From the NCBI RefSeq assembly GCF_000373145.1, contig NZ_KB890624.1, positions 200 to 64,199 on the forward strand: a stretch of DNA of 64,000 nucleotides. Direction: 5' to 3'. The notes under the pieces are model-generated. The model searched no databases and was not told the DNA's origin. It worked only from the letters and a program-made list of their open reading frames with translations. Shown piece after piece: positions 1 through 64,000 of this stretch. The translations under genes and the position numbers were made by a program. The DNA comes from Thermus oshimai DSM 12092 (GTDB taxonomy: Bacteria; Deinococcota; Deinococci; Deinococcales; Thermaceae). How positions within the stretch are numbered: the first letter of the stretch is position 1; the number at the start of each line of letters is the position of its first letter.

Positions 1-507
1 TTGGACGGGGTGGTGCACTACGCGGGGATCACCCGGGACAACTTCCACTGGAAGATGCCCCTGGAGGACTGGGAGGCGGTGCTCCGGGTGAACCTTACGG
101 GGAGCTTCCTGGTGGCCAGGGCGGCCAGCGCGGCCATGCGGGAGAGGAACCCTGGGAGCATCGTGCTTACCGCAAGCCGGGTGTACCTGGGGAACCTGGG
201 GCAGGCGAACTACGCGGCTTCCAAGGCGGGGGTGGTGGGGCTTACGCGGACCCTAGCGTTGGAGCTGGGGCGGTACGGGATCCGGGTGAACGCGTTGGCG
301 CCGGGGTTTATTGAGACGCGGATGACGGCCAAGGTGCCGGAGAAGGTGCGGGAGAAGGCCATCCAGGCCACGCCTTTGGGGCGGGTGGGGGAGCCTATAG
401 AGGTGGCCTACGCGGCGCTTTTCCTGGTTTCGGACGAGTCCCGCTTCATCACCGGGCAGGTGCTCTTCGTGGACGGGGGGCGCTCCATCGGCGCGGCCCC
501 CGCGTGA
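1..507 (+). CDS. Short-chain dehydrogenase, FabG-like (5' end outside window)
   Basis: This is the C-terminal 168 residues of a classical SDR oxidoreductase, probably a 3-oxoacyl-ACP reductase or a related NAD(P)H-dependent ketone reductase. The cofactor-binding N-terminus lies before position 1. Visible are the catalytic Ser and the Tyr-x-x-x-Lys (YAASK) near residues 59-76, the 'NALAPGFIETRM' type loop after the active site, and the 'ITGQVLFVDGG' C-terminal signature of the FabG branch. The usual NAG motif reads YAG in the visible part. It is followed after 9 nt by the serine hydrolase gene, so the two are probably cotranscribed. The exact substrate cannot be told from the sequence. Confidence 0.85.
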   Translation: MDGVVHYAGITRDNFHWKMPLEDWEAVLRVNLTGSFLVARAASAAMRERNPGSIVLTASRVYLGNLGQANYAASKAGVVGLTRTLALELGRYGIRVNALAPGFIETRMTAKVPEKVREKAIQATPLGRVGEPIEVAYAALFLVSDESRFITGQVLFVDGGRSIGAAPA

Positions 508-516
508 GGAGAGGGT

Positions 517-1677
517 ATGGACTTCAAGAGGCTGGACGCCTGGCTGGAAGGGCTGGTGGAGGGAGGGCGGCTTCCCGGGGCCGTGGTCCTGGTGGCCCGG
601 GGGGGCGAGCCCCTCTACTTCCGCGCCCTGGGCCACCTGGACCCGGAAAAGGGCCTCCCCATGCGGGAGGACGCCCTTTTCCGGCTCTACTCTATGACCA
701 AGCCCTGGGTCTCCGCCCTGGCCCTCACCTTCGTGGAGGAGGGGACCCTTTCCCTAAGGGACCCCCTGGAGAAGTACCTGCCGGCCTTCGCCCGGCTCCA
801 GGTGGGGCGGGAGGTGGGGGAGGAGGTGGTCTTGGAGCCCTTGAGGCGGCCCCTTCTCGTCTACGACCTCCTCCGCCACACCGCGGGCTTCACCTACGGG
901 GTCTTCTTCGTTTCGCCGGTAAAAAGGCGTTACCTCGAGGCCGGGGTGGACCGCTTTGACCTCCCCCGGGAGGCCTTTTTGGAGCGTCTTTCCGCCCTGC
1001 CCCTGCGCTTCCAGCCGGGGGAGGCCTTTGAGTACGGGCTTTCCACCGACGTCCTGGGCCACCTCCTGGAGGCCCTTTCGGGGAAGACCCTGGCCGAGCT
1101 GATGGAGGAGCGGGTTTTCGCCCCCTTGGGGATGGGGGACTCGGGCTTCCAGGCTAAAGACCCTGCCCGCCTGGCCCAGCCCTTCCCCAAGGACCCCGAA
1201 ACCGGCCGGCGCATCGCCCTCCTCCCCGTGGAGGCCCCCCCGCCCCGCTTCGCCGGGGGGATGGGGGGGGTGGGGACGGCCCTGGACTACCTGCGCTTCC
1301 TGGAGGCCCTGCGCACCGGGAAGGGCCTCCTCCACCCGGCCCTGGCCCGCCTCATGACCGAGGACCACCTGGGCCCCCTCTACGCCGAAGGGCTTAAGCG
1401 GGGCCCCGAGTACCTCCCGGGGCCCGGCTACGGCTTCGGGCTGGGGGTGGCCGTGCGCCTGGGGGCGGGCCTGGCCCCGGGAAGTCCAGGGGAGTTCTTC
1501 TGGGCGGGGTTTGGGGGCACCTACTTCTTCGTGGACCCTGCCCTGGAGCTTTCCGCCCTCTTCCTCGCCCAGGCCCCGAACCTCCTCTCCGTGCTGGAAC
1601 CCGCGCGCGCCTTCCACTCCTTCTACGGGGACCGGCTTTGGCTTCACTTCAAGACCCAGGTCTACGCGGCGCTCTAG
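517..1677 (+). CDS. Serine hydrolase, beta-lactamase/esterase (class C fold) family
   Basis: The 386-residue protein belongs to the penicillin-binding-protein-like serine hydrolases, which include EstB-type esterases. The nucleophile motif SMTK is at residues 59-62. A Tyr in the FEYGLSTDVLG segment (about residue 173) fits the second conserved motif of the esterase branch, where Tyr-x-Asn is degenerate. There is no signal peptide, so it is probably cytoplasmic. The start is set by a GAGGAGAGGG ribosome site just upstream. Its stop overlaps that of the convergent permease gene in a shared CTAG. Substrate is unknown; esterase or small-amide hydrolase is likelier than true beta-lactamase. Confidence 0.85.
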   Translation: MDFKRLDAWLEGLVEGGRLPGAVVLVARGGEPLYFRALGHLDPEKGLPMREDALFRLYSMTKPWVSALALTFVEEGTLSLRDPLEKYLPAFARLQVGREVGEEVVLEPLRRPLLVYDLLRHTAGFTYGVFFVSPVKRRYLEAGVDRFDLPREAFLERLSALPLRFQPGEAFEYGLSTDVLGHLLEALSGKTLAELMEERVFAPLGMGDSGFQAKDPARLAQPFPKDPETGRRIALLPVEAPPPRFAGGMGGVGTALDYLRFLEALRTGKGLLHPALARLMTEDHLGPLYAEGLKRGPEYLPGPGYGFGLGVAVRLGAGLAPGSPGEFFWAGFGGTYFFVDPALELSALFLAQAPNLLSVLEPARAFHSFYGDRLWLHFKTQVYAAL

Positions 1678-3557
1678 CCTTCCACGTGGACTCGGGGACG
1701 CTTTTGGGGGTTGGGCTCGGCCCGGCGCAGGACCTCGTGGGTGAGGGTGGGAACATCGCCCTCGCCAAAAAGGAGGAACTCAATGGCCGCGTGGAGAGGC
1801 CCTTCCTCGGGCCACTCAAAGTAGATGTGGGGCACCTTGCCCGTGCGGTCCCGAAGGTAGAGGAGGAAGGCGGCCAGGGTGTTCGGCGCCGCGGCCCCTA
1901 GGATGCGGAAGACCTGGTGGTCGGGGTGGTCGATGCCCCAGACCTTGGCCTTGGTTTTGAACTCCGAGGGGTCAGGGATGTAAACCTCCACGAAGTAGAC
2001 GGGTTCCTTGGCCGGGAGATGGGCGCTCCCTCGCACCCGTCTTTCCTTGGCGGCGTAATCCGGCCTGGAACGCGGCCGGTGGGCGATGAGATGAACGGGG
2101 CTTTCCTGGGCCTTTATTCGCGCCGCCAGCCCTTCCGCCACCTCGTCCAGGACGAAGGTTTCCACCCGGAGTTCAAAGGAGCGGAGGGCCCTGGAGGTCA
2201 AGGAGACGAGGAGGGTGGCGGCGATGAAAAAGGCTGCGATCTTGATCCCGTCGGGCCTTTCCAGGATATTGGCCACCAGGACATAGAGGAAAAGGAGGGT
2301 AAGCCCGCCGTAGAGCTTTTGGTGGGGGTTTTGTTCTCTTTGGGCCAGGAGGTAGGCGGCCAAGGCGGAAGAGGTCATGACCACCAAAACGCCCGTGGCG
2401 TAGGCCGCGGCCTGGGCCTCCACGCTGGCCCGGAAGAGCAGGGTGACGGCGAAGGCCACCCCGGTGAAGAAGAGCACCAGGAGGCGTTGCCGCCTGGCCC
2501 ACTCCGGGGCCATGCCGAAGCGGGGGAGGTAGCGGGGGACGATGGTGAGGAGGCCGGCCATGGCGCTGGCCCCGGCAAACCAGAGGATGGCGATGGAGAA
2601 GAGGTCGTAAACCGTGCCGAAGCCCTCCCCCAGATAGCGATGGGCCAGGTAGCTGATGGCCCGCCCCGAGACCTCCTCGCTCCGCCAGGCCTCCTCGGGG
2701 ATGAGGAGGGTGGTGGCGGTGCCGGCCGCCACCAAAAAGCCTCCCATGATCAGAGCCGCTGCGAGGAGGAGCTTGTGGGTTTCCCGGATGCGCCCTAAAG
2801 GCTTTTGGGGGTCGTCTTCTGGCCGTCCCCGGATGAGGGGCATCACGGCCACGCCCGTTTCGTACCCGGAAAGCCCCAGGGCCAGCTTGGGGAAGGCCAG
2901 GAAGGTGGCGAGGACCATGGCCTCAGGGGCCGGGTAGGCCTGGAGGAGCCGCGTCCACCAGCCTTCCAGGGCCTCGAGGCTAAGGTGGGGGAGGGCGGCT
3001 CCTAGGGTGAGGGCGTTGAGGAGGAGGTAGCCGAGGGAAAGGGGCACGGCGAGCCCGATGGCCTCGCGGAAGCCCAAGTAGAAGACGAGGCCTAAAAGGG
3101 CGATGAGGAGGAGGGTGAGGCCCACCTGCTGCCCCTCGAGCCAGGAGGGGGCTAGGGGATTGGCGATGAGGTGGACGGCGGCGTCCGCGGCGGAGAGGGT
3201 GATGGTGACGATGAAGTCCGTGGCCATGAAGCCCAGGACCACCAGGACCAACACCTTTCCCCGCCAGCCGGGGAGGAGGTGGGTGAGGAGGCCAATGGAC
3301 CCTTCCCCATGGGGGCTTTCCTCGGCCACGCGGCGGTAGACGGGGTAGACCGCGAGGACGGCGAAGAGGAAGAGGGCCAGGTTAGCGAGGGGCGAGAGGA
3401 GGCCTGCGGCCAGGAGGGCGATGCCGGGTTGGTAGCCCAAGGAGGAGAAGAGGTCCACCCCGGTGAGGCAGAGGACCTTCCACCAAGGGTAGCGGCCCTC
3501 TTCTTGTTCTTTGGCTTGGGCGGGTGCGGGCTTGGGGATGGGCGCTTCGCCGGGCAT
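1674..3557 (-). CDS. APC-superfamily permease, KimA/YdaO-like, with C-terminal soluble domain
   Basis: A 627-residue membrane protein with about 12 predicted hydrophobic helices after a short charged N-terminus. The first helix carries the 'TGVDLFSSLGYQPG' pattern, the unwound ligand-binding segment of the APC fold, and resembles the K+ or amino-acid transporters of the KimA/YdaO group. The last ~150 residues are hydrophilic and look like a cytoplasmic regulatory domain. It starts 2 nt after the stop of the DtxR-type regulator, so the two form an operon. That pairing hints at a metal or cation substrate, but the family mostly carries amino acids or K+. Substrate is undecided. Confidence 0.75.
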   Translation of the reverse strand: MPGEAPIPKPAPAQAKEQEEGRYPWWKVLCLTGVDLFSSLGYQPGIALLAAGLLSPLANLALFLFAVLAVYPVYRRVAEESPHGEGSIGLLTHLLPGWRGKVLVLVVLGFMATDFIVTITLSAADAAVHLIANPLAPSWLEGQQVGLTLLLIALLGLVFYLGFREAIGLAVPLSLGYLLLNALTLGAALPHLSLEALEGWWTRLLQAYPAPEAMVLATFLAFPKLALGLSGYETGVAVMPLIRGRPEDDPQKPLGRIRETHKLLLAAALIMGGFLVAAGTATTLLIPEEAWRSEEVSGRAISYLAHRYLGEGFGTVYDLFSIAILWFAGASAMAGLLTIVPRYLPRFGMAPEWARRQRLLVLFFTGVAFAVTLLFRASVEAQAAAYATGVLVVMTSSALAAYLLAQREQNPHQKLYGGLTLLFLYVLVANILERPDGIKIAAFFIAATLLVSLTSRALRSFELRVETFVLDEVAEGLAARIKAQESPVHLIAHRPRSRPDYAAKERRVRGSAHLPAKEPVYFVEVYIPDPSEFKTKAKVWGIDHPDHQVFRILGAAAPNTLAAFLLYLRDRTGKVPHIYFEWPEEGPLHAAIEFLLFGEGDVPTLTHEVLRRAEPNPQKRPRVHVEG

Positions 3558-3559
3558 GG

Positions 3560-4228
3560 TTACCCCTGCTGATGAGGGGCCACCCCCACCGCCCGGGCGA
3601 GCTCCAGGGGCAGGAGGAAGACCTCCCCCTCCACCTCCACCCGTACCCCCTCCGGGCCCCGCTCCAGCACCCTGAGCTGGGCCCCGGGGCGCAGGTGGAG
3701 GTGGGCGAGGAGGTTCAAGGTGCCCGGGTCCTGGGCCAGGGCCCGCACCACCCGGGCCTCCCCCAGGGGGGCTTCGCTTAGGGGGAGGGCGGGGCGCTCC
3801 GGCAGGGTGAGCTCGGGGGTGGGGATGGGGTCCCCGTGGGGGTCAAAGGGGGGGTGGCCCAGGGCCTTTGCGATCCGCTCCTCCAGGGCCTCGGAGATCA
3901 CGTGCTCCAGGCGCTCCGCCTCCTCGTGCACCTCCTCCCAGCCGTAGCCCAGGCTCTGGTGCAGGTAGGTTTCCAGGAGGCGGTGGTGGCGGAGGACCTC
4001 CAGGGCTACCTTTCGCCCCGCCTCGGTGAGCCTCGCCCCCCGGTAGGGGCTGTGCTCCACCAGGCCCAGGGCCTTGAGCTTCTTCAGCATCTCCGTTACC
4101 GAGGGAGGCTTCACCCCTAGGCGCTCCGCCAGGGCCTGGGTGGGGACGCTGCCCCCCAGGGCTTCCTCCAGGAGGAAGAGCTGCTTGAGGTAGTCCTCCT
4201 GGGCTTCGGAAAGGGGTGGGCGGCCCAT
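3560..4228 (-). CDS. DtxR/MntR-family metal-dependent regulator
   Basis: A 222-residue regulator with an N-terminal winged helix (about residues 8-60, 'SVPTQALAERLGVKPPSVTE'), a metal-binding dimerisation domain with conserved His/Glu (EVLRHHRLLE, HEEAERLEHVISE), and a C-terminal FeoA/SH3-like domain. This is the full three-domain layout of DtxR/IdeR. I chose the internal ATG (MGRPPL) because the upstream frame would run into the divergent gene and because a TAGGCT -10 box lies 7 nt before this ATG, the leaderless pattern seen at other genes here. It heads a two-gene operon with the permease and probably represses it with Mn or Fe as corepressor. Confidence 0.85.
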   Translation of the reverse strand: MGRPPLSEAQEDYLKQLFLLEEALGGSVPTQALAERLGVKPPSVTEMLKKLKALGLVEHSPYRGARLTEAGRKVALEVLRHHRLLETYLHQSLGYGWEEVHEEAERLEHVISEALEERIAKALGHPPFDPHGDPIPTPELTLPERPALPLSEAPLGEARVVRALAQDPGTLNLLAHLHLRPGAQLRVLERGPEGVRVEVEGEVFLLPLELARAVGVAPHQQG

Positions 4229-4265
4229 CGGGTCTAGCCTAGCACCCGCCGGGGATAATGGGGCC

Positions 4266-5840
4266 ATGGACCTCACCCACTACCCCTACCCCTCGAGGCG
4301 CTTCGTGGTCCTGGGCCGGCGGGGCGTGGTGGCCACCAGCCAGCCCCTGGCGGCCATGGCCGGGGCGGAAGTCCTCCTGAAAGGGGGGAACGCGGTGGAC
4401 GCCGCCATCGCCATGGCCGCCTGCCTCACGGTGGTGGAGCCCACCTCCAACGGCCTTGGGGGGGACCTCTTCGCCCTGGTGTGGGACGGCAGGCTCCACG
4501 GCCTCAACGCCTCGGGGAAAAGCCCCTTGGCCCTCACGCCGGAAAGGCTTCCCGAAGGGCGGATGCCAGAAAGGGGCTGGTTTCCGGTGACCGTGCCCGG
4601 GGCGGTTTCCGGCTGGCGGGCCCTTCACGAGCGCTTTGGGAAGCTTCCCTTCCCCGAGCTCCTCCGCCCCGCCATCCGCCACGCGGAAGAAGGCTTTCCC
4701 GTGGGCCCCGAGACCGCCCGGGCCTGGCGGCGGGCGGAGGAGGTCTTCCTCCCTTTGGAAGGCCCCGAGTTCCAGGCCTTCAAGGAGGTCTTCTTCCCCG
4801 GGGGGCGGGCCCCCAGGGCGGGGGAGGTCTGGCGGAGCCCCCTCCACGCCAAAACCCTTAGGGAGATCGGGGAAAGCTACGGGGAAAGCCTCTACCGGGG
4901 CGCTTTGGCGGAGGCGTTGGCCCGCTTCAGCGCCGAGACCGGGGGGCTCCTCACCCTGGAGGACCTGAGGGCCCACGAACCCCTTTGGGTGGAGCCTCTT
5001 TCCGCAGACTACCGGGGGCTCACCCTTTACGAGCTTCCCCCCAACGGCCAGGGGGTGGCGGCCCTTCTGGCCCTCAGGATCCTCGAGGGCCTGGACTTCC
5101 ACCTGGAGGACCCCCTGGGCTACCACCTCCAGATCGAGGCCATGCGCCTGGCCCTGGCGGACGCTTACCGCCACGTGGCCGACCCCCGCCACATGGAGGT
5201 GGCCCCGGAGGCCTTCCTCTCGGAGGTCTACGCGGCGGAAAGGCGGAGGCTCATCGGGGAAAGGGCCCTCCCCCTGCCCCTCCCCGGCCTCAAGCCCGGG
5301 GGGACGGTCTACCTGGCCGCGGCGGACGGCGAACTCCTGGTCTCCCTCATCCAGTCCAACTACCAGGGCTTCGGCGCCGGGGTCCTGGTGCCGGGCACGG
5401 GGGTGGCCCTCCACAACCGGGGCCTGGGCTTCGCCTTAGAGGAGGGCCACCCCAACCGGGTGGGCCCGGGCAAGCGCCCCTTCCACACCATCATCCCGGG
5501 CTTCCTCTTCCGGGAGGGGAGGCCCCTTGGGGCCTTTGGGGTCATGGGGGGGTTCATGCAGCCCCAGGGGCACGTGCAGGTGGTTCTGGCCCTGGCCCAT
5601 GGGCTTAACCCCCAGGCCGCTTTAGACCGGCCCCGCTGGCAGGTGACCCCCTCGGGGGAGGTGCTGTTGGAGCCCGGGGTGCCCCAGGCGGTGGCCCTCT
5701 TCCTCAAGGACCGGGGCCACCGGGTGCGCTACGAGCTCGAGCCCGCCGCCTTCGGCCGGGGGCAGGTGGCCTTCCGCCATGGGGAGGCCCTCCTTGGGGC
5801 CAGCGACCCCCGGGCGGAGGGCCTGGCCCTCGCCCTTTAG
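4266..5840 (+). CDS. ggt: Gamma-glutamyltransferase family protein
   Basis: A 524-residue N-terminal-nucleophile amidohydrolase of the gamma-glutamyltranspeptidase family. The proenzyme is expected to cleave itself before Thr347 in 'KPGGTVYLAAADG'; this replaces the TTH-type nucleophile site of classical GGT and is typical of the shorter GGT-like branch. The N-terminal 'GGNAVDAAIA' and 'NGLGGDLFALVWDG' segments are family signatures. No signal peptide is visible, so the enzyme is probably cytoplasmic, unlike the periplasmic enteric one. The start is supported by GATAAT six nt upstream of the ATG. True glutathione hydrolase versus another gamma-glutamyl or acyl amide hydrolase is undecided. 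Confidence 0.85.
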   Translation: MDLTHYPYPSRRFVVLGRRGVVATSQPLAAMAGAEVLLKGGNAVDAAIAMAACLTVVEPTSNGLGGDLFALVWDGRLHGLNASGKSPLALTPERLPEGRMPERGWFPVTVPGAVSGWRALHERFGKLPFPELLRPAIRHAEEGFPVGPETARAWRRAEEVFLPLEGPEFQAFKEVFFPGGRAPRAGEVWRSPLHAKTLREIGESYGESLYRGALAEALARFSAETGGLLTLEDLRAHEPLWVEPLSADYRGLTLYELPPNGQGVAALLALRILEGLDFHLEDPLGYHLQIEAMRLALADAYRHVADPRHMEVAPEAFLSEVYAAERRRLIGERALPLPLPGLKPGGTVYLAAADGELLVSLIQSNYQGFGAGVLVPGTGVALHNRGLGFALEEGHPNRVGPGKRPFHTIIPGFLFREGRPLGAFGVMGGFMQPQGHVQVVLALAHGLNPQAALDRPRWQVTPSGEVLLEPGVPQAVALFLKDRGHRVRYELEPAAFGRGQVAFRHGEALLGASDPRAEGLALAL

Positions 5841-6625
5841 CCGAGAAGCCCCCTCATCCGGCTCTGGATGAGGTGCACGGCCCTCAAGGGGCTCAGGCGG
5901 TAGAGGAGGTCCATGGCCCGGGCGTCCTGCCCCAGGAGGACCCGGAAGCGGTCCTTCTCCACCGCGTCCAGAAGGAGCTGGGCCGCCCGCTCGGGTTCCA
6001 AGATGGGCCCCCCCGTCCCCGCCCCCTTTACCTCCACCCCCGAGTGCTGGGCGATCCCCGTGCGCATGGCCCCCGGCAGGGCCAGGGTGACCCGCACGGG
6101 GGTGTCCTGGAGCTCCGCCCATAGGGCCTCCGTGAGGAGCTTCACCGCGGCCTTGGAGGCCCCGTAGACCGCTTGTCCCGGAACGGGCAGGAAGCCCCCC
6201 ATGCTGGAAACGTTCACCAGGTGGGCCACGGGCCGCCTCAGGAGGTGGGGGAGGAAGGCCTTGGTCATGTACACCGTGCCCCAGAAGTTCACCCGGAAGA
6301 CCCTTTCCATGCTGGGGAGGTCCAGCTCCTGGAAGCGCTTAAAGGGCTGGATGATCCCCGCGTTGTTGATGAGGCCGTCCACCTGGCCGTGGGCCCTTAG
6401 GACCTCCTCGGGCAGGGCCCTTACCCGTTCCTCCTGGGTGATATCCAGGGCGTGGAGGCTGAGGCCTTCCGAAGGCCCCGCCTTTGCCCGGGTCTCCTCC
6501 AGGCCCTCAGGCCTCAGGTCCACCGCCGCCACCCTGGCCCCCCGTCTTAGGAGCTCCAGGGCCAGGGCCTGGCCCAGGCCGCTCCCTGCTCCCGTGACCA
6601 CCACCACTTTGCCCTTTAACCGCAT
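5837..6625 (-). CDS. Short-chain dehydrogenase/reductase
   Basis: A complete 262-residue classical SDR. It has the cofactor motif TGAGSGLG (residues 11-18), NNAG near residue 91, the catalytic Ser in 'VNVSSMGG', and YGASK. An Asp after the second strand (AAVDLRP) favours NAD(H). A C-terminal extension of about 40 residues after the core resembles SDRs acting on bulky lipid or steroid-like substrates. Its stop overlaps the ggt stop by 4 nt, and a TAAAGT box lies six nt before the ATG, so it is probably leaderless and monocistronic. Substrate unknown. Confidence 0.85.
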   Translation of the reverse strand: MRLKGKVVVVTGAGSGLGQALALELLRRGARVAAVDLRPEGLEETRAKAGPSEGLSLHALDITQEERVRALPEEVLRAHGQVDGLINNAGIIQPFKRFQELDLPSMERVFRVNFWGTVYMTKAFLPHLLRRPVAHLVNVSSMGGFLPVPGQAVYGASKAAVKLLTEALWAELQDTPVRVTLALPGAMRTGIAQHSGVEVKGAGTGGPILEPERAAQLLLDAVEKDRFRVLLGQDARAMDLLYRLSPLRAVHLIQSRMRGLLG

Positions 6626-6703
6626 GGCCCCACTTTACCCCAAGAGGGCTCAGGCGGCTTCCTCGCATGGGCCCATGCCGAAGCGCCCGTCCCGGTGGGA
6701 TAC

Positions 6704-7426
6704 TTAGAGGGGGTAGGCGAAGCCCAGGAGGGCCCTCGAGCCCAAGGCCTCCTCCCAGACCTGGGGCAAGGGCCCGAAAACCCCCCGCTCGGGCTTAAGC
6801 CCGTGGAGGGCCTCCTGAAAGGCTTTCCTTTCTTCCCAAAGGCTTTCGCCCAAAAGGAGCCGGATCCGCCCCTTCCGCCCCCCAAGCCGCCCGCCCCAGA
6901 AGCGGGCCAGGGCGGCGGGGAGCTGCCCCTTGGGCACCGGCAAAGGGGGCTGGTGCAGGGCTTCCCCTTCCAGGGCGAAGAGGGCGAAAAACCCCAAGCT
7001 GAGGACGAGCCCCCCTCCAGGGGGGAGCCAGCCTAAGGCGCGGAGCTTTTCCCCGTCCTGGGTGGCCAGGAAAAGTTGCCCTTCCCGCTCCACCCTGAGG
7101 AGTTCCGCCAAGACCTCCTTGGGCTCTCGCCTGCCCGCCTCCTCCGCCGCCCGCTCCGCCAGGGCGGCAAGCCCCGGGCCGAAGAGGGGGGTGGCGTGGA
7201 GGAGGAGGCGGTGGGGGTATTTCCGGGCCAGGGCCTGCCCCAAGGGGAGGTGGGCCCCAAAGGGGGGGCGGCTTAGGAGGAGGAGTACCCGGTCGTAGAG
7301 GGGTAGGAGCCGGGCCAGGGCCGCCTCGAGGCCCTCCTGGGCTGGGTTCCAGAGGAAAAGGCCAAGCTCCTCCGCCGTCCGCTCGCTGAGGCCGGAGGTG
7401 TGCTCGGTGAGGATGCCGAGTTCCAT
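6704..7426 (-). CDS. DegV-like (EDD fold) protein, divergent
   Basis: A 240-residue soluble protein. The start 'MELGILTEHTSGLSE' matches the DegV opening (IvTDSTaDL), and 'YDRVLLLLSRPPFGAHLPLGQALA' resembles the second DegV motif. DegV proteins bind a fatty acid and in Firmicutes serve fatty-acid kinase. This one is about 40 residues shorter than usual and low in similarity, so the call is tentative. The gene looks leaderless: TAGCCT is six nt before the ATG, and directly upstream lies a perfect copy of the GGACR-N2-YGTCC box otherwise found at the denitrification genes. That suggests respiratory control of an otherwise ordinary-looking gene. Confidence 0.5.
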   Translation of the reverse strand: MELGILTEHTSGLSERTAEELGLFLWNPAQEGLEAALARLLPLYDRVLLLLSRPPFGAHLPLGQALARKYPHRLLLHATPLFGPGLAALAERAAEEAGRREPKEVLAELLRVEREGQLFLATQDGEKLRALGWLPPGGGLVLSLGFFALFALEGEALHQPPLPVPKGQLPAALARFWGGRLGGRKGRIRLLLGESLWEERKAFQEALHGLKPERGVFGPLPQVWEEALGSRALLGFAYPL

Positions 7427-7450
7427 GCTTCCAGGCTAAGGGGCCCGGGG

Positions 7451-7464
7451 AGGACGTTTGTCCT
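7451..7464 (-). promoter_or_regulatory. GGAC/GTCC palindromic box upstream of the DegV-like gene
   Basis: Read on the minus strand it is AGGACAAACGTCCT. The centre is 19.5 nt upstream of the TAGCCT -10 box of the DegV-like gene, the same geometry as at nirS, nirK, dnrS and the YwiC-like gene. It lies in the 36-nt gap between the DUF72 gene and the DegV-like gene. Confidence 0.5.
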
Positions 7465-8344
7465 AAACTGAGTCCAGAATCCTCTTGAGCCCCAGCCCCG
7501 CCTCCACCCCTTGGGTGCCGTAGTTGTTGTTGAAGATGACGTAGACCACCTCCGCCCGCTCCGCCAGGGTCTTGGCCGCCTGGGCCAGGTCCAAAAGCTC
7601 CTCTTCGGAATAGCGCCAGTTGAAGCGCTCGTAGGGTTTCCGGTGGGGCCCCTTCCAGGTTTCGGCGTTCCGCCCGTGGCAGCGGAGGACGGCCACGGGG
7701 TGGGTGGGCTCCAGGACCCTGGGGGGGGCCTCGGGGTGGGGCGGGGCGTCCACGCTCACGTGGACCAGGCCCAGGCGCTTTAGCTCCCGCTTCACGAAGC
7801 CCCAGGCGGTGTACCACTTGGGATTGCGGAACTCCACCGCCACCACATAGCCCTGGGCCCGCTCCGCAAGGCGTTCCAGGTAGCGGAAGCTCCGGGGCCT
7901 GGGCTCCACCCAGGGGGGGAGGCCGAAGTGGAGGTAGCCGAGCTTCCCCACCTGCCTTAAGGGCTCCAGGGCCAGGAGGAAGCGGCCCCAGGCCTCCTCC
8001 ACCACCTCCTCGGGGATCTCCTTCTGGCTCAGGTGGCCTTCCTGCCGGGGGAGGAGGGCCCTCAGGTCCCTGGGGAGGCGTTCGGCCTCGAGGCCGTGCC
8101 CGGTGAAGGCGGAAAAGGCCTTCACGTGGAAGGTGAAGCCCTCCGGGGTCCTTTCCGCCCACTTGGCCACCACCTCGGGGCGGGGGAGGGCGTAGAAGGT
8201 GCTGTCCACCTCCACGGTGTCAAAGTGCTGGGCGTAGTAGCGGAGCCGCCCTTCGGGGTCCTTGGCCACCTCCTTGGGGTACCAGCCGGAGGCCAAAAGG
8301 GTCTCGTCCGTCCAGCTGGCGGTGCCCACCCGGATGGGGGCCAT
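7463..8344 (-). CDS. DUF72 domain protein (YecE family)
   Basis: A 293-residue TIM-barrel protein of the DUF72 family. The opening 'IRVGTASWTDETLLASGWYPKE' and 'HFDTVEVDSTFYALP' are family signatures, followed by 'FTFHVKAFSAFTGH' and 'VAVEFRNPKWY'. The C-terminal 'VYVIFNNNYGTQGVEAG' is the usual end of the barrel. The fold resembles endonuclease IV/xylose isomerase barrels, but no reaction is established for the family. A TACCAT box six nt before the ATG suggests a leaderless transcript. No functional link to metX downstream-facing neighbours is visible. Confidence 0.9.
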   Translation of the reverse strand: MAPIRVGTASWTDETLLASGWYPKEVAKDPEGRLRYYAQHFDTVEVDSTFYALPRPEVVAKWAERTPEGFTFHVKAFSAFTGHGLEAERLPRDLRALLPRQEGHLSQKEIPEEVVEEAWGRFLLALEPLRQVGKLGYLHFGLPPWVEPRPRSFRYLERLAERAQGYVVAVEFRNPKWYTAWGFVKRELKRLGLVHVSVDAPPHPEAPPRVLEPTHPVAVLRCHGRNAETWKGPHRKPYERFNWRYSEEELLDLAQAAKTLAERAEVVYVIFNNNYGTQGVEAGLGLKRILDSV

Positions 8345-8362
8345 GCCCTTATGGTAGGCCCT

Positions 8363-11055
<2,693 letters not shown>

Positions 11056-11076
11056 TTAGGCCCCAGTGTAGGGGCC

Positions 11077-11490
11077 TTACCCCTTCCCGTCAAGGGCCCT
11101 GCGCACCTGGGCCTTGAGCCGCTCCAGGGCGGCCTCGAGGCCCCTAAGCCTCAAGGGGGTGAGGAGCTCCTCCAGCCCCGCCCCCCGGTAGAAATCGGGG
11201 GGGATGGCGAGGACCGCTTCCGGGCTTTCCCCTTCCAGCTCCAAAAGGAGCCCCGCGAAGGCCTTCACCGTGGGGGCCTCGTCGGGCACGTGGAAGAAGA
11301 GCTTTACCTTCCCCCCTTCCACCCCCGCGTGCAGGAAGAAGGGGGTCTGGCACTCGTGGACCCTTTCCAGCTCCACCCCAGGGGGTGGGGGCGGGACCTT
11401 TTTAGCGTAGTCCAGGAGGACCTGGGTCTTGAGCTCCCGGGGGAGGCTCTTGATGAGGTCCAAGGCGGCCTGAAGCTTAGGGGGCACCAT
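11077..11490 (-). CDS. sufE: SufE-like sulfur acceptor protein
   Basis: A 137-residue protein of the SufE/CsdE family, which takes persulfide sulfur from the cysteine desulfurase SufS for Fe-S cluster assembly. The acceptor is Cys47 in 'VHECQTPFFLHA', where the family normally has GC(Q/E)S. The later segments 'DEAPTVKAFAGLLLEL' and 'LTPLRLRGLEAALERLKAQV' match the family C-terminal half. TAGGCT six nt before the ATG indicates a leaderless transcript. No suf genes adjoin it here. The nearby sulfur genes metY-metX are downstream on the same strand beyond the riboswitch. Confidence 0.85.
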   Translation of the reverse strand: MVPPKLQAALDLIKSLPRELKTQVLLDYAKKVPPPPPGVELERVHECQTPFFLHAGVEGGKVKLFFHVPDEAPTVKAFAGLLLELEGESPEAVLAIPPDFYRGAGLEELLTPLRLRGLEAALERLKAQVRRALDGKG

Positions 11491-11499
11491 ACCCTTAGC

Positions 11500-12186
11500 C
11501 TACCGCCCCTGGGGCCGGGTGGGCCTCAGTTCCATCTCCGAGGGGAGGGCCCGTTTGGGAAGCCTTAAGGCGAAGAGGACCGCCTCGGCCACGTCTTCCG
11601 GGGCAAGCTTCCAGGCCTGGCCCGGGGCGTTCCCGGAAAAGCCGGTGTCCACCGAGCCGGGCAGGACGTTCACCACCCGCACCCCCTCCCCCCTCAGCTC
11701 CAGCATGGCCGCCCCCATGAGGCCCAGGAGGCCGAACTTGCTGGCGTTGTAGGCCGCGCCCCCCTTGAAGGGGTTTTTCCCTGCCAGGCTTGCGATGTTC
11801 ACCACCACCCCTTCCCGCTCCTTGAGGAGGGGGAGGGCGGCTTTGAGCCCCAGGAAGGGCCCTACCAGGTTGACCTCCAAGACCTCCCTTAGCTCCCCTT
11901 CGGAAAGCTCTTCCAGGGGCTTGAAGATCCCGATGCCGGCGTTATTCACCAGGACGTCCAGGCCCCCAAAGGCCTCCTTTAGGGCGGCCACCGCCCGGGC
12001 CCAGTCCTCCGCCTTCCGCACGTCCCCCACCAGGGGGAGGGCCCTTTCCCCCAGGGCTTCCGCCACCGCCCTTAGCCCCCCTTCGTCCCGGGCCAGGAGG
12101 CCCACCCCGTACCCCTCCCGGTGGAGGGCCTCCGCGATGGCCTTGCCGATGCCGCGGCTGGCGCCGCTTACCAGGGCCACCTTCAT
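11500..12186 (-). CDS. Short-chain dehydrogenase/reductase
   Basis: A 228-residue SDR with SGASRGIG (residues 7-14), NNAG near residue 80, catalytic Ser in 'VNIASLAGK' and YNASK. I chose the ATG that gives '[14 protein letters not shown]', because a GAGAAT box lies 7 nt upstream and the longer frame adds residues not found in the family. An Arg in 'LLARDE' after strand two favours NADP(H). The stop is only 9 nt before the sufE start, where the sufE -10 box overlaps it. Substrate unknown; the family covers 3-ketoacyl and sugar reductases. Confidence 0.85.
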
Positions 12187-12268
12187 GCCCCCCATTCTCT
12201 CAAGGGCCCTTTTCCCGATTACCCCCGGCCTCACATTCCCCCCGCGGGGGCCCTCCTATCCTGAAGGG

Positions 12269-12523
12269 GTGAAACCCCTGGCGCTGGGCCTTCTCCTGGG
12301 CTTTCTCCTGGGGGTGGGGGCGGCCAGGCTCACCGCGGCCCCTCCCCCTTCCCCTCCCCGGGCCTTCCTCCCCGTGCAGTTCCCAGAGGCCCCTGAAGGG
12401 TGCGAGCCCCAGGTCTACCTTTTCCTGAACGGGGAGTTCTTCCGCCTCCTCCCCACGCCGGGAGGGGAGCCCCAGGAGCTCTTTCCCGTGGAGCCCGCCC
12501 CCAACCCCTTTGGCGGCTCCTAG
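12269..12523 (+). CDS. Small exported or membrane-anchored protein, unknown
   Basis: An 84-residue protein starting with GTG. It has one hydrophobic N-terminal segment (about residues 3-20) and a Pro-rich linker, then about 50 polar residues with 'CEPQVYLFLNGEFFRLLP'. It is probably held in the membrane or secreted. TATCCT six nt before the GTG supports both the gene and its start as leaderless. Its stop shares CTAG with the convergent VWA gene. I recognise no family. Confidence 0.6.
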   Translation: MKPLALGLLLGFLLGVGAARLTAAPPPSPPRAFLPVQFPEAPEGCEPQVYLFLNGEFFRLLPTPGGEPQELFPVEPAPNPFGGS

Positions 12524-13452
12524 AGGGGAAAGAGGAAGCGCCTTAACCCCAGGCTCAGGAGGGCCAAAAACCCCCCGAGGAGGCCGAAAAGCCCCGTGGC
12601 CTCCACCCGGACCACTTCCAGCTTCATCTCCGCCGCCAGCTTCCGGTAGAGGGCCTTCAGGGCCTCGGTGGAGGTCACCAGGTGGTGGCTCCCTCCCGTG
12701 AGCTCCCCTATGGCCCAAAGGAGCTCCTCGTCCACCTCAAAGGCCCCCGCGAAGAAGCCGAAGCCCATGACCGGGTCCTCGGGGCTGGGGGTCCAGCCGG
12801 GCACCCCCACCCCGATGGCGTGGATGGGCACCCCCATGCGGGCCGCTTCCCCCGCGGCCTCCAGGGGGTCTACCCCGGTGCGGTTCCGGCCGTCCGTGAG
12901 GAGGACGATGACCCCCTTGCCCCCTGCGGCCTCTATGCCCCTTAGGGCCTCGAGGATGCCCTCCCCGATGGCCGTGGAGCGCCCGAACTCGAGGCTCTCC
13001 AGGCTGGCCCTAAGGCGCTTCCGGTCCAGGATGGGGGGGTGGACGGTCTGGGCGGAGCCGGAGAAGATCACAAGCCCCACCCGAAGCCCCTTGGGGGCCT
13101 CTTCCAGGAAGGCCCGGGCGGCCTCCTTGGCGGCCTCGAGGCGGTTCGGCTTCAGGTCCGGGGCCATCATGCTCCGGCTCACGTCGATGACCAGGATGGC
13201 CACCCGGTCCCCCACCGCGCCCGGCAGGGGGAGAAGGGGCCGGGCCGCCCCCAGGACGAGGAGAAAGAGGGCCAGGAGGAAGAGGGCCTGGGGCAGCCAC
13301 CTAAGGGGCTTCTTCCCTTCCTGGGCCGCCTCCTTGAGCAGGCGGGCCAAGGGATGGGGGAGGGGGGCCTTCTTGGGCCCCTTCCAGAGGGCCAGGGCTA
13401 AAAACCCCACGAGGAGCAGGAGGCTTAGGGCCTCCGGAGCCAAAAGCTTCAC
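12520..13452 (-). CDS. VWA-domain membrane protein, BatA-like
   Basis: A 310-residue protein with two N-terminal helices (about 7-22 and 54-70), a von Willebrand A domain, and a C-terminal helix. The MIDAS metal site is DVSRSM near residue 90, with Thr in 'GRSTAIGEG' and Asp in 'LLTDGRN'. This is the BatA type of the MoxR-DUF58-VWA system, thought to act as a chaperone or stress complex at the membrane. It is the last gene of a four-gene operon; its start overlaps the stop of the second VWA gene. Confidence 0.85.
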   Translation of the reverse strand: MKLLAPEALSLLLLVGFLALALWKGPKKAPLPHPLARLLKEAAQEGKKPLRWLPQALFLLALFLLVLGAARPLLPLPGAVGDRVAILVIDVSRSMMAPDLKPNRLEAAKEAARAFLEEAPKGLRVGLVIFSGSAQTVHPPILDRKRLRASLESLEFGRSTAIGEGILEALRGIEAAGGKGVIVLLTDGRNRTGVDPLEAAGEAARMGVPIHAIGVGVPGWTPSPEDPVMGFGFFAGAFEVDEELLWAIGELTGGSHHLVTSTEALKALYRKLAAEMKLEVVRVEATGLFGLLGGFLALLSLGLRRFLFPL

Positions 13453-14372
13453 GGCAACCTCCCTTCCAGGGCCACCCTCCGGTACCCGCCGAAGGCCAGG
13501 AGGAAAAAGGCCAAGACGAGGAGGCCCTGGCTGAGCTCTATGGGCCTCGCCCGCCAGGCCCAGGAGGGCCTTAGGTGGCGGTACAGGGGCCGGAAGTCCT
13601 CCCCCAGGGCCTCCCCGCCCGTGGCCTGGGCCAGGCGGAGGAGGCGGGCGGGGTCCGCGGGCACGAAGAAAAGCCCTTCCCCGATGCGGCTCACCGTCCC
13701 CCTGGGGTCCCCTAAGGGGCGCACGAAGAGGGGGATGCCCGCCTGCCGGAAGCGGGGGGCCCGCTCCAGGGGGTCTCCTCCAGCGTTGGCCGCCCCGTCG
13801 GAGAAGAGGAGGACGGCCCTAGGGGGCTTGGCCTCGGGCAGGTCCCGCTCGGGGCCTATGGCCTCCCCCAGGGCCTTCAGGGCCTGGTCCAGGCCCTGGG
13901 CCAGGGGGCTCACCCCGCCGGGCCGAAGCCCCTCTAAGGCCTCGAGGAGGGCGGTCCGCTCGGTGCTTGGGGGCAGGAGGATCACCGCCTGGGGGCCGAA
14001 GCTTACGAGCCCCGCCCTCACCGTGGGGTCCAGGCCCTGGAGGAAGGCCCTGGCCAGGGCCTTGGCCCGTTCCAGGCGGCTTGGGGCCTCGTCGTCCGCG
14101 GCCATGGAGTGGCTGGTGTCCACCACCAGCACCACCTGGGTCCGGTTCTCCCGCCAGGGGAGGGTGGCCTCCGGCCGGCCCGCGGCCAGGAGGAGAAGGA
14201 GGAGGCCCAGGGGGTAGGCCCACTCCCACCCTGGGGGCCTGGGGCGGAAGGGGGCCTCCAGGGCCCGTTCCAACCGGGCCCGGCCCCCGCGCAGGAGGAG
14301 CACAAGGAGGAGAAGGCCCAGGAGGAAGAGCCCTAGGCCGAGAAGGAGGGTCCCCGGCTCCTTGAAGGCCAC
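13449..14372 (-). CDS. VWA-domain membrane protein, BatB-like
   Basis: A 307-residue paralogue of the downstream VWA gene. There are two N-terminal helices, the MIDAS motif DTSHSM near residue 87, further metal-site residues in 'GGVSPLAQG' and 'LFSDGAAN', and a C-terminal helix near residues 280-297. BatA/BatB pairs lie together in this arrangement in many bacteria. The start lies inside the end of the DUF58 gene (40-nt overlap), which implies translational coupling. Confidence 0.85.
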   Translation of the reverse strand: MAFKEPGTLLLGLGLFLLGLLLLVLLLRGGRARLERALEAPFRPRPPGWEWAYPLGLLLLLLAAGRPEATLPWRENRTQVVLVVDTSHSMAADDEAPSRLERAKALARAFLQGLDPTVRAGLVSFGPQAVILLPPSTERTALLEALEGLRPGGVSPLAQGLDQALKALGEAIGPERDLPEAKPPRAVLLFSDGAANAGGDPLERAPRFRQAGIPLFVRPLGDPRGTVSRIGEGLFFVPADPARLLRLAQATGGEALGEDFRPLYRHLRPSWAWRARPIELSQGLLVLAFFLLAFGGYRRVALEGRLP

Positions 14373-15208
14373 CTCCGCCTCCTTTCCACAAACCCCAGGA
14401 TGAGGGGGACGAGGTCCATCTCCGTGGAGGCTAAGACCACCTCCGCCCCCGCCCGCCTGAGGGCTTCCAGGCGGGCTTTCCTAAGGGCCTCCGCCCGGGC
14501 GCGGTAGGCGGCGCGCACCCTGGGGTCCAGGGCGTCCACCTCCACCACCTCCCCCGTCCTTGGGTCCCGGAAGCGCCAGACCCCCTCGGGGAGCTCCCGC
14601 TCCAGGGGGTCCTCCAGCAGGACGGCCACCAGGTCGTGCCGGGCGGCAAGCCGGCCCAGGGGCAGGGCGAACTCGTCCAGAAAGTCCGAGAAGACGAAAA
14701 GAAGCCCCCGCCTCCGGGCCACCCGCCCCAGGAGGTCCAGGCGCTCCCCTAAGGGCGCGGGGTCTTCCGCCGCCTTCAGGGCGGCCTCGGCCAGGGCCAG
14801 GGCCTGGGCCCGGCCCCCCTTCGGGGGGAGGAGCCGGCCCGAGACCACCCCCCCCACCCGGTTCCCGTGCCTCAGGGCGATGTAGGCGAAGGCCAGGGCC
14901 AGCTCGAGGCCCAGGGCGTACTTCTCCCGCCTCCTGGAGCCGAAGCGCACCGTGGGCCCCCCGTCCAGGAGGAGCCAGAGGGTGAGCTCCTTTTCCTCCC
15001 GGAAGCGGCGCACGTGGAGGGTGCCCGTGCGGGCGGTGGCCGGCCAGTCTATGCGCTCCAGCTCGTCCCCCGGGTGGTAGGGGCTGATCTCGGCGAGCTC
15101 CAGGCTCCGACCGTAGAAGACCCCCCGGTAGTCCCCGAACAGAAGCCCATCCAGGGGCCGGACCACCTTGAGCTCAAGCCTCCGCAGCAGGGCCTCGGGC
15201 GTCTCCAT
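14333..15208 (-). CDS. DUF58 domain protein
   Basis: A 291-residue protein with the DUF58 signature 'YHPGDELERIDWPATARTGTLHVRRFREEKEL', followed by a VWA-like half ('LWLLLDGGPTVRFG' ... 'LLFVFSDFLDEF'). It has no membrane segments, unlike the usual DUF58 proteins with N-terminal helices. It is the second gene of the moxR-DUF58-VWA-VWA operon, overlapping both neighbours. The biochemical role of the family is not settled; a partner for MoxR ATPase is the common view. Confidence 0.85.
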   Translation of the reverse strand: METPEALLRRLELKVVRPLDGLLFGDYRGVFYGRSLELAEISPYHPGDELERIDWPATARTGTLHVRRFREEKELTLWLLLDGGPTVRFGSRRREKYALGLELALAFAYIALRHGNRVGGVVSGRLLPPKGGRAQALALAEAALKAAEDPAPLGERLDLLGRVARRRGLLFVFSDFLDEFALPLGRLAARHDLVAVLLEDPLERELPEGVWRFRDPRTGEVVEVDALDPRVRAAYRARAEALRKARLEALRRAGAEVVLASTEMDLVPLILGFVERRRRWPSRSRGPSFSA

Positions 15209-16196
15209 AGGGGTCCCTTAGGGGCACAAAAGGCGGGGGAAAGGCCTCCAGGATCCGCTCCAGCAGAGCGTCCGGCCCCACCCCCTCCGCCAGGGCCTGG
15301 TAGGAGAGGACCAGGCGGTGGCGCAGGGCGTCCTTAAAGAGGTCGCGCACGTCCTCGGGAAGGGCGTAGGCCCGGCCCCGGAGGAGGGCCAGGGCCTTGG
15401 CCCCCTGGACCAGGGCCAGGGAGGCCCTGGGGCTTGCCCCGAAGGCCAGGTAGGGCCTAAGCTCCTTTTCCGGCTTCCGGGTGGCCTGCACCAGCTCCAC
15501 CGCGTGCTCCGCCACCTTGGGGTGGACGTAGACCTGGCGGGAGAGCCGGGAAAGGGCCAGGAGCTCCTCCAGGGAGAGGACCTCCCGGACCTCCGGGGCC
15601 TCCCCCCGGGTCATGCGCTCTACGATCTGGAGCTCCTCGTGGAAGGCTGGGTAGTCCACCACCACCTTGAGGAGGAAGCGGTCCAGCTGGGCCTCGGGCA
15701 GGGGGTAGGTGCCCTCGCTCTCAATGGGGTTTTGCGTGGCCAGCACCAGGAAGGGTTTGGGGAGGGGGTAGGTCTCCCGGCCGATGGTCACCTGCCGCTC
15801 CTGCATGGCCTCCAGGAGGGCCGACTGCACCTTGGCGGGGGCGCGGTTGATCTCGTCCGCCAGGAGGAGGTGGGCGAAGATGGGCCCCAGCTCCGTGGAG
15901 AAGGTTCCTTCCTTGGGGTTGTAGACCCGGGTGCCCAGGAGGTCCGCGGGCACCAGGTCCGGGGTGAACTGGATCCGTTTGAACCGCCCCCCCAGGGCCT
16001 CGGCCAGGGTCTTCACCGCCAGGGTTTTGGCCAGGCCCGGCACCCCCTCGATGAGGAGGTGCCCCCCGGCCAGGAGGGCCACCAGCATCCTCTCCAAAAG
16101 GAGGTCCTGGCCCACGATGACCCGCTTGACCTCCTTCAGGAGTTCCTGAAGCCGTTCCTTAGCCCCCTCAAAGGGGTTTTCCCCTTCCTCCCGCAT
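15174..16196 (-). CDS. MoxR-family AAA+ ATPase
   Basis: A 340-residue AAA+ ATPase. Walker A is GVPGLAKT (about residues 55-62), Walker B is LLADEINR, sensor 1 lies in 'LVLATQNPIESEGTYPLPEAQLDRF', and sensor 2 is in 'GASPRASLALVQGAKA'. These are MoxR signatures. MoxR ATPases work with VWA proteins in maturation of enzymes or in cell envelope stress. The start is set by GGAGGG 5 nt upstream. First gene of the operon with the DUF58 and two VWA proteins. Confidence 0.92.
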   Translation of the reverse strand: MREEGENPFEGAKERLQELLKEVKRVIVGQDLLLERMLVALLAGGHLLIEGVPGLAKTLAVKTLAEALGGRFKRIQFTPDLVPADLLGTRVYNPKEGTFSTELGPIFAHLLLADEINRAPAKVQSALLEAMQERQVTIGRETYPLPKPFLVLATQNPIESEGTYPLPEAQLDRFLLKVVVDYPAFHEELQIVERMTRGEAPEVREVLSLEELLALSRLSRQVYVHPKVAEHAVELVQATRKPEKELRPYLAFGASPRASLALVQGAKALALLRGRAYALPEDVRDLFKDALRHRLVLSYQALAEGVGPDALLERILEAFPPPFVPLRDPYGDARGPAAEA

Positions 16197-16256
16197 AAGA
16201 CCCTCCTTCGGCTCTTGGGTAGAGCCTAGCCCAGGGGGCCTCCTGCCCGCCCTGCC

Positions 16257-17351
16257 CTAGGCCACATTTGGGCGGAAGAGGGCTTTCCCCTTGCTCAAAA
16301 GGGCCTCCGGCCAGGCCTCCAGGGGGAAGACCCCCCCCACCAGGCCTTCCAGCCCGGAAAGCTCGGGCAGGAGGGCCACCGCCTCCCGGAACTCCTCCCG
16401 GGTGTAGGTGTAGCTCCCCACCAGGCCCACCTCCTTGAACCAGAAGGGGGAGAGGTCCGCCCACTCCACCCCCGGGGCCCCCAGGAGGAGGACCCTTCCC
16501 CCTTCCGCCGCCAGGGCCAGGGCCTCGCGGAAGCCCCGGCCGCTGCCCGAGGCCTCCACCACCCCCCTGTACCCCCCCCGGTGCCCCTCGAAGAGGAGGT
16601 AGCGGTAGCGCCGGGCCCGTTCCTCCAGGGCCTCCCTGGCGCTCCCAAAGACCCGGTCCGCCCCGAAGGCCCGGGCCTTTTCCGCCTGGTGAGGGTGCTT
16701 GGCCACCGCGTACACCCGGCCGCCGTACCCTAGGGCCCGGAGGAGCCTAAGGGTGAGGAGGCCGATGGTGCCCATGCCCAGGATGAGGACCTCCTCGGGC
16801 CAGGGCTGGAAGCGCCTTAGCCCCCTCAGGACCACCGCCAGGGGCTCGGCAAAAACGGCCCGCTCATCGGGCACCCCTTCTGGGATGGGGTAAAGCCGCT
16901 CCTCCCGGGCCAGGGTCCACTCCCCCCAGCCCCCCGGGAGGTCGCGGTTGTAGCCCAGCATCCCCGGGGCCAGGGCCCCTTCCGCCAGGTTCTGGCAAAG
17001 CCCTTCCTCCCCCTGCTGGCACATGGGGCAGGGGGGAAGGCCGCGCTCGAGGCAGGCCAGAAGGGGGTTCACCGCCACCCTCACCCCTTCCACCTCCCCC
17101 AGGATCTCGTGGCCGAGGACGGCGGGGAAGGAGAAGAAGGGGCTTAGGGAGGGGGGGCTTTTCCCGTAGAGGAGGGCCAGGTCCGAGCCGCAGACCCCGC
17201 TTAGGAGGACCCGCACCCGCCGGAAGCCCGGCCTTTCCGGCGGGGGCAGTTCCTTTAGCGCAAGGGGCAGGGCCCTGACGGGAAAGCGCTTGCCTAGGGC
17301 GCGGGCGGCGAAGAAGCGGGGGAGGGAGGGGGTGTAGAGGAGGGCCTTCAT
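16257..17351 (-). CDS. Zinc-dependent alcohol dehydrogenase-like (MDR) protein
   Basis: A 364-residue medium-chain dehydrogenase. The catalytic zinc site is marked by 'SGVCGSD' and 'GHEILGEV'; the structural zinc loop is partly present ('PLLACLERGLPPCPMCQQGEEGLC'), and the nucleotide motif is GMGTIGLL. A pyridine-nucleotide-dependent polyol or alcohol dehydrogenase is likely. The start overlaps the stop of the class II aldolase gene (ATGA), so the two probably act in one pathway, for example oxidation of a sugar alcohol or handling of an aldol product. Substrate not readable. Confidence 0.8.
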   Translation of the reverse strand: MKALLYTPSLPRFFAARALGKRFPVRALPLALKELPPPERPGFRRVRVLLSGVCGSDLALLYGKSPPSLSPFFSFPAVLGHEILGEVEGVRVAVNPLLACLERGLPPCPMCQQGEEGLCQNLAEGALAPGMLGYNRDLPGGWGEWTLAREERLYPIPEGVPDERAVFAEPLAVVLRGLRRFQPWPEEVLILGMGTIGLLTLRLLRALGYGGRVYAVAKHPHQAEKARAFGADRVFGSAREALEERARRYRYLLFEGHRGGYRGVVEASGSGRGFREALALAAEGGRVLLLGAPGVEWADLSPFWFKEVGLVGSYTYTREEFREAVALLPELSGLEGLVGGVFPLEAWPEALLSKGKALFRPNVA

Positions 17352-18409
17352 GTCATGGGCACGGTGCGGAGGAGCTTCCCCTCAATCCGCTCCAGAATCT
17401 CGTCCAGGCTCCGGCCGGTGATGGTGAGGCCGTGGTTCTTGAGGCCCACCACCGCCCGGGTGGGGTCCTTTGCCTCCCGCACCTTCTCCGCCACCGCCTG
17501 GGCCAGCTCGTAGGTGCCGCAGGGGTAGTTGAAGGGGGTGGCGGGCACCCCCTCCATCCAGGCGTGCACGTGGAGGATGGCCCCCACCCCGGGGTGCTCC
17601 CGGTAGATCATCCAGTGCTCTATGGCGTCCACGCTCACCCTCCTGGGCTCCACGTGGGGGGGGACGGAGAGGAGGATGGCGTTTTGCTCGGGGTCGTAGC
17701 CCTTCACCATGAGGATGTCCCGGCCGATCTCCCGTAGGTTCGCCTTGTCCACGCCGCTGGCGGACATCCAAAAGCGGGTTTCGTCCTTGCGCACGGAGAG
17801 GTTCCCGTAGGAGAGCCCCCCGATGCCGTAGAGGCGCTTCACGTGCCTTAGGTCCTCAGGGGGGAGGATCTCCTCGATGGGGAAGGGGGCGGGGAGGAGG
17901 TCCCACTCCTTGAGCTTCTTCCCCGCGCGGTGCATGCTCTCCGTGAGCTCGTCCCCCTGCCAGAGCTCGGGCTCCAGGTCGGGGATGAAGACGTTGTTTA
18001 GGACGAGGCGGCTGCAGGCGATGGGCCTAAGGCGCGCGGCCACCCGTTCATAAAACCCCTCCCCCTCCTTCTCCTCGTAGTGGCCGAGCTCCAGGGTGAG
18101 GAACGTCACCCCATCCCCGGGCACGTAGGCCAGGAGGACGTTGGAGAGGGCCCGCACCAGGTAGGGGTAGAGCTCCCGGATGGGGTCTCCCGGCTTTTGG
18201 GGGAGTTCCAGCACCGAGGCCACGAAGGTGGCCTGGGCCTTCCGGCGGTAGGGCCTGGGGGCCTCCTTGCGGATGGCGTTCAGCACCAGGTTGGGGGCCT
18301 CCTCCGTGAGCTCTAGGCGGAAGCCCTGGGCCTCCAGGGCTTTTCCGAGCTCTTCCAAGAACGCCTGGACGCTGGGGGAAGGGTCACCGTGGATGAGGTA
18401 GGTCCACAT
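17348..18409 (-). CDS. Class II aldolase/adducin-domain protein with N-terminal extension
   Basis: A 353-residue protein. Residues ~165-350 are a class II aldolase/adducin domain: 'YGIGGLSYGNLSVRK', the zinc ligands in 'ILHVHAWMEG', and the third His in 'VVGLKNHGLTITG'. Such domains cleave or epimerise phosphorylated sugars such as fuculose-1-P or ribulose-5-P. The first ~150 residues ('MWTYLIHGDPSPSVQAFLEELG...') are not part of that domain and I do not recognise them. Ribosome site GGAGG precedes the ATG. It is the first gene of a pair with the MDR dehydrogenase. Confidence 0.75.
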   Translation of the reverse strand: MWTYLIHGDPSPSVQAFLEELGKALEAQGFRLELTEEAPNLVLNAIRKEAPRPYRRKAQATFVASVLELPQKPGDPIRELYPYLVRALSNVLLAYVPGDGVTFLTLELGHYEEKEGEGFYERVAARLRPIACSRLVLNNVFIPDLEPELWQGDELTESMHRAGKKLKEWDLLPAPFPIEEILPPEDLRHVKRLYGIGGLSYGNLSVRKDETRFWMSASGVDKANLREIGRDILMVKGYDPEQNAILLSVPPHVEPRRVSVDAIEHWMIYREHPGVGAILHVHAWMEGVPATPFNYPCGTYELAQAVAEKVREAKDPTRAVVGLKNHGLTITGRSLDEILERIEGKLLRTVPMT

Positions 18410-18456
18410 CTTCCGCCTCCCTTGTCTTGGCCTATAGGCTACACCATACTGGGGGC

Positions 18457-19440
18457 ATGGCGGAAGCTTGGAGGGGGGACGAGATTCCCCTTAAGGGCCT
18501 TCTGGTGGGCCATTACACCGACCTCGAGGCCATGACGGGCTGCACGGTCCTCCTCCTGGAGGAGGGCGCGGTGGCCGCGGTGGACGTGCGGGGGGCGGCC
18601 CCGGGGACCCGGGAGACGGACCTCCTGGCCCCGGAGAACACCGTGGAGCGGGTCCACGCCCTTCTCCTCACGGGGGGGAGCGCCTTTGGCCTGGGGGCGG
18701 CGGAGGGGGTGGTGCGCTTCCTCTGGGAGCGGGGGAGGGGCTTTCCCACCCCCGCGGGCCCCGTGCCCATCGTGCCGGGGGCGGTGCTTTACGACCTCGG
18801 CCGGGGGGCGGTCTTCCGGCCCCCAGGCCTCGAGGCGGGCTACGCCGCCTGCCAGGGGGCCAGCCGGAGGGTGGCCGAGGGGAGCGTGGGGGCGGGGACG
18901 GGGGCCCTGGCGGGCGGGGTGAAGGGCGGGGTGGGCCTTGCGGGGTACACCCTGGAGGAGGGCTTTGGGGTGGGGGCTTTGGCGGCGGTGAACAGCCTGG
19001 GCCGCCCCTTTGACCCCCTCACCGGAAGGCTCTACGCGGAAGGCCTCCTGGAGGAGGCGGAGCGGGCCCTCCTGCCCGACCTCGCCCGCTACCGGGGGCG
19101 GCGGGAGGAGTACCGGTACCCGCTCCTCCTGGGCGGGAACACCACCTTGGCCGCGGTCTTCACCGACGCCCCCCTCACCAAGGCCCAGGCCCGGCGCCTG
19201 GCCATCATGGCCCAGGACGGGATCGCCCGGGCCCTCCGCCCCGCCCACACCCCCCTGGACGGGGACCTGGTCTTCGCCCTGGCCCTGGGGGACGGGCGCG
19301 GGGTGGGGCTTCCCCTCCTGCTGCGCCTTGGGGCCTACGCCGCGGATGCCCTGGCCCGGGCCATCGCCCGCGCGGTGCTCCTCGCGGAGGGCCTGGGCTT
19401 TCCCACCTACCGGGCCCTAGCGGCCGGGGAAGGGGCTTAG
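18457..19440 (+). CDS. P1-family (S58/DmpA, NylC-like) N-terminal-nucleophile peptidase
   Basis: A 327-residue member of the DmpA/NylC family, which splits itself into alpha and beta chains. The opening 'GLLVGHYTDLEAMTGCTVLL' and 'LLLTGGSAFGLGAAEGVVRFL' are family signatures. The predicted self-cleavage point is N228/T229 in 'GGNTTLAAVFTD', freeing a Thr nucleophile. I chose the ATG at 18457 since CATACT lies six nt upstream (leaderless pattern), over a TTG ten codons earlier. The family includes aminopeptidases and amide (nylon oligomer) hydrolases. The 3' end overlaps the convergent protease gene by 24 nt. Confidence 0.85.
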   Translation: MAEAWRGDEIPLKGLLVGHYTDLEAMTGCTVLLLEEGAVAAVDVRGAAPGTRETDLLAPENTVERVHALLLTGGSAFGLGAAEGVVRFLWERGRGFPTPAGPVPIVPGAVLYDLGRGAVFRPPGLEAGYAACQGASRRVAEGSVGAGTGALAGGVKGGVGLAGYTLEEGFGVGALAAVNSLGRPFDPLTGRLYAEGLLEEAERALLPDLARYRGRREEYRYPLLLGGNTTLAAVFTDAPLTKAQARRLAIMAQDGIARALRPAHTPLDGDLVFALALGDGRGVGLPLLLRLGAYAADALARAIARAVLLAEGLGFPTYRALAAGEGA

Positions 19441-20421
19441 GAGGACCTCCACCCGCAAAACCTCCCCGCCCCGGCGCACGGTGAGGGCCACCCGGTCCCC
19501 CACCTGGTAGCGGCGCACCTCCCGCAGGAGGTCCTCAAAGCTCCCCACCGCCACCCCGTTCACCTCCAGGATCACGTCCGGCACCCCTCCGGACTCGAGG
19601 CCCCTAAGCCCCGCCTTGGCCGCCGCCCCGCCCGGCACCACCTCCCCCACCATCACCCCCCCAGGGGGGAGGCCCAGCTCCCGGGCGAGCTCCGGGGTGA
19701 GGGCCCTTGGGCCCCTCAGGCCCAGGTAGGGCCAGTAGGCCTTTTCTCCCCGCTCCAGCCCCCGCACCACCCCTTCCCGCCCCAAGAGGGGGGTGAAGAA
19801 GCTTCGGAAGCCCTCCTCCGTCTGCCCGATGGCCACCGCCACCCCCACCACCCTTCCTTCCCCGTCCAGCACGGGCCCCCCGGAGTCCCCGGGGGCCAGG
19901 GGCAGGGAGGTCTCCACCAGGCCCTGGGGCAGGAAGGGGGAGGGGTTCACCCCGAGCCGCACCACCCGGCCGTACCGGGGGGCGATGAACTGGCCCCGCC
20001 CGTTGCCGATGTGGAGGAGGGCCTCCCCGGGACGGGGGGCGCGGGCGAACTCCAAGGGGAGGGCGCGGCTGTGGGGGGTTTCGGCCTCGAGGACCGCCAG
20101 GTCAAAGGGCTCGTGGAACCCCACCACCCGGGCCCCGACCTCCTTGCGGCTCGGGAGGAGGAGGGTGAGGGGCCCCCCTTCCGCCACCACGTGGTAGGCG
20201 GTGAGGAGGAGGGTGGGGCTGTAGAAGAAGGCGGTGCCCCGGCCGCCTTCCGGCCCCTGGACCAGGACCACCGCGGGGTGGGCCTTTTGGTAGACCTCTT
20301 CCAGCCGTTCGGGGGGGGCCTGGATGGGCTCCGCCCAGCGGGTGGGCGTGGGGGGGTTGAGGAGGAGCCAGAGGGTCAGGCCCAAGGGGAGGGCGGAAAG
20401 CCACAGGAGGGTTCGCGCCAT
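19417..20421 (-). CDS. Trypsin-like serine protease with PDZ domain (HtrA/DegP type)
   Basis: A 334-residue protein with an N-terminal membrane anchor (about residues 4-22), a chymotrypsin-fold domain with triad H77 (AYHVV), D107 (FDLAVL) and S180 (GDSGGP), and one PDZ domain (about residues 225-330, 'GVMVGEVVPGGAAAKAGL'). This is the DegS-like layout: anchored, one PDZ, periplasmic quality control or signalling. Upstream, at 20503-20523, is a sequence shared with the acyl-CoA dehydrogenase promoter. Convergent overlap with the P1 peptidase gene. Confidence 0.9.
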   Translation of the reverse strand: MARTLLWLSALPLGLTLWLLLNPPTPTRWAEPIQAPPERLEEVYQKAHPAVVLVQGPEGGRGTAFFYSPTLLLTAYHVVAEGGPLTLLLPSRKEVGARVVGFHEPFDLAVLEAETPHSRALPLEFARAPRPGEALLHIGNGRGQFIAPRYGRVVRLGVNPSPFLPQGLVETSLPLAPGDSGGPVLDGEGRVVGVAVAIGQTEEGFRSFFTPLLGREGVVRGLERGEKAYWPYLGLRGPRALTPELARELGLPPGGVMVGEVVPGGAAAKAGLRGLESGGVPDVILEVNGVAVGSFEDLLREVRRYQVGDRVALTVRRGGEVLRVEVLLSPFPGR

Positions 20422-20502
20422 ATCCCCAGGATGGGGCCTTGGGTGGGGATTGGGGTGTGGGTTTGGCCACTAATAGGGGAGACTTTAGGCACGAGCGAGT
20501 AA

Positions 20503-20523
20503 AATCGTGAAAAATATCGCAAA
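20503..20523 (-). repeat. Copy B of a promoter-region sequence also found at 62330-62350
   Basis: Plus-strand reading starts AATCGTGAAAAA and ends GCAAA; 18 of 21 positions match the other copy. It lies about 85 nt upstream of the PDZ protease start, on whose strand it reads TTTGC-N4-TTTTTCACGATT followed by TTA. It is AT-rich against the surroundings, as a promoter or operator would be. Confidence 0.55.
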
Positions 20524-20533
20524 CCCCATGCCC

Positions 20534-21619
20534 CTAGTGGACCAAAAGGAGCAGGCCCAGGCCCCAGAACCCCAGGGCGGGCCAGGGGTGGGGCCGCTTC
20601 AGGGCCAGGTGGAGGAGGACCACCCCCAGAAGGGCCAGGAGGGGATGGGGGAGGAACTTCCCTGCGAAGGCCAGGTAGAGAAGGCCAAGAAGGGCGTTCA
20701 GGTCGTAAAGCCCCACCAGGATGCGCACGCTCCGGGGCACCTCTTTCCGGAAGAAGAGGTACCCCCCCGCGAGGAAGGCCAGGGCGATGAGGCCGAAGCC
20801 CAAGGCGCGGTGGAGGAGGGGCACCCCTAGGAGGGCGGTGGGGAGGCCCTCCAGGGTGAAGCCCAGGGCCGTGGCCAACACCACAAGGAGGCCGAAGCCC
20901 ATCTGCGTCCAGCCGATGACCCGGGCGGGCACGGGGGGTCGGAAAAGGGCGTGGGCGCCGTAAAGGGCGAGGAGGCTTAAGGCCAGGCCCACGGTCCAGG
21001 GGAGAAGGGCAAAGGCCAAGAGGGCGGAGAGGAAAAGGGCGATAAGGGCCGGATGGCGCTTCGGGTTCTGGCCCCGGGCCCTTAAGACCTGGGTGCGGGC
21101 GTAGTAGAGCGCGGCCACGTCCCTTAGGGCTAAGGCCAGGAAGGCCCCCAGGGCCACCTCCCCACCCAGCCCCCCGGCCAGAGCCCCGGCGGGGGCTAGG
21201 CTGGCCATGAAAAGGGCCGCGGCCACCTCGGGAAAGAGCTCCCGGGCGCGGTTCTCCACGTCCGCCCAGAGGGTGTAGGCCCCCAAGGGGAGGGCCAGGA
21301 GGAGGGGGAGGAGGAAGGGCCCCTTGGCGGTGAGGAGGGCGAGGAGAAGCCCCAGGGCGCTCAGGGCCAGGTAGGCCGAGGCCACCTTGAGGGCCAAGAG
21401 GGTGCGGGGGTAGCGCTTGCCCCGCTTCAGGTCCTGGTAGGCGAGCTTGAGGGGGTGCCGGGCCAGGAAGCCAAAAAGCCCTAGCAGGAAAAGCCCGAAA
21501 GTGGCGCCTCCCGGGGCGAGGAGAAGGCCCAGGAGGATGGGTTCCAGGGTGAACCCCCACCCCCCGTGCTCCGTGGGGAGGGCTACGCTCCTTAGGGGTA
21601 CGGGCGCGGTCTTCTGCAT
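20534..21619 (-). CDS. YwiC-like membrane protein
   Basis: A 361-residue membrane protein with about 11-12 helices. The opening 'LPTEHGGWGFTLEPILLGLLLAP' and 'DLKRGKRYPRTLLALKV' are those of the YwiC family, whose founding gene in Bacillus lies with narK and fnr; function unknown. The start codon is exactly six nt after a TAAGGT -10 box, and a GGGACA-N2-TGTCCC box is centred 20.5 nt before that -10. It is therefore probably transcribed from its own leaderless, box-controlled promoter, although it also follows the NO-response genes on the same strand by 38 nt. Confidence 0.7.
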   Translation of the reverse strand: MQKTAPVPLRSVALPTEHGGWGFTLEPILLGLLLAPGGATFGLFLLGLFGFLARHPLKLAYQDLKRGKRYPRTLLALKVASAYLALSALGLLLALLTAKGPFLLPLLLALPLGAYTLWADVENRARELFPEVAAALFMASLAPAGALAGGLGGEVALGAFLALALRDVAALYYARTQVLRARGQNPKRHPALIALFLSALLAFALLPWTVGLALSLLALYGAHALFRPPVPARVIGWTQMGFGLLVVLATALGFTLEGLPTALLGVPLLHRALGFGLIALAFLAGGYLFFRKEVPRSVRILVGLYDLNALLGLLYLAFAGKFLPHPLLALLGVVLLHLALKRPHPWPALGFWGLGLLLLVH

Positions 21620-21644
21620 GGCTTCACCTTAGGGAAGGCCTCGC

Positions 21645-21658
21645 GGGACAGGTGTCCC
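21645..21658 (-). promoter_or_regulatory. GGGACA-N2-TGTCCC box upstream of the YwiC-like gene
   Basis: Perfect palindrome apart from the two central bases. It ends on the stop codon of the mini membrane protein gene. Its centre is 20.5 nt from TAAGGT (21631-21626), which sits six nt before the ATG. Confidence 0.6.
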
Positions 21659-22032
21659 TAACGCCAGAGAACCTCCAGCACGAGGAGGACGAAGAGGAGG
21701 AGGGCCGCATACTCCAGGAGGGCGAAAACGCCCCAAAGCCCCACCAGGCCCAGCCCCCAGGCCAGGGCCATGCCCAAGAGGGCCAGGTTGGCCAAGAGCA
21801 CCTGGAAAAGGGCCACCCCGGGCCTCCGGAAGACCACCCCCCGGAACCGGGGCAGGGCGTGGTAGGCCACCCCGTAGATCATGAGCCCCACAAAGCCCAA
21901 CAGGTTCATGTGGGCGTGGGCGGGCCGCCAGGCGTAGGGGAGAAGCCCAAGGCCCAGAAGGAGCCCCACCAGGCCGGCGGCGGCCAGCCAAAAGAGGGCC
22001 GTGGTGAGGGCCAGGCGGCTGGCGGCGATCAT
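21658..22032 (-). CDS. Small heme-copper-oxidase-like membrane protein
   Basis: A 124-residue protein with four hydrophobic segments. The motif 'HAHMNLLGFVGLMIYGVAYHALPR' resembles one helix of NorB/CcoN-type catalytic subunits (H-x-H-x2-L-x-G ... M-x-G-V-A-Y-x2-P-R). It is far too short to be a complete oxidase and lacks the remaining metal ligands. The start overlaps the cupin gene stop (ATGA). A second protein of this kind is at 49449-49883. Perhaps a heme-binding electron carrier or NO-related accessory; that is inference. Confidence 0.7.
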   Translation of the reverse strand: MIAASRLALTTALFWLAAAGLVGLLLGLGLLPYAWRPAHAHMNLLGFVGLMIYGVAYHALPRFRGVVFRRPGVALFQVLLANLALLGMALAWGLGLVGLWGVFALLEYAALLLFVLLVLEVLWR

Positions 22033-22325
22033 GGCCTGGGGGCGATGATCCCGAGGACCAGGAAACGCCCCTGGCCCGCCCTTGCCCCGTGGGGCTCTCC
22101 CGGCTCGGCCATGAGCAAGGTTCCCGCCCGGGCTTCCAAGGAGCGCTCCCCGGCCCAAAGGACCCCTTCCCCCTCGAGGGCCAGGAGGAAAACCCAGGGC
22201 TCCCCCCGCCCCTTTACCTCCTGCCCCTCCTGGAGGCTGAAGAGGACCAGGCGGACCTCAGGGTGGTCGGCCAGGAGCTCCACCCCCCGCACCGCTCCGT
22301 AGCGGGCTTTTTCCAGGAGGTTCAC
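22029..22325 (-). CDS. Small cupin-domain protein
   Basis: A 98-residue single-cupin protein. 'VFLLALEGEGVLWAGERSLEARAGTLLMAEPGEPHGARAG' is the cupin core with the PGEPH metal-site segment. The partner ligands of the first cupin motif are poorly conserved, so metal binding is uncertain. It overlaps both neighbours by 4 nt in an operon with the ScdA-N-domain protein and the mini heme-copper-like protein. The setting suggests an NO or heme-stress role. Confidence 0.75.
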   Translation of the reverse strand: MNLLEKARYGAVRGVELLADHPEVRLVLFSLQEGQEVKGRGEPWVFLLALEGEGVLWAGERSLEARAGTLLMAEPGEPHGARAGQGRFLVLGIIAPRP

Positions 22326-22516
22326 CGCCCCTCCTTTAGGAACTCCTCCAGGGCCCTAAGGACCTCCCTTGGGTCCTGCCCGGCCTCCCGGGCCGCCTCC
22401 TCCAGGGGGAGGCTCCCCCCGCAGCAGGTGTCCAGGCCCAGGCGGTTGAGGAGGGCCACCGCCTCGGGGTGGGCCTTCAAAACCTCGTTGACCGTGGTCT
22501 TCAGGTCCAGCGCCAT
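22322..22516 (-). CDS. Stand-alone ScdA/YtfE N-terminal domain (DUF542)
   Basis: A 64-residue protein that is only the N-terminal domain of RIC (repair of iron centres; ScdA, YtfE, DnrN). The diagnostic 'LNRLGLDTCCGGSLPLEEAA' with adjacent cysteines is intact. The di-iron hemerythrin-like domain that normally follows is missing here; a cupin-hemerythrin fusion at 31647-32198 could supply it in trans (inference). An FNR-like box lies upstream at 22550-22567. First gene of the small operon. Confidence 0.85.
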   Translation of the reverse strand: MALDLKTTVNEVLKAHPEAVALLNRLGLDTCCGGSLPLEEAAREAGQDPREVLRALEEFLKEGR

Positions 22517-22549
22517 GCCCCTAGGGTGGCCCTAGGCCTTCCCGTGGGG

Positions 22550-22567
22550 CCATGACCCAGGTCAAGG
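22550..22567 (-). promoter_or_regulatory. FNR-like box upstream of the ScdA-N gene
   Basis: Minus strand: CCTTGACCTGGGTCATGG, half-sites TTGAC and GTCAT separated by 4 nt. It overlaps the end of the Rrf2 regulator gene and ends 34 nt before the ScdA-N start. Confidence 0.65.
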
Positions 22568-22981
22568 GGCGCTTTGGGGCAGGAGCTCGGCCAGGGTGAG
22601 GCCGGCCAGAGTTTTCCGGAGCTCGAGGTTCATCCGCACCAGGTTGGGCTTGAGGTAGCAGAACCCGCGCCGCTCCTCCGTGGGGCAACGCTTTAAGGTG
22701 GCGCAGAGGTCCAGGGCCACCGGCCCCGAAAGGGCCTCCATCACCCGGAGGAGGCTGATGGCCTCCGGGGGCTCCTTGAGCCATACTCCCCCCTTACGCC
22801 CCACCCGGCTTTCCACGAGCCCCGCCCGGGCCAGCTTCTGCAGCACCTTGGCCATGAAGGCGGGGGGGGCTTTCAGCTTTTCCGCCACCTCCTGGGCGGA
22901 AAGCCCAGGCTCCTCCGCCAGGAGCAAAAGGGCGTGGAGGGCGTAGGACTCTTCCCGTTTGAGGAGGGTGCGCACGCTCAT
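22562..22981 (-). CDS. Rrf2-family regulator, NsrR/IscR-like
   Basis: A 139-residue winged-helix regulator. 'YALHALLLLAEEPGLSAQEVAEKLKAPPAFMAKVLQKLARAGLVESRVGRKGG' is the Rrf2 DNA-binding domain. Three cysteines at 93, 99 and 108 match the Fe-S ligands of NsrR and IscR (the first two at the same numbers), so it is likely an NO or Fe-S sensor. It is divergent from norC and upstream of the ScdA-N operon. A CCCGTACGGG palindrome at 22996-23005, just before its start, could be its own operator. Whether it is true NsrR cannot be told. Confidence 0.85.
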   Translation of the reverse strand: MSVRTLLKREESYALHALLLLAEEPGLSAQEVAEKLKAPPAFMAKVLQKLARAGLVESRVGRKGGVWLKEPPEAISLLRVMEALSGPVALDLCATLKRCPTEERRGFCYLKPNLVRMNLELRKTLAGLTLAELLPQSAP

Positions 22982-22995
22982 CTCCCTTCACTTTA

Positions 22996-23005
22996 CCCGT
23001 ACGGG
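22996..23005. promoter_or_regulatory. CCCGTACGGG palindrome between the Rrf2 gene and norC
   Basis: A perfect 10-bp palindrome 15 nt upstream of the Rrf2 start. A possible autoregulatory operator; no second copy was noticed. Confidence 0.3.
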
Positions 23006-23024
23006 GGTTTCAGGGACCTTTGCC

Positions 23025-23042
23025 CCTTGACTCAGGTCATGG
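23025..23042 (+). promoter_or_regulatory. FNR-like box upstream of norC
   Basis: CCTTGACTCAGGTCATGG, centre 23033.5, 71.5 nt before the norC ATG. GATAAA (23050-23055) or GATTTA (23065-23070) could be the -10; the latter puts the box near -43, close to the class II position of FNR-type activators. Confidence 0.7.
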
Positions 23043-23104
23043 ATACTCGGATAAATGAATCGGAGATTTAAGGTGGGTTGGAACCCTAAGGAGGTGAAGA
23101 GGCT

Positions 23105-23770
23105 ATGGAGATCGGCTGGATAGAAACGACCATCGGGGCCCTCTTTGCCACCGTGGTGTTGACCTTATGGCTCTCGCGGGGTTCCGGATGGCTGGAACCC
23201 CGGTTTTGGCGCAACGCCGCGGTGGTGAGCAGCCTCATCATGTCGGGGATTCTGGTCTACCTTACCATAGATTCCTTGAACCAGATCCGCGAGGGCTCGG
23301 CTCGGGTGCCCGCTTACGCGGTCATCAACCGAGAAATCGGCCTTAAGCGGGACTACGAGAAGCGGCGCGACCTTCCCGTCATCGGTGAGGAGACGGGGTT
23401 CTTCGGCCGGGTGTGGAGCGAGGCCGAGGCCTACTCCCTGGTCAATAAGGGCAAGATGACCCTGCAAAGCCGCAACTGCATGGACTGCCACACCCTTCTC
23501 GGCAACGGGGCTTACTTTGCCCCAGACCTCACCCGTGCCTGGCTGGACCCCAAGTGGGAGACCATGGTCAAGTCCATGACCGGGAAGGCCACCAAGGAGG
23601 AGGCCATGGCCGAGTGGCTCCAGCACCCTGACCGTTACCCCACCTTCAGCCGCCGGATGCCCAACCTGGGTCTTTCCGAAGAGGAAGCCAAGGCTCTGGT
23701 GGCCTTCCTTAAGTGGATGTCGGCCATAGACACCAACGGTTTCCCCGACCGCTTTGCGGGGGTTCAGTAG
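23105..23770 (+). CDS. norC: Nitric oxide reductase cytochrome c subunit
   Basis: A 221-residue membrane-anchored monoheme cytochrome c, the electron-entry subunit of cNOR. One helix opens the protein (about residues 7-23) and a second follows (about 37-55). The heme c site is CMDCH near residue 125, and an axial Met is available in 'SRRMPNLGLSEEEAKALVAFLKW'. Thermus NorC carries the same central insert between anchor and heme. The ribosome site AAGGAGGTG precedes the ATG. norB follows after 12 nt. An FNR-like box controls the promoter. Confidence 0.95.
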   Translation: MEIGWIETTIGALFATVVLTLWLSRGSGWLEPRFWRNAAVVSSLIMSGILVYLTIDSLNQIREGSARVPAYAVINREIGLKRDYEKRRDLPVIGEETGFFGRVWSEAEAYSLVNKGKMTLQSRNCMDCHTLLGNGAYFAPDLTRAWLDPKWETMVKSMTGKATKEEAMAEWLQHPDRYPTFSRRMPNLGLSEEEAKALVAFLKWMSAIDTNGFPDRFAGVQ

Positions 23771-23782
23771 GGAGGTGGAAGC

Positions 23783-25213
23783 ATGACGCAGGCCATGCCT
23801 CAAGGCAAGCTTTACGAGTCGCAGAAGCTCGCCCTTTGGTATTTCTGGGTGGCCTTGGCCCTCTTTGGGGCCCAGGTGCTCTTTGGCCTTCTCGCCGCCT
23901 GGCAGTACCTGGATCCAAACTTCCTTTACGGCAAGCTGAACTTCATGACCAACCGGATGCTCCACGTAAACGCCATGATCGTCTGGCTCCTTTTGGGCTT
24001 CATGGGGGGGGTTTACTGGTTCCTACCCCTGGAGCTTGAGCGGGAAGTGGTGGGTATCCGGCTGGCTAGGCTGGCCTTCTTTACCCTCATCGCTGCGGTG
24101 GGCGTGGTGGTTTTGGTCTACCTCCTGGTCCAGTACGGGCCGGGCAACGCCCTCACCCTGTGGTTCATCACCGAAGGCCGGGAGTACATAGAGGCGCCTA
24201 GGTGGGCCGATATCGGCATCGTGGCGGTGATGGCCATTTTCCTCTACAACGTGGTGGCCACCGCCCTTAAGGCCAAGAGGATCACGGGCGTGGCCGCGGT
24301 CCTCATGTTTGACCTGGTGGCCTTGGCCGGCCTTTACACCGCGGGGATGCACTACACCCCCAACATCTCCATGGACCAGTACTTCTGGTGGTGGGTGGTC
24401 CACCTCTGGGTGGAGGCCACCTGGGAGGTCCTGGCGGGGTCCATCATGGCCATGGCCTTGATGCACCTCCTGGGCACCCCCAGGCGCATCGTGGAGACCT
24501 GGCTTTACCTGGAGGTGGCCTTGGTCTTCGGCACCGGCATCCTGGGCCTTGGCCACCATTACTTCTGGATCGGCACCCCCGAGTACTGGCTTGGCCTTGG
24601 GGGGTTTTTCAGCGCTTTAGAGCCCATCCCTCTGGTGGCCATGGTGGTCCACGCGGTGTACGATGCGGGGGTCCACCGCATGCAAACCGTGAACCAACCG
24701 GCGCTGTTTTGGGCCATCGCCCAGGCTTTTGGGAACTTCGTGGGGGCTGGGGTGTGGGGCTTCATGCAGACCCTGCCCCAGATCAACCTCTACTCCCACG
24801 GGACCCAGCTGGCCCCGGCCCATGGCCACTTGGCTTTCTTCGGGGCTTACGTGACCGCTATCCTCACCGTGATCTACATGGCCCTGCACCAGGTGCGCCG
24901 GCCTGAACTCCCCAAGTTTGACTCCAAACTTTGGAAGTGGGCCTTCGTCCTCATGGTGGTGGGTATCTTCGGCATGAGCGCGGCCATGACCGTGGCCGGA
25001 TTCACCCAAACCATGGTGGAACGGGCCATCGGTGGGAGCACCTGGCAGGCCTACATCGAGGCCCAGACCCATCCCTGGTTCCAAAACGGGATGGTCTGGC
25101 GCTTCATCTTTGGGGTCTTTTTCCTGGTGAGCTACCTGGTCCTCCTTTGGGACCTCCTTACCATCGGCAAGGGCCAGGCCCATGCGTCCAAGGGGGTGGG
25201 GGCCCATGACTAG
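23783..25213 (+). CDS. norB: Nitric oxide reductase catalytic subunit
   Basis: A 476-residue, about 12-helix heme-copper superfamily protein that reduces two NO to N2O. The FeB ligands and conserved Glu appear in 'VVHLWVEATWEVLAG' and 'GLGHHYFWIG'. The heme ligands are in 'LYSHGTQLAPAHGHLAFFGAY' and in the 'RMLHVNAMIVWLLLGFMGG' helix. Length and order fit the NorB of NorCB rather than the quinol-oxidising qNor, which has an N-terminal fusion. Its last codons overlap norH by 8 nt. Confidence 0.95.
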   Translation: MTQAMPQGKLYESQKLALWYFWVALALFGAQVLFGLLAAWQYLDPNFLYGKLNFMTNRMLHVNAMIVWLLLGFMGGVYWFLPLELEREVVGIRLARLAFFTLIAAVGVVVLVYLLVQYGPGNALTLWFITEGREYIEAPRWADIGIVAVMAIFLYNVVATALKAKRITGVAAVLMFDLVALAGLYTAGMHYTPNISMDQYFWWWVVHLWVEATWEVLAGSIMAMALMHLLGTPRRIVETWLYLEVALVFGTGILGLGHHYFWIGTPEYWLGLGGFFSALEPIPLVAMVVHAVYDAGVHRMQTVNQPALFWAIAQAFGNFVGAGVWGFMQTLPQINLYSHGTQLAPAHGHLAFFGAYVTAILTVIYMALHQVRRPELPKFDSKLWKWAFVLMVVGIFGMSAAMTVAGFTQTMVERAIGGSTWQAYIEAQTHPWFQNGMVWRFIFGVFFLVSYLVLLWDLLTIGKGQAHASKGVGAHD

Positions 25214-25502
25214 CGAGGCGGTGCGCGACCTCATGCTTTACGGCATGCTCATGGTCTCGGCCGCGGGCTTCTACGCCATGTTCTACGCCCTGGGGCGGAT
25301 GCTGGGGAGGCCAGGCGTTGTGGCGTTTTCCTACCTTTTCGCCCTTCTTCAGGCCCTGGGGGCCTTGGGCATGATCCTCCCCCCCCACCTGGATCCCTTT
25401 TGGAAGTACCTCATCGCCTTTAGCAGCGTGGTTTACCTCTTCGTTCCCCAAGGGATGTGGTGGGTGGTGACCACCTTTCACGAAAAAGAGCACGCCCACT
25501 AA
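25206..25502 (+). CDS. norH: NorH-like small membrane protein of the nor operon
   Basis: A 98-residue membrane protein with three hydrophobic segments. In Thermus denitrification clusters a small membrane protein called NorH follows norB; it is reported as part of norCBH and is specific to the group. I chose the ATG (MTSEAV) overlapping the norB end rather than an upstream start inside norB. A strong terminator follows 15 nt after the stop. The precise role is unclear; assembly or NO reductase partner is plausible. Confidence 0.8.
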   Translation: MTSEAVRDLMLYGMLMVSAAGFYAMFYALGRMLGRPGVVAFSYLFALLQALGALGMILPPHLDPFWKYLIAFSSVVYLFVPQGMWWVVTTFHEKEHAH

Positions 25503-25516
25503 CCCTACCCTTGCAA

Positions 25517-25547
25517 CCCCTACCGGCCTTGGCCGGTAGGGGTTTTT
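25517..25547 (+). terminator. Rho-independent terminator of norCBH
   Basis: Perfect 12-bp stem CCCCTACCGGCC/GGCCGGTAGGGG with a TT loop, followed by TTTTT. The stop codon of the convergent DUF454 gene lies in the hairpin. Confidence 0.92.
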
Positions 25548-25897
25548 GTGGGCACCTTTTTCCAGATGAAGTACACCCCGTAGGCGATGAGGCCCACCAC
25601 CAGGGCCTGGGCCAGGGGATGGGGCAGGCGGAGGAGGCTGAGGAAGGCCCCCAAGAGGGCAAGGGCGGTGGCCAGGGCCTTGGCCCTTAGGGGGATGCCC
25701 CGCCCTGCCCGGTAGTCCCGGACCACGGGGCCCACCTGGGGGAGGCTCAGGACCCAGGCCTCGAGGCGCGGGCTGGAGCGGGAGAAGAAATAGGCCGCTA
25801 GAAGGAAGAAGGGGGTGGCCGGCAAGACGGGCAGGAAGCTGCCCAAAAACCCCAGCCCAGTGAAAAGGAACCCTAGGAGCAAGGTAAACCGCCGCAT
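25520..25897 (-). CDS. DUF454 (YbaN-family) inner membrane protein
   Basis: A 125-residue membrane protein with about four helices. 'LGFLFTGLGFLGSFLPVLPATPFFLLAAYFFSRSSPRLEAWVL' is the DUF454 signature. Function of the family is unknown. It lies between norH and nirK but on the other strand, and its final codons run into the norH terminator, so it is compact but perhaps not part of the pathway. In other bacteria the family sometimes adjoins heme or respiration genes. Confidence 0.85.
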   Translation of the reverse strand: MRRFTLLLGFLFTGLGFLGSFLPVLPATPFFLLAAYFFSRSSPRLEAWVLSLPQVGPVVRDYRAGRGIPLRAKALATALALLGAFLSLLRLPHPLAQALVVGLIAYGVYFIWKKVPTKTPTGQGR

Positions 25898-25936
25898 CCT
25901 CCTTCTAAGGTAGCGCCTGGGGTGAGGACTCCGCTT

Positions 25937-25950
25937 GGGACAAATGTCAC
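25937..25950 (+). promoter_or_regulatory. GGAC/GTCC box 1 upstream of nirK
   Basis: GGGACAAATGTCAC, one half degenerate. Centre 15 nt before that of box 2. Confidence 0.6.
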
Positions 25951-25951
25951 A

Positions 25952-25965
25952 AGGACACCTGTCCT
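25952..25965 (+). promoter_or_regulatory. GGAC/GTCC box 2 upstream of nirK
   Basis: AGGACACCTGTCCT, perfect half-sites. Its centre is 20.5 nt before TAGGGT (25979-25984), a Thermus-like -10, with no recognisable -35: an activator-type arrangement. Confidence 0.7.
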
Positions 25966-26035
25966 GCCCTCCTTGCGCTAGGGTTTATCTCGGATAGGGA
26001 AGTCCGAGTTAGGCTTCCCAAGGAGGTGAGGAACG

Positions 26036-27394
26036 ATGTGGAAACGGATCGCGGCCCTTCTGGTGCTTAGCCTAAGCCTCCCAGCCCTGGCGGCGGTGAA
26101 GCGCTTTGAGCTCACCACCCACTCCAGCGTTTTCCCCGTGGACCAGGGGGTGTACGTCAAGGGCTTTTCCTTCAACGAGATGAGCCCAGGGCCCCTCCTG
26201 GTGGTGGAGGAAGGGGACACGGTGGAGATCGTGCTGAGGAACGAGGACTTCGTGGCCCACGGCCTTTCCATCCACGCGGCCAACACCCAGACCTCCAAGT
26301 TCCTGGGCAACGTCCAGCCGGGGGAGGAACGGGTCTTCCGCTTCCAGGCGGACTTCCCCGGGGTCTTCATGTACCACTGCGCCCCCGGGGGCCACGGCAT
26401 CATGGCCCACACCATGGGTGGGCAGCATGGGATGATCGTGGTGGAGCCCAAGAAGAAGTACCGCCTCGAGGCCGAGCTGGGCCGGGCCCCCGACCTCAAG
26501 CTCTACCTGGTCCAGAGCGAATGGTACGCCTCGGGCCGGGACTTCTTTGACGGCCGCGCCACCTACGTGGTCTTCAACGGGCAGAACTTCCGCTACGTCA
26601 AGGAGCCCATCCCCGTCCGCCCCGGCGACTACATCCGCATCTACTTCCTGAACGCGGGCCCCAACCTGACCAGCACCTTCCACGTGGTGGGGGGCGTCTG
26701 GGAGTACATGTACTACCAGGGCAACCCCGACAACGTGGTGAAGGGGAGCCAGACCGCCCTGGCGGGGCCCTCGGACTCCTGGGTGATTGAGTGGCGGGTG
26801 CCCCCTGTGGAAGGGGACTACACCCTGGTGACCCACGTGTTCGGGACGGCCATCAAGGGGGCCTTGGGCATCCTCCGGGCCAAGAAGGACGCCCCCCGGG
26901 TGGCCGAGGTGCGCGCCGAAGGCCCCAAGGCCCTTAAGGAGGTGCCCCAGGAGGCCAAGCGCGTCCTGGACCCCTACGGCCTGGGCACCCCTACGCACGA
27001 GCACACCGTGCGCAAGGCCCCGGACCCGGCCCTGCTCCAGCCCGTGGCGGTGGGGGAGAGGACGCTGGACCCCCTGCCCGTCACCATCCAGATGGTGGGC
27101 AACTCCTTCTACCCCAAGGTGGTGGAGGTGCCCGTGGGCACCACCGTGGAGTTCGTGAACGAGGATGTGTTTGACCTCCTGGAAGGGGAGCGGACCGGCC
27201 GCCACGACGCGGTGGTGGTGGACGTGAAGGGCCCGGAGCCCTTCGTCTCCCCCAAGCTGGGCCACGGGGAGAGGTGGCGGGTGACCTTCACCCAGCCCGG
27301 GGAGTACACCTACATCTGCAGCATCCACCCCTACATGCGGGGGATCATCCGGGTCTACGCCCCCACCCCCCAGGAGGCCCATAAGGGGCACTGA
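26036..27394 (+). CDS. nirK: Three-domain copper nitrite reductase
   Basis: A 452-residue periplasmic enzyme (signal peptide about residues 1-20) that reduces nitrite to NO. Two NirK cupredoxin domains are followed by a third C-terminal cupredoxin. Type 1 copper ligands in the first part are H75, C115, H125 and Q130, Gln in place of Met. Type 2 ligands are H80, H114 and H267. The catalytic Asp is replaced by S78 in 'HGLSIHA'. The C-terminal domain has its own type 1 site: H390, C428, H431, M434. All these oddities are those of the NirK known from Thermus scotoductus SA-01. Ribosome site AAGGAGGTGAGG; two GGAC/GTCC boxes upstream. Confidence 0.95.
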   Translation: MWKRIAALLVLSLSLPALAAVKRFELTTHSSVFPVDQGVYVKGFSFNEMSPGPLLVVEEGDTVEIVLRNEDFVAHGLSIHAANTQTSKFLGNVQPGEERVFRFQADFPGVFMYHCAPGGHGIMAHTMGGQHGMIVVEPKKKYRLEAELGRAPDLKLYLVQSEWYASGRDFFDGRATYVVFNGQNFRYVKEPIPVRPGDYIRIYFLNAGPNLTSTFHVVGGVWEYMYYQGNPDNVVKGSQTALAGPSDSWVIEWRVPPVEGDYTLVTHVFGTAIKGALGILRAKKDAPRVAEVRAEGPKALKEVPQEAKRVLDPYGLGTPTHEHTVRKAPDPALLQPVAVGERTLDPLPVTIQMVGNSFYPKVVEVPVGTTVEFVNEDVFDLLEGERTGRHDAVVVDVKGPEPFVSPKLGHGERWRVTFTQPGEYTYICSIHPYMRGIIRVYAPTPQEAHKGH

Positions 27395-27407
27395 GGCCCT
27401 CCTTGCC

Positions 27408-27435
27408 CCCCCGGGCCTTTGGGCCCGGGGGATTT
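27408..27435 (+). terminator. Terminator after nirK
   Basis: Stem CCCCCGGGCC/GGCCCGGGGG (27408-27417 with 27422-27431), loop TTTG, tail ATTTTGG. It separates nirK from the nirS promoter. Confidence 0.8.
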
Positions 27436-27443
27436 TGGCGGTA

Positions 27444-27457
27444 GGGACGTTTGTCTT
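27444..27457 (+). promoter_or_regulatory. GGAC/GTCC box 1 upstream of nirS
   Basis: GGGACGTTTGTCTT, abutting box 2 with 14-nt centre spacing. Confidence 0.6.
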
Positions 27458-27471
27458 AGGACACATGTCCT
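27458..27471 (+). promoter_or_regulatory. GGAC/GTCC box 2 upstream of nirS
   Basis: AGGACACATGTCCT, perfect half-sites, centred 20.5 nt before TATCCT (27485-27490), the same spacing as at nirK. A lone GGACA half follows at 27476-27480. Confidence 0.7.
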
Positions 27472-27509
27472 ATTTGGACATCTTTATCCTTGTTTTGGGA
27501 GGTAAAGCC

Positions 27510-29108
27510 ATGCGGAGGTTAGGGCTTGCGTTGGGGTTCTTGCTTTTGGCCGGGGCCTTGGCCCAGGGGCTTTCCCCTGGGGAGAAGGAGCAGGCGGCCC
27601 AGATCTACTTTGACCGGTGCGCGGGCTGCCACGGGGTGCTCCGCAAAGGGGCCACGGGTCCGGCGTTGGACCCCAAAAAGATGGCCGAGCGGGGTCTGGA
27701 GTACCTGAAGGCGGTCATCTTCGGGGGTCTGCCCGGGGGTATGCCCGACTGGGGCCGCCAGGGGATCCTGAGCGAGAAGGAAACGGAGCTCATGGCCCGC
27801 TTCCTCCTGGAGGAGCCCCCGGCCCCACCCATCCCCACCTACGAGGAGATCCGGAGGACCTGGAAGGTTTACGTGCCGCCGGAGAAGCGGCCCACCAAGC
27901 CCGAGCACACCCGCAACTGGCAGAACTTCTTCGGCCAGGTCCTGCGGGACACCGGCCAGGTGGCCATCATTGACGGGGACAAGAAGGAGCTGGTGACCAT
28001 CGTGCCCACCGGCTTCGCCACCCACATCCTGCGCTCCTCCGCCACCGGGCGCTACTTCATGGCCATCGGCCGGGACGGCAAGGCCAGCCTTATTGACCTC
28101 TGGATGAACCCGCCCCGGGTGGTGGCGGAGTCCAAGCCCTGCGTGGACGCCCGTTCCATTGAGTCCAGCAAGTTCAAAGGCTACGAGGACAAGTACGCGG
28201 TGGTGGGGTGCTACTGGCCCCCCACCATGGTGATCCTGGACGGGCTGACCCTCGAGCCCCTCAAGATGGTGTCCACCATGTCCTACACCAAGGGGGCGGG
28301 GGAGTTCGTGCAGGAGGCCCGGGTGGCGGCCATCGTGGCCAGCCAGTTCAACCCCGAGTGGATCGTGAACCTGAAGGAGTCCGGCCAGACCTGGCTGGTG
28401 GACTACTCCAAACTGAACCAGAAGGGCCGCCCCCTGCCCATCACCATGATCGACACCGAGCGCTTCCTCCACGATGGGGGCTGGGCCTTGAAGCGCTACT
28501 TCATCGTGGCGGCCAACGCGGTGAACAAGCTCATCGTCATCGACACCAAGACCCGGGAGTTCGTGGCGGAGGTGGAGGCCGGGGTCAGGCCCCACCCGGG
28601 CCGGGGCTCCAACTGGACCCACCCCACCTACGGGCCCGTCTGGGCCACGGGGAACATCGGCAGCCCCGAGGTGACCGTGGTGGGGGTGGACCCGGAAAAG
28701 CACCCCCAGCACGCCTGGAAGGTGATCAAGCGCATCCAGCTCCCCTACACCGGCAATCTCTTCATCAAGACCCACCCCAACAGCCCCTGGGTCATCGTGG
28801 ACTTCCCCATGAGCCCGAGCCCAGAGGCCGCGGCCAGCCTGTGCGCCATTGACAAGCGCAAGCTGGAGGTGGCCAAGTGCTGGGAGGTGCCGGGGGCCCA
28901 GGACCTCAAGGCGCGGATGGTCCACCCCGAGTTCAACAAGGGCGGCACGGAGATCTGGGTCTCCGCCTGGGGCTCCAAGGACACCCCCACCTTCATCGTG
29001 GTCTACGATGCCCTGACCCTCAAGGAGAAGGCCCGCATCACCGGGGACTGGGTGCGCACGCCCACGGGCAAGTTCAACGTGTACAACACCGCCTACGACA
29101 TTTACTGA
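27510..29108 (+). CDS. nirS: Cytochrome cd1 nitrite reductase
   Basis: A 532-residue periplasmic enzyme: signal peptide (about 1-19), cytochrome c domain with CAGCH (C37, C40, H41), and an eight-bladed propeller holding heme d1. H172 in 'ATHILRSS' fits the proximal d1 ligand; H321 and H362 ('RPHPGRGSNW') are the distal active-site pair. I chose the ATG at 27510 for its GGGAGG ribosome site and signal peptide. Only nirJ of the heme d1 pathway follows in the window, so the remaining d1 genes must be elsewhere. Presence together with nirK is rare outside Thermus. Confidence 0.95.
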   Translation: MRRLGLALGFLLLAGALAQGLSPGEKEQAAQIYFDRCAGCHGVLRKGATGPALDPKKMAERGLEYLKAVIFGGLPGGMPDWGRQGILSEKETELMARFLLEEPPAPPIPTYEEIRRTWKVYVPPEKRPTKPEHTRNWQNFFGQVLRDTGQVAIIDGDKKELVTIVPTGFATHILRSSATGRYFMAIGRDGKASLIDLWMNPPRVVAESKPCVDARSIESSKFKGYEDKYAVVGCYWPPTMVILDGLTLEPLKMVSTMSYTKGAGEFVQEARVAAIVASQFNPEWIVNLKESGQTWLVDYSKLNQKGRPLPITMIDTERFLHDGGWALKRYFIVAANAVNKLIVIDTKTREFVAEVEAGVRPHPGRGSNWTHPTYGPVWATGNIGSPEVTVVGVDPEKHPQHAWKVIKRIQLPYTGNLFIKTHPNSPWVIVDFPMSPSPEAAASLCAIDKRKLEVAKCWEVPGAQDLKARMVHPEFNKGGTEIWVSAWGSKDTPTFIVVYDALTLKEKARITGDWVRTPTGKFNVYNTAYDIY

Positions 29109-29118
29109 GAAGGAGCTG

Positions 29119-29142
29119 GGCCGGGGAGGCTCCTCCCCGGCC
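29119..29142 (+). terminator. Hairpin after nirS
   Basis: Perfect 11-bp inverted repeat GGCCGGGGAGG/CCTCCCCGGCC, directly followed by the FNR-like box of nirJ, with which it shares two bases. No U-tract, so it may be a weak terminator or an mRNA-stabilising end. Confidence 0.6.
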
Positions 29143-29158
29143 TTGACCCCGGTCATGG
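29141..29158 (+). promoter_or_regulatory. FNR-like box upstream of nirJ
   Basis: CCTTGACCCCGGTCATGG, centre 29149.5, 42 nt before the nirJ ATG. With a near-leaderless start this is close to the class II position. Confidence 0.65.
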
Positions 29159-29191
29159 ACCTTTCCCTCGGAAGCCGGAAAGGATAACCCC

Positions 29192-30322
29192 ATGGAACGC
29201 CCCGACTTCGCCCGCTACCCCTACCTGGTGGCCTGGGAGGTGACCCACGCCTGCCTCCTGGCCTGCCGCCACTGCCGGGCCTCGGCGGAAGCCCACCCCC
29301 TCCCTGGGGAGCTTTCCACCGAGGAGGGCTTAAGGCTCATCGAGGAGGTGGCCACCTACCGCCCCAAGCCCCTCCTCCTCTTGACGGGGGGGGACCCCTT
29401 GGCCCGGGAGGACCTCTTCCTCCTCCTCGGGAGGGCCCGCGACCTCGGCCTCAAGGTGGGCCTCACCCCCGCGGCCACCCCCCTCCTCACCCGGGCGATG
29501 GTCTTCCGCCTCAAGGAGGCCGGGGTCACCCGTCTGGCCCTTTCCCTAGACGGCGCCTCCCCGGAAACCCACGACGCCTTCCGGGGGGAGAAGGGAACCT
29601 TTGAGAGGACCCTAAAGGCCCTCGCCTGGGCCAAGGAGGCCGGGCTCCCCACCCAGGTGAACACCACGGTGACCCGGGACACCTGGCCCGAGATCCGGGC
29701 CCTTCCCGACCTCCTCAAGGAGATGGGGGTGGTGCTCTGGAGCCTCTTCTTCCTGGTGCCCGTGGGCCGGGGGGCCCTCCTGAAGCAGCTTTCCGCCCAG
29801 GCCTTTGAGGAGGTCCTCCGGTGGCTCTACGAGGTTTCCAAGACCTACCCCTTCCATGTGAAGACCACGGAGGCCCATCACTTCCGCCGGGTGGTCCTGC
29901 AGAGGAGGGCCGAGGAGGGGGCGAGGGATCGCGCCCTGGCCGCGGGGGAGAGCCTCCATAGGGAGTACTTCCAGGACGGCATGGAGCACTCCCGGCTGGG
30001 GGTGACGGACGGGAACGGCTTCGTCTTCGTCTCGGCCACGGGGGATGTGGCCCCTTCCGGCTTCCTGCCCCTTTATGCGGGGAACGTCCGGGAGAGGAGT
30101 TTACTGGATATATACCAAAACAGCCCCCTCTTCCGGGAGCTCCGGGACAAGGACCGCCTGAAGGGCAAGTGCGGGGTGTGCGAGTACCGCTACGTGTGCG
30201 GGGGAAGCCGCGCCCGGGCCTGGGCGGAGACCGGGGATTACCTGGCCAGCGAGCCCCGGTGCAGCTACGTGCCCCCCGCGTGGCTTGCGCGGGTGGGCAA
30301 GGTGGCCGGGGGTTCGGCCTAG
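29192..30322 (+). CDS. nirJ: Radical SAM heme d1 biosynthesis protein NirJ
   Basis: A 376-residue radical SAM enzyme. The 4Fe-4S motif is CLLACRHC (residues 21-28), with SAM-site 'LLTGGDPLARED'. The C-terminal cysteine-rich stretch 'KCGVCEYRYVCGGSRARAWAETGDYLASEPRC' is a SPASM-type auxiliary cluster site as in NirJ/AhbC/AhbD. NirJ removes propionate side chains in heme d1 synthesis. Its place directly after nirS supports NirJ over the heme-b alternatives AhbC/AhbD. It has its own FNR-like box and is followed by a terminator. Confidence 0.88.
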   Translation: MERPDFARYPYLVAWEVTHACLLACRHCRASAEAHPLPGELSTEEGLRLIEEVATYRPKPLLLLTGGDPLAREDLFLLLGRARDLGLKVGLTPAATPLLTRAMVFRLKEAGVTRLALSLDGASPETHDAFRGEKGTFERTLKALAWAKEAGLPTQVNTTVTRDTWPEIRALPDLLKEMGVVLWSLFFLVPVGRGALLKQLSAQAFEEVLRWLYEVSKTYPFHVKTTEAHHFRRVVLQRRAEEGARDRALAAGESLHREYFQDGMEHSRLGVTDGNGFVFVSATGDVAPSGFLPLYAGNVRERSLLDIYQNSPLFRELRDKDRLKGKCGVCEYRYVCGGSRARAWAETGDYLASEPRCSYVPPAWLARVGKVAGGSA

Positions 30323-30341
30323 GGGAGGGACCTTTTGCGGC

Positions 30342-30378
30342 TCGGGGGCGGGGGGCGCCCCCGATTGTGCGTTTTGTT
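30342..30378 (+). terminator. Terminator after nirJ
   Basis: Stem TCGGGGGCG (30342-30350) with CGCCCCCGA (30356-30364), loop of five G, then a T-rich tail TTGTGCGTTTTGTT. Confidence 0.8.
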
Positions 30379-30392
30379 CCTGTCTTCACAAG

Positions 30393-30433
30393 TAAGGTAA
30401 GGGAAAATCATCACGAGAAGGGACTTTTGTCCC
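30393..30433 (+). promoter_or_regulatory. Promoter region of the NDH-2 gene with GGGACT-N2-TGTCCC box
   Basis: TAAGGT at 30393-30398 resembles a -10. The perfect-arm box GGGACTTTTGTCCC is at 30420-30433, so it falls downstream of that start point, unlike the boxes at nirK and nirS. A degenerate half, TGTTCC (30375-30380), is at the usual upstream spacing. The box may therefore act negatively here, or the -10 assignment may be wrong. Confidence 0.45.
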
Positions 30434-30446
30434 AAGGAGGACAAGC

Positions 30447-31655
30447 GTGCGGGAAACGGGGATCATGATCGTGGGCGGGGGCTTCGGGGGGCTGGCGGCG
30501 GCCAAGGCCCTGGACCGGGCGGGGGTCCCCTACCTCCTGGTGGACGCCCGGAACCATCACCTCTTCCAGCCCCTCCTCTACCAGGTGGCCACGGGGTACC
30601 TGGAGGCCCCGGCCATCGCCCACCCCCTGCGCCCCCTCCTCGGGCGGGGCCGGTTCCTCCTCGCTCGGGTGGAGGGGGTGGACCTAAAGGGGCGGAGGCT
30701 CCTTCTGGAGGGGGGCGAGGCCCTGCCCTACACCCACCTCATCCTGGCCACGGGGAGCCGCCCCCACGACCTAGGGGTGCCGGGGGTGGGGCGGCACGCC
30801 CTCTTCCTGAAGGGCCTCGAGGACGCCCAAAGGATCCGCCAGCGCCTCCTCCTCGCCCTGGAAGGGGCGGCGAGGGAGGAAAGGCCCCTGCGCCTCCTCG
30901 TGGTGGGGGGCGGGCCCACGGGGGTGGAGCTGGCGGGGGCCTTGGCCGAGTTCCTGCGCTACGCCCTCCGCCGGGACTTCCCGGAGGTCGGGGGGGCGGA
31001 GGTCCTCCTCCTGGAGGCCGGGGAGAGGCTCCTCCCCTCCTTCCGCCCTGCGCTTTCGGCCTACGCCAAGAGGGCCCTGGAGGGGATGGGGGTCCGGGTG
31101 GTTCTTGGGGCCCAGGTGGTGGGGGTGGAGGAAGGGGGCGCGCGGCTTAGGGAGGGGGCTTTCCTCCCCGCGGACCTCGTCCTCTGGGCCGTGGGGGTGA
31201 GGGGGAACCCCCTGCCGGGCCTCCCCACCGACCCCCGGGGACGGGTGCCCACCGACCCCTTCCTGCGCCTTCCGGGCCACCCCGAGGTCTACGCGGTGGG
31301 GGACGTGAACGGCCTGGGCCTTCCGGGCCTTGCCCCGGTGGCCCTGCAGCAGGGCCGCCTGGCGGCGGAAAACCTCCTCCGCGCCCTTCGGGGGCAGGAG
31401 CCCATCCCCTTCCGCTACCGCGACCGGGGGCAGCTGGCGGTGATCGGGCGGAACAAGGCGGTGGCCGAGATCGGGGGCCTCGCCTTCACGGGCTTTCCCG
31501 CCTGGGCCCTTTGGGCCTTCGTGCACATCCGCGAGCTCATCGGCTTCCGCAACCGCCTCCTGGTGCTCCTCAACTGGGGGTACACCTACCTCTTCCGCGA
31601 ACCCGGGGTGCGGGTGCTCCTGGGGGAGGGCCTGCCCCGGCCTGGGCTATCCTAG
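30447..31655 (+). CDS. ndh: Type II NADH:quinone oxidoreductase (NDH-2)
   Basis: A 402-residue flavoprotein. FAD motif GGGFGG at residues 10-15, NAD motif GGGPTG near residue 154, the conserved 'YAVGDVNGLGLPGLAPVALQQGRLAAENLL' FAD/quinone segment, and an amphipathic C-terminal region for membrane attachment. It oxidises NADH without pumping protons and can feed menaquinol to NarGHI. Start is GTG after an AAGGAGG ribosome site. T. thermophilus nitrate elements carry a different Nrc NADH dehydrogenase beside dnrST; here a type II enzyme takes a similar place. Confidence 0.9.
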   Translation: MRETGIMIVGGGFGGLAAAKALDRAGVPYLLVDARNHHLFQPLLYQVATGYLEAPAIAHPLRPLLGRGRFLLARVEGVDLKGRRLLLEGGEALPYTHLILATGSRPHDLGVPGVGRHALFLKGLEDAQRIRQRLLLALEGAAREERPLRLLVVGGGPTGVELAGALAEFLRYALRRDFPEVGGAEVLLLEAGERLLPSFRPALSAYAKRALEGMGVRVVLGAQVVGVEEGGARLREGAFLPADLVLWAVGVRGNPLPGLPTDPRGRVPTDPFLRLPGHPEVYAVGDVNGLGLPGLAPVALQQGRLAAENLLRALRGQEPIPFRYRDRGQLAVIGRNKAVAEIGGLAFTGFPAWALWAFVHIRELIGFRNRLLVLLNWGYTYLFREPGVRVLLGEGLPRPGLS

Positions 31656-32198
31656 CTCCGCCTCCATATGGGCCTCTAAAGCCCCCTTGAGCCGGGCCAC
31701 GATGCCCGCGATTTCCCGCCCCTCCCTGACCGCCTTGAGGAGTTCCCCGATGAGCTCCCGCAGGAGCCTGTGCTCCAGCGCCCGTTCCCGGGCCGCGCCG
31801 GGGGAGAGGAGGGGGTAGAAGAGGGCCTCCTCCTTGGCCGCGTGGGCCTCAAAGAGCCGGGCCAGGGCTTCCGCGGCCTCCTTGGCGGGAAGGGCCTCCA
31901 GGAGCGCCATGAGGGCCTCGTGGTCCCCGGAAAGGGCCTCGGGGGAGAGGCCAAAGCGCACCAGGAAAAGCCGCCCCTGGCCCTTCAGGGCGTAGCTCCC
32001 CGGTCGCAGGCGGACCACCTCCCCCGCCTCGAGGCGGAAGCCCCTGCCCCACCGGCTTACCCCCACCTCCCCCTCCAGGCAGGCCAGGAGGACGTCCTCG
32101 CTCTGGGCCACCTCCAGCGCGCCTTCCCCCGACCACTCCAGCACCTCGGCCCGGCCGCCGGGGCGGACCAGGGCCTTGCCTACGAAGCGCTCTTTCAT
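31647..32198 (-). CDS. Cupin-hemerythrin fusion protein
   Basis: A 183-residue two-domain protein. Residues ~1-85 look like a cupin ('GEVGVSRWGRGFRLEAGEVVRLRPGSYAL'). Residues ~90-183 are a hemerythrin/HHE-type helical bundle with His/Glu pairs in 'GDHEALMALLEAL', 'LFEAHAAKEEALFYPLL', 'LEHRLLRELI' and 'LEAHMEAEL', fit to bind a di-iron centre. Start set by AAAAGGAGG. An FNR-like box lies upstream. It may be the iron-centre repair partner of the stand-alone ScdA-N protein at 22322-22516. Confidence 0.75.
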   Translation of the reverse strand: MKERFVGKALVRPGGRAEVLEWSGEGALEVAQSEDVLLACLEGEVGVSRWGRGFRLEAGEVVRLRPGSYALKGQGRLFLVRFGLSPEALSGDHEALMALLEALPAKEAAEALARLFEAHAAKEEALFYPLLSPGAARERALEHRLLRELIGELLKAVREGREIAGIVARLKGALEAHMEAELG

Positions 32199-32234
32199 CG
32201 CCACCTCCTTTTAGCCTGGCCCCTTCCGGGGAGG

Positions 32235-32252
32235 CCATGACCCAGGTTCTAG
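32235..32252 (-). promoter_or_regulatory. FNR-like box (one half degenerate) upstream of the cupin-hemerythrin gene
   Basis: Minus strand AGAAC-CTGG-GTCATGG. Centre about 30 nt before TAAAAG (32213-32208), a spacing that fits class II activation. It overlaps the stop of the thioredoxin-fold-like gene. Confidence 0.5.
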
Positions 32253-32659
32253 AACCACTCCCCCTCCGGGACCACGCACTCCGGGCACTGGGCCTCGAGG
32301 AGGGCGAGCCAGGCCCGCACCTCCTCCGCCCCCGCCACCTCCCCCAGGTGGTAGACCTCCAGGAAGGGGTCGGCCACCAAGGCGCCCCCCGGGGGAATGG
32401 CCCGGAGGAGCGTCCCTTCCGGGTCCAGGAGAAGGGGAAGGGGGCTTGGCCTTTCCCCTTCGGCAAGGAGGAAGGCGTGGGCCTCGAGGGCCTCCTTGGC
32501 GAGGGCCTCCGCCAGGGCCTCGTCCCGCACCAGGACCAGGGGCTTGCCCTTGAGGTCGGGGAGGTAGACCCTCTCCCCCCCGGGCCGGAGCAGGGTGCAG
32601 GGGGGAAGGGGTTGGCGCAGGCGGATCATACCTTCAGGGTACACGGGCCTTTCGTACAT
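32249..32659 (-). CDS. Thioredoxin/peroxiredoxin-fold-like protein, unknown
   Basis: A 136-residue soluble protein, last in the feo operon. 'VYLPDLKGKPLVLVRDEALAEALAKEALEAHAFLL' followed by 'PLLLDPEGTLLRAIPPGGALVADPFLEVY' has the strand-helix layout of AhpC/redoxin proteins, but the peroxidatic Cys position is not Cys. The only CxxC is near the C-terminus (QCPECVVPEGEW). Start at 32659 (MYERP) is chosen for a GGAAG ribosome site 8 nt upstream. It overlaps feoC. Role unknown. Confidence 0.5.
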   Translation of the reverse strand: MYERPVYPEGMIRLRQPLPPCTLLRPGGERVYLPDLKGKPLVLVRDEALAEALAKEALEAHAFLLAEGERPSPLPLLLDPEGTLLRAIPPGGALVADPFLEVYHLGEVAGAEEVRAWLALLEAQCPECVVPEGEWF

Positions 32660-32861
32660 AGTGGACACTTCCTTCCTTCAAACAGCCGCTCCGGAAGGCG
32701 CAGCGCCCGCACCCCGCCCCGCAGGCCAGGGCCTCCACGTACCCCCGCCTTTCCAGCTGCTGCAGGAGGAGAAGGGCGCCGGCCTCGCTCAACCCCAGGG
32801 CCTGGGCGAGGGCCTGGGGCGCCTTGGGGGTGGCGAGGAGTTCCAGGGCTTGCTCTACCAT
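32634..32861 (-). CDS. feoC: FeoC-like winged-helix protein with four cysteines
   Basis: A 75-residue protein: a winged-helix part ('ALGLSEAGALLLLQQLERRGYVEAL') and a tail with C-x3-C-x2-C-x5-C ('CGAGCGRCAFRSGC'). FeoC of enterobacteria has a similar fold and an Fe-S-binding cysteine loop in the wing; it regulates FeoB stability or transcription. The start overlaps the feoB stop by 7 nt. Placement right after feoB supports the name, though the family is highly variable. Confidence 0.75.
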   Translation of the reverse strand: MVEQALELLATPKAPQALAQALGLSEAGALLLLQQLERRGYVEALACGAGCGRCAFRSGCLKEGSVHYVRKARVP

Positions 32862-34912
32862 AGCCGGGAGGCCAGGAAGGCCAGGAGGTAGGCCAGAAGG
32901 AGCTGGTAGGCCACCGCGAAGGCCGCCCACCTTGGCCCCACCACCTGCCTGAGGGCCGTTAGGGTGGCCACGCAGGGGGTGTAGAGGAGGACGAAGACCA
33001 GGTAGGCCAGGGCCCCCTGGGGGCCCATCACCCCCGGGAGGGCGGCCTGCAGGGGGGTGGGCGGGGTTTCCAGGGCCAGGCTGGGCGGGGCGAGGAGGCC
33101 CCCTAGCCCTTGAAGGGTACCCCAAAGGGCCTGGAGCGCCCCCTGGCCTAAGGCCCTAAGCCCCTCCCCAAGCCCCAAGGGGGCCAGGGCCTCCCCACCC
33201 AGAAGGCTCACCCCCAGGGTGCCCACCACCACCTCCTTGGCCACGAACCCCGGGATCAGGGCCCCCACCAGCCGCCAGTCCCCGATGCCCAAGGGGGCGA
33301 ACAGGGGGGTGAGCCCCTGGGCCAGGGCCTCGTAGGGGTGGCCCGGAAGGTGGAGGAGGCCCCAGACCGCCACCACCGCCAGGAGGATGGGTCCGCCCGC
33401 CCCCTGGACGAAGCTTAAGGTCCTGCCCCAGCTCAGGCGGAGGAGGAGGCGCCAGGGCGGGAAGCGGTAGGGGGGGAGCTCCATGGCCCCCTCCCCACCG
33501 CCCCCCGGGAGGAGGCGCCCCAGGAGGAAAGCGGTGAGGAGCCCCACGCCCAGCCCCAGGAGGTAGAGCCCGAAGACCACCCAGGCCGCCTGGTCCCGGA
33601 AAAAGGCGAAAGCGAAGAGGCTGAAGACGGGAAGCCGGGCGGAGCAGGCCAGGAAGGGGATGGCCAGGGCCACCCGGAGCCGGTCCAGGGGGTGGCCCAG
33701 GGCCCGGGTGGCGTACACCGCGGGCACGTTGCACCCAAACCCCAGCACCAGAGGGATGAAGGCCTGCCCGGGGAGCTTCAGGGCCTGCATCAGCCGGTCG
33801 GCCACGAAGGCCATGCGGGCCATAAACCCGGAGGTTTCCAAAAAGGCCAGGGCTAGGTAGAGGAGGAAGAGCACCGGGGTAAAGGCCAGCACCGTTCCCA
33901 CCCCGCCCACCACCCCCTCCGCCAGGAAGGAGCGCAGGAGGCCGGGGAAGGGCAGGCCCCATATCCAGCGGGCCGCGACCTCCTGCACCTGGCCCAGGAG
34001 GTCCACCCAGGGGGTGGAGAGGGCGAAGGTGAAGCGGAAGGCCAGGAAGAGGGCCAGGAGGAAGAGGGGAAGCCCCAAAAGGGGGTGGAGGACCAGGCGG
34101 TCCAGCCGTTCCGTGAGGCCGGAGGGGCTTCCCACCCGTTTAAGGGCCCGGGCGGCCACCTCCCGGGCTTTGGTGTAGCGGCCCTCCAGGGCCAGGAGGT
34201 AGGGGTCAAGCCCCTTTTCCAAAAGCGCCCGGCGCCAAAGGGAGGCCCTTTCTCTCACCCCCTGGGGTAAGGGGGCCTCTTCCCCCAGAAGGGCCAGGAG
34301 GGCCACCCCCCGGGGCACGGGCCCCTCCAGGGCCTTCAGGGCCTCCTCCAGGGGGGCGGGGTAGGAGAGGGGGGGCGGGGGGACGCGGGCCTCCAGAACC
34401 TTGTCCAGAACCCCCTCCACCCGGCCCCGGCTGGCCACCGCCCCGGCCACGGGCAGGCCCAGGGCCTCCTCCAAGGCCAAGAGGTCCACCTTTAGCCCTT
34501 TGGCCTCCGCCTCGTCCAGGAGGTTGACCACCAAAGCCAAGGGCAGGCCCAGCTCCATGAGCTCCAGGACCAGGACCAGGCTCCTTTCCAGGTTGCCCGC
34601 GTCCAGAACCGCCACCACCCGGTCGGGGGGGTGTTCCAGGAGCTCCCTTAGGACCAGGCCCTCCTCCGGGGAGGTGGGCAGGAGGCTGTAGGTGCCCGGC
34701 AGGTCCACCAGCTCCACCCGCTTGCCCTGCAGAAGGAGGGGGGCGGAGAGCCGTTCTAGGGTGGTTCCCGGCCAGTTGCCCACCTCCAGCCGGCTGCCCG
34801 CAAGGGCGTTGATGAGGGAGGACTTGCCCGTGTTGGGGTTGCCCACCAGGGCCCAGCGCTCGTCTTTGGTGAGAACGGGGGCAGGGGAGGCGCAGCGGGG
34901 GCAGGCCATCAT
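32855..34912 (-). CDS. feoB: Ferrous iron transporter FeoB
   Basis: A 685-residue membrane GTPase importing Fe2+. The G domain (about residues 18-180) has G1 GNPNTGKSS, G3 'DLPGTYSLLPTS' and a degenerate G4 ('VNLLDEAE'). The membrane part contains the two Gate motifs, 'ACSARLPVFSLFAFAFF' and 'LYTPCVATLTAL', each with the conserved Cys. An N-terminal CPRC precedes the G domain. The start overlaps feoA by 4 nt. Iron demand of NarGHI, NirS and NorCB explains the location. Confidence 0.95.
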   Translation of the reverse strand: MMACPRCASPAPVLTKDERWALVGNPNTGKSSLINALAGSRLEVGNWPGTTLERLSAPLLLQGKRVELVDLPGTYSLLPTSPEEGLVLRELLEHPPDRVVAVLDAGNLERSLVLVLELMELGLPLALVVNLLDEAEAKGLKVDLLALEEALGLPVAGAVASRGRVEGVLDKVLEARVPPPPLSYPAPLEEALKALEGPVPRGVALLALLGEEAPLPQGVRERASLWRRALLEKGLDPYLLALEGRYTKAREVAARALKRVGSPSGLTERLDRLVLHPLLGLPLFLLALFLAFRFTFALSTPWVDLLGQVQEVAARWIWGLPFPGLLRSFLAEGVVGGVGTVLAFTPVLFLLYLALAFLETSGFMARMAFVADRLMQALKLPGQAFIPLVLGFGCNVPAVYATRALGHPLDRLRVALAIPFLACSARLPVFSLFAFAFFRDQAAWVVFGLYLLGLGVGLLTAFLLGRLLPGGGGEGAMELPPYRFPPWRLLLRLSWGRTLSFVQGAGGPILLAVVAVWGLLHLPGHPYEALAQGLTPLFAPLGIGDWRLVGALIPGFVAKEVVVGTLGVSLLGGEALAPLGLGEGLRALGQGALQALWGTLQGLGGLLAPPSLALETPPTPLQAALPGVMGPQGALAYLVFVLLYTPCVATLTALRQVVGPRWAAFAVAYQLLLAYLLAFLASRLW

Positions 34913-35133
34913 CCCTCCAGGGGTTCCACCAGGACCGCGTGGGCCTCCGTGCGCCGGAGAAGGAGGAGGGTTTCCCCCGCCCGCACCTCCAGGGGGTCCC
35001 CCAGGGGGGCTCGGAGGAGGACCTCCACCAAGACCCCGGGGCGCACCCCCAGGGCGAGGAGTCTACGGTGCTCCGGGGGAACCTTTAGGACGCGGGCCGG
35101 ACGGCCTGGAGGCAGGTGGGCCAGGGTCGCCAT
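34909..35133 (-). CDS. feoA: FeoA protein
   Basis: A 74-residue SH3-like protein, partner of FeoB. 'LGVRPGVLVEVLLRAPLGDPLEVRAGETLLLLRRTEAHAVLVE' is the FeoA domain. Start set by GGAGGG. The promoter upstream is TTGACT-N18-TAGCCT. First gene of feoA-feoB-feoC and the thioredoxin-fold-like gene. Confidence 0.9.
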   Translation of the reverse strand: MATLAHLPPGRPARVLKVPPEHRRLLALGVRPGVLVEVLLRAPLGDPLEVRAGETLLLLRRTEAHAVLVEPLEG

Positions 35134-35151
35134 GGAACCCTCCTCGCCCTC

Positions 35152-35181
35152 AGGCTACCGGGGGGTCCTGAGGAAAGTCAA
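35152..35181 (-). promoter_or_regulatory. Promoter of feoABC
   Basis: -35 TTGACT (35181-35176), 18-nt spacer, -10 TAGCCT (35157-35152). The leader to the feoA ATG is about 12 nt and holds its ribosome site. Confidence 0.65.
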
Positions 35182-35217
35182 GTAAGTGGGTCGGGTTTTG
35201 GCAGATAAAAACAGTAC

Positions 35218-35886
35218 TCATTCGCGGATCCTCCCCTTGAGGGCCTGGGGGTCGGGGATCTCCACCCGCCGGCCCGCAAGCCGGATGAGCCCCTGGCGGT
35301 AGAGGCGGCCCAGGTTGCGGGAGACGGCCTCGGGGACGGTGCCGAGGAGGGCGGCGAGCTCGGGGTTGGTGGGCAGGCTGAACCCCTGCCCCTCGGCCTC
35401 GAGGCGGGCCAGGAGGTACTCGGAAAGCCGTTCCCCCACCTCGTGGAAGACCAGCCGGTCCAGGAGGTGGAGGAGCTGCCCCTGCCGCCGGGCCAGGTAG
35501 CGGAGGAGGGCCTTGGCCAGAGGGGGGCTTGCCTCCAGGAGGCCGAAGAAGACCTCCTTGGGGATGGCCAGGACCTGGCTTTCCTCCAGGGCCTCGGCGC
35601 TGGCGGGGTAGGTGGGGCGCTCCAGGAATAGGGCCACCTCCGCCAGGACCCGGTAGGGGCCCTCCAGGTGGAGCACCACCTGCTTCCGGCCCTCCGGGTC
35701 CAGCTTGTAGACCTTGATGAGGCCCTTTAGGACGGCGTAGAGGTGGGTCACAGGGTCGCCCTCCAGGAAGAGGGTTTCCCCTTTGGCTAGCGTCCTGAAA
35801 TGGGCCGCCCTCTCTAAGGCCTTAAGGCCCTCCGGGGGAAGCCCCCGGAAGAGGGGCACCTGGGCCAGAACGCCCTTGGGGTCCAT
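35218..35886 (-). CDS. dnrT: CRP/FNR-family regulator DnrT
   Basis: A 222-residue regulator: cyclic-nucleotide-binding-type domain (about 10-125), dimer helix (about 125-150) and winged helix ('TNPELAALLGTVPEAVSRNLGRLYRQGLIRL'). The recognition helix keeps E186, S189 and R190, the FNR pattern that reads TTGA half-sites. It has no cysteine at all, so it is not an Fe-S FNR; it may be a Dnr/Nnr-type NO sensor or an unliganded activator. In T. thermophilus DnrS and DnrT activate nitrate respiration genes. It follows dnrS by 5 nt. Confidence 0.88.
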   Translation of the reverse strand: MDPKGVLAQVPLFRGLPPEGLKALERAAHFRTLAKGETLFLEGDPVTHLYAVLKGLIKVYKLDPEGRKQVVLHLEGPYRVLAEVALFLERPTYPASAEALEESQVLAIPKEVFFGLLEASPPLAKALLRYLARRQGQLLHLLDRLVFHEVGERLSEYLLARLEAEGQGFSLPTNPELAALLGTVPEAVSRNLGRLYRQGLIRLAGRRVEIPDPQALKGRIRE

Positions 35887-35891
35887 ACCCT

Positions 35892-37685
35892 TTACCTTAA
35901 GGCCTCCAGGCGGGTCTGGGCCTCCTCAAAGAGGGGTTCCAGCTTGAGGGCGCGGGCGTAGGCCTCCCGGGCCACCTCCTTGTAGCCCAGGGCCTCGGCC
36001 ATCTCCCCCAGGCGGAGGAGGCCGTAAAGGGCCCGTTCCTGCAGGTAGGCCCGTTCCGCCTCCGCCCACTCCCCGTAGGGGTCGTCCCCGAAGAGGGGGC
36101 CCTTGTAGAGCTCCAGGGCTTCCCTAAGGGTTTTGAAGGCCGAAAGCCCCTCCTCCAGGTCCGCCCTGCGCATCAGGGCCTCAAAATGGGCGAAGTCCAG
36201 GTAGTGGGGCTCGGGCAGGTGGAGGCGGTAGTACTCCCCCTCCCGCTCCACGATCCCCGGCAGGGTCTTGCGCAGGTGGTAGACCGCGGTGTAGAGCTCC
36301 TGCTTTGCCCTTTCCGGGGGAAGGCCAGGGAAGAGGCTTTCCGCCAGCTCGTCAGCGAAGAGGGCCCGGTCCTTGTTGGCCAGGAGGAGCTTGAAAAGCC
36401 GCCAGGCGCTCCGCCTTCCGAAGTCCTCGGGCCTGAGCTCCCGCCCCTGGTAGAGGACGCGGAAGCCCCCCAGGGCGTGGACCTCGAGGCGGCTCTCCTT
36501 GGGCTTTTCGGGGAAGAGGAGGGGGGCGGCCAGGCGCTGGAGCCAAAGGGCGAAGGCCGCAGGCCCGGTGGGGGGCTTGGGGGGCCTGGCGTGGAAGAGG
36601 GTTTCCACCGCCACCACCTCCCCCCAGGCCCAAAGGGGCAGGCAGATCCGGGGCCGCCCCTCGGCCTCGGGGCAGTCGGGGAGGCCGTTTTTGAAGCCCA
36701 CCACCTCCCCCCGCCAGGCGGGGCAGTCCTTCATCGCGCACGGGGGCACCGGCCCCAGGCTCAAGGGGGGGCCCTCCTTGGGGACGAGCCGCACCCCCGT
36801 GGCCCCGCTCAGGCGGCGGACCCCCTCCAGAAGGGCCCTTACCCCCTCCGCGGGCACCCCCCGGTGGAGGAGGCGGGTGGCGGCCTTGAGCCCCTCCTCC
36901 CCCAGGCGGGTGAGGAGGGTGTAGAGGGTGCTGGCCAGGAGAGGGCCGATCCGCTCCAGGGCCTCCAGGACCTCCTCGTGGCGCACCCCGGGGTCGCGGG
37001 AGGCCAGGTTCAGGACCCCGATGAGGCCGTGGGGGAGCTCCAGGGGGTAGCAGATGTAGGTCTGGTAGCCCAGGGCCTTGACCTTCTGCCGGAGGTACCG
37101 GCTGTCCTCCCCTAGGGCGTGGGTGAAGAGGGGGGCGCGCTTCAGGGCCACGATCCCCGGGTAGCCCTCCCCCAGCTGGAACCAGGGCCTTTCCAGGAAA
37201 GCCTCCCGGTGGAGCCCCTCGTAGGCGGTGAGGATCAGGTGGTGCCCCTCGGGGTCGGAAAGGAAAAGCTCCGCCGCCTCCATGGAAAGGGCCTGCCGCA
37301 GGACCCCGAGGAAGACCTCGAGGTTCTTAGGGAACTCCTCGGGGTGCTTCAGGAGGTGCTGGGCCAGCCGCGAAAGCTCCAGGAGGAGGTCCGGAGGAGC
37401 CCCCTTTTCCGGGAAGAGCTCCACCAAAAACCCCTCCCCCTCCCGGTAGCCCTGGCACCGGAGGCGGCGGCCCTGCCGGACCAGGGGGGTGCTGGCCCGG
37501 TAGGCCCCCCGCCGGAGCTCCCGGAGCACCGGACAGCGGGGGCAGAGGGGCCGGCCGAAGGGGTCCTTGCCCTCCACCAGGAGGGCGCAGGGGACCTTCG
37601 TCCCTTCCAGGCCCAGGCTGGGGTCGGCCTGGAGGACCGTGGCCAGGCCACGGGCGTCCACTCGCAGGCGGGCTAAGGGCTCCAT
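35892..37685 (-). CDS. dnrS: DnrS: GAF sensor with SARP-type (wHTH-BTAD) output
   Basis: A 597-residue regulator. Residues ~1-90 hold four cysteines (C33, C48, C51, C77). A GAF domain spans ~115-270, a second sensor region ~285-400 has more cysteines ('VPPCAMKDCP', 'DCPEAEGRPRIC'), then a winged helix ('LGGFRVLYQGRELRPEDFGRRSAWRLFKLLLANKDRALFADELAESLFPG') and a BTAD/TPR-like end (~500-597). The output half has the layout of SARP activators. The cysteines may bind a metal or cluster. Divergent from narC with a shared GGAC/GTCC box; TAGGCT lies 8 nt before the ATG. Confidence 0.88.
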   Translation of the reverse strand: MEPLARLRVDARGLATVLQADPSLGLEGTKVPCALLVEGKDPFGRPLCPRCPVLRELRRGAYRASTPLVRQGRRLRCQGYREGEGFLVELFPEKGAPPDLLLELSRLAQHLLKHPEEFPKNLEVFLGVLRQALSMEAAELFLSDPEGHHLILTAYEGLHREAFLERPWFQLGEGYPGIVALKRAPLFTHALGEDSRYLRQKVKALGYQTYICYPLELPHGLIGVLNLASRDPGVRHEEVLEALERIGPLLASTLYTLLTRLGEEGLKAATRLLHRGVPAEGVRALLEGVRRLSGATGVRLVPKEGPPLSLGPVPPCAMKDCPAWRGEVVGFKNGLPDCPEAEGRPRICLPLWAWGEVVAVETLFHARPPKPPTGPAAFALWLQRLAAPLLFPEKPKESRLEVHALGGFRVLYQGRELRPEDFGRRSAWRLFKLLLANKDRALFADELAESLFPGLPPERAKQELYTAVYHLRKTLPGIVEREGEYYRLHLPEPHYLDFAHFEALMRRADLEEGLSAFKTLREALELYKGPLFGDDPYGEWAEAERAYLQERALYGLLRLGEMAEALGYKEVAREAYARALKLEPLFEEAQTRLEALR

Positions 37686-37711
37686 CTGCCCTCAGCCTAG
37701 GCCCTTCCGGT

Positions 37712-37725
37712 AGGACAGATGTCCC
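37712..37725. promoter_or_regulatory. GGAC/GTCC box between dnrS and narC
   Basis: AGGACAGATGTCCC. The centre is 19.5 nt from TAGGCT (37699-37694) of dnrS. On the nar side no good -10 was found at that spacing, so its role for narC is less clear. Confidence 0.65.
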
Positions 37726-37779
37726 AGCGCCCGCCAGCCTGCGCAAGGCCTCCCCCTCACCCTGAAGGCGGAGGTGAGG

Positions 37780-38562
37780 ATGAAGCGAGCCCTTATCGCC
37801 CTGGCCTTCCTCCTGGGTTTAGGCCTGGCCCAGGACGGGAAGGCGCTTTACGAAAGGCAGTGCGCCGCCTGTCACGGGCCCACGGGGCAGGGGGTCCCCG
37901 GGGCCATCCCGCCCCTGGCTGGGAACCCCCGGGTCCAGGACGAGGCCTACGTGGTCAAGGTGGTGCGGGAGGGGCTTTCCGGGCCCCTGGAGGTGAACGG
38001 GACGGCCTACAACGGGGTCATGCCCCCCATGCCCCAGGTCTCCGAAGGGGAGGCCCGGGCCATCGCCCAGTACCTGGCGGGCCTGGGGGGAGCCCCAAGG
38101 GAGGCCGCCCCCAAGCCCCAGCTGGCCGGGGACCCCGCCTTGGGCCGGGCCCTTTACCTGGGCCAGAAGGCCTTCCAAAACGGGGGTGCCCCCTGCCAGG
38201 CCTGCCACACCGTGGCCGGGGTGGGCTTTCTGGGTGGGGGGTCCATGGGGAAGGACCTCACGGACGCGGCCCAGCGCCTAGGGGGCGAGGCGGGCCTTAC
38301 CGCTCTTCTGCAAAACCCCGCCTTCCCGGTGATGCGGGCCGCCTACCAGGGCAAGCCCCTCACCGAGGCCGAGGCCAGCGCCCTGGCGGCCTTTTTGGTG
38401 CAGGTTTCTGAGGAGGCGCCCAGGCCTTCCTCCCTCTACCTGGGGCGGTTCCTGGTGGCCGGCCTGGTCCTCCTTGGGGTGCTCCTCCTCTACCAGGCCG
38501 CCCTGTGGCAGCTCCGCCCGCAAAGCCTTGCCGAGCGCATCCGCAAAGAGCTCAGGAGGTAG
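37780..38562 (+). CDS. narC: Diheme cytochrome c of the nitrate reductase operon
   Basis: A 260-residue periplasmic cytochrome c with signal peptide (about 1-17), two heme c sites (CAACH and CQACH), and a C-terminal membrane anchor (about residues 222-242). In Thermus thermophilus NarC is required for the membrane nitrate reductase and passes electrons in its complex. The ATG at 37780 follows GGAGGTG; a GTG 6 nt earlier is possible. First gene of narCGHJIK1K2; narG begins 2 nt after its stop. Confidence 0.92.
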
Positions 38563-38564
38563 AC

Positions 38565-41500
38565 ATGAAGGACTGGATCAAGGAGGTTGAAAGCCCGGCG
38601 GAACGGAAGTGGGAGGAGTTTTACCGCAACCGCTTCCAGCACGACAAGCGGGTGCGGACCACCCACGGGGTGAACTGCACCGGTTCCTGCTCCTGGGAGG
38701 TCTTCGTCAAGGACGGGGTGGTGACCTGGGAGCTCCAGGCCACGGACTACCCCAGCCTCGAGGCCGGCCTGCCCCCCTACGAGCCCCGGGGCTGCCAGCG
38801 GGGCATCAGCTTCAGCTGGTACCTCTACAGCCCCATCCGGGTGAAGTACCCCTACGCCAAGGGGGCCCTTTTGGACCTCTGGCGGGAGGCCAAGAAGGCC
38901 CACCCCGACCCCGTGGCCGCCTGGGAGTCCATCCAGAACGACCCCCACAAGCGCAAGCGCTACCAGAAGGCCCGGGGGAAGGGGGGCTTCCGCCGCGCCT
39001 CCTGGGAGGAGGTCCTGGAGCTCATCGCCGCGGCCGTGGTCTCCACCGTGCGCCGCTACGGTCCGGACCGGGTCATCGGCTTCTCGCCCATCCCCGCCAT
39101 GAGCCAGATCTCCTACGCCGCGGGGAGCCGCTTCCTCTCCCTCCTCGGGGGGGTCCCCATGAGCTTCTACGACTGGTACTGCGACCTCCCCAACGCCTCC
39201 CCTGAGATCTGGGGCGAGCAGACGGACGTCCACGAGTCCGCGGACTGGTACAACGCCCGCTTCATCGCGGTCATGGGCTCCAACCTCAACATGACCCGCA
39301 CCCCCGACACCCACTTCATCGCCGAGGTGCGGCACGCGGGGGCCAAGCTCACCGTCTTCAGCCCCGACTTCTCCCAGGTGTCCAAGTACGCGGACTGGTG
39401 GATCCCCATCCACCCCGGCCAGGACGGGGCCTTCTGGATGGCGGTGAACCACGTGATCCTCAAGGAGTACTACGCGGACCGGGAGGTGCCCTACTTCCGG
39501 GACTACCTGAAGCGCTACACCGACGCCCCCTTCCTGATCGAGATCCAGGAGGGCCGGCCGGGCCGCTACCTGCGGGCGGACCAGCTTGCGGCCTACGCCG
39601 AGGAGGAGAACGGGGCCTTCAAGCTCCTCATCTGGGACGAGGAGAAGGGCCCCAGGATGCCGGGCGGCACCTTGGGCTTCCGCTGGGCCAAGGAGAAGGG
39701 GAAGTGGAACCTGAAGCTGGAAGACCCCCGGACCGGCGAGCCCCTGAACCCCCGCCTCACCCTGCTGGGGGCCGAGGACGAGGTGCTTTTGGTGGAGTTT
39801 GACGACTTCGCGAGCGATCGGAAGCTGAAGCGGGGCGTGCCCGTGAAGTACGTCACCACCAAGGACGGCCGGCGGGTGGCGGTGGCCACGGTCTTTGACC
39901 TCCTCATGGCCCAGTTCGGCGTGGGCCGGGGCCTGCCCGGGGACTACCCCAAGGGCTACGAGGACGACCTGCCCTACACCCCCCTCTGGCAGGAGAAGTG
40001 GACCGGGATCCACCGGGATACCCTCCTCCGCTACGCCCGGGCCTGGGCGGAGAACGGGGCCAAGACGGGGGGCAAGAACCTCATCATCATCGGGGCGGGG
40101 ATCAACCACTGGTACCACAACAACCTCATGTACCGGGCGGGCATCGTGGCCCTCATGCTCACGGGAAGCGTGGGGGTGAACGGCGGGGGCCTGGCCCACT
40201 ACGTGGGGCAGGAGAAGCTGGCCAACCAGGCCTCCTGGGGGCCCATCGCCTTCGCCACGGACTGGGGCTACCCCCCGAGGCAGCAGAACACCCCCTCCTT
40301 CCACTACGTCCACTCCGACCAGTGGCGCTACGAGCGGGGCTTCTCCGCCTACGACAAGGCGGCGGAACCCCTTTCCGACCACACCATTGACCACCAGGTG
40401 CGGGCGGTGCGCAAGGGGTGGCTCCCCTTCTTCCCCCAGTTCAACAAAAGCCCCCTGGAGGTGGTGCGCGAGGCCGAGGCCAAGGGGGCCAAGACCGAGG
40501 CCGAGATCGTCCAGTACGTGGTGGAGGCCCTGAAGCGGGGCGAGCTCAGGTTCGCGGTGGAAGACCCCGACGCCCCCGAGAACTGGCCCAGGGTCTGGTT
40601 CATCTGGCGGGGGAACGCCATCGGCACCAGCGCCAAGGGGCACGAGTACTTCCTCAAGCACTACCTGGGCACCCACACCAACGCCATCGCCGAGGAGAAG
40701 GCCGAGGGGCACGTGCAGGAGGTGGTCTACCGCAAGCCCGCCCCCGAGGGGAAGCTGGACCTGGTGGTGGACCTCAACTTCCGCATGGACACCAGCGCCC
40801 TCTACTCCGACATCGTCCTGCCCGCCGCCACCTGGTACGAGAAGGACGACCTGAACACCACCGACCTGCACACCTTCATCAACCCCATGCAGGCCGCGGT
40901 GCCCCCCACCTGGGAGTCCAAGCCCGACTGGGAGATCTTCAAGGCCATCGTCAAGAAGGTCTCCGAGCTGGCCAGGGTCCACCTGCCCCACCCGGTGAAG
41001 GACCTGGTCATGATCCCCCTCCAGCACGACACCCCGGACGAGCTGGCCCAGCTCGAGGACCGGGACTGGAAGAAGGGCGAGGTGGAGCCCATCCCCGGCA
41101 AGACCATGCCCAAGTTCCGGGTGGTGGAGCGGGACTACACCAAGCTCTACGAGAAGTTCGTCACCTTGGGACCTGGGGTGGAGAAGAACGGGGTGGGCAT
41201 GCACGGCCTCACCATCCCCGCGGAGGACTTCTACCGGGAACTGGCGGAACGGCAGCCCCGGCTCTACGACGGGGAGAAGCGGCCGAGCCTCGAGGAGCCC
41301 CGCCAGGTGGCCGAGGCCATCCTCTTCCTGGACCCCGTGTCCAACGGGGAGCTGGCCTACCGGGCCTTCCTGGACGAGGAGAAGAAGACCGGGGTGCAGC
41401 TCACCGACCTGGCGGAGGGCAACCGCCACGTGCGCATCTCCTTCAAGGACCTGGTGGCCCAGCCCCGCCGCCAGCTCACCACCCCCACCTGGAGCGCCAT

Positions 41501-42155
41501 CATCAACCACGGCCGGGCCTACAGCCCCTACACCCTGAACGTGGAGCGCTTGATCCCCTGGCGCACCCTCACGGGCCGGCAGCACTTCTACCTGGACCAC
41601 CCCAACTACCTCCGCTTCGGGGAGCACCTGCCCACCTACAAGCCCCGGCCGGACGTGGCCATGCTCCAGGAAACGGAGCTCTCCCTCAAGGAGGCCCAGG
41701 GCAAGCTCATGAACTACATCACCCCCCACGGGAAGTGGTCCATCCACTCCACCTACTCCGAGAACCACCGCATGATGACCCTCTCCCGGGGCGGGTACCC
41801 CATCTGGCTCAACGACAAGGACGCGGCCGAGCTGGGCATCAAGGACAACGACTGGGTGGAGCTCTACAACGACAACGGGGTTTTCGTCCAGCGGGCCATC
41901 GTTTCCAGCCGCATCCCCCGGGGTACGGTCTTCGTCTACCACGCCACCGAGCGCACGGTGGGCATCCCCAAGAGTCCCTTGAGGGGCAAGCGGGCGGGGA
42001 TGAACAACTCCATCACCCGGGCCCGCCTGAAGCCCGTCCTCATGTCCGGCGGCTACGCCCAGTTCACCTACGCCTTCAACTACTGGGGCCCCGTGGGGGT
42101 GAACCGGGACACCTGGGTCTACGTGCGCAAGCTGGAGAAAGCCCCTGAGTGGTAA
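38565..42155 (+). CDS. narG: Respiratory nitrate reductase alpha subunit
   Basis: A 1196-residue bis-MGD molybdoenzyme reducing nitrate to nitrite. The FS0 cluster ligands are H34, C38, C42 and C77, and the Mo ligand is D221 in '[12 protein letters not shown]', at almost the same numbers as in E. coli NarG. The usual twin-arginine remnant of NarG N-termini is not evident. Ribosome site AGGAGGT. About 50 residues shorter than E. coli NarG, otherwise complete. Confidence 0.97.
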
Positions 42156-42167
42156 GGAGGGATGCCC

Positions 42168-43703
42168 ATGAAGGTTAGAGCCCACATGTCCATGCTCTTC
42201 CACCTGGACAAGTGCATCGGCTGCCACACGTGCTCCATCGCCTGCAAGAACCTCTGGACGGACCGCAAGGGCGCGGAGTACATGTGGTGGAACAACGTGG
42301 AAACCCGCCCCGGGACGGGCTACCCCACGGGCTGGGAGGACCAGGGCCGCTTCCAGGGGGGGTGGGTCTACCAGGACGGCCGCCTGGACCTGCGCCTCCA
42401 CAGCCGCGCCCAGGCCCTCACCCGCCTCTTCTTCAACCCCGCCCTGCCCAGCCTGGACGACTACTACGAGCCCTTCACCTTCCGCTACAGCGACCTCTTC
42501 ACCAGCCCGGAAGGGGACGACCAGCCCACGGCCATCCCCGTGTCCATGGTCACCGGGGAGCCCATGACCCCCGAGGCCGGCCCCAACTGGGACGACGACC
42601 TCTCGGGAAGCCCCCTCTACGCCAAGAACGACCCCAACCTGGAGGGCCTGGACCCCGAGGTGCGGGCCCAGCTGGAGGAGACCCTGGGGGTGGTCTTCCA
42701 GTACCTGCCCCGGATCTGCAACCACTGCCTGAACCCCGCCTGCGTGGCCGCCTGCCCCAGTGGGGCCATCTACAAGCGGGCGGAGGACGGGGTGGTCCTG
42801 GTCAACGAGAACAAGTGCAAGGCCTGGCGGATGTGCGTGGCCGCCTGCCCCTACAAGAAGGTCTACTACAACTGGGCCACGGGGAAGAGCGAGAAGTGCA
42901 TCCTCTGCTTCCCCCGCCTCGAGACCGGCCAGGCCCCCGCCTGCGCCCACTCCTGCGTGGGCCGCATCCGCTACATGGGGGTCCTCCTCTACGACGCGGA
43001 CCGCATCCCCGAGGCGGCCATGGTGCCGGACGAGGAGCTGGTGGAGGCCCAGCTTTCCGCCATCCTGGACCCCTTTGACCCCGAGGTCATCGCCGCCGCC
43101 AAGGCCGAGGGGCTGGACGAGGGCTGGATCAAGGCCGCCCAGAACTCCCCCATCTACAAGTTCGTCAAGGTCTGGCGCCTGGCCCTGCCCCTCCACCCCG
43201 AGTACCGCACCCTGGCCATGATGTTCTACGTCCCGCCCCTCTCCCCCGTGGTGGCCACCCTGGAGAAGGCCTTGAGGACCCCCCGCCCGGACGGGGCCCT
43301 GGTGCGGCTGGACCTGCCCGAGACCGACCTGGACTTCGAGGTCTTCGCCGACCTGGAGAAGGCCCGCCTGCCCATCCGCTACCTGGCCAACCTCTTCGCC
43401 GCGGGGAACGAGGCCCTCATCCTGCCCGTCCTCAAGAAGATGCTGGCGGTGCGCATCCTGAAGCGCCAGGAGAGCCTCGAGGGCCGGGTGACGGAGCGGG
43501 CCCTGAAGGTCTTGGAGGAGGCCGGCCTCACCCTGGAGGAGGCCGAGGCCATCTACCGCCTCACCACCCTGCCCACGGTGGAGGAGCGCTTCGTCCTCCC
43601 GCCCTACCACCGGGAGATGGCCGCGGAGGTCTGGAACGACCCCCTGGCCCACAAGGGCGAGGTGGGCTTCGGCTACCTCCAGCCGCCCCAGAGGGGGGAG
43701 TAG
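42168..43703 (+). CDS. narH: Respiratory nitrate reductase beta subunit
   Basis: A 511-residue ferredoxin-like electron-transfer subunit with four Cys groups: CIGCHTCSIAC, CNHCLNPACVAAC, CKAWRMCVAAC and CILC...CAHSC. Trp in the third group (CKAW) marks the 3Fe-4S cluster, as in E. coli. I chose the second ATG (MKVRAHMSM) because AGGAGG is 7 nt upstream of it and too close to the first. It links NarI heme b to NarG. Confidence 0.96.
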   Translation: MKVRAHMSMLFHLDKCIGCHTCSIACKNLWTDRKGAEYMWWNNVETRPGTGYPTGWEDQGRFQGGWVYQDGRLDLRLHSRAQALTRLFFNPALPSLDDYYEPFTFRYSDLFTSPEGDDQPTAIPVSMVTGEPMTPEAGPNWDDDLSGSPLYAKNDPNLEGLDPEVRAQLEETLGVVFQYLPRICNHCLNPACVAACPSGAIYKRAEDGVVLVNENKCKAWRMCVAACPYKKVYYNWATGKSEKCILCFPRLETGQAPACAHSCVGRIRYMGVLLYDADRIPEAAMVPDEELVEAQLSAILDPFDPEVIAAAKAEGLDEGWIKAAQNSPIYKFVKVWRLALPLHPEYRTLAMMFYVPPLSPVVATLEKALRTPRPDGALVRLDLPETDLDFEVFADLEKARLPIRYLANLFAAGNEALILPVLKKMLAVRILKRQESLEGRVTERALKVLEEAGLTLEEAEAIYRLTTLPTVEERFVLPPYHREMAAEVWNDPLAHKGEVGFGYLQPPQRGE

Positions 43704-43712
43704 GAGGGGGGT

Positions 43713-44216
43713 ATGGACAAGCTCTTGGAAGCCCTGGCCCTGGCCCTGGACTACCCCATCCCGGGCCGCCTGGAAACCCTCTGGCGGCTTTGGATAGAGT
43801 GCCCCCGGGGCCAGCCCAAAAAGAAGCTGGAACAGTTCCTTAAAGAGGTGGAAAAGCTTTCCCTTGGGGAGTGGGAGGAGCTCTACACCCGCACCCTGGA
43901 CCTCACCCCCACCACCGCCCCCTATGTGGGGTTCGCGGTCTACGGGGAGAGCTACCAACGGGGCGAGCTCCTCGCCGCCTTGGTCCGGGCCTTCGCGGAG
44001 GAGGGGGTGGACCCGGGGAGCGAGCTGCCCGACCACCTGGCCAACGTCCTCCGCTACCTGGCCCGGGCCAAGCGCCCCCTCCCTGAGCTCCTGGAGATCC
44101 TCCCCAAGGCCCTTGCGGAGATGCACAAGACCCTGAAGACCCTGGACGCCACAAGCCCCTACCTCCTCCTCCTGGAAGCGGCGGGCGAGGCGGTTTCGGG
44201 GCTGGTTAGGAGGTGA
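43713..44216 (+). CDS. narJ: Nitrate reductase assembly chaperone NarJ
   Basis: A 167-residue cytoplasmic helical protein of the TorD/NarJ family ('ALALDYPIPGRLETLWRLW', 'LYTRTLDLTPTTAPYVGFAVYGESYQRGELLAALV'), the dedicated chaperone for cofactor insertion and membrane docking of NarGH. It is shorter than the 236-residue E. coli protein. It lies between narH and narI as usual. Confidence 0.92.
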   Translation: MDKLLEALALALDYPIPGRLETLWRLWIECPRGQPKKKLEQFLKEVEKLSLGEWEELYTRTLDLTPTTAPYVGFAVYGESYQRGELLAALVRAFAEEGVDPGSELPDHLANVLRYLARAKRPLPELLEILPKALAEMHKTLKTLDATSPYLLLLEAAGEAVSGLVRR

Positions 44217-44219
44217 AGG

Positions 44220-44897
44220 ATGAACTGGAACCTGGCCCTTTTCGCCTACTTCCCCTACGTGGCCCTGGCCTTGGCGGTGGCGGTCACCGCCTACCGCATG
44301 GTCTACCGGCCCTTCTCGGTTTCGGCCCAGTCCAGCCAGCTTCTGGAGCAGAAGCGCCTCTTCTTCGGCTCCGTGGCCATGCACTGGGGCCTGGTCATCG
44401 TGCTCCTGGGCCATCTTTTGGCCCTCCTCCTTCCCAAGGGGCTCCTCCTTTGGAATAGCGTCCCCCTAAGGCTCTACCTTTTGGAGATCACCGGGCTCGG
44501 CCTCGGGCTTTGGGCCCTCCTTGGGGTCTACATCCTCTTCGCCCGGCGCCTCTCCGTGGCCCGGGTGCGGGCGGCCTCCACCCCCATGGACTACCTCGTC
44601 CTGGTCCTCCTCTTCGTTTCCATCCTTAGCGGGGTGCTCACCGCCCTCCTTTACCGCTACGGGAGCTACTGGTTCCCCGCGGTCATGACCCCCTACCTCT
44701 GGTCCGTCCTCACCTTTAACCCGAGGCCTGAGCTCCTCCAGGACCTCCCCTTCTGGACCAAGCTCCACGTCTTCAACTTCTGGCTCCTTTTGGCCCTCTT
44801 CCCCTTCTCCCGGCTGATCCACATCGTCACCGTGCCCCTGGGCTATCTCCTCAGGCCCTGGCAGATCGTCATCTGGGTGCGCAAGCTGGCGAGGTGA
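44220..44897 (+). CDS. narI: Nitrate reductase gamma subunit (cytochrome b)
   Basis: A 225-residue membrane cytochrome b with five helices. Two heme ligand pairs are H55/H65 and H183/H201. It takes electrons from menaquinol, and in Thermus also works with NarC, passing them to NarH. It starts 3 nt after narJ. Confidence 0.95.
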   Translation: MNWNLALFAYFPYVALALAVAVTAYRMVYRPFSVSAQSSQLLEQKRLFFGSVAMHWGLVIVLLGHLLALLLPKGLLLWNSVPLRLYLLEITGLGLGLWALLGVYILFARRLSVARVRAASTPMDYLVLVLLFVSILSGVLTALLYRYGSYWFPAVMTPYLWSVLTFNPRPELLQDLPFWTKLHVFNFWLLLALFPFSRLIHIVTVPLGYLLRPWQIVIWVRKLAR

Positions 44898-44900
44898 ACC

Positions 44901-46225
<1,325 letters not shown>

Positions 46226-46232
<7 letters not shown>

Positions 46233-47557
46233 AGACCGCCCGCGGCACCTGGCTTTCCGAGTGGAACCCCGAGGACCCCAAGCGCTGGGACGCTCGCCTG
46301 GCCTGGCGCACCCTCTGGATCACCACCTTCAACCTCACCCTGGCCTTCATCACCTGGTTCGTGGTGAGCGCCCTGGTGGTGCGCCTCCCCAAGGTGGGGT
46401 TTGACCTCACCTCCACCCAGCTCTTCTGGCTTACGGCCATGCCTGGCCTGGCGGGGGGCACCTTGCGCATCGTCTGGACCTTCCTGCCCCCCATCCTGGG
46501 CACGAGGCACCTGGTCACCTTCTCCACCCTCCTCCTCCTCATCCCCCTTTTGGGCTGGACCTTGGCCGTCCAGAACACCTCTACCCCCTACTGGGTCCTC
46601 CTTTTCCTGGCCTTTTTGGCGGGGATCGGCGGGGGGAACTTCTCCGGCTTCATGCCCTCCACCAGCTACTTCTTCCCCAAGCGCCTCCAGGGGACGGCCC
46701 TGGCCCTGCAGGCGGGCATCGGCAACTTCGGCGTGTCCGTGGTCCAGTTCGTAACCCCCTGGATCATCGGCTTCGCCCTCTTCGGCTCCCTCCTGGGCGG
46801 CCCCCAGACCTTCACCCCCAAGCCGGGGGTGTCCCAGCCCATCTGGCTGCAGAACGCCACCGCGGTCTGGATCCCCTTCGTCCTCCTGGGGGCTTTGCTG
46901 GCCTGGGTCTACCTGAGGAGCGTCCCCGTGCGGGCCAACTTCCGGGAGCAGCTGGACATCTTCCGGGACAAGCACACCTGGGTCATGACCAGCCTCTACA
47001 TCATGACCTTCGGCTCCTTCTCCGGGTTCTCCGCCATCTTCCCCCTGCTCATCCGCGAGGTCTACGGGCGGTTTGAAGGGGCCCCCGACCCCTTGAGGTA
47101 CGCCTTCCTGGGGCCGTTGGTGGGTTCCTTGGCCCGGGTCATCGCGGGGCCCATCTCCGACCGCTTCGGGGGGGCCATCGTCACCCAGGTTTCCGCCCTC
47201 GGCATCTTCCTCTCCGCTCTCCTCGTGACCCTCTACACCCGGCCCACCTCTTTGGACTCCTTCGGGATGTTCGTGGTCTCCATGCTCCTGGTCTTTTTCT
47301 TCAGCGGGGTGGGGAACGCCAGCACCTTCAAGCAGATGCCCATGATCTTCCCGCCCCGGCAGGCGGGGGGGGTGATCGGCTGGACGGCGGCGGTGGCGGC
47401 CTACGGGCCTTTCCTCTTCTCCACCCTGGCCGCCTACACCCAAAAGGCCACGGGGGGGTTCACGGCCTTCTTCTACGGGCTCATGGTCTTCTACGCCCTG
47501 AACCTCTTCCTGAACTGGTACTACTACGCCCGTAGGGGGGCGGAAAAACCCTGCTGA
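46226..47557 (+). CDS. narK2: Nitrate/nitrite transporter, NarK family, second copy
   Basis: A 443-residue MFS protein, divergent from NarK1. 'FLAGIGGGNFSGFMPSTSYFFPKRLQGTALALQAGIGNFGVS' is the nitrate signature region. It has an N-terminal polar stretch of ~35 residues before the first helix, resembling the antiporter-type NarK. The start overlaps narK1 by 7 nt. The beta-carbonic anhydrase gene follows after 8 nt and may be in the same transcript. Confidence 0.92.
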
Positions 47558-47565
47558 GGTGCGGG

Positions 47566-48060
47566 ATGGATCCCATCGCCTTGCTTCTGGAAAGCCACAA
47601 CGAGGGCCGCTCCTTTCCCCCCTTGGCCAAGCCGGAGCTCCTTTTGGTCACCTGCATGGATCCCCGCATCGCCCTAAGGCTGCCCGAAAACTTCGCCTTC
47701 GTGCTCCGCACCGGGGGGGCCAACCCCGACCCCGTGGAGCCCTACCTGGTCTACGCCCTGGCCCGGAGCGGGGTGCGGACCGTGGCCCTGGTGGGGCACA
47801 CGGACTGCGCCATGAGCCGCCCGGACCTCGAGGCCCTCCGGACCCTTCCCCAGGGGCTGGAGGCCCTCTACCGCCCGAGGATCGCTGGCCTTGCGGTGGG
47901 GGACCCGGCGGCCTTCGTGGTGCGGAAGGCGCGGGAGCTGGAGGCCCGCCTTGGGGTGCGGGCGGTGCCCCTCCTTTACCGGGTGGAGGACCACCGCCTT
48001 CTCCGGCTGGAGGGGGAGGCGGCCCTTGACCCAGGTCATGGCCTGGCGGCGTGCGGGTAG
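47566..48060 (+). CDS. Beta-class carbonic anhydrase-like protein
   Basis: A 164-residue protein with the zinc site C30 (CMDPR, with D32 and R34), H78 and C81 (GHTDC), as in small beta carbonic anhydrases. It is slightly shorter than the typical enzyme. CO2 hydration is likely but unproven. Placed 8 nt after narK2; pH or bicarbonate balance at a proton-consuming pathway would be one reason. An FNR-like box for the next gene lies within its last codons. Confidence 0.8.
   Translation: MDPIALLLESHNEGRSFPPLAKPELLLVTCMDPRIALRLPENFAFVLRTGGANPDPVEPYLVYALARSGVRTVALVGHTDCAMSRPDLEALRTLPQGLEALYRPRIAGLAVGDPAAFVVRKARELEARLGVRAVPLLYRVEDHRLLRLEGEAALDPGHGLAACG
48024..48041 (+). promoter_or_regulatory. FNR-like box inside the end of the carbonic anhydrase gene
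   Basis: CCTTGACCCAGGTCATGG, perfectly matching the others although it is coding sequence here; 45 nt before the DUF2249 start (centre 48032.5). Confidence 0.65.
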
Positions 48061-48077
48061 GGGAGAGTGGGGGCGCT

Positions 48078-48296
48078 ATGGAGCTGGACGTCAGGGAAAT
48101 CCCCCCACGGGAGCGGCACCCCCGGATCTTCGCCCTCTTTGATGCCCTGAAGCCGGGGGAGGGCTTTGTCCTGGTCAACGACCACGACCCCAAGCCCCTC
48201 TACTACCAGTTCCAGGCCGAGCGCCCGGGGCAGGTGGACTGGACCTACCTGGAGGAGGGGCCTTCGGTATGGCGGGTAAGGATCGGGAAAAGGTGA
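48078..48296 (+). CDS. DUF2249 domain protein
   Basis: A 72-residue single-domain protein. 'LDVREIPPRERHPRIFALFDALKPGEGFVLVNDHDPKPLYYQFQAERPGQVDWTYLEEGPSVWRVRIGKR' has the conserved DH-DP-P-L-Y motif of the DUF2249 (SirA/TusA-like fold) family, common near NO and denitrification genes. Function not established. It overlaps the next gene by 28 nt. Confidence 0.85.
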   Translation: MELDVREIPPRERHPRIFALFDALKPGEGFVLVNDHDPKPLYYQFQAERPGQVDWTYLEEGPSVWRVRIGKR

Positions 48297-49081
48297 CCCC
48301 GGAGATGAAGGTGGGGGAGGTCCTAAGGCGCTGGCCCCACCTCCTGGAGGTCTTCCTGGAGGCGAGCCCCGCCTTCCAGAAGCTCAAGAACCCCCTCCTC
48401 CGCCGCACCATGCCCAACCTGGTCACCGTGGCCCAGGCGGAGCGGATGGGGGGCCTGGAGCCCGGGACCCTGGTGGCCCGGCTCAACCGGGCCCTGGGGG
48501 TGGAGGAGCTCCCCCAGGCGCCTTCCGGGGAGGGGGAAAGCCTCCTCCAGGCCCCGCCCCCCTCCTGGCTTTCCGCCCCCCTGGGCTTCCACCTGGACGT
48601 GCGCCCCATCCTCGAGGCCGGCGGGGAGCCCTTCCAGGCCATCATGGCCGCGGCCAAGGAGGTGAAGCCGGGGGAAAGGCTCGTCCTAGAGGTCCTCTTT
48701 GAGCCCATCCCCCTCTACAAGGTCCTGGCCAAGCAGGGCTTCCTCGCCTGGTGCGAGAGGGTGGGGGAGCGGCACTACCGGGCCCACTTCTACCGGAAGG
48801 GGCAGGGGGAGGAGGCGGGGGTGCCCCGGGAGGCCCCCTTCACCGAGGAGGCGTGGGCCAACCCCCACAAGGAGGTGACCATAGAGCCCCACTGGGAACC
48901 CCCCCTTCCCATGCAGGCGGTTTTGGAGGCCCTGGCCGAGCTCAAGCCCGGCCAGAGGCTTCTCGTCCACCACGTGCGCCGCCCCATCCACCTCCTGGCC
49001 CGGCTGGAGGAGGAGGGGGTTCGCTACGCCCTGAAGGACCTGGGCCCCGGGCGGGTGGAGATCCTCATAGAAAAGCCCTGA
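48269..49081 (+). CDS. DUF1858-DUF2249-DUF2249 protein
   Basis: A 270-residue protein with three modules: a DUF1858-like helical part (about 8-70, 'KVGEVLRRWPHLLEVFLEASPAFQ'), then DUF2249 domains at about 105-175 ('LDVRPILEAGGEPFQAIMAAAKEVKPGERLVLEVLFEPIPLYKVLAKQGF') and 200-268. DUF1858 is related to the ScdA N-terminal domain. Together with the small DUF2249 protein it looks like an NO-stress pair; the reaction is unknown. Confidence 0.8.
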   Translation: MAGKDREKVTPEMKVGEVLRRWPHLLEVFLEASPAFQKLKNPLLRRTMPNLVTVAQAERMGGLEPGTLVARLNRALGVEELPQAPSGEGESLLQAPPPSWLSAPLGFHLDVRPILEAGGEPFQAIMAAAKEVKPGERLVLEVLFEPIPLYKVLAKQGFLAWCERVGERHYRAHFYRKGQGEEAGVPREAPFTEEAWANPHKEVTIEPHWEPPLPMQAVLEALAELKPGQRLLVHHVRRPIHLLARLEEEGVRYALKDLGPGRVEILIEKP

Positions 49082-49096
49082 GCCTTAGGCCGCTTG

Positions 49097-49128
49097 GGGG
49101 GGCCGCCCGCGCGGCCCCCCTTCCCCTT
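49097..49128 (+). terminator. Terminator after the DUF1858-DUF2249 gene
   Basis: Perfect 10-bp stem GGGGGGCCGC/GCGGCCCCCC with loop CCGC, followed by TTCCCCTT. It leads straight into the FNR-like box of the ferredoxin gene. Confidence 0.8.
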
Positions 49129-49142
49129 GACTCCGGTCATGG
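49125..49142 (+). promoter_or_regulatory. FNR-like box upstream of the ferredoxin gene
   Basis: CCTTGACTCCGGTCATGG, centre 49133.5. TAGGGG (49155-49160) is a possible -10 for the ferredoxin operon. Confidence 0.65.
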
Positions 49143-49188
49143 CCCCACGCCCCCTAGGGGGTGCAAGGTGGGGCTTGGAGGGTTGAGG

Positions 49189-49449
49189 ATGCCGCACGTG
49201 ATCTGCGAGCCCTGCATCGGCGTGAAGGACCGGAGCTGCCAGGAGGTCTGCCCCGTGGAGTGCATCTACGACGCGGGGGAACAGCTTTACATCCACCCCG
49301 ACGAGTGCATTGACTGCGGGGCCTGCGTGCCCGCCTGCCCGGTCTCGGCCATCTACCCCGAGGAGGACGTCCCCGAGGAGTGGCGGGGCTACATTGAGAA
49401 GAACCGGGTTTGGGCGGCCACCCTGCCCAACGTGCACGTGCTGGAGTAA
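49189..49449 (+). CDS. 7Fe ferredoxin
   Basis: An 86-residue ferredoxin very like the classic Thermus thermophilus 3Fe-4S/4Fe-4S protein: 'CEPCIGVKDRSCQEVCP' and 'CIDCGACVPACP'. The C-terminus is a few residues longer than the classic form. It is a soluble low-potential electron carrier. Here it starts an operon of NO-related genes and sits behind an FNR-like box, so it may feed an accessory reduction rather than general metabolism. Its stop overlaps the next start (TAATG). Confidence 0.95.
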   Translation: MPHVICEPCIGVKDRSCQEVCPVECIYDAGEQLYIHPDECIDCGACVPACPVSAIYPEEDVPEEWRGYIEKNRVWAATLPNVHVLE

Positions 49450-49883
49450 TGGGCCGCTGGCACGCCCTCTTCATCCGCGCCGCCCTCCTTTACCTCCTCT
49501 ACACCGCCCTTCTCGGGACCCTCTTCTACCTCTTTCCCGCCCTGGTGGGGCCTTTCCGCCTGGGCCACGTGCACGCGGGGCTGGTGGGGTTCTTCCTGCA
49601 GATGGTCATGGGGGTGGCCTACTGGATGATGCCCCGGCCCGGGGGGCTGAAGCAGGAGGGCCTCGAGGCCCTCACCTTTTTCCTCCTGAACGCCGGCCTC
49701 CTCCTCAGGCTCCTCCTGGAGCCCCTTTCCGCCTACGGCCTCCTCCCTAGGGCCCCCTTGGCCCTTTCGGGGGTGCTCCAGCTCCTCGCGGTTTTCGTCT
49801 TCGCCTACGCCATGCACCGCCGGGTGGTGACCGCGGATATGCTGAGGAAGCTTCGGGAAGAGCGGGAAAGGAGGAAAGGATGA
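49449..49883 (+). CDS. Small heme-copper-oxidase-like membrane protein, second copy
   Basis: A 144-residue protein with four hydrophobic segments and a charged tail. 'HVHAGLVGFFLQMVMGVAYWMMPR' aligns with the same motif in the 124-residue protein at 21658-22032. It resembles a fragment of NorB/CcoN but cannot be a full enzyme. Between ferredoxin and the globin fusion; overlaps both. Confidence 0.7.
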   Translation: MGRWHALFIRAALLYLLYTALLGTLFYLFPALVGPFRLGHVHAGLVGFFLQMVMGVAYWMMPRPGGLKQEGLEALTFFLLNAGLLLRLLLEPLSAYGLLPRAPLALSGVLQLLAVFVFAYAMHRRVVTADMLRKLREERERRKG

Positions 49884-50716
49884 AGGTGCAGGAGGAAACC
49901 CTGGTCCTGGACCTGCCCCCCCTGCCCGAGGAGGTCTTCCGCGACCTCCTGGCCTTCGGGGGGCTCTCGGAGGAGGTCCAAAGGGGCATGCGCCTGGACG
50001 CGGAACGGCTTCTGGAGGGGGCCGCGGCCTTCGTGGCCGGGGTGTACGACCACCTCTCCCGCCACCCGGGGACCGCCCGGGCCCTGGGCTGGGAGGGCCG
50101 GGTGCCGGAGGAGGAGCTCTACCTGCGCCGGGCCTTCTTCTCCGCCTGGCTCGCCCGCACCATCGGGGTGGACACCTCCTCTGAGTTCGCCCGGGAGGTG
50201 TACCGGGCGGGCCTCTGGCACGGGGGCCTGGGCCCCAAGCGGGCCCACATCCCCCCGGAGTACGTGGGCCTTTCCTTCGCCATGGTGGGGCGGTACGTGG
50301 CCGAAAGGGTGCGGGACGTGCGCCCGTGGCTGGTCTACCTCTCGGCCCAGGAGGAGGTGATGCGCAAGGGCTACGAGGCGGCCTTGGCCCTGGGGGCTGG
50401 GCGGGTGGCCGTGGCCTTCCAGGCCCTGGGCCTGGCCCACCCCGCCCAGCCCGGGCCCCTGGCCTTCCGGGTGGAAGGCGGGGTGGGGGAGGCCTTGGCC
50501 AAGGTCTTCGCGGTGAACCCCGCCCTGCGGGACCTGGCCTTAGAGCCCCTCTTCGCCGAGGAGGAGGTGGGGCTTTGGACGGAGAGCAAGACCCTCTGGC
50601 GCCTAAAGCCCCGCTGGGCGGTCCTGAAAAACGGCCGGGACGTGCGCTACCTCGAGGGCCTCTCCACCCCCTTGCAGGAGGGGGACCGGCTCACCCTGCT
50701 TCCCCCGGGGCGCTGA
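49880..50716 (+). CDS. Protoglobin-like domain fused to a MoaD/ThiS-like domain
   Basis: A 278-residue fusion. Residues ~1-185 resemble protoglobin or globin-coupled-sensor globins ('FVAGVYDHLSRHPGTARALG', 'YRAGLWHGGLGPKRAHIPPEYVGLSFAMVGRYV', the HIPPEYVG His being the likely heme ligand). Residues ~200-278 have a ubiquitin-like MoaD/ThiS ending: 'KNGRDVRYLEGLSTPLQEGDRLTLLPPGR'. The C-terminal Gly-Gly needed for sulfur transfer is replaced by PPGR, so the domain is not a sulfur carrier. Probably a heme-based NO or O2 sensor or scavenger. Confidence 0.65.
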   Translation: MKVQEETLVLDLPPLPEEVFRDLLAFGGLSEEVQRGMRLDAERLLEGAAAFVAGVYDHLSRHPGTARALGWEGRVPEEELYLRRAFFSAWLARTIGVDTSSEFAREVYRAGLWHGGLGPKRAHIPPEYVGLSFAMVGRYVAERVRDVRPWLVYLSAQEEVMRKGYEAALALGAGRVAVAFQALGLAHPAQPGPLAFRVEGGVGEALAKVFAVNPALRDLALEPLFAEEEVGLWTESKTLWRLKPRWAVLKNGRDVRYLEGLSTPLQEGDRLTLLPPGR

Positions 50717-50717
50717 G

Positions 50718-50735
50718 CCATGACCCAGGTCATGG
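50718..50735. promoter_or_regulatory. FNR-like box, perfect palindrome, upstream of the NnrS-like gene
   Basis: CCATGACCCAGGTCATGG: the 7-nt arms match perfectly around 4 central bases. Centre 42.5 nt before the GTG start, so near the class II position for a short-leader transcript. Confidence 0.7.
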
Positions 50736-50768
50736 CCTAATCCCGAGCGGACAAATCAGGATTAGGGC

Positions 50769-51920
50769 GTGCTGGTCACCGCCAAGAACCGCACCGTTCC
50801 CCTAAGCCTCCCCCTGGGGTTCTTCCTGGTGGGGGAGGGGTTTTTCCTCCTGGCGAGCCTCCTCCTCGCCCTCCACCCCGAGGCCGTCCTCACCCCCCGC
50901 CACCCCCTGGGCCTGGCCGCGGCCCACGCCCTCTTCCTGGGGTTCGGGGTGGGGGTGCTTCTTGGGGCCATGCACCAGCTGGTGCCGGTGGTCCTGGAGG
51001 TGCCCCTCTTTCGGGTGGGCTGGGGCTACCCCGTCCTCCTCCTCTTCGGCCTGGGGGTCCTTCTCCTGGTCCTGGGCTTCCTGGCCTGGCCGGGCCTCGT
51101 CCCCTTGGGCGGGGCCTTGGCCCTTCTCGCCCTTCTCTGGTTCGCCCTGCACATGCTCCTCACCTTCCGGGCCGCCCCCCGCTGGAACCCCGTGGGCACC
51201 GCCCTGGCCTGGACCGTCTTCTACCTGGTCCTCACCCCCCTCCTGGGCCTCCTCCAGGCCCTCACCCTGCGCTTCGGGTTCTACGACCCGGAACGGCTTT
51301 ACTGGCACCTGGGGGCGGGGCTCCTTGGGGTCTTCCTCCTCTCGGTGGTGGGGGTGGGGCACAAGCTGGTGGGGATGTTCACCCTAAGCCACGGGGAGCG
51401 GGGGGATCTCCTGGGGCTTTTCCTCTTTGCGGCCAACCTGGGCCTTTTGGGCCTTCTCCTTAGGGAGCGGCTGGGCTACCTTCTCCTCCTCGTGGCCTAC
51501 GCCCTGGCCCTGGGGGATGCGCTTTTCATCCTCCGCCACCGCATGAAGCGGGCCCTGGACCTGGGGGTGCGGCACTACCTCCTGGCCCTGGGGTTTTTGG
51601 GGCTGGCCCTCCTGGCCCTCCCCTTCCGCCCGGCCTGGGCCGTGGCCTGGTTCGGCCTGGGGTTTTTGGGGGTGGTGGTGGCGGGGATGCTCTACAAGAT
51701 CCTGCCCTTCCTGGTCTGGACCCACCGCTACGCCCCCCTGGCGGGGAAGGCCCGGGTGCCCCTCCTCAAGGAGATGCTCCCCGAAGGGGCGGGGGAGGTT
51801 TCCATGGTCTTCCTCGCCTTAGGCGCTCTCCTTTTCCCCCTCACGCCCTTTGGGGGGTGGGTGTGGCTTCTTGGGGTTTTCCCCCATCTTTATGCCCTTT
51901 GGGAGGTGATGCGCCGATGA
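50769..51920 (+). CDS. NnrS-like multi-pass membrane protein
   Basis: A 383-residue protein with about 12 helices and a few conserved histidines in helices ('[32 protein letters not shown]', '[35 protein letters not shown]'). The pattern resembles NnrS and other heme-copper membrane proteins of NO metabolism; family membership is not certain. Start is GTG (a leaderless or short-leader start). It is followed by the DUF59 gene with an ATGA overlap. Confidence 0.55.
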
Positions 51921-52216
51921 CGCTGGAAGAACAAGCCTGGAACCTTTTGCGGACGGTGTACGACCCCGAGCTGGGCCTGGACGTGGTGAACCTGGGCCTC
52001 ATCTACGAGCTCAGGGTGGAGCCCCCCCGGGCCTACGTCCTCATGACCCTCACCACCCCGGGCTGCCCCCTGCACGATTCCATGGGGGAGGCGGTGCGCC
52101 GGGCCCTCTCCGGCCTGCCCGGGGTGGAGGAGGTGGCGGTGGAGCTCACCTTTGACCCCCCCTGGACCCCGGCCCGGCTTTCCCCCGAGGCCAGGCGGCT
52201 TTTGGGCTGGGCCTAG
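51917..52216 (+). CDS. DUF59 (MIP18/SufT-like) protein
   Basis: A 99-residue single DUF59 domain: '[25 protein letters not shown]', '[14 protein letters not shown]' with the conserved Cys, and '[24 protein letters not shown]'. The family helps in Fe-S maturation or, as PaaD, in assembling di-iron oxygenases. Here it could repair or mature Fe-S proteins after NO damage. Its stop shares CTAG with the convergent HD-GYP gene. Confidence 0.9.
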
Positions 52217-55200
52217 GCTTCCCCCTTCATGAGCTCAAGGAAGGCCCGCACCACCTCCGGGTCAAAGAGGCGGCCCGCCTCCTCCTCCAGGTAGGCCAGG
52301 GCTTTTTCCTTGGGCCAGGCCTTGCGGTAGGGGCGGTCCGAGGTGAGGGCGTCGTAGACGTCCACCACGGCGAAGATGCGGGCGGAAAGGGGGATGGCCT
52401 CCCCCTTAAGCCCCCGGGGGTAGCCGGAGCCGTCCCAGCGCTCGTGGTGGGCGTAGGGGATCTCCAAGGCCTTCCGCAGAAAGGGGATGCCGGAAAGCCA
52501 CTCGTGGGCGTAGACGGGGTGCCGCTTCATCACCGCCCACTCCTCCTCCGTCAGGGACCCCGGTTTCAGGAGGATGGCGTCGGGGATGGCGATCTTGCCC
52601 ACGTCGTGCAGGATGGCCCCCCGGCGGAGGTGCTCCAGCTCCTCCTCCGGCACCCCCAGGGCCCGGGCCAGCCTGAGGGTAAGGCTGGTGACCCTTTCCG
52701 TGTGCCCGGCGGTTTCCTGGTCGCGGAGCTCCACCGCCTTGGCCCAGCCCCAGAGGGTGAGGTCGTAGGCGGCCTCGAGCTCCAGGCTCTTCCGCTGGAG
52801 CTCCTGGAAGGTGAGGGCGTTGTCCAAGGCCACCGCCCCCTGGCCCACCAGGGCCTCGAGGAACTCCTCCTCCTCCGGGGCCAGGTCCCAGGGCCGGCGG
52901 GTGAAGGCGGCCAGGACCCCGAGGAGCCGGCCCTTGGCGAAGAGGGGGTAGGCCCGCTCGGAGACGAGCCCCTCCTCCAGGGTGAACTGGGGGTGCGCGC
53001 CGGGGCTCTCCGCCAGGTCCTGGACGTGGACCTCCTTCCCTTCCAAGGCCGCCCGGCCCACGTGCCCCTCCCCCAGGCCCATCCGTTGGGGAAGCCTCTC
53101 CTTGGGGCTCAAGAACCCCTTGGCCCCTTCCAGGAAGAGGGCCCGCTCCTCCTTGCGGTAGAGGAAGAGGGCCACCGCGTCCACGGGGAGGCGGAAGGCC
53201 TCGTTGAGGAAGACCTCCAGGGTGAGCCTGAGGTCCAAGGAGGCCACGATGGCCTGGTCTATGGCCCGGAGGCTTTCCAGGTGCTCCACCCGCCGGGCCA
53301 GCTTCTTGCGGAGGGTGGCCCGGCGCAGGGCGTTGCCGATGGCCTCCCCTAGGAGGGCGGCCCGCTCCACCTCAGGGGGGGTGGGGGTGCGGGGGTGGGG
53401 CCAGGCCAGGGTGAGGACCCCCACCGCCTGCCTCCCCGCGAGGAGAGGCACCCCAAGCCCGCTCCACCCCTCGGGCACCAAGGCCCGGGCCCCGGGGCGG
53501 ACCCGGGGGTCGTTCTTCAGGTCCGGGCTCACCACCACCTCGCCCCGCAAGGCCCGGCTCACCAGCCCTTCCTCCACCCCCTCGCCCACCCGGGGCGGGG
53601 TGGGGATCTCCTTAAGCCAGCCCTCGCTGGCCCCCTCCTCCAGGTGGCCCGTGGTGGGATCGTAGAGGAGGAGGCTTCCCACCGGGGCCTCCATGGCCTG
53701 CAGGGTGGCCTTAAGCCCCGAGGCCAGCATCTCCTTGAGCTCCTCGCTCTGCCGGAGGGCCAGGGACACCCGGGCGAAGGCCTCGAGGCTCAGCTGCCGC
53801 TCCCGGTCCTCGGTGATGTCCAGGGCCACCCCCAGCACCGCGGGCTTCCCCCCCACCTCCACCCGGGCCGCGGAGTAGTCCAGCCAGCGCACCCCTCCCC
53901 CTTTGGTGAGGATGCGGAAGGTGTAGCGGCCCGGCACCGCCTCCCCCCGCACCCGCGCCAGGCCCCGCTCCCGGACCAGCGCCCGGTCCAGGGGGTGGAC
54001 GAACTCCCAGATGGGCCTCTCCGTGAGCTCCTCCCGGGTGTAGCCGGTGAGGGCCTCGGCCATGGAGTTGGCGAAGACCAGGCGTTCTTCCTGCCAAAGG
54101 AGGATGAGGGCGGGGGCGGTTTCCGCCAGGGTGCGGAAGAGGGCCTCGGACTCCCTTACGGCCTCCTCCCGGGTCTTTTCCTCCGTGATGTCCCGCTTGA
54201 CGGCCACGAAGTGGCGGATCTCCCCCCCTTCCGTTACCGGGGTGATGGACATGCGCTCGGTGTAGAGGGTGCCGTCCTTGCGCCGGTTGATGATCTCCCC
54301 CTCCCACACCTTCCCCGAAAGGATGGTGGCCCAAAGCGCCTGGTAGAACTCCAGGGGGTGAAGGCCGGATTTCAGGATCCTGGGGGTCTTCCCCAGGGCC
54401 TCCTCCGCCCCGTAGCCCGTGAGGCGGGTGAAGGCGGGGTTCACCCACTCTATGCGCCCTTCCCGGTCCGTGAGGACCACGGCCTCCGAGGCCGCCTCCA
54501 GGGCGCGTTGCAGGAGCCTTTGGGTGGCCTCGGCCCGGAGCTTTTCCGTTACGTCCAGGGCCACCACCAAGGCCGCCTCCCGCCCGGCGTAGGAGAGGAG
54601 GTGGGAGTGGATCTCCACCTGGATCTCCCGCCCGTCCTTCAGCCGGTGGGTCCAGGGTCCGGAGGTCTGGAGGGGGGGCCTGGGGCGCTTCAGGTCCTCC
54701 AGAAGCCTTAGCCGCTCCTTCTCAGGCCGGATCTGGAGGAGGGTCATGGAGAGGAACTCCTCCCGGGTGTAGCCGTACTTCCGCACCGCGGCCTCGTTCA
54801 CCTCCAGGAAGCGGAGGGTTTGGAGGTCGTAGACCCACATGGGGAGGGGGTGGGCCTGGAAGAGGAGGCGGAAGCGTTCCTCCTTCTCCACCTCCTCCGT
54901 CACGTCAAAGGTGTAGCCGGTGAGGAGGCGGGTTTGGGCATCGTAGCTCACGGTGTCCCGGAGCCAGACCCACGCCCCCTTCTTCCCGTGGCGGAAGCGG
55001 TAGGTGCACACCTGAAGCCTTCCCGGCTCCGCCACCGCCCGGCGAAGGGCCTCTTCCAGACCCTTCCGGTCCTCGGGGTGGACCTGGGCGAAGTAAAAGG
55101 CGGGGTCCTGGAGGAGGGCCTCCGCGGGGTAGCCCAGGAGGGCTTCCGCCTGCTTCGGGGCGGCGTAGACCAGGGGGGCGTAGGCGGGGTCCTGCCCCTC

Positions 55201-55839
55201 CTCCACCCGCGCCTGGTACACCTGGCCCGGAAGGGCTTCCAGAACCCCTTTGAGCCGCGCCCGTTCCTCCTCCAGCTCCGTTTCGTCCCTTAGGTTCAGC
55301 ACCACCCCCTGTACCGCCCGGTCCTTCAGGAGGTTCCGCCCCCAGACCCTTACCGCGCGCACCCGGCCCCAGGCGTCCAGGATGCGCAGGCGGTACTCCT
55401 GGGTCTCCCCGGGATGGCGGAGGAGGTTTTCCAGGGCGGCCTCGGCGTAGGTCCGGTCCTCGGGGTGGACGAAGTCCAGGGCGTGGATCGGTGCCCGCCG
55501 GTAGCCCTCCGGGTCGTACCCCAGGACCGCCCTCACGTTGGGGGAGGCGTAGCGGAGGTACCCTTTTCCGTCCAGGAGGTAGATCACCTCCCGGCTGTTT
55601 TCCGTCAGGGCCTGGAAGAACCGCCCCGTGGTCCTAAGCCGCCTTTCCTCCCGCCAAGTTACGAGGTAGATGAGGACTCCGCTTAGGAGGATAAAGAGAA
55701 GCCCCGTGAGGACCTGGACGCGAACCTGGGGTTCGGAGGCGGAAAGGAGCCGGAGGGGTCCGGGGTGGGAAATATAAAACCAAAAGAAGGCAAAAACAAC
55801 GTAACCCAGCGCCACCTTAAGGCCGCCCGGTAGCCACAC
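52213..55839 (-). CDS. Multi-PAS/GAF sensor with HD-GYP phosphodiesterase domain
   Basis: A 1208-residue membrane protein. Two N-terminal helices (about 8-24 and 42-62) are followed by about five PAS domains (75-690), two GAF domains (about 700-1010) and an HD-GYP domain (about 1030-1208) with HD in '[12 protein letters not shown]' and GYP in '[16 protein letters not shown]'. HD-GYP enzymes degrade c-di-GMP. Start is GTG with TAAGCT six nt upstream, so leaderless. First-in-line neighbours upstream are GGDEF-EAL and GGDEF genes on the same strand, giving a c-di-GMP cluster. Confidence 0.9.
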
Positions 55840-55843
55840 GCCC

Positions 55844-58375
55844 CTAGCTTAGCACCTCCGGCCTTCCCAGCAAGAACCCCTGCCCCAGCCGGAAGCCCAG
55901 GCTCCGGAGGTAGGCCAGGGTGGCCTCGTGCTCAACCCCCTCGGCCACCACCGGCAACCCCAGGGCCTGGCCCAGGGCCAAGACCGCGGCCACCACCCGG
56001 GCCGCGGGGCTTTGGGGGTCTGGGGGGTTTCCCAGGGCGCTGGTGAAGCGCTGGCCGAGCTTGAGCCCGTCCACCGGAAGGGAGGCCAGGCGCTCCAGGC
56101 TGGAATAGCCCGAGCCGAAGTCGTCCAGGTAGACCCGTACCCCCAGGGCGCGGAGGACCTCCAGGCTCTTCAGGGCATCCCGGCCCCGCTCGTCGGGGGC
56201 CAGGGCGGTTTCCGTGACCTCCAGGACCAAGGCCTCTGGGGGTAGGCCCGCCTCTTCCAAAAGAAGGGCCAGCCGCCCCGGGTAGCCGGGGTCCAGAAGC
56301 TCCTGCGGGCTTACGTTCACGTGCACGGGCAGGCCGTGGCGGGAATGCTCCTCTAGGGCCAACCCCAGGGCCAGTTCCCCCAGGGCCCCGATGAGCCGGT
56401 GCCGCTCCGCCAGGGGGATGAAGAGGGCAGGGGAGACCCGCCAGCGGAGGAGGGCCTCGAGGGCCACCGGTTCCTTTCGCTCCAGATCCACGATGGGCTG
56501 GTAGGCCAGCCAGAACCCCTTCCGGGCGGCCAGGTCCTCCCTCAGGGCCTCCAGGAGGTCAAACTCCTCCCTTAGCCTTTCCTGAAGGCTTTCCTCGTAG
56601 AAGGCGATCCGGTCCTTGCCCTCGGCCTTGGCCCGGTAGAGGGCCAAATCGGCCCGCTTCAGCACCTCTCCCGGGCCTAAGGCCTCCTCCACCAGGGCGA
56701 TGCCGATGGAAACGGAGAGGTGGTAGATCCGCCCCCCCACGGGCAAGGGGAGGCGCACCACCTCTAGAAGCCGTTCCGCCACCGCCACCGCCTCCTCGGG
56801 GCCCCTAAGGTCCGTGAGGAGAACCAGGAACTCGTCCCCCCCCTGGCGGGCCACCAGGTCCCGGGGGCGCACCGCCCCCTGCAGGCGGGCGGCCAGGGCC
56901 ATGAGGGCCTGGTCCCCCGCGCTGTGGCCCGAGAGGTCGTTCACCAGCTTGAACCCGTCCAGGTCCAGGTAGAGCACCGCCCCTTTTCGCACCTGGGCCA
57001 GCTTCTCCAGGAAGAAGAGCCGGTTGGGCAGGCCCGTGAGGGGGTCGTGGTAGGCCAGGTGCTGCACCCGGCCCTCCAGCTCAAGCCGCCTCAAGAGAAG
57101 CCCCAGCTGGCTGGCGAAGGCCTGGGCCAGCTCCACCTCCAGGGGGCTGAAGGCCTCCTCCCGCTCAAAGTTGTCCAGGTACAAGAAGGCCTTCCGCTCC
57201 CCCGAGAGGAAGACGGGCACGGAAAGGATGGCCCGGATCTCCCGCACCCGCCCCGCCTCCTCCATGACCTGCCGCCTCTTGGGGTCCAGGCGGGCGTTGA
57301 AGCGGGCGAGGTCTTGTTGGGTGAACACCTGGGCCTCCCGGTGGCCGGTGAGGGAAAGGGGCTCCTCGGGGGAGAGGCGCACCCGGCGGAGGGCCTTCAG
57401 GTCGTAGCCCTTGGCGGCCACGAAGTGGTAGTACCCGTCCTCCTTCAAGACGGTCACGCTCCCCGCCTGGGCGTTGGGGATGGTGGCCATGGCCGCCTCG
57501 AGGATGAGCCCGTACACCGACTCCGAAAGCCCCTCCGCCATCAGGGTTTCGTAGACCCGGAGGAGGTTGGTGCGGAAGGCCTGCCAGAGGGCTTCCCGCC
57601 GTTGTGCCTCGTCCTTTTCCCGCACATCCAGCCCCAGGGCCAGAACCTCCAGGACCTCCCCCCCGGGCCCCGGCACGGCGAGAAGGGTCCACTCCGCCCC
57701 CAGGGCGTGGACCCGCACCGCCTCGCCGGGGGTTTCCAGGGCCGCCTCGAGGGGCAGGGCCAAGGGCAGGCCCCGGGCCGCGGGGTTGGCGTAGAGGAGC
57801 GCCCCTTCCGGGCTAAAGCGGAGGACGTAAAGGGGGGTTTTCTCCAGGAGGCCCTCCAGGCGCCGCACCCGCTCCAGCAGGTTCAGGCTCAGGGCCAGGA
57901 CCCGGGCCAGGCCTTTTAGGAGCTCCACCTCGTCTTCCCGGAAAGCCCGCACCTCCCGGCAGGCGTCCACCCCCAGAAAGCCCCAAAGCCGCCCTTCCAG
58001 GAAGACCGGCACCGCCAGGAGGGCCTGGATGTCCTGGGCCTCCAGGAGGGGGCGTTCCTCCTCCGGAAAGGTGCGCACCGCCCCCTGGATGGGCCTCCCT
58101 TCCAGGAAGCGCTCCACCCAGCGCCCGTACCCCTGGGCCATGGGAACGCGCGTTAAGAGGGGGTTTCCCAGCTGGGGCGTGACCCCTTCCCGCGTCCACT
58201 CCGAAAGCTGGGTGGCGTACCAGGCGCCCTCCTGGGCCTCGAGGCGGAAGAGGTAGGCCCGGTCCACCCCAAGCCCTTCCCCTAGCCGCGCCAGGGCCTC
58301 CCCCAGGCCTTCCGCTCCCTTTTCCAAAAGGGCGAGGGCGGCCTCCAGGTACCAGCCCCCTAAGAGGGCTTCCAT
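55844..58375 (-). CDS. GAF sensor with GGDEF and EAL domains
   Basis: An 843-residue soluble protein: GAF (about 10-165), a PAS-like stretch (170-250), GAF (270-440), GGDEF (about 450-610) and EAL (about 620-840). The cyclase site is intact GGDEF, with an RxxD inhibitory site (RPRD) five residues before. The EAL motif is present (LEALLRW). It could make or break c-di-GMP. TATAAT with an extended TG is 11 nt before the ATG. Only 4 nt separate it from the HD-GYP gene, so partial cotranscription is possible. Confidence 0.92.
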   Translation of the reverse strand: MEALLGGWYLEAALALLEKGAEGLGEALARLGEGLGVDRAYLFRLEAQEGAWYATQLSEWTREGVTPQLGNPLLTRVPMAQGYGRWVERFLEGRPIQGAVRTFPEEERPLLEAQDIQALLAVPVFLEGRLWGFLGVDACREVRAFREDEVELLKGLARVLALSLNLLERVRRLEGLLEKTPLYVLRFSPEGALLYANPAARGLPLALPLEAALETPGEAVRVHALGAEWTLLAVPGPGGEVLEVLALGLDVREKDEAQRREALWQAFRTNLLRVYETLMAEGLSESVYGLILEAAMATIPNAQAGSVTVLKEDGYYHFVAAKGYDLKALRRVRLSPEEPLSLTGHREAQVFTQQDLARFNARLDPKRRQVMEEAGRVREIRAILSVPVFLSGERKAFLYLDNFEREEAFSPLEVELAQAFASQLGLLLRRLELEGRVQHLAYHDPLTGLPNRLFFLEKLAQVRKGAVLYLDLDGFKLVNDLSGHSAGDQALMALAARLQGAVRPRDLVARQGGDEFLVLLTDLRGPEEAVAVAERLLEVVRLPLPVGGRIYHLSVSIGIALVEEALGPGEVLKRADLALYRAKAEGKDRIAFYEESLQERLREEFDLLEALREDLAARKGFWLAYQPIVDLERKEPVALEALLRWRVSPALFIPLAERHRLIGALGELALGLALEEHSRHGLPVHVNVSPQELLDPGYPGRLALLLEEAGLPPEALVLEVTETALAPDERGRDALKSLEVLRALGVRVYLDDFGSGYSSLERLASLPVDGLKLGQRFTSALGNPPDPQSPAARVVAAVLALGQALGLPVVAEGVEHEATLAYLRSLGFRLGQGFLLGRPEVLS

Positions 58376-58386
58376 CTTGGGTTTGG

Positions 58387-58394
58387 ATTATACA
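58387..58394 (-). promoter_or_regulatory. Extended -10 promoter of the GGDEF-EAL gene
   Basis: Minus strand TGTATAAT, 11 nt before the ATG; no clear -35. Confidence 0.5.
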
Positions 58395-58410
58395 CCTCTT
58401 TAGAACCCCC

Positions 58411-60648
58411 CTAGGCCACCACCGAAAGACCCTGCGCCTTGGCCTGGTACATCCGGGTGTCCGCGGCGGAGAGGAGGGCGTCCTCCGTGTCCCCGTCCTC
58501 GGGGAAGGCGGCCACCCCGATGTTCACCCCCAGGCAGTGCCCCTCCAGGCAGATCTCCCCGATGGCCTGGGCGTGGCGGAAGGCCGCGGCCACCGCCCCC
58601 CCCTTGGGGGTGTGGGGGAAGAGGACGGCGAACTCGTCCCCCCCCCAGCGGAAGACCTTGTCCCCGTTGCGCCGCCCCTTTTTTAACGCCTCCGCCACCC
58701 GTTTCAGGGCCAGGTCCCCCATGGCGTGGCCCAGGCGGTCGTTGATGGGCTTGAAGCCCCGGAGGTCCAGCACCGCCAGGGCCAGGGGGTAGTTGTAGCG
58801 CTTGGCCCGGGCGAGCTCCTCCTGGAAGGCCCGCTCAAAGGCCCTGCGGTTCCCAAGCCCCGTGAGGGGGTCGGTGAGGGCGGCCTCCTCCAGGAGCCTG
58901 CGGCTATGGCTTTCGTGGAGGAGGGTGGCCAGGGGGGCGGCGAAGAAGCGGGCGGCCTCGAGGCTGTCCTTCCCGAAGGCCCTGGGATCGTGGAGGTTGT
59001 CCAGGTTGAGGTAGGCCAGGACCTCCCCCTGGTAGGTCACGGGCAGGCAGAGGTTGGCCTGGATCTCCCGGGCCCGCCCCGCCGCGTCTATGACCTCCTC
59101 GGGGGCGGTCTGGTGGCTGATCTCGGGGATGGGCCTGTCCTCCACGGACATGACCCGGGGCACCCCCTTCCGGGCTTCCCGTTCCCCAAGCCCGTACCAG
59201 AGGAGCATGCCCTCGGGGGAGAAGCGCACCGCCTGGAGGGCTTCCAGGTCGTAGCCCAAGGCGGCCTTGTACACGTAGGCTCCGCCCTCCAAAACCAGCA
59301 GGCTTCCCGCCTCCGCCCCCGGCACCAGGGCCACCGCCTCCTCCAGAAGGGGGTGGTAGAGCGCCTCCGGGGGCTTCTCCAGAAGGCGAAGGAAGAGGGC
59401 GTTCACCCGCTCGTGCCGCTCCTTCTCCTCCAGGCGCTCCAGGGCCAGGCCCAGGGTGCGGCAGGCCAGGAGGAGCATCTCCTCCTCCGCCTTCCGCCAG
59501 GGGCGGGCGGCTTGTTGCCCCAGCACCAGGACCCTCCGGGTGCGCGGGGCGCCCGGGGTGGGCACGGGGTGGGCCACGAAGGTCCGCCAGCCCAGGGCCT
59601 TGAGGGCGGGCACCACCCGGCTTTCCTCCGCGTAGCGGGCGGTGTAGACCGGGCTTCCCGTCTCGTACACCTGCCAGGCCAGGCCCACCCCGTAGGGGAG
59701 GCCCTCTTCCAGGACCTTGAGGAGGCTTGGCTCCGTCACCCCGTGGTGCCCCAGGGCCACCATGCGCGCCCCCCGGGCCTCCCAAAGGGCCCCCGACTCC
59801 AGCCCCAACACCTCCACCAAGAGGGCCAGGGCCTTTCTGGCCGCCTCCCCCTTGCTCCTGGCGCTTTCCATCCTTTCGGAGAGCTCCGCGAGGAGGCGGC
59901 GGGCCTCGAGGTCAGCCAGCTGGTCCAGCTCCAGGCTCACCGCCTGGGCGAAGCGGACAAGCCCCTCCACCTCTTCTTCCAAAAAGAGCCCAGGCCTTTC
60001 CAAATTCAGCACCGCCACCACCTGGCCCCGTTCCTTTAGGGGCAGGGCGAGCTCGCTCAAAGAGGGCAGGCCGGGCGCGGCGATGTACCCTTCCTCCCGG
60101 CGCACGTCGGGGATGTAAAGGGGCCTTTCCTCCCGGTAGGCCCGGCCCACCACCCCCGTGGCGGGGATCCGGTCCAGGGATAGGGGGGGCACGGAGGCCA
60201 GGAGGCGGAACCCCTCCTCTTCCGGCACCCAGACCCCCACGTGCCCCCCCGCGCCCAGCTCGGAAAGGCGCTCGGGGAGGCTTTTTAAGAGCTCGGTCCG
60301 GTTCCTGGCCCCCGCCAGCCCTTCCAGGGCCAGGGTGAGGTAGCGGAGGCTCCTCGCCAGCCCCTTGGCCCGCCGGTGGGCCCGCCGCAGGGTTTCCCCC
60401 ACCCCGTGGGCCAGGTAGGCGGAGAGGAGGAGGATGGCCGCCCCCATGGCCTGGAACCCGGGAAAGAGGAGGAGCAGGAGGGTGGAAACCCCTGCGGCCA
60501 CAAGCCCCCAGGGGAGGCCGTAGAGGCTCGCCACTATGGCGGTGAAGAACATGTACCAGGGAAGGATGTAGGGCTCCCCGTAACCCAAAGCCCCCACCAG
60601 AAGGCCCAGGAGGAGGCTTAGAAGGGCGAGGAGGGGGTAAAACCGCAT
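58411..60648 (-). CDS. Membrane GAF-GGDEF diguanylate cyclase
   Basis: A 745-residue protein: about five N-terminal hydrophobic helices (residues 3-90), two or three GAF domains (about 110-570), and a GGDEF domain at the C-terminus. The active site GGDEF is intact, preceded by an RNGD inhibitory site. It should make c-di-GMP from GTP in response to an intracellular signal sensed by GAF or by the membrane part. TAGGAT lies 9 nt before the ATG. Upstream of the other two c-di-GMP genes on the same strand. Confidence 0.9.
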   Translation of the reverse strand: MRFYPLLALLSLLLGLLVGALGYGEPYILPWYMFFTAIVASLYGLPWGLVAAGVSTLLLLLFPGFQAMGAAILLLSAYLAHGVGETLRRAHRRAKGLARSLRYLTLALEGLAGARNRTELLKSLPERLSELGAGGHVGVWVPEEEGFRLLASVPPLSLDRIPATGVVGRAYREERPLYIPDVRREEGYIAAPGLPSLSELALPLKERGQVVAVLNLERPGLFLEEEVEGLVRFAQAVSLELDQLADLEARRLLAELSERMESARSKGEAARKALALLVEVLGLESGALWEARGARMVALGHHGVTEPSLLKVLEEGLPYGVGLAWQVYETGSPVYTARYAEESRVVPALKALGWRTFVAHPVPTPGAPRTRRVLVLGQQAARPWRKAEEEMLLLACRTLGLALERLEEKERHERVNALFLRLLEKPPEALYHPLLEEAVALVPGAEAGSLLVLEGGAYVYKAALGYDLEALQAVRFSPEGMLLWYGLGEREARKGVPRVMSVEDRPIPEISHQTAPEEVIDAAGRAREIQANLCLPVTYQGEVLAYLNLDNLHDPRAFGKDSLEAARFFAAPLATLLHESHSRRLLEEAALTDPLTGLGNRRAFERAFQEELARAKRYNYPLALAVLDLRGFKPINDRLGHAMGDLALKRVAEALKKGRRNGDKVFRWGGDEFAVLFPHTPKGGAVAAAFRHAQAIGEICLEGHCLGVNIGVAAFPEDGDTEDALLSAADTRMYQAKAQGLSVVA

Positions 60649-60689
60649 ATTTGCGCCATCCTAAGGCTCTTTCTAGCGCCGCGCAACCC

Positions 60690-62216
60690 CTAGGCCCAGG
60701 GGTCGTGGAGCCGCGAGGGGGGCAGGGCCTCCCCTTCCAGGAAGCGCCGGGCGTAGAGGCGGGCCAGGGTGGGGAAGGGCTCGGCCTCTACCCTGGCCAG
60801 GGCGTAGAGGGCGGCGGCGTCCGCCAGGCGCCTCAGGGCCTCCTTGGCGTACCAGGGGCCTTCCTCGGCCAGGCGCCTCAGGGCCCCTTCCGCGTGCGCC
60901 CGGGCCTCGGGGTGGGCCATGAGGAGTTCCAGGAAGGGCTCGTGGGCCCGCTTTTTATGGATGGCCTCCAGCATGTCCAGGGCCTGGATGTTGGCCGGCC
61001 CCTCCCAGATGGGGGTGATAAGGGCCTCCCGGTGCCAGCGGGCCACCCCGTACTCCTCCAGGAAGCCAAGCCCTCCAAAGAGCTCCATGGCCCCCTGGGT
61101 GACGGCCGCGGCGTGCTCCGCGGTGCGCCCCTTGGCCAGGTGGGAGAGGAGGCGGGCCAGGTGGTAGCGCTCCGTGTAGGGAGGGCGTTCCTCCCACGCC
61201 CGGTCAAAGGCCTGGACCGCCAGGAAGGCCAGGGCCGTCCCCCCCACCTGCCTCAGGCGCATCTCCAGGAGGTCGTGCTGGACGAGGTCGTGCTCCATCA
61301 GCTTCTTCCCGAAGGCCGTGCGGCGCCGCACCCGGAAGAGAACCTCCAGGTGGGCCTTCTTGGCCAGGCCCATGGCCGCCACCGCGTTGGCCAGGCGGCT
61401 CACCGTGAGGTTCTCCAGGGTGTAGTAGATGCCCTCCTCGAGGCGCCCGATGGGGTAGGCCAGGCTCCCCTCCAGCTCCACCTCCCCCGAGGGCACGGCC
61501 CGGGTGGCGAGCTTCTCCTTGAAGCGGCGCACCCGGAAGTTGAGCCGGCCCTCCACCTCCCGGGGCAGGAGGAAAAGGGCAAGCCCCTTGGGGCCTGGGG
61601 GCGCCCCTTCAGGCCGGGCGGTGACGATGGCCCAGTCCGCCAGGCCCGCCCCCGAGGCGAAGTACTTGTCCCCCCCGAAAAGCCGGAAGGCCTCCCCCTC
61701 CCTCCTGGCCAGGGTGCGGTTGGCCCCTAGGTCGCTTCCCCCCTGGATCTCCGTCATCCAGGTGGCCCCGAAGGCCTGGCCGTAGAGGAGTTCCCGCTTC
61801 ACCCCTTCCCACTCGGGGGCGTACTTGTGGAGGGCGTAGGCCACCTGGTGGGTGATGGTGAGGATGCAGTAAAGCCCCCCGTCCGCCAGGAGGTAGCCCA
61901 GGGCGTAGTGGAGGGGCCAGCCCCGGCCCTCGTAGGGGGGGCGGACCATGGGCCTGAGCTTTTCCAGAAGGGCCTTCTGGGCAGGGGAGAGGAGGGCCCG
62001 GTCTATGCGGTTCCCGTCCAGGTCGTGCATCTTTAGCCGGGGCGGGGCCTCGAGGTCCACGTGGTAGGCCACCTCCAGGACCTCTTCCCCCACCAGCTTT
62101 CCGAAGGCCGAAAGCTCCTCCTCCGGGAGGCCCGGGGCAAAGGTGCGCAGGATCGCTTTAAGGTCCGGATCCAGGTGGTAGTGGTTCTCGCCCTGGCTGT
62201 AGAAGACCGCTTTCAT
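60690..62216 (-). CDS. Acyl-CoA dehydrogenase family protein
   Basis: A 508-residue flavoprotein. 'GQAFGATWMTEIQGGSDLGANRTLARREGEAFRLFGGDKYFASG' is the FAD/substrate loop, and 'YGVARWHREALITPIWEGPANIQALDML' is the C-terminal signature, with Glu in the WEG segment as usual base region of the long or isovaleryl type. It is longer than typical (380-400) and resembles AidB-like or long-chain dehydrogenases. Start supported by GGAGGCG. The promoter region at 62290-62350 shares a motif with the PDZ protease promoter. Confidence 0.85.
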   Translation of the reverse strand: MKAVFYSQGENHYHLDPDLKAILRTFAPGLPEEELSAFGKLVGEEVLEVAYHVDLEAPPRLKMHDLDGNRIDRALLSPAQKALLEKLRPMVRPPYEGRGWPLHYALGYLLADGGLYCILTITHQVAYALHKYAPEWEGVKRELLYGQAFGATWMTEIQGGSDLGANRTLARREGEAFRLFGGDKYFASGAGLADWAIVTARPEGAPPGPKGLALFLLPREVEGRLNFRVRRFKEKLATRAVPSGEVELEGSLAYPIGRLEEGIYYTLENLTVSRLANAVAAMGLAKKAHLEVLFRVRRRTAFGKKLMEHDLVQHDLLEMRLRQVGGTALAFLAVQAFDRAWEERPPYTERYHLARLLSHLAKGRTAEHAAAVTQGAMELFGGLGFLEEYGVARWHREALITPIWEGPANIQALDMLEAIHKKRAHEPFLELLMAHPEARAHAEGALRRLAEEGPWYAKEALRRLADAAALYALARVEAEPFPTLARLYARRFLEGEALPPSRLHDPWA

Positions 62217-62311
62217 GGTTACGCCTCCGGCCTAAGCCTATTCCTTGGACCGGAGGCGGGGCAAGCCCGTATCCTTCCGAGCGGTGGGATTTTGACTATC
62301 TCGGGGATATA

Positions 62312-62341
62312 TTTTTCACCAGCAGCTATAATCGTGAAAAA
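62312..62341. promoter_or_regulatory. TTTTTCAC/GTGAAAAA inverted repeat over the acyl-CoA dehydrogenase promoter
   Basis: Perfect 8-bp arms 14 nt apart, spanning the TATAGC -10. Likely the operator of a repressor of the dehydrogenase. One arm belongs to the sequence repeated at 20503. Confidence 0.5.
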
Positions 62342-62350
62342 GTTAGCAAA
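62330..62350 (-). repeat. Copy A of the sequence shared with 20503-20523
   Basis: Plus strand begins AATCGTGAAAAA and ends GCAAA. 18 of 21 positions match copy B. Both lie upstream of minus-strand genes. Confidence 0.55.
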
Positions 62351-62516
62351 TCAAGACATTTCCAAAACCAAAAGCTCCCCCTCCCAATCCCGGGAAGCAG
62401 CCTAAGGCTAGGCCTCGAGCTCACAGAAGGCCTTTTCCCACTAGCCCATGAGGATGAGGGCCTGACGGATCCCTCGGCCTTTCCAGGGCGCTCCCCGTCC
62501 CAGTGGGGAGGGGCGC

Positions 62517-62720
62517 TCAAAGGTCCAGAGGCTCCGGCGGCGGTAGGCCCAAGGCGGTGAGGCGGAGGCCTAGGGCTTCTAAGGGCAGGTAAAAGAGCGC
62601 TTCTTCCTCCGTGTCCACCGCCCGGGCAAAGAGGAGGTCGCCCTGGCGGCGCTCTAGGCGGTAGTCCCGGCCTCGAGCCCGGAAGAGGGCGCCGGGTTTG
62701 AGGAGGTCCAGGGTCTCCAT
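62517..62720 (-). CDS. Small hypothetical protein
   Basis: A 67-residue soluble protein ('METLDLLKPGALFRARGRDYRLERRQGDLLFARAVDTEEEALFYLPLEALG...'). I recognise no family. Alternative ATG codons lie 9 and 12 nt upstream; no ribosome site distinguishes them. Codon use (G/C at third positions) is like real Thermus genes, which supports it. It is divergent from the recombinase. Confidence 0.5.
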   Translation of the reverse strand: METLDLLKPGALFRARGRDYRLERRQGDLLFARAVDTEEEALFYLPLEALGLRLTALGLPPPEPLDL

Positions 62721-62785
62721 GGGCCCCATCATAGGGGGCTTTGGGGCGGGAAGGCTCCAAGCCTGGCCAGGTCCCCACAAAATCC

Positions 62786-62805
62786 TCACTAAGATTGCTT
62801 AGTGA
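62786..62805. promoter_or_regulatory. Inverted repeat upstream of the tyrosine recombinase promoter
   Basis: TCACTAAG-ATTG-CTTAGTGA: perfect 8-bp arms, ending 4 nt before the -35. A likely operator, or a recombination-related site. Confidence 0.45.
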
Positions 62806-62809
62806 GCAT

Positions 62810-62838
62810 TTACCATAGCCCCGGTTGGGCTATATACT
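62810..62838 (+). promoter_or_regulatory. Promoter of the tyrosine recombinase gene
   Basis: TTACCA (62810-62815), 17-nt spacer, TATACT (62833-62838). Predicted start of transcription is about 5 nt before the ATG at 62850. Confidence 0.6.
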
Positions 62839-62849
62839 GGCCCCAGAGC

Positions 62850-63920
62850 ATGCTCCGACCCTTGCCCAACTACGAGGACCCGGCCAAGCGCCGCCTCGAG
62901 GCCGTGCGGGCGGCCCACGAGGGGGACCTGGAGGGCCTGATCGCGCTTCTCGGCTACCACCTGGCCCACAAGTCCGGCAAGCGCACCGCCTTAAGCGCCA
63001 GAACCCTGGAGCTCTACGCCCTGGCGGTGCGGGACTTCTTCCGCTACCTCTGGCCCGAGGGGGCGCCCGGCCCCAGGGTGTCCCTCCTGCAGGTGACCCC
63101 CGACCACATCGACGCCTGGCTCGCCGACCTCCTGGCCCACGGGGGCCACACGGTGCCCCCCGAGGAGCGCCGCCCCCTAAAGCCCAGCACCGCGGCCAGC
63201 TACCTGGCGGGCATCCGGGCCCTGTACCGCGCCCTGAAGTGGGCGGGCGCGGTGCGGGAAAACCCCACCCTCGAGGTCAGGCCCCCCAAAGACCCCACGC
63301 CCCGCCACGAGCGCCGCCCGGCCCTGCCCCAGACCCTTTACCGGCGTCTTTTAAACCTGATACAAAAAGGTGGCAAGGAGCTCCGGGAGGCCGAGTACAA
63401 GCGCTTCCGGGACCTCCTCATCCTAAGGCTCATGGGGGAGGTGGGCCTAAGGATCTCCGAGGTGGAGGGGCTCAACGTGGAGGATTTTGACCCCGTGGAG
63501 GAGGAGCTCCACATCCAAAGGGGCAAAGGGGGCAAGGCCCGCACCGTGCCCCTCCCTCCGGACCTGGCGGAAGGCCTTCAGGCCTGGCTCAAGGTGCGCA
63601 CCCTCCACGAAGCCCCCGGGGAAAAGGCCCTCTTCATCAACCTCGGGGGCCGGAAGGCCCACGGGAGGCGGCTTAGGGCCTGGACCATCCGCAAGGAGCT
63701 TTCCGAGGCCCTAAGGGCCCTCGAGGCCCCCAGGCGCTACTACGGCCCCCACAGCCTCCGCCACCTGGCCGGGACGAGGCTTTACCAGGCCACGGGGGAC
63801 CTCTACCTGGTGGCCACCCTGTTGGGCCACGCGGACGTGAGCACCAGCCAGATCTACGCCAAGATGGACCGCTCCCGCCTCAAGGAGGCGGTGCGGAACC
63901 TCTACGGCAAAAAGCCCTAG
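62850..63920 (+). CDS. Tyrosine recombinase, XerC/D-like
   Basis: A 356-residue integrase-family recombinase. N-terminal SAM-like core-binding domain (about 50-150), catalytic domain with R in 'EVGLRISEVEGLN', the HxxR in 'PHSLRHLAGTRLYQ', and Tyr in 'STSQIYAKM'. I chose the ATG at 62850, since the promoter -10 is 11 nt upstream and an earlier GTG would lie before the start of transcription. Chromosome-dimer resolution (XerA-like) is as likely as an integrative element; no phage or integrase-linked genes surround it. Confidence 0.88.
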   Translation: MLRPLPNYEDPAKRRLEAVRAAHEGDLEGLIALLGYHLAHKSGKRTALSARTLELYALAVRDFFRYLWPEGAPGPRVSLLQVTPDHIDAWLADLLAHGGHTVPPEERRPLKPSTAASYLAGIRALYRALKWAGAVRENPTLEVRPPKDPTPRHERRPALPQTLYRRLLNLIQKGGKELREAEYKRFRDLLILRLMGEVGLRISEVEGLNVEDFDPVEEELHIQRGKGGKARTVPLPPDLAEGLQAWLKVRTLHEAPGEKALFINLGGRKAHGRRLRAWTIRKELSEALRALEAPRRYYGPHSLRHLAGTRLYQATGDLYLVATLLGHADVSTSQIYAKMDRSRLKEAVRNLYGKKP

Positions 63921-64000
63921 CTGAACTCCCGCTCCAGCTCCCTAAGCCGCTCGGCGATCCCCGTGTACTCCAGCTCCTCCATGGGGAGCATGGCGGGGCC
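63917..64000 (-). CDS. C-terminal end of an unidentified protein (cut by window edge)
   Basis: The last 27 codons of a minus-strand gene are visible, ending '...MLPMEELEYTGIAERLRELEREFS'. Its stop shares CTAG with the recombinase stop. Too short to name. Confidence 0.55.
   Translation of the reverse strand, partial: GPAMLPMEELEYTGIAERLRELEREFS

Follow-up and report, generated by a model that had tools for sequence, protein, structure and literature searches.

DnrS of Thermus oshimai, a SARP-type regulator with two conserved four-cysteine sites and a possible one-component oxygen switch of nitrate respiration

Introduction

The locus described here raises the question of how DnrS, a regulator encoded divergently from the nitrate respiration genes of Thermus oshimai, could perceive oxygen and pass that signal on to transcription. 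The protein is an orthologue of DnrS of Thermus thermophilus, where dnrST forms an operon on the nitrate respiration conjugative element and is divergent from nar, and the named plasmid copies of that species are 72–74% identical to it. According to those parts of the published accounts that were available, transcription of nar and dnr depends on DnrS, oxygen alters the conformation of the protein and renders it protease-sensitive, and no active protein was obtained from E. coli. In the same publications it is named a (proposed) oxygen sensor of unknown mechanism, and one of them places 'a redox centre' in the N-terminal GAF domain. The idea of DnrS as a sensor is therefore already in print, and the view, stated in the original prediction, that earlier work saw DnrS chiefly as the partner of DnrT is not supported.

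The published descriptions, within the portions available, give DnrS as GAF plus BTAD only; a PAS domain, a second GAF domain and a SARP operator were not found there, and the literature covered (which excludes the 2007 primary paper) yielded no mention of the cysteines or of a tie to SARP proteins. The gene, and DnrS as a proposed oxygen sensor, are known. Within the reach of our searches, the novelty lies in the mapping of the cysteines to two sites, in the PAS domain, the second GAF domain and the candidate operator, and in the wider extent of the family; relative to the T. thermophilus descriptions these domains, cysteine sites and operator are additions made here. We describe them for a 64,000-nucleotide stretch of the T. 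oshimai DSM 12092 genome (the window) and for homologous loci, designated L followed by a number, in genomes designated G.

Results

Domain order of DnrS

The reading frame originally assigned to dnrS was correct in position, strand and length (Table 1), and DnrS has one match in the T. oshimai genome. A Pfam scan of the protein places GAF (residues 128–252) and BTAD (496–592) above cut-off, as had been claimed. A winged helix had been claimed as well; in DnrS itself it is sub-threshold (PF00486, E 0.0075), but it passes the Pfam cut-off in L067 and L046, though not in L066, the third homologue scanned, and is recovered at the level of fold. In the AlphaFold2 model (21 sequences, without metal; mean pLDDT 88.9, pTM 0.65) the C-terminal part aligns by VIA-align with EmbR (2ff4_B; Z 15.8, rmsd 2.7, 196 aligned, 23%) and with AfsR (8k60_I; Z 15.3, rmsd 2.7, 195 aligned, 26%). 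DnrS thus has a winged helix directly before a BTAD domain, the arrangement of a SARP-type activator.

Table 1. Features of the dnrS region, in window coordinates
Feature	Position	Strand	Remarks
dnrT	35218-35886	-	Crp/Fnr-family regulator, 222 aa, no cysteine; downstream of dnrS
dnrS	35892-37685	-	597 aa; PAS - GAF1 - GAF2(Cys4) - SARP (winged helix + BTAD)
SARP output, residues 397-597	35895-36497	-	winged helix + BTAD; PF03704 E 6.7e-9
GAF2, residues 258-392	36510-36914	-	degenerate GAF; homologue sequence matches and fold
Central Cys4 site (GAF2), C-x4-C-x16-C-x9-C	36642-36740	-	four conserved codons
C348 codon	36642-36644	-	central Cys4 site
C338 codon	36672-36674	-	central Cys4 site
C321 codon	36723-36725	-	central Cys4 site
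C316 codon	36738-36740	-	central Cys4 site
GAF1, residues 97-262 (about 95-262 by VIA-align)	36900-37397	-	PF13185 E 2.4e-9
C212 codon	37050-37052	-	not conserved; S, V or L in 12/47
PAS domain, residues 1-96	37398-37685	-	PF00989 in homologue, profile match, model
PAS Cys4 site, C-x14-C-x2-C-x25-C	37455-37589	-	four conserved codons
C77 codon	37455-37457	-	PAS Cys4 site
C51 codon	37533-37535	-	PAS Cys4 site
C48 codon	37542-37544	-	PAS Cys4 site
C33 codon	37587-37589	-	PAS Cys4 site
GGACA-N2-TGTCC palindrome (GGACANNTGTCC)	37713-37724	.	dnrS-narC intergenic region; exact in window
Candidate DnrS/SARP operator of nar, GCCAGCC + GCAAGGC 10 bp apart	37733-37749	+	alignment with homologous promoters
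narC	37774-38562	+	cytochrome c; divergent from dnrS
narG	38562-42155	+	respiratory nitrate reductase alpha subunit; TIGR01580 1520.8 bits, cut-off 1084.15

The N-terminal region, which had been described simply as cysteine-rich, does hold four cysteines and can be refined to a PAS domain. PF00989 is above cut-off in the homologue L067 (not in L066), a family profile weakly matches, over its first 36 positions, PAS-containing sensors of known structure (E 0.003), and the order of strands and helices in the model agrees. The following domain, GAF1, aligns with 3ci6_A (VIA-align Z 18.5, rmsd 3.6, 155 aligned). Residues 258–392 are predicted to have a GAF fold as well, supported by sequence in the homologues and by a fold match that is weak but consistent. 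In the Chloroflexota homologues L066 and L067, GAF_2 is matched in two stretches, and GAF_3 appears below cut-off at 307–438 of L067. When folded alone the segment gives a pLDDT of 86.2, and the top Foldseek matches are mostly GAF or phytochrome proteins at E 6e-4 and weaker, the first having a TM-score of 0.62 by query length. Against solved structures the GAF2 profile gives nothing convincing, and the DnrS sequence gives six weak matches only, GAF- and EmbR-type included.

The order PAS-GAF-GAF-winged helix-BTAD is kept in Chloroflexota homologues at about 30% identity. In the model, the domain order and a long linker helix are shared with bacteriophytochromes and PDE6 (PAS-GAF-PHY and tandem GAF respectively). 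Whole-chain TM-scores by query length are 0.20–0.28 in the best 50 rows, and we rejected a phytochrome-like light sensor because only the arrangement matches. The Pfam scan contains no kinase family and neither a cNMP-binding fold nor a Crp helix-turn-helix, so that DnrS does not qualify as an oxygen sensor of the FNR/CRP family.

Two conserved four-cysteine sites

The cysteines predicted at positions 33, 48, 51 and 77 are present, and the full set of nine also includes 212, 316, 321, 338 and 348. Further cysteines in the middle of the protein had been noted too; they are real, but they make up a second four-cysteine site in the degenerate GAF2 and not in the GAF domain named earlier, whose sole cysteine is C212. 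In an alignment of 47 sequences (the window DnrS and 46 from Deinococcota, excluding the fragment L043 and L001, which is identical to the window) the central four are found in 47/47 and the N-terminal four in 42/47, a pattern that is not due to chance, while C212 is found in 35/47. A wider alignment of 68 sequences, in which many loci come from the same genomes and from which L043, L001 and the duplicates L070–L074 were excluded, gives 63–64/68 for the PAS set and 67–68/68 for the central set. In a chosen subset of 35 rows that includes Chloroflexota, all four PAS cysteines are present in 26 rows and all four central cysteines in 33. From set A2 the frameshifted gene L053 was excluded.

Each site can be lost separately. 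Six rows, namely four Deinococcus plasmids, L039 and L113, lack the PAS set along with the domain, in whole or for the most part, and retain the central set, and three Chloroflexota rows (L110, L111 and L112) have a partial PAS set. Conversely L083 keeps all four PAS cysteines and has lost the central set, which is also partial in L112. For C316 of L039 one alignment has R, another a gap and two more a cysteine, and we take the R or gap reading as an alignment shift. On a GAF1 tree of all 35 rows three changes are required to account for the PAS-less rows, the number forced by the well-supported branches; the places of L113 and L083 in it are unsure because of their long branches.

The alignments presented here show that eight of the cysteines fall into two separate conserved four-cysteine sites, and that the predicted PAS domain carries four conserved cysteines, as does that of NreB. 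The family alignments contain no invariant His, which speaks against a His-ligated haem. As there are two conserved sets of four and four-cysteine PAS oxygen sensors exist, the original proposal of a metal or Fe-S site at these cysteines is a sound inference, and in this respect the conserved cysteines and the NreB precedent support it; that DnrS might sense NO, also part of the proposal, received no specific support in the analysis.

Association of DnrS with narG

The linkage seen in the window can be followed through 111 Deinococcota genomes, in which narG was called at E <= 1e-100 and DnrS, with an alignment as query, at E <= 1e-40. There are 43 genomes with narG and 44 with DnrS, and DnrS is found in all 43 of the narG genomes as against 1/68 of those without (G065); a single-sequence query finds DnrS in 43 genomes, missing G091. 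This co-occurrence partly reflects linkage, since both genes usually share one locus. In DnrT the cNMP-binding fold and the Crp helix-turn-helix are both present. DnrT-like proteins (E <= 1e-30) occur in 39/43 narG genomes and in 23 genomes without narG, and outside Thermus the DnrT-like gene often does not adjoin dnrS in the stretches examined.

G065 (locus L009) retains dnrS and dnrT but yielded no narG and has a short match to narC, and it may preserve the remains of a nar cluster since lost. On a Thermus parvatiensis plasmid (L019, L053) the locus looks decayed, as dnrS is matched in two frames and narC and a FeoB-like gene are in pieces. At L049 (11800–13691) two dnrT match pieces lie about 900 bases apart, as if interrupted.

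Relatives outside Thermus

Nearly full-length DnrS-like proteins also occur in Dehalococcoidia (the class of G112), with nine in 8/393 genomes, one of them without PAS. Of 11 Chloroflexota loci three have a strong narG match nearby (L067, L109, L113) and one a weak match (L107); the other seven have no narG in the stretch examined, and several of these are on short contigs. The original view that SARP outputs are mainly actinomycete needs to be widened, since SARP-like outputs are also widely found elsewhere, as in one Chloroflexota class where many raw profile matches are confined to the SARP part. A search of viral contigs with DnrS gave no relative.

Searching Dehalococcoidia-class genomes with a profile of the DnrS PAS domain gives matches in 45/197 (E <= 1e-5), at least seven of them through DnrS-type proteins. 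Thirteen Chloroflexota PAS proteins not of the DnrS type, taken from the best loci of this search, have C33, C48 and C51 in 13/13 and a cysteine at 77 in 0/13; the first count is partly built in, as the profile rewards the first three cysteines, and the result at 77 is unbiased. In sequence terms the cysteine at position 77 is thus special to DnrS when compared with these Chloroflexota PAS proteins. A LuxR-type helix-turn-helix is present in seven of the eight such proteins scanned, the eighth (L122) being cut by its contig end. The PAS-LuxR proteins with the three-cysteine motif are L123, L125, L126, L128, L130, L133 and L136, the motif in L123 being C-x14-C-x3-C. The central-domain profile gave seven matches in 6/197 genomes, six of which are in DnrS-type proteins already known; this search is not exhaustive, because it missed the DnrS of G137 (L109), which has all four cysteines.

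The PAS-less homologues on Deinococcus plasmids (L044–L047) adjoin a NasC-like molybdenum enzyme that, at 787 bits, falls short of the 1100-bit cut-off. Its neighbours are 4Fe-4S and Rieske genes and a gene of the NarK type, together with DUF6755, which is annotated in three of the four. A membrane protein at L044 is weakly NarI-like, just below cut-off, and the enzyme is possibly an unusual membrane-bound nitrate reductase. We considered the PAS site as a simple marker of respiratory versus assimilatory nitrate reductase, a division that the four Deinococcus rows do fit with an enzyme that is itself ambiguous, and dropped it, as L039 and L113 lie near narGH-type genes without the PAS site.

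The dnrS–narC intergenic region

A palindrome like GGACANNTGTCC is found in 23/23 dnrS upstream regions, several of them from the same species, with 9–11 of 11 fixed positions matched; a score of at least 9 was reached in 95/4600 shuffles and a score of 11 in none. Allowing one mismatch, the whole window contains eight such sites as against an expectation of 2.18, and 100 shuffles never gave that many. Palindrome sites are located at 21646–21657, 25938–25964, 27459–27470 and 37713–37724, with a tandem pair at 25938/25953, and, as we read the ORF map, several of them immediately precede genes of the denitrification region. Among 20 further loci, exact matches to GGACANNTGTCC include only one right upstream of dnrS, in L036 (at 6111, 40 bases from the dnrS start). 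We have not adopted the palindrome as a DnrT site. The publication, in the text available, assigns to NsrR the motif CTTGACCNNGGTCATGG, which differs from GGACANNTGTCC and overlaps the DnrT footprint. Moreover, L057 retains the palindrome, and this locus is apparently the one belonging to G043, a genome (85% complete) without a DnrT-like match.

On the nar side of the palindrome there are signs of direct repeats. SARP operators are described, in the parts of the sources available, as heptamers with 4-bp spacers, 11 bp apart, the PimR box being CGGCAAG and a second PimR operator being spaced by 10 bp (PMC5930380, PMC10936776). A distance of 8 bp to the -10 element has been reported as well. Self-matches were counted in 21 dnrS–nar promoters, L025 and L058 being excluded, after the sequences had been viewed, because no narC lies beside dnrS; the counting window was likewise chosen after viewing, and its length was varied in a later check. 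At an 11-bp offset there are 188/399 matches against 113.6 expected (sd 8.7), a number reached in 0/1000 dinucleotide shuffles, and 12 representatives below 70% identity give 110/228 against 66.0 expected, again with 0/1000 shuffles as high. Offset 10 is weaker (z 3.3–3.8) and offsets 9 and 12–15 are not raised; longer windows retain the 11-bp signal (z 4.6–6.4), which is absent on the dnrS side and in the next 30 bases.

The 13 promoters outside Thermus contribute most of the signal (123 matches at offset 11 against 64.9 expected, z 7.8); one of them, in L020, has CTGTAAG twice, and in a Meiothermus promoter the 11-bp repeats are exact. In the eight Thermus promoters there are 74 matches against 51.6 at offset 10 (z 4.1) and 65 against 49.3 at offset 11 (z 3.1). 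We take this as good evidence, at the level of the family and from promoter alignments, for direct repeats of the SARP type to the nar side of the palindrome, which stand out clearly in the promoters from outside Thermus and less strongly in those of Thermus. In the window the corresponding boxes constitute a candidate DnrS/SARP operator; they match at 5/7 positions, no better than pairs at other offsets, and so are not distinct. When a box profile from the other promoters was scanned over the window, its own site was not among the top 15 and no convincing further sites appeared.

Discussion

Our best reading is that DnrS is a nar-linked one-component activator of respiratory nitrate reductase. 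As to how it works, we favor an oxygen switch like NreB contained in one polypeptide, with an oxygen-labile Fe-S cluster in the PAS domain, a second metal site in GAF2 and a SARP activator as output, and we would put the probability of this analysis at about 0.45. Under anaerobic conditions C33, C48, C51 and C77 would hold the cluster, which would fix a PAS-GAF-GAF dimer in a form whose two SARP domains bind next to each other on the direct repeats and bring in RNA polymerase. Oxygen would destroy or oxidise the cluster, whereupon the sensor part would open, the SARP pair would release the DNA and DnrS would be degraded. The central site, constant in the family, would be a second metal site that may either hold zinc for stability or take in an additional redox or N-oxide signal. 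The mode of action would resemble that of FNR or NreBC, in one polypeptide with a SARP output.

The lability of the PAS cluster is proposed because of the NreB precedent and the published oxygen sensitivity of DnrS. Speaking for the proposal as a whole are the conservation of the cysteines, the separate loss of the two sites, the SARP fold, the direct repeats, the co-occurrence with narG and the oxygen-dependent protease sensitivity that has been published. NreB of staphylococci, in the account available in part, has a four-cysteine PAS domain with an oxygen-labile [4Fe-4S] cluster and controls nar (PMC4601167), and it is this four-cysteine PAS input governing nar that DnrS would share with NreBC. 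However, NreB, a histidine kinase, works through a separate response regulator, whereas DnrS is a one-component protein with a SARP output, and the bound cluster is published for NreB while the likeness of DnrS is one of sequence; DnrS is not a NreB.

In its output DnrS resembles AfsR, EmbR and PimR, with which it shares the fold of winged helix and BTAD. The 11-bp direct repeats outside Thermus, with boxes CGGTAAG and GGGCAAG, recall PimR and its CGGCAAG, and the 10-bp spacing at the window candidate has a parallel in the 10-bp-spaced operator of PimR. On the other hand, the SARP domain of DnrS is C-terminal, behind PAS-GAF-GAF, whereas the large actinomycete SARPs, as far as the available descriptions go, carry their extra domains C-terminally, and the target of DnrS is respiration whereas those SARPs are concerned with antibiotics.

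The strongest result against a PAS cluster as the switch is provided by L039 and L113, which are near nar genes and have the central site with the PAS site gone. Since they lie near narGH-type genes, the PAS site cannot be the only oxygen input of the family, and one may ask whether the central GAF2 site is the sensor of O2 or N-oxides, with the PAS domain as an accessory input. We regard this as improbable, even though it is the only cysteine set present in 47/47 sequences, is complete in 33/35 rows and is kept by L039 and L113, and although Fe-S clusters have been published, in the text available, on a four-cysteine set (AirS) and in a GAF domain (CSK, PMC6949291). The central set is also kept beside the Deinococcus NasC-like enzymes, and L083 has lost it with the PAS set intact. 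AirS of Staphylococcus aureus, for which redox sensing by a four-cysteine [2Fe-2S] site is described in the part consulted, is like DnrS in having a four-cysteine set but is a kinase with other spacing, its C-x7-C-x-C-x17-C differing from the C-x4-C-x16-C-x9-C of GAF2; neither DnrS spacing matches AirS, the sole published motif compared. The persistence of the central site beside the Deinococcus enzyme suits a structural metal better than an oxygen switch. Extended to both sites, this would mean that each holds structural zinc and that DnrS senses something else, or that its oxygen sensitivity is a matter of instability, for which retention of the central site where the PAS site is gone and the precedent of zinc in the PAS domain of WalK (PMC6624279, available in part) can be cited. 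We hold this to be just as improbable, as the published oxygen-driven conformational change and the lack of active protein from E. coli are, in our reading of the passages available, more typical of a labile cofactor.

More doubtful still is oxygen sensing by GAF1 through a pocket of its own (for haem, flavin or another ligand), with the cysteines secondary. The available publications do name the GAF domain, and GAF1 has many invariant columns; yet none of these is His or Cys, C212 being present in only 35/47 sequences, and a cofactor is not shown in the literature as far as it was available. Least probable of all, to the point of being scarcely credible, is a metal-free thiol/disulfide switch within one of the sites, which the CxxC pair C48/C51 could accommodate, as four conserved positions per site would fit metal ligation better.

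Returning to the PAS-based oxygen switch, a bolder form of it, which we think unlikely as yet, is that DnrS is the founding member of a family, extending over Deinococcota and Chloroflexota, of one-component redox sensors with two metal sites. These would be composed of a three-cysteine PAS domain like that of the Chloroflexota PAS-LuxR proteins, to which a fourth ligand is added, a four-cysteine GAF domain and a SARP output. Such a protein would be a master switch of nar that is neither an FNR nor a kinase, responding to oxygen through the PAS cluster and to a second signal through a cluster in GAF2. The four-cysteine sites, the domain map, the naturally occurring variants without PAS and the candidate operator make the question of oxygen sensing by DnrS directly testable. 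If the reading is true, an Fe-S sensor coupled to a SARP domain would join the known oxygen switches, and a single regulator would track narG across a phylum.
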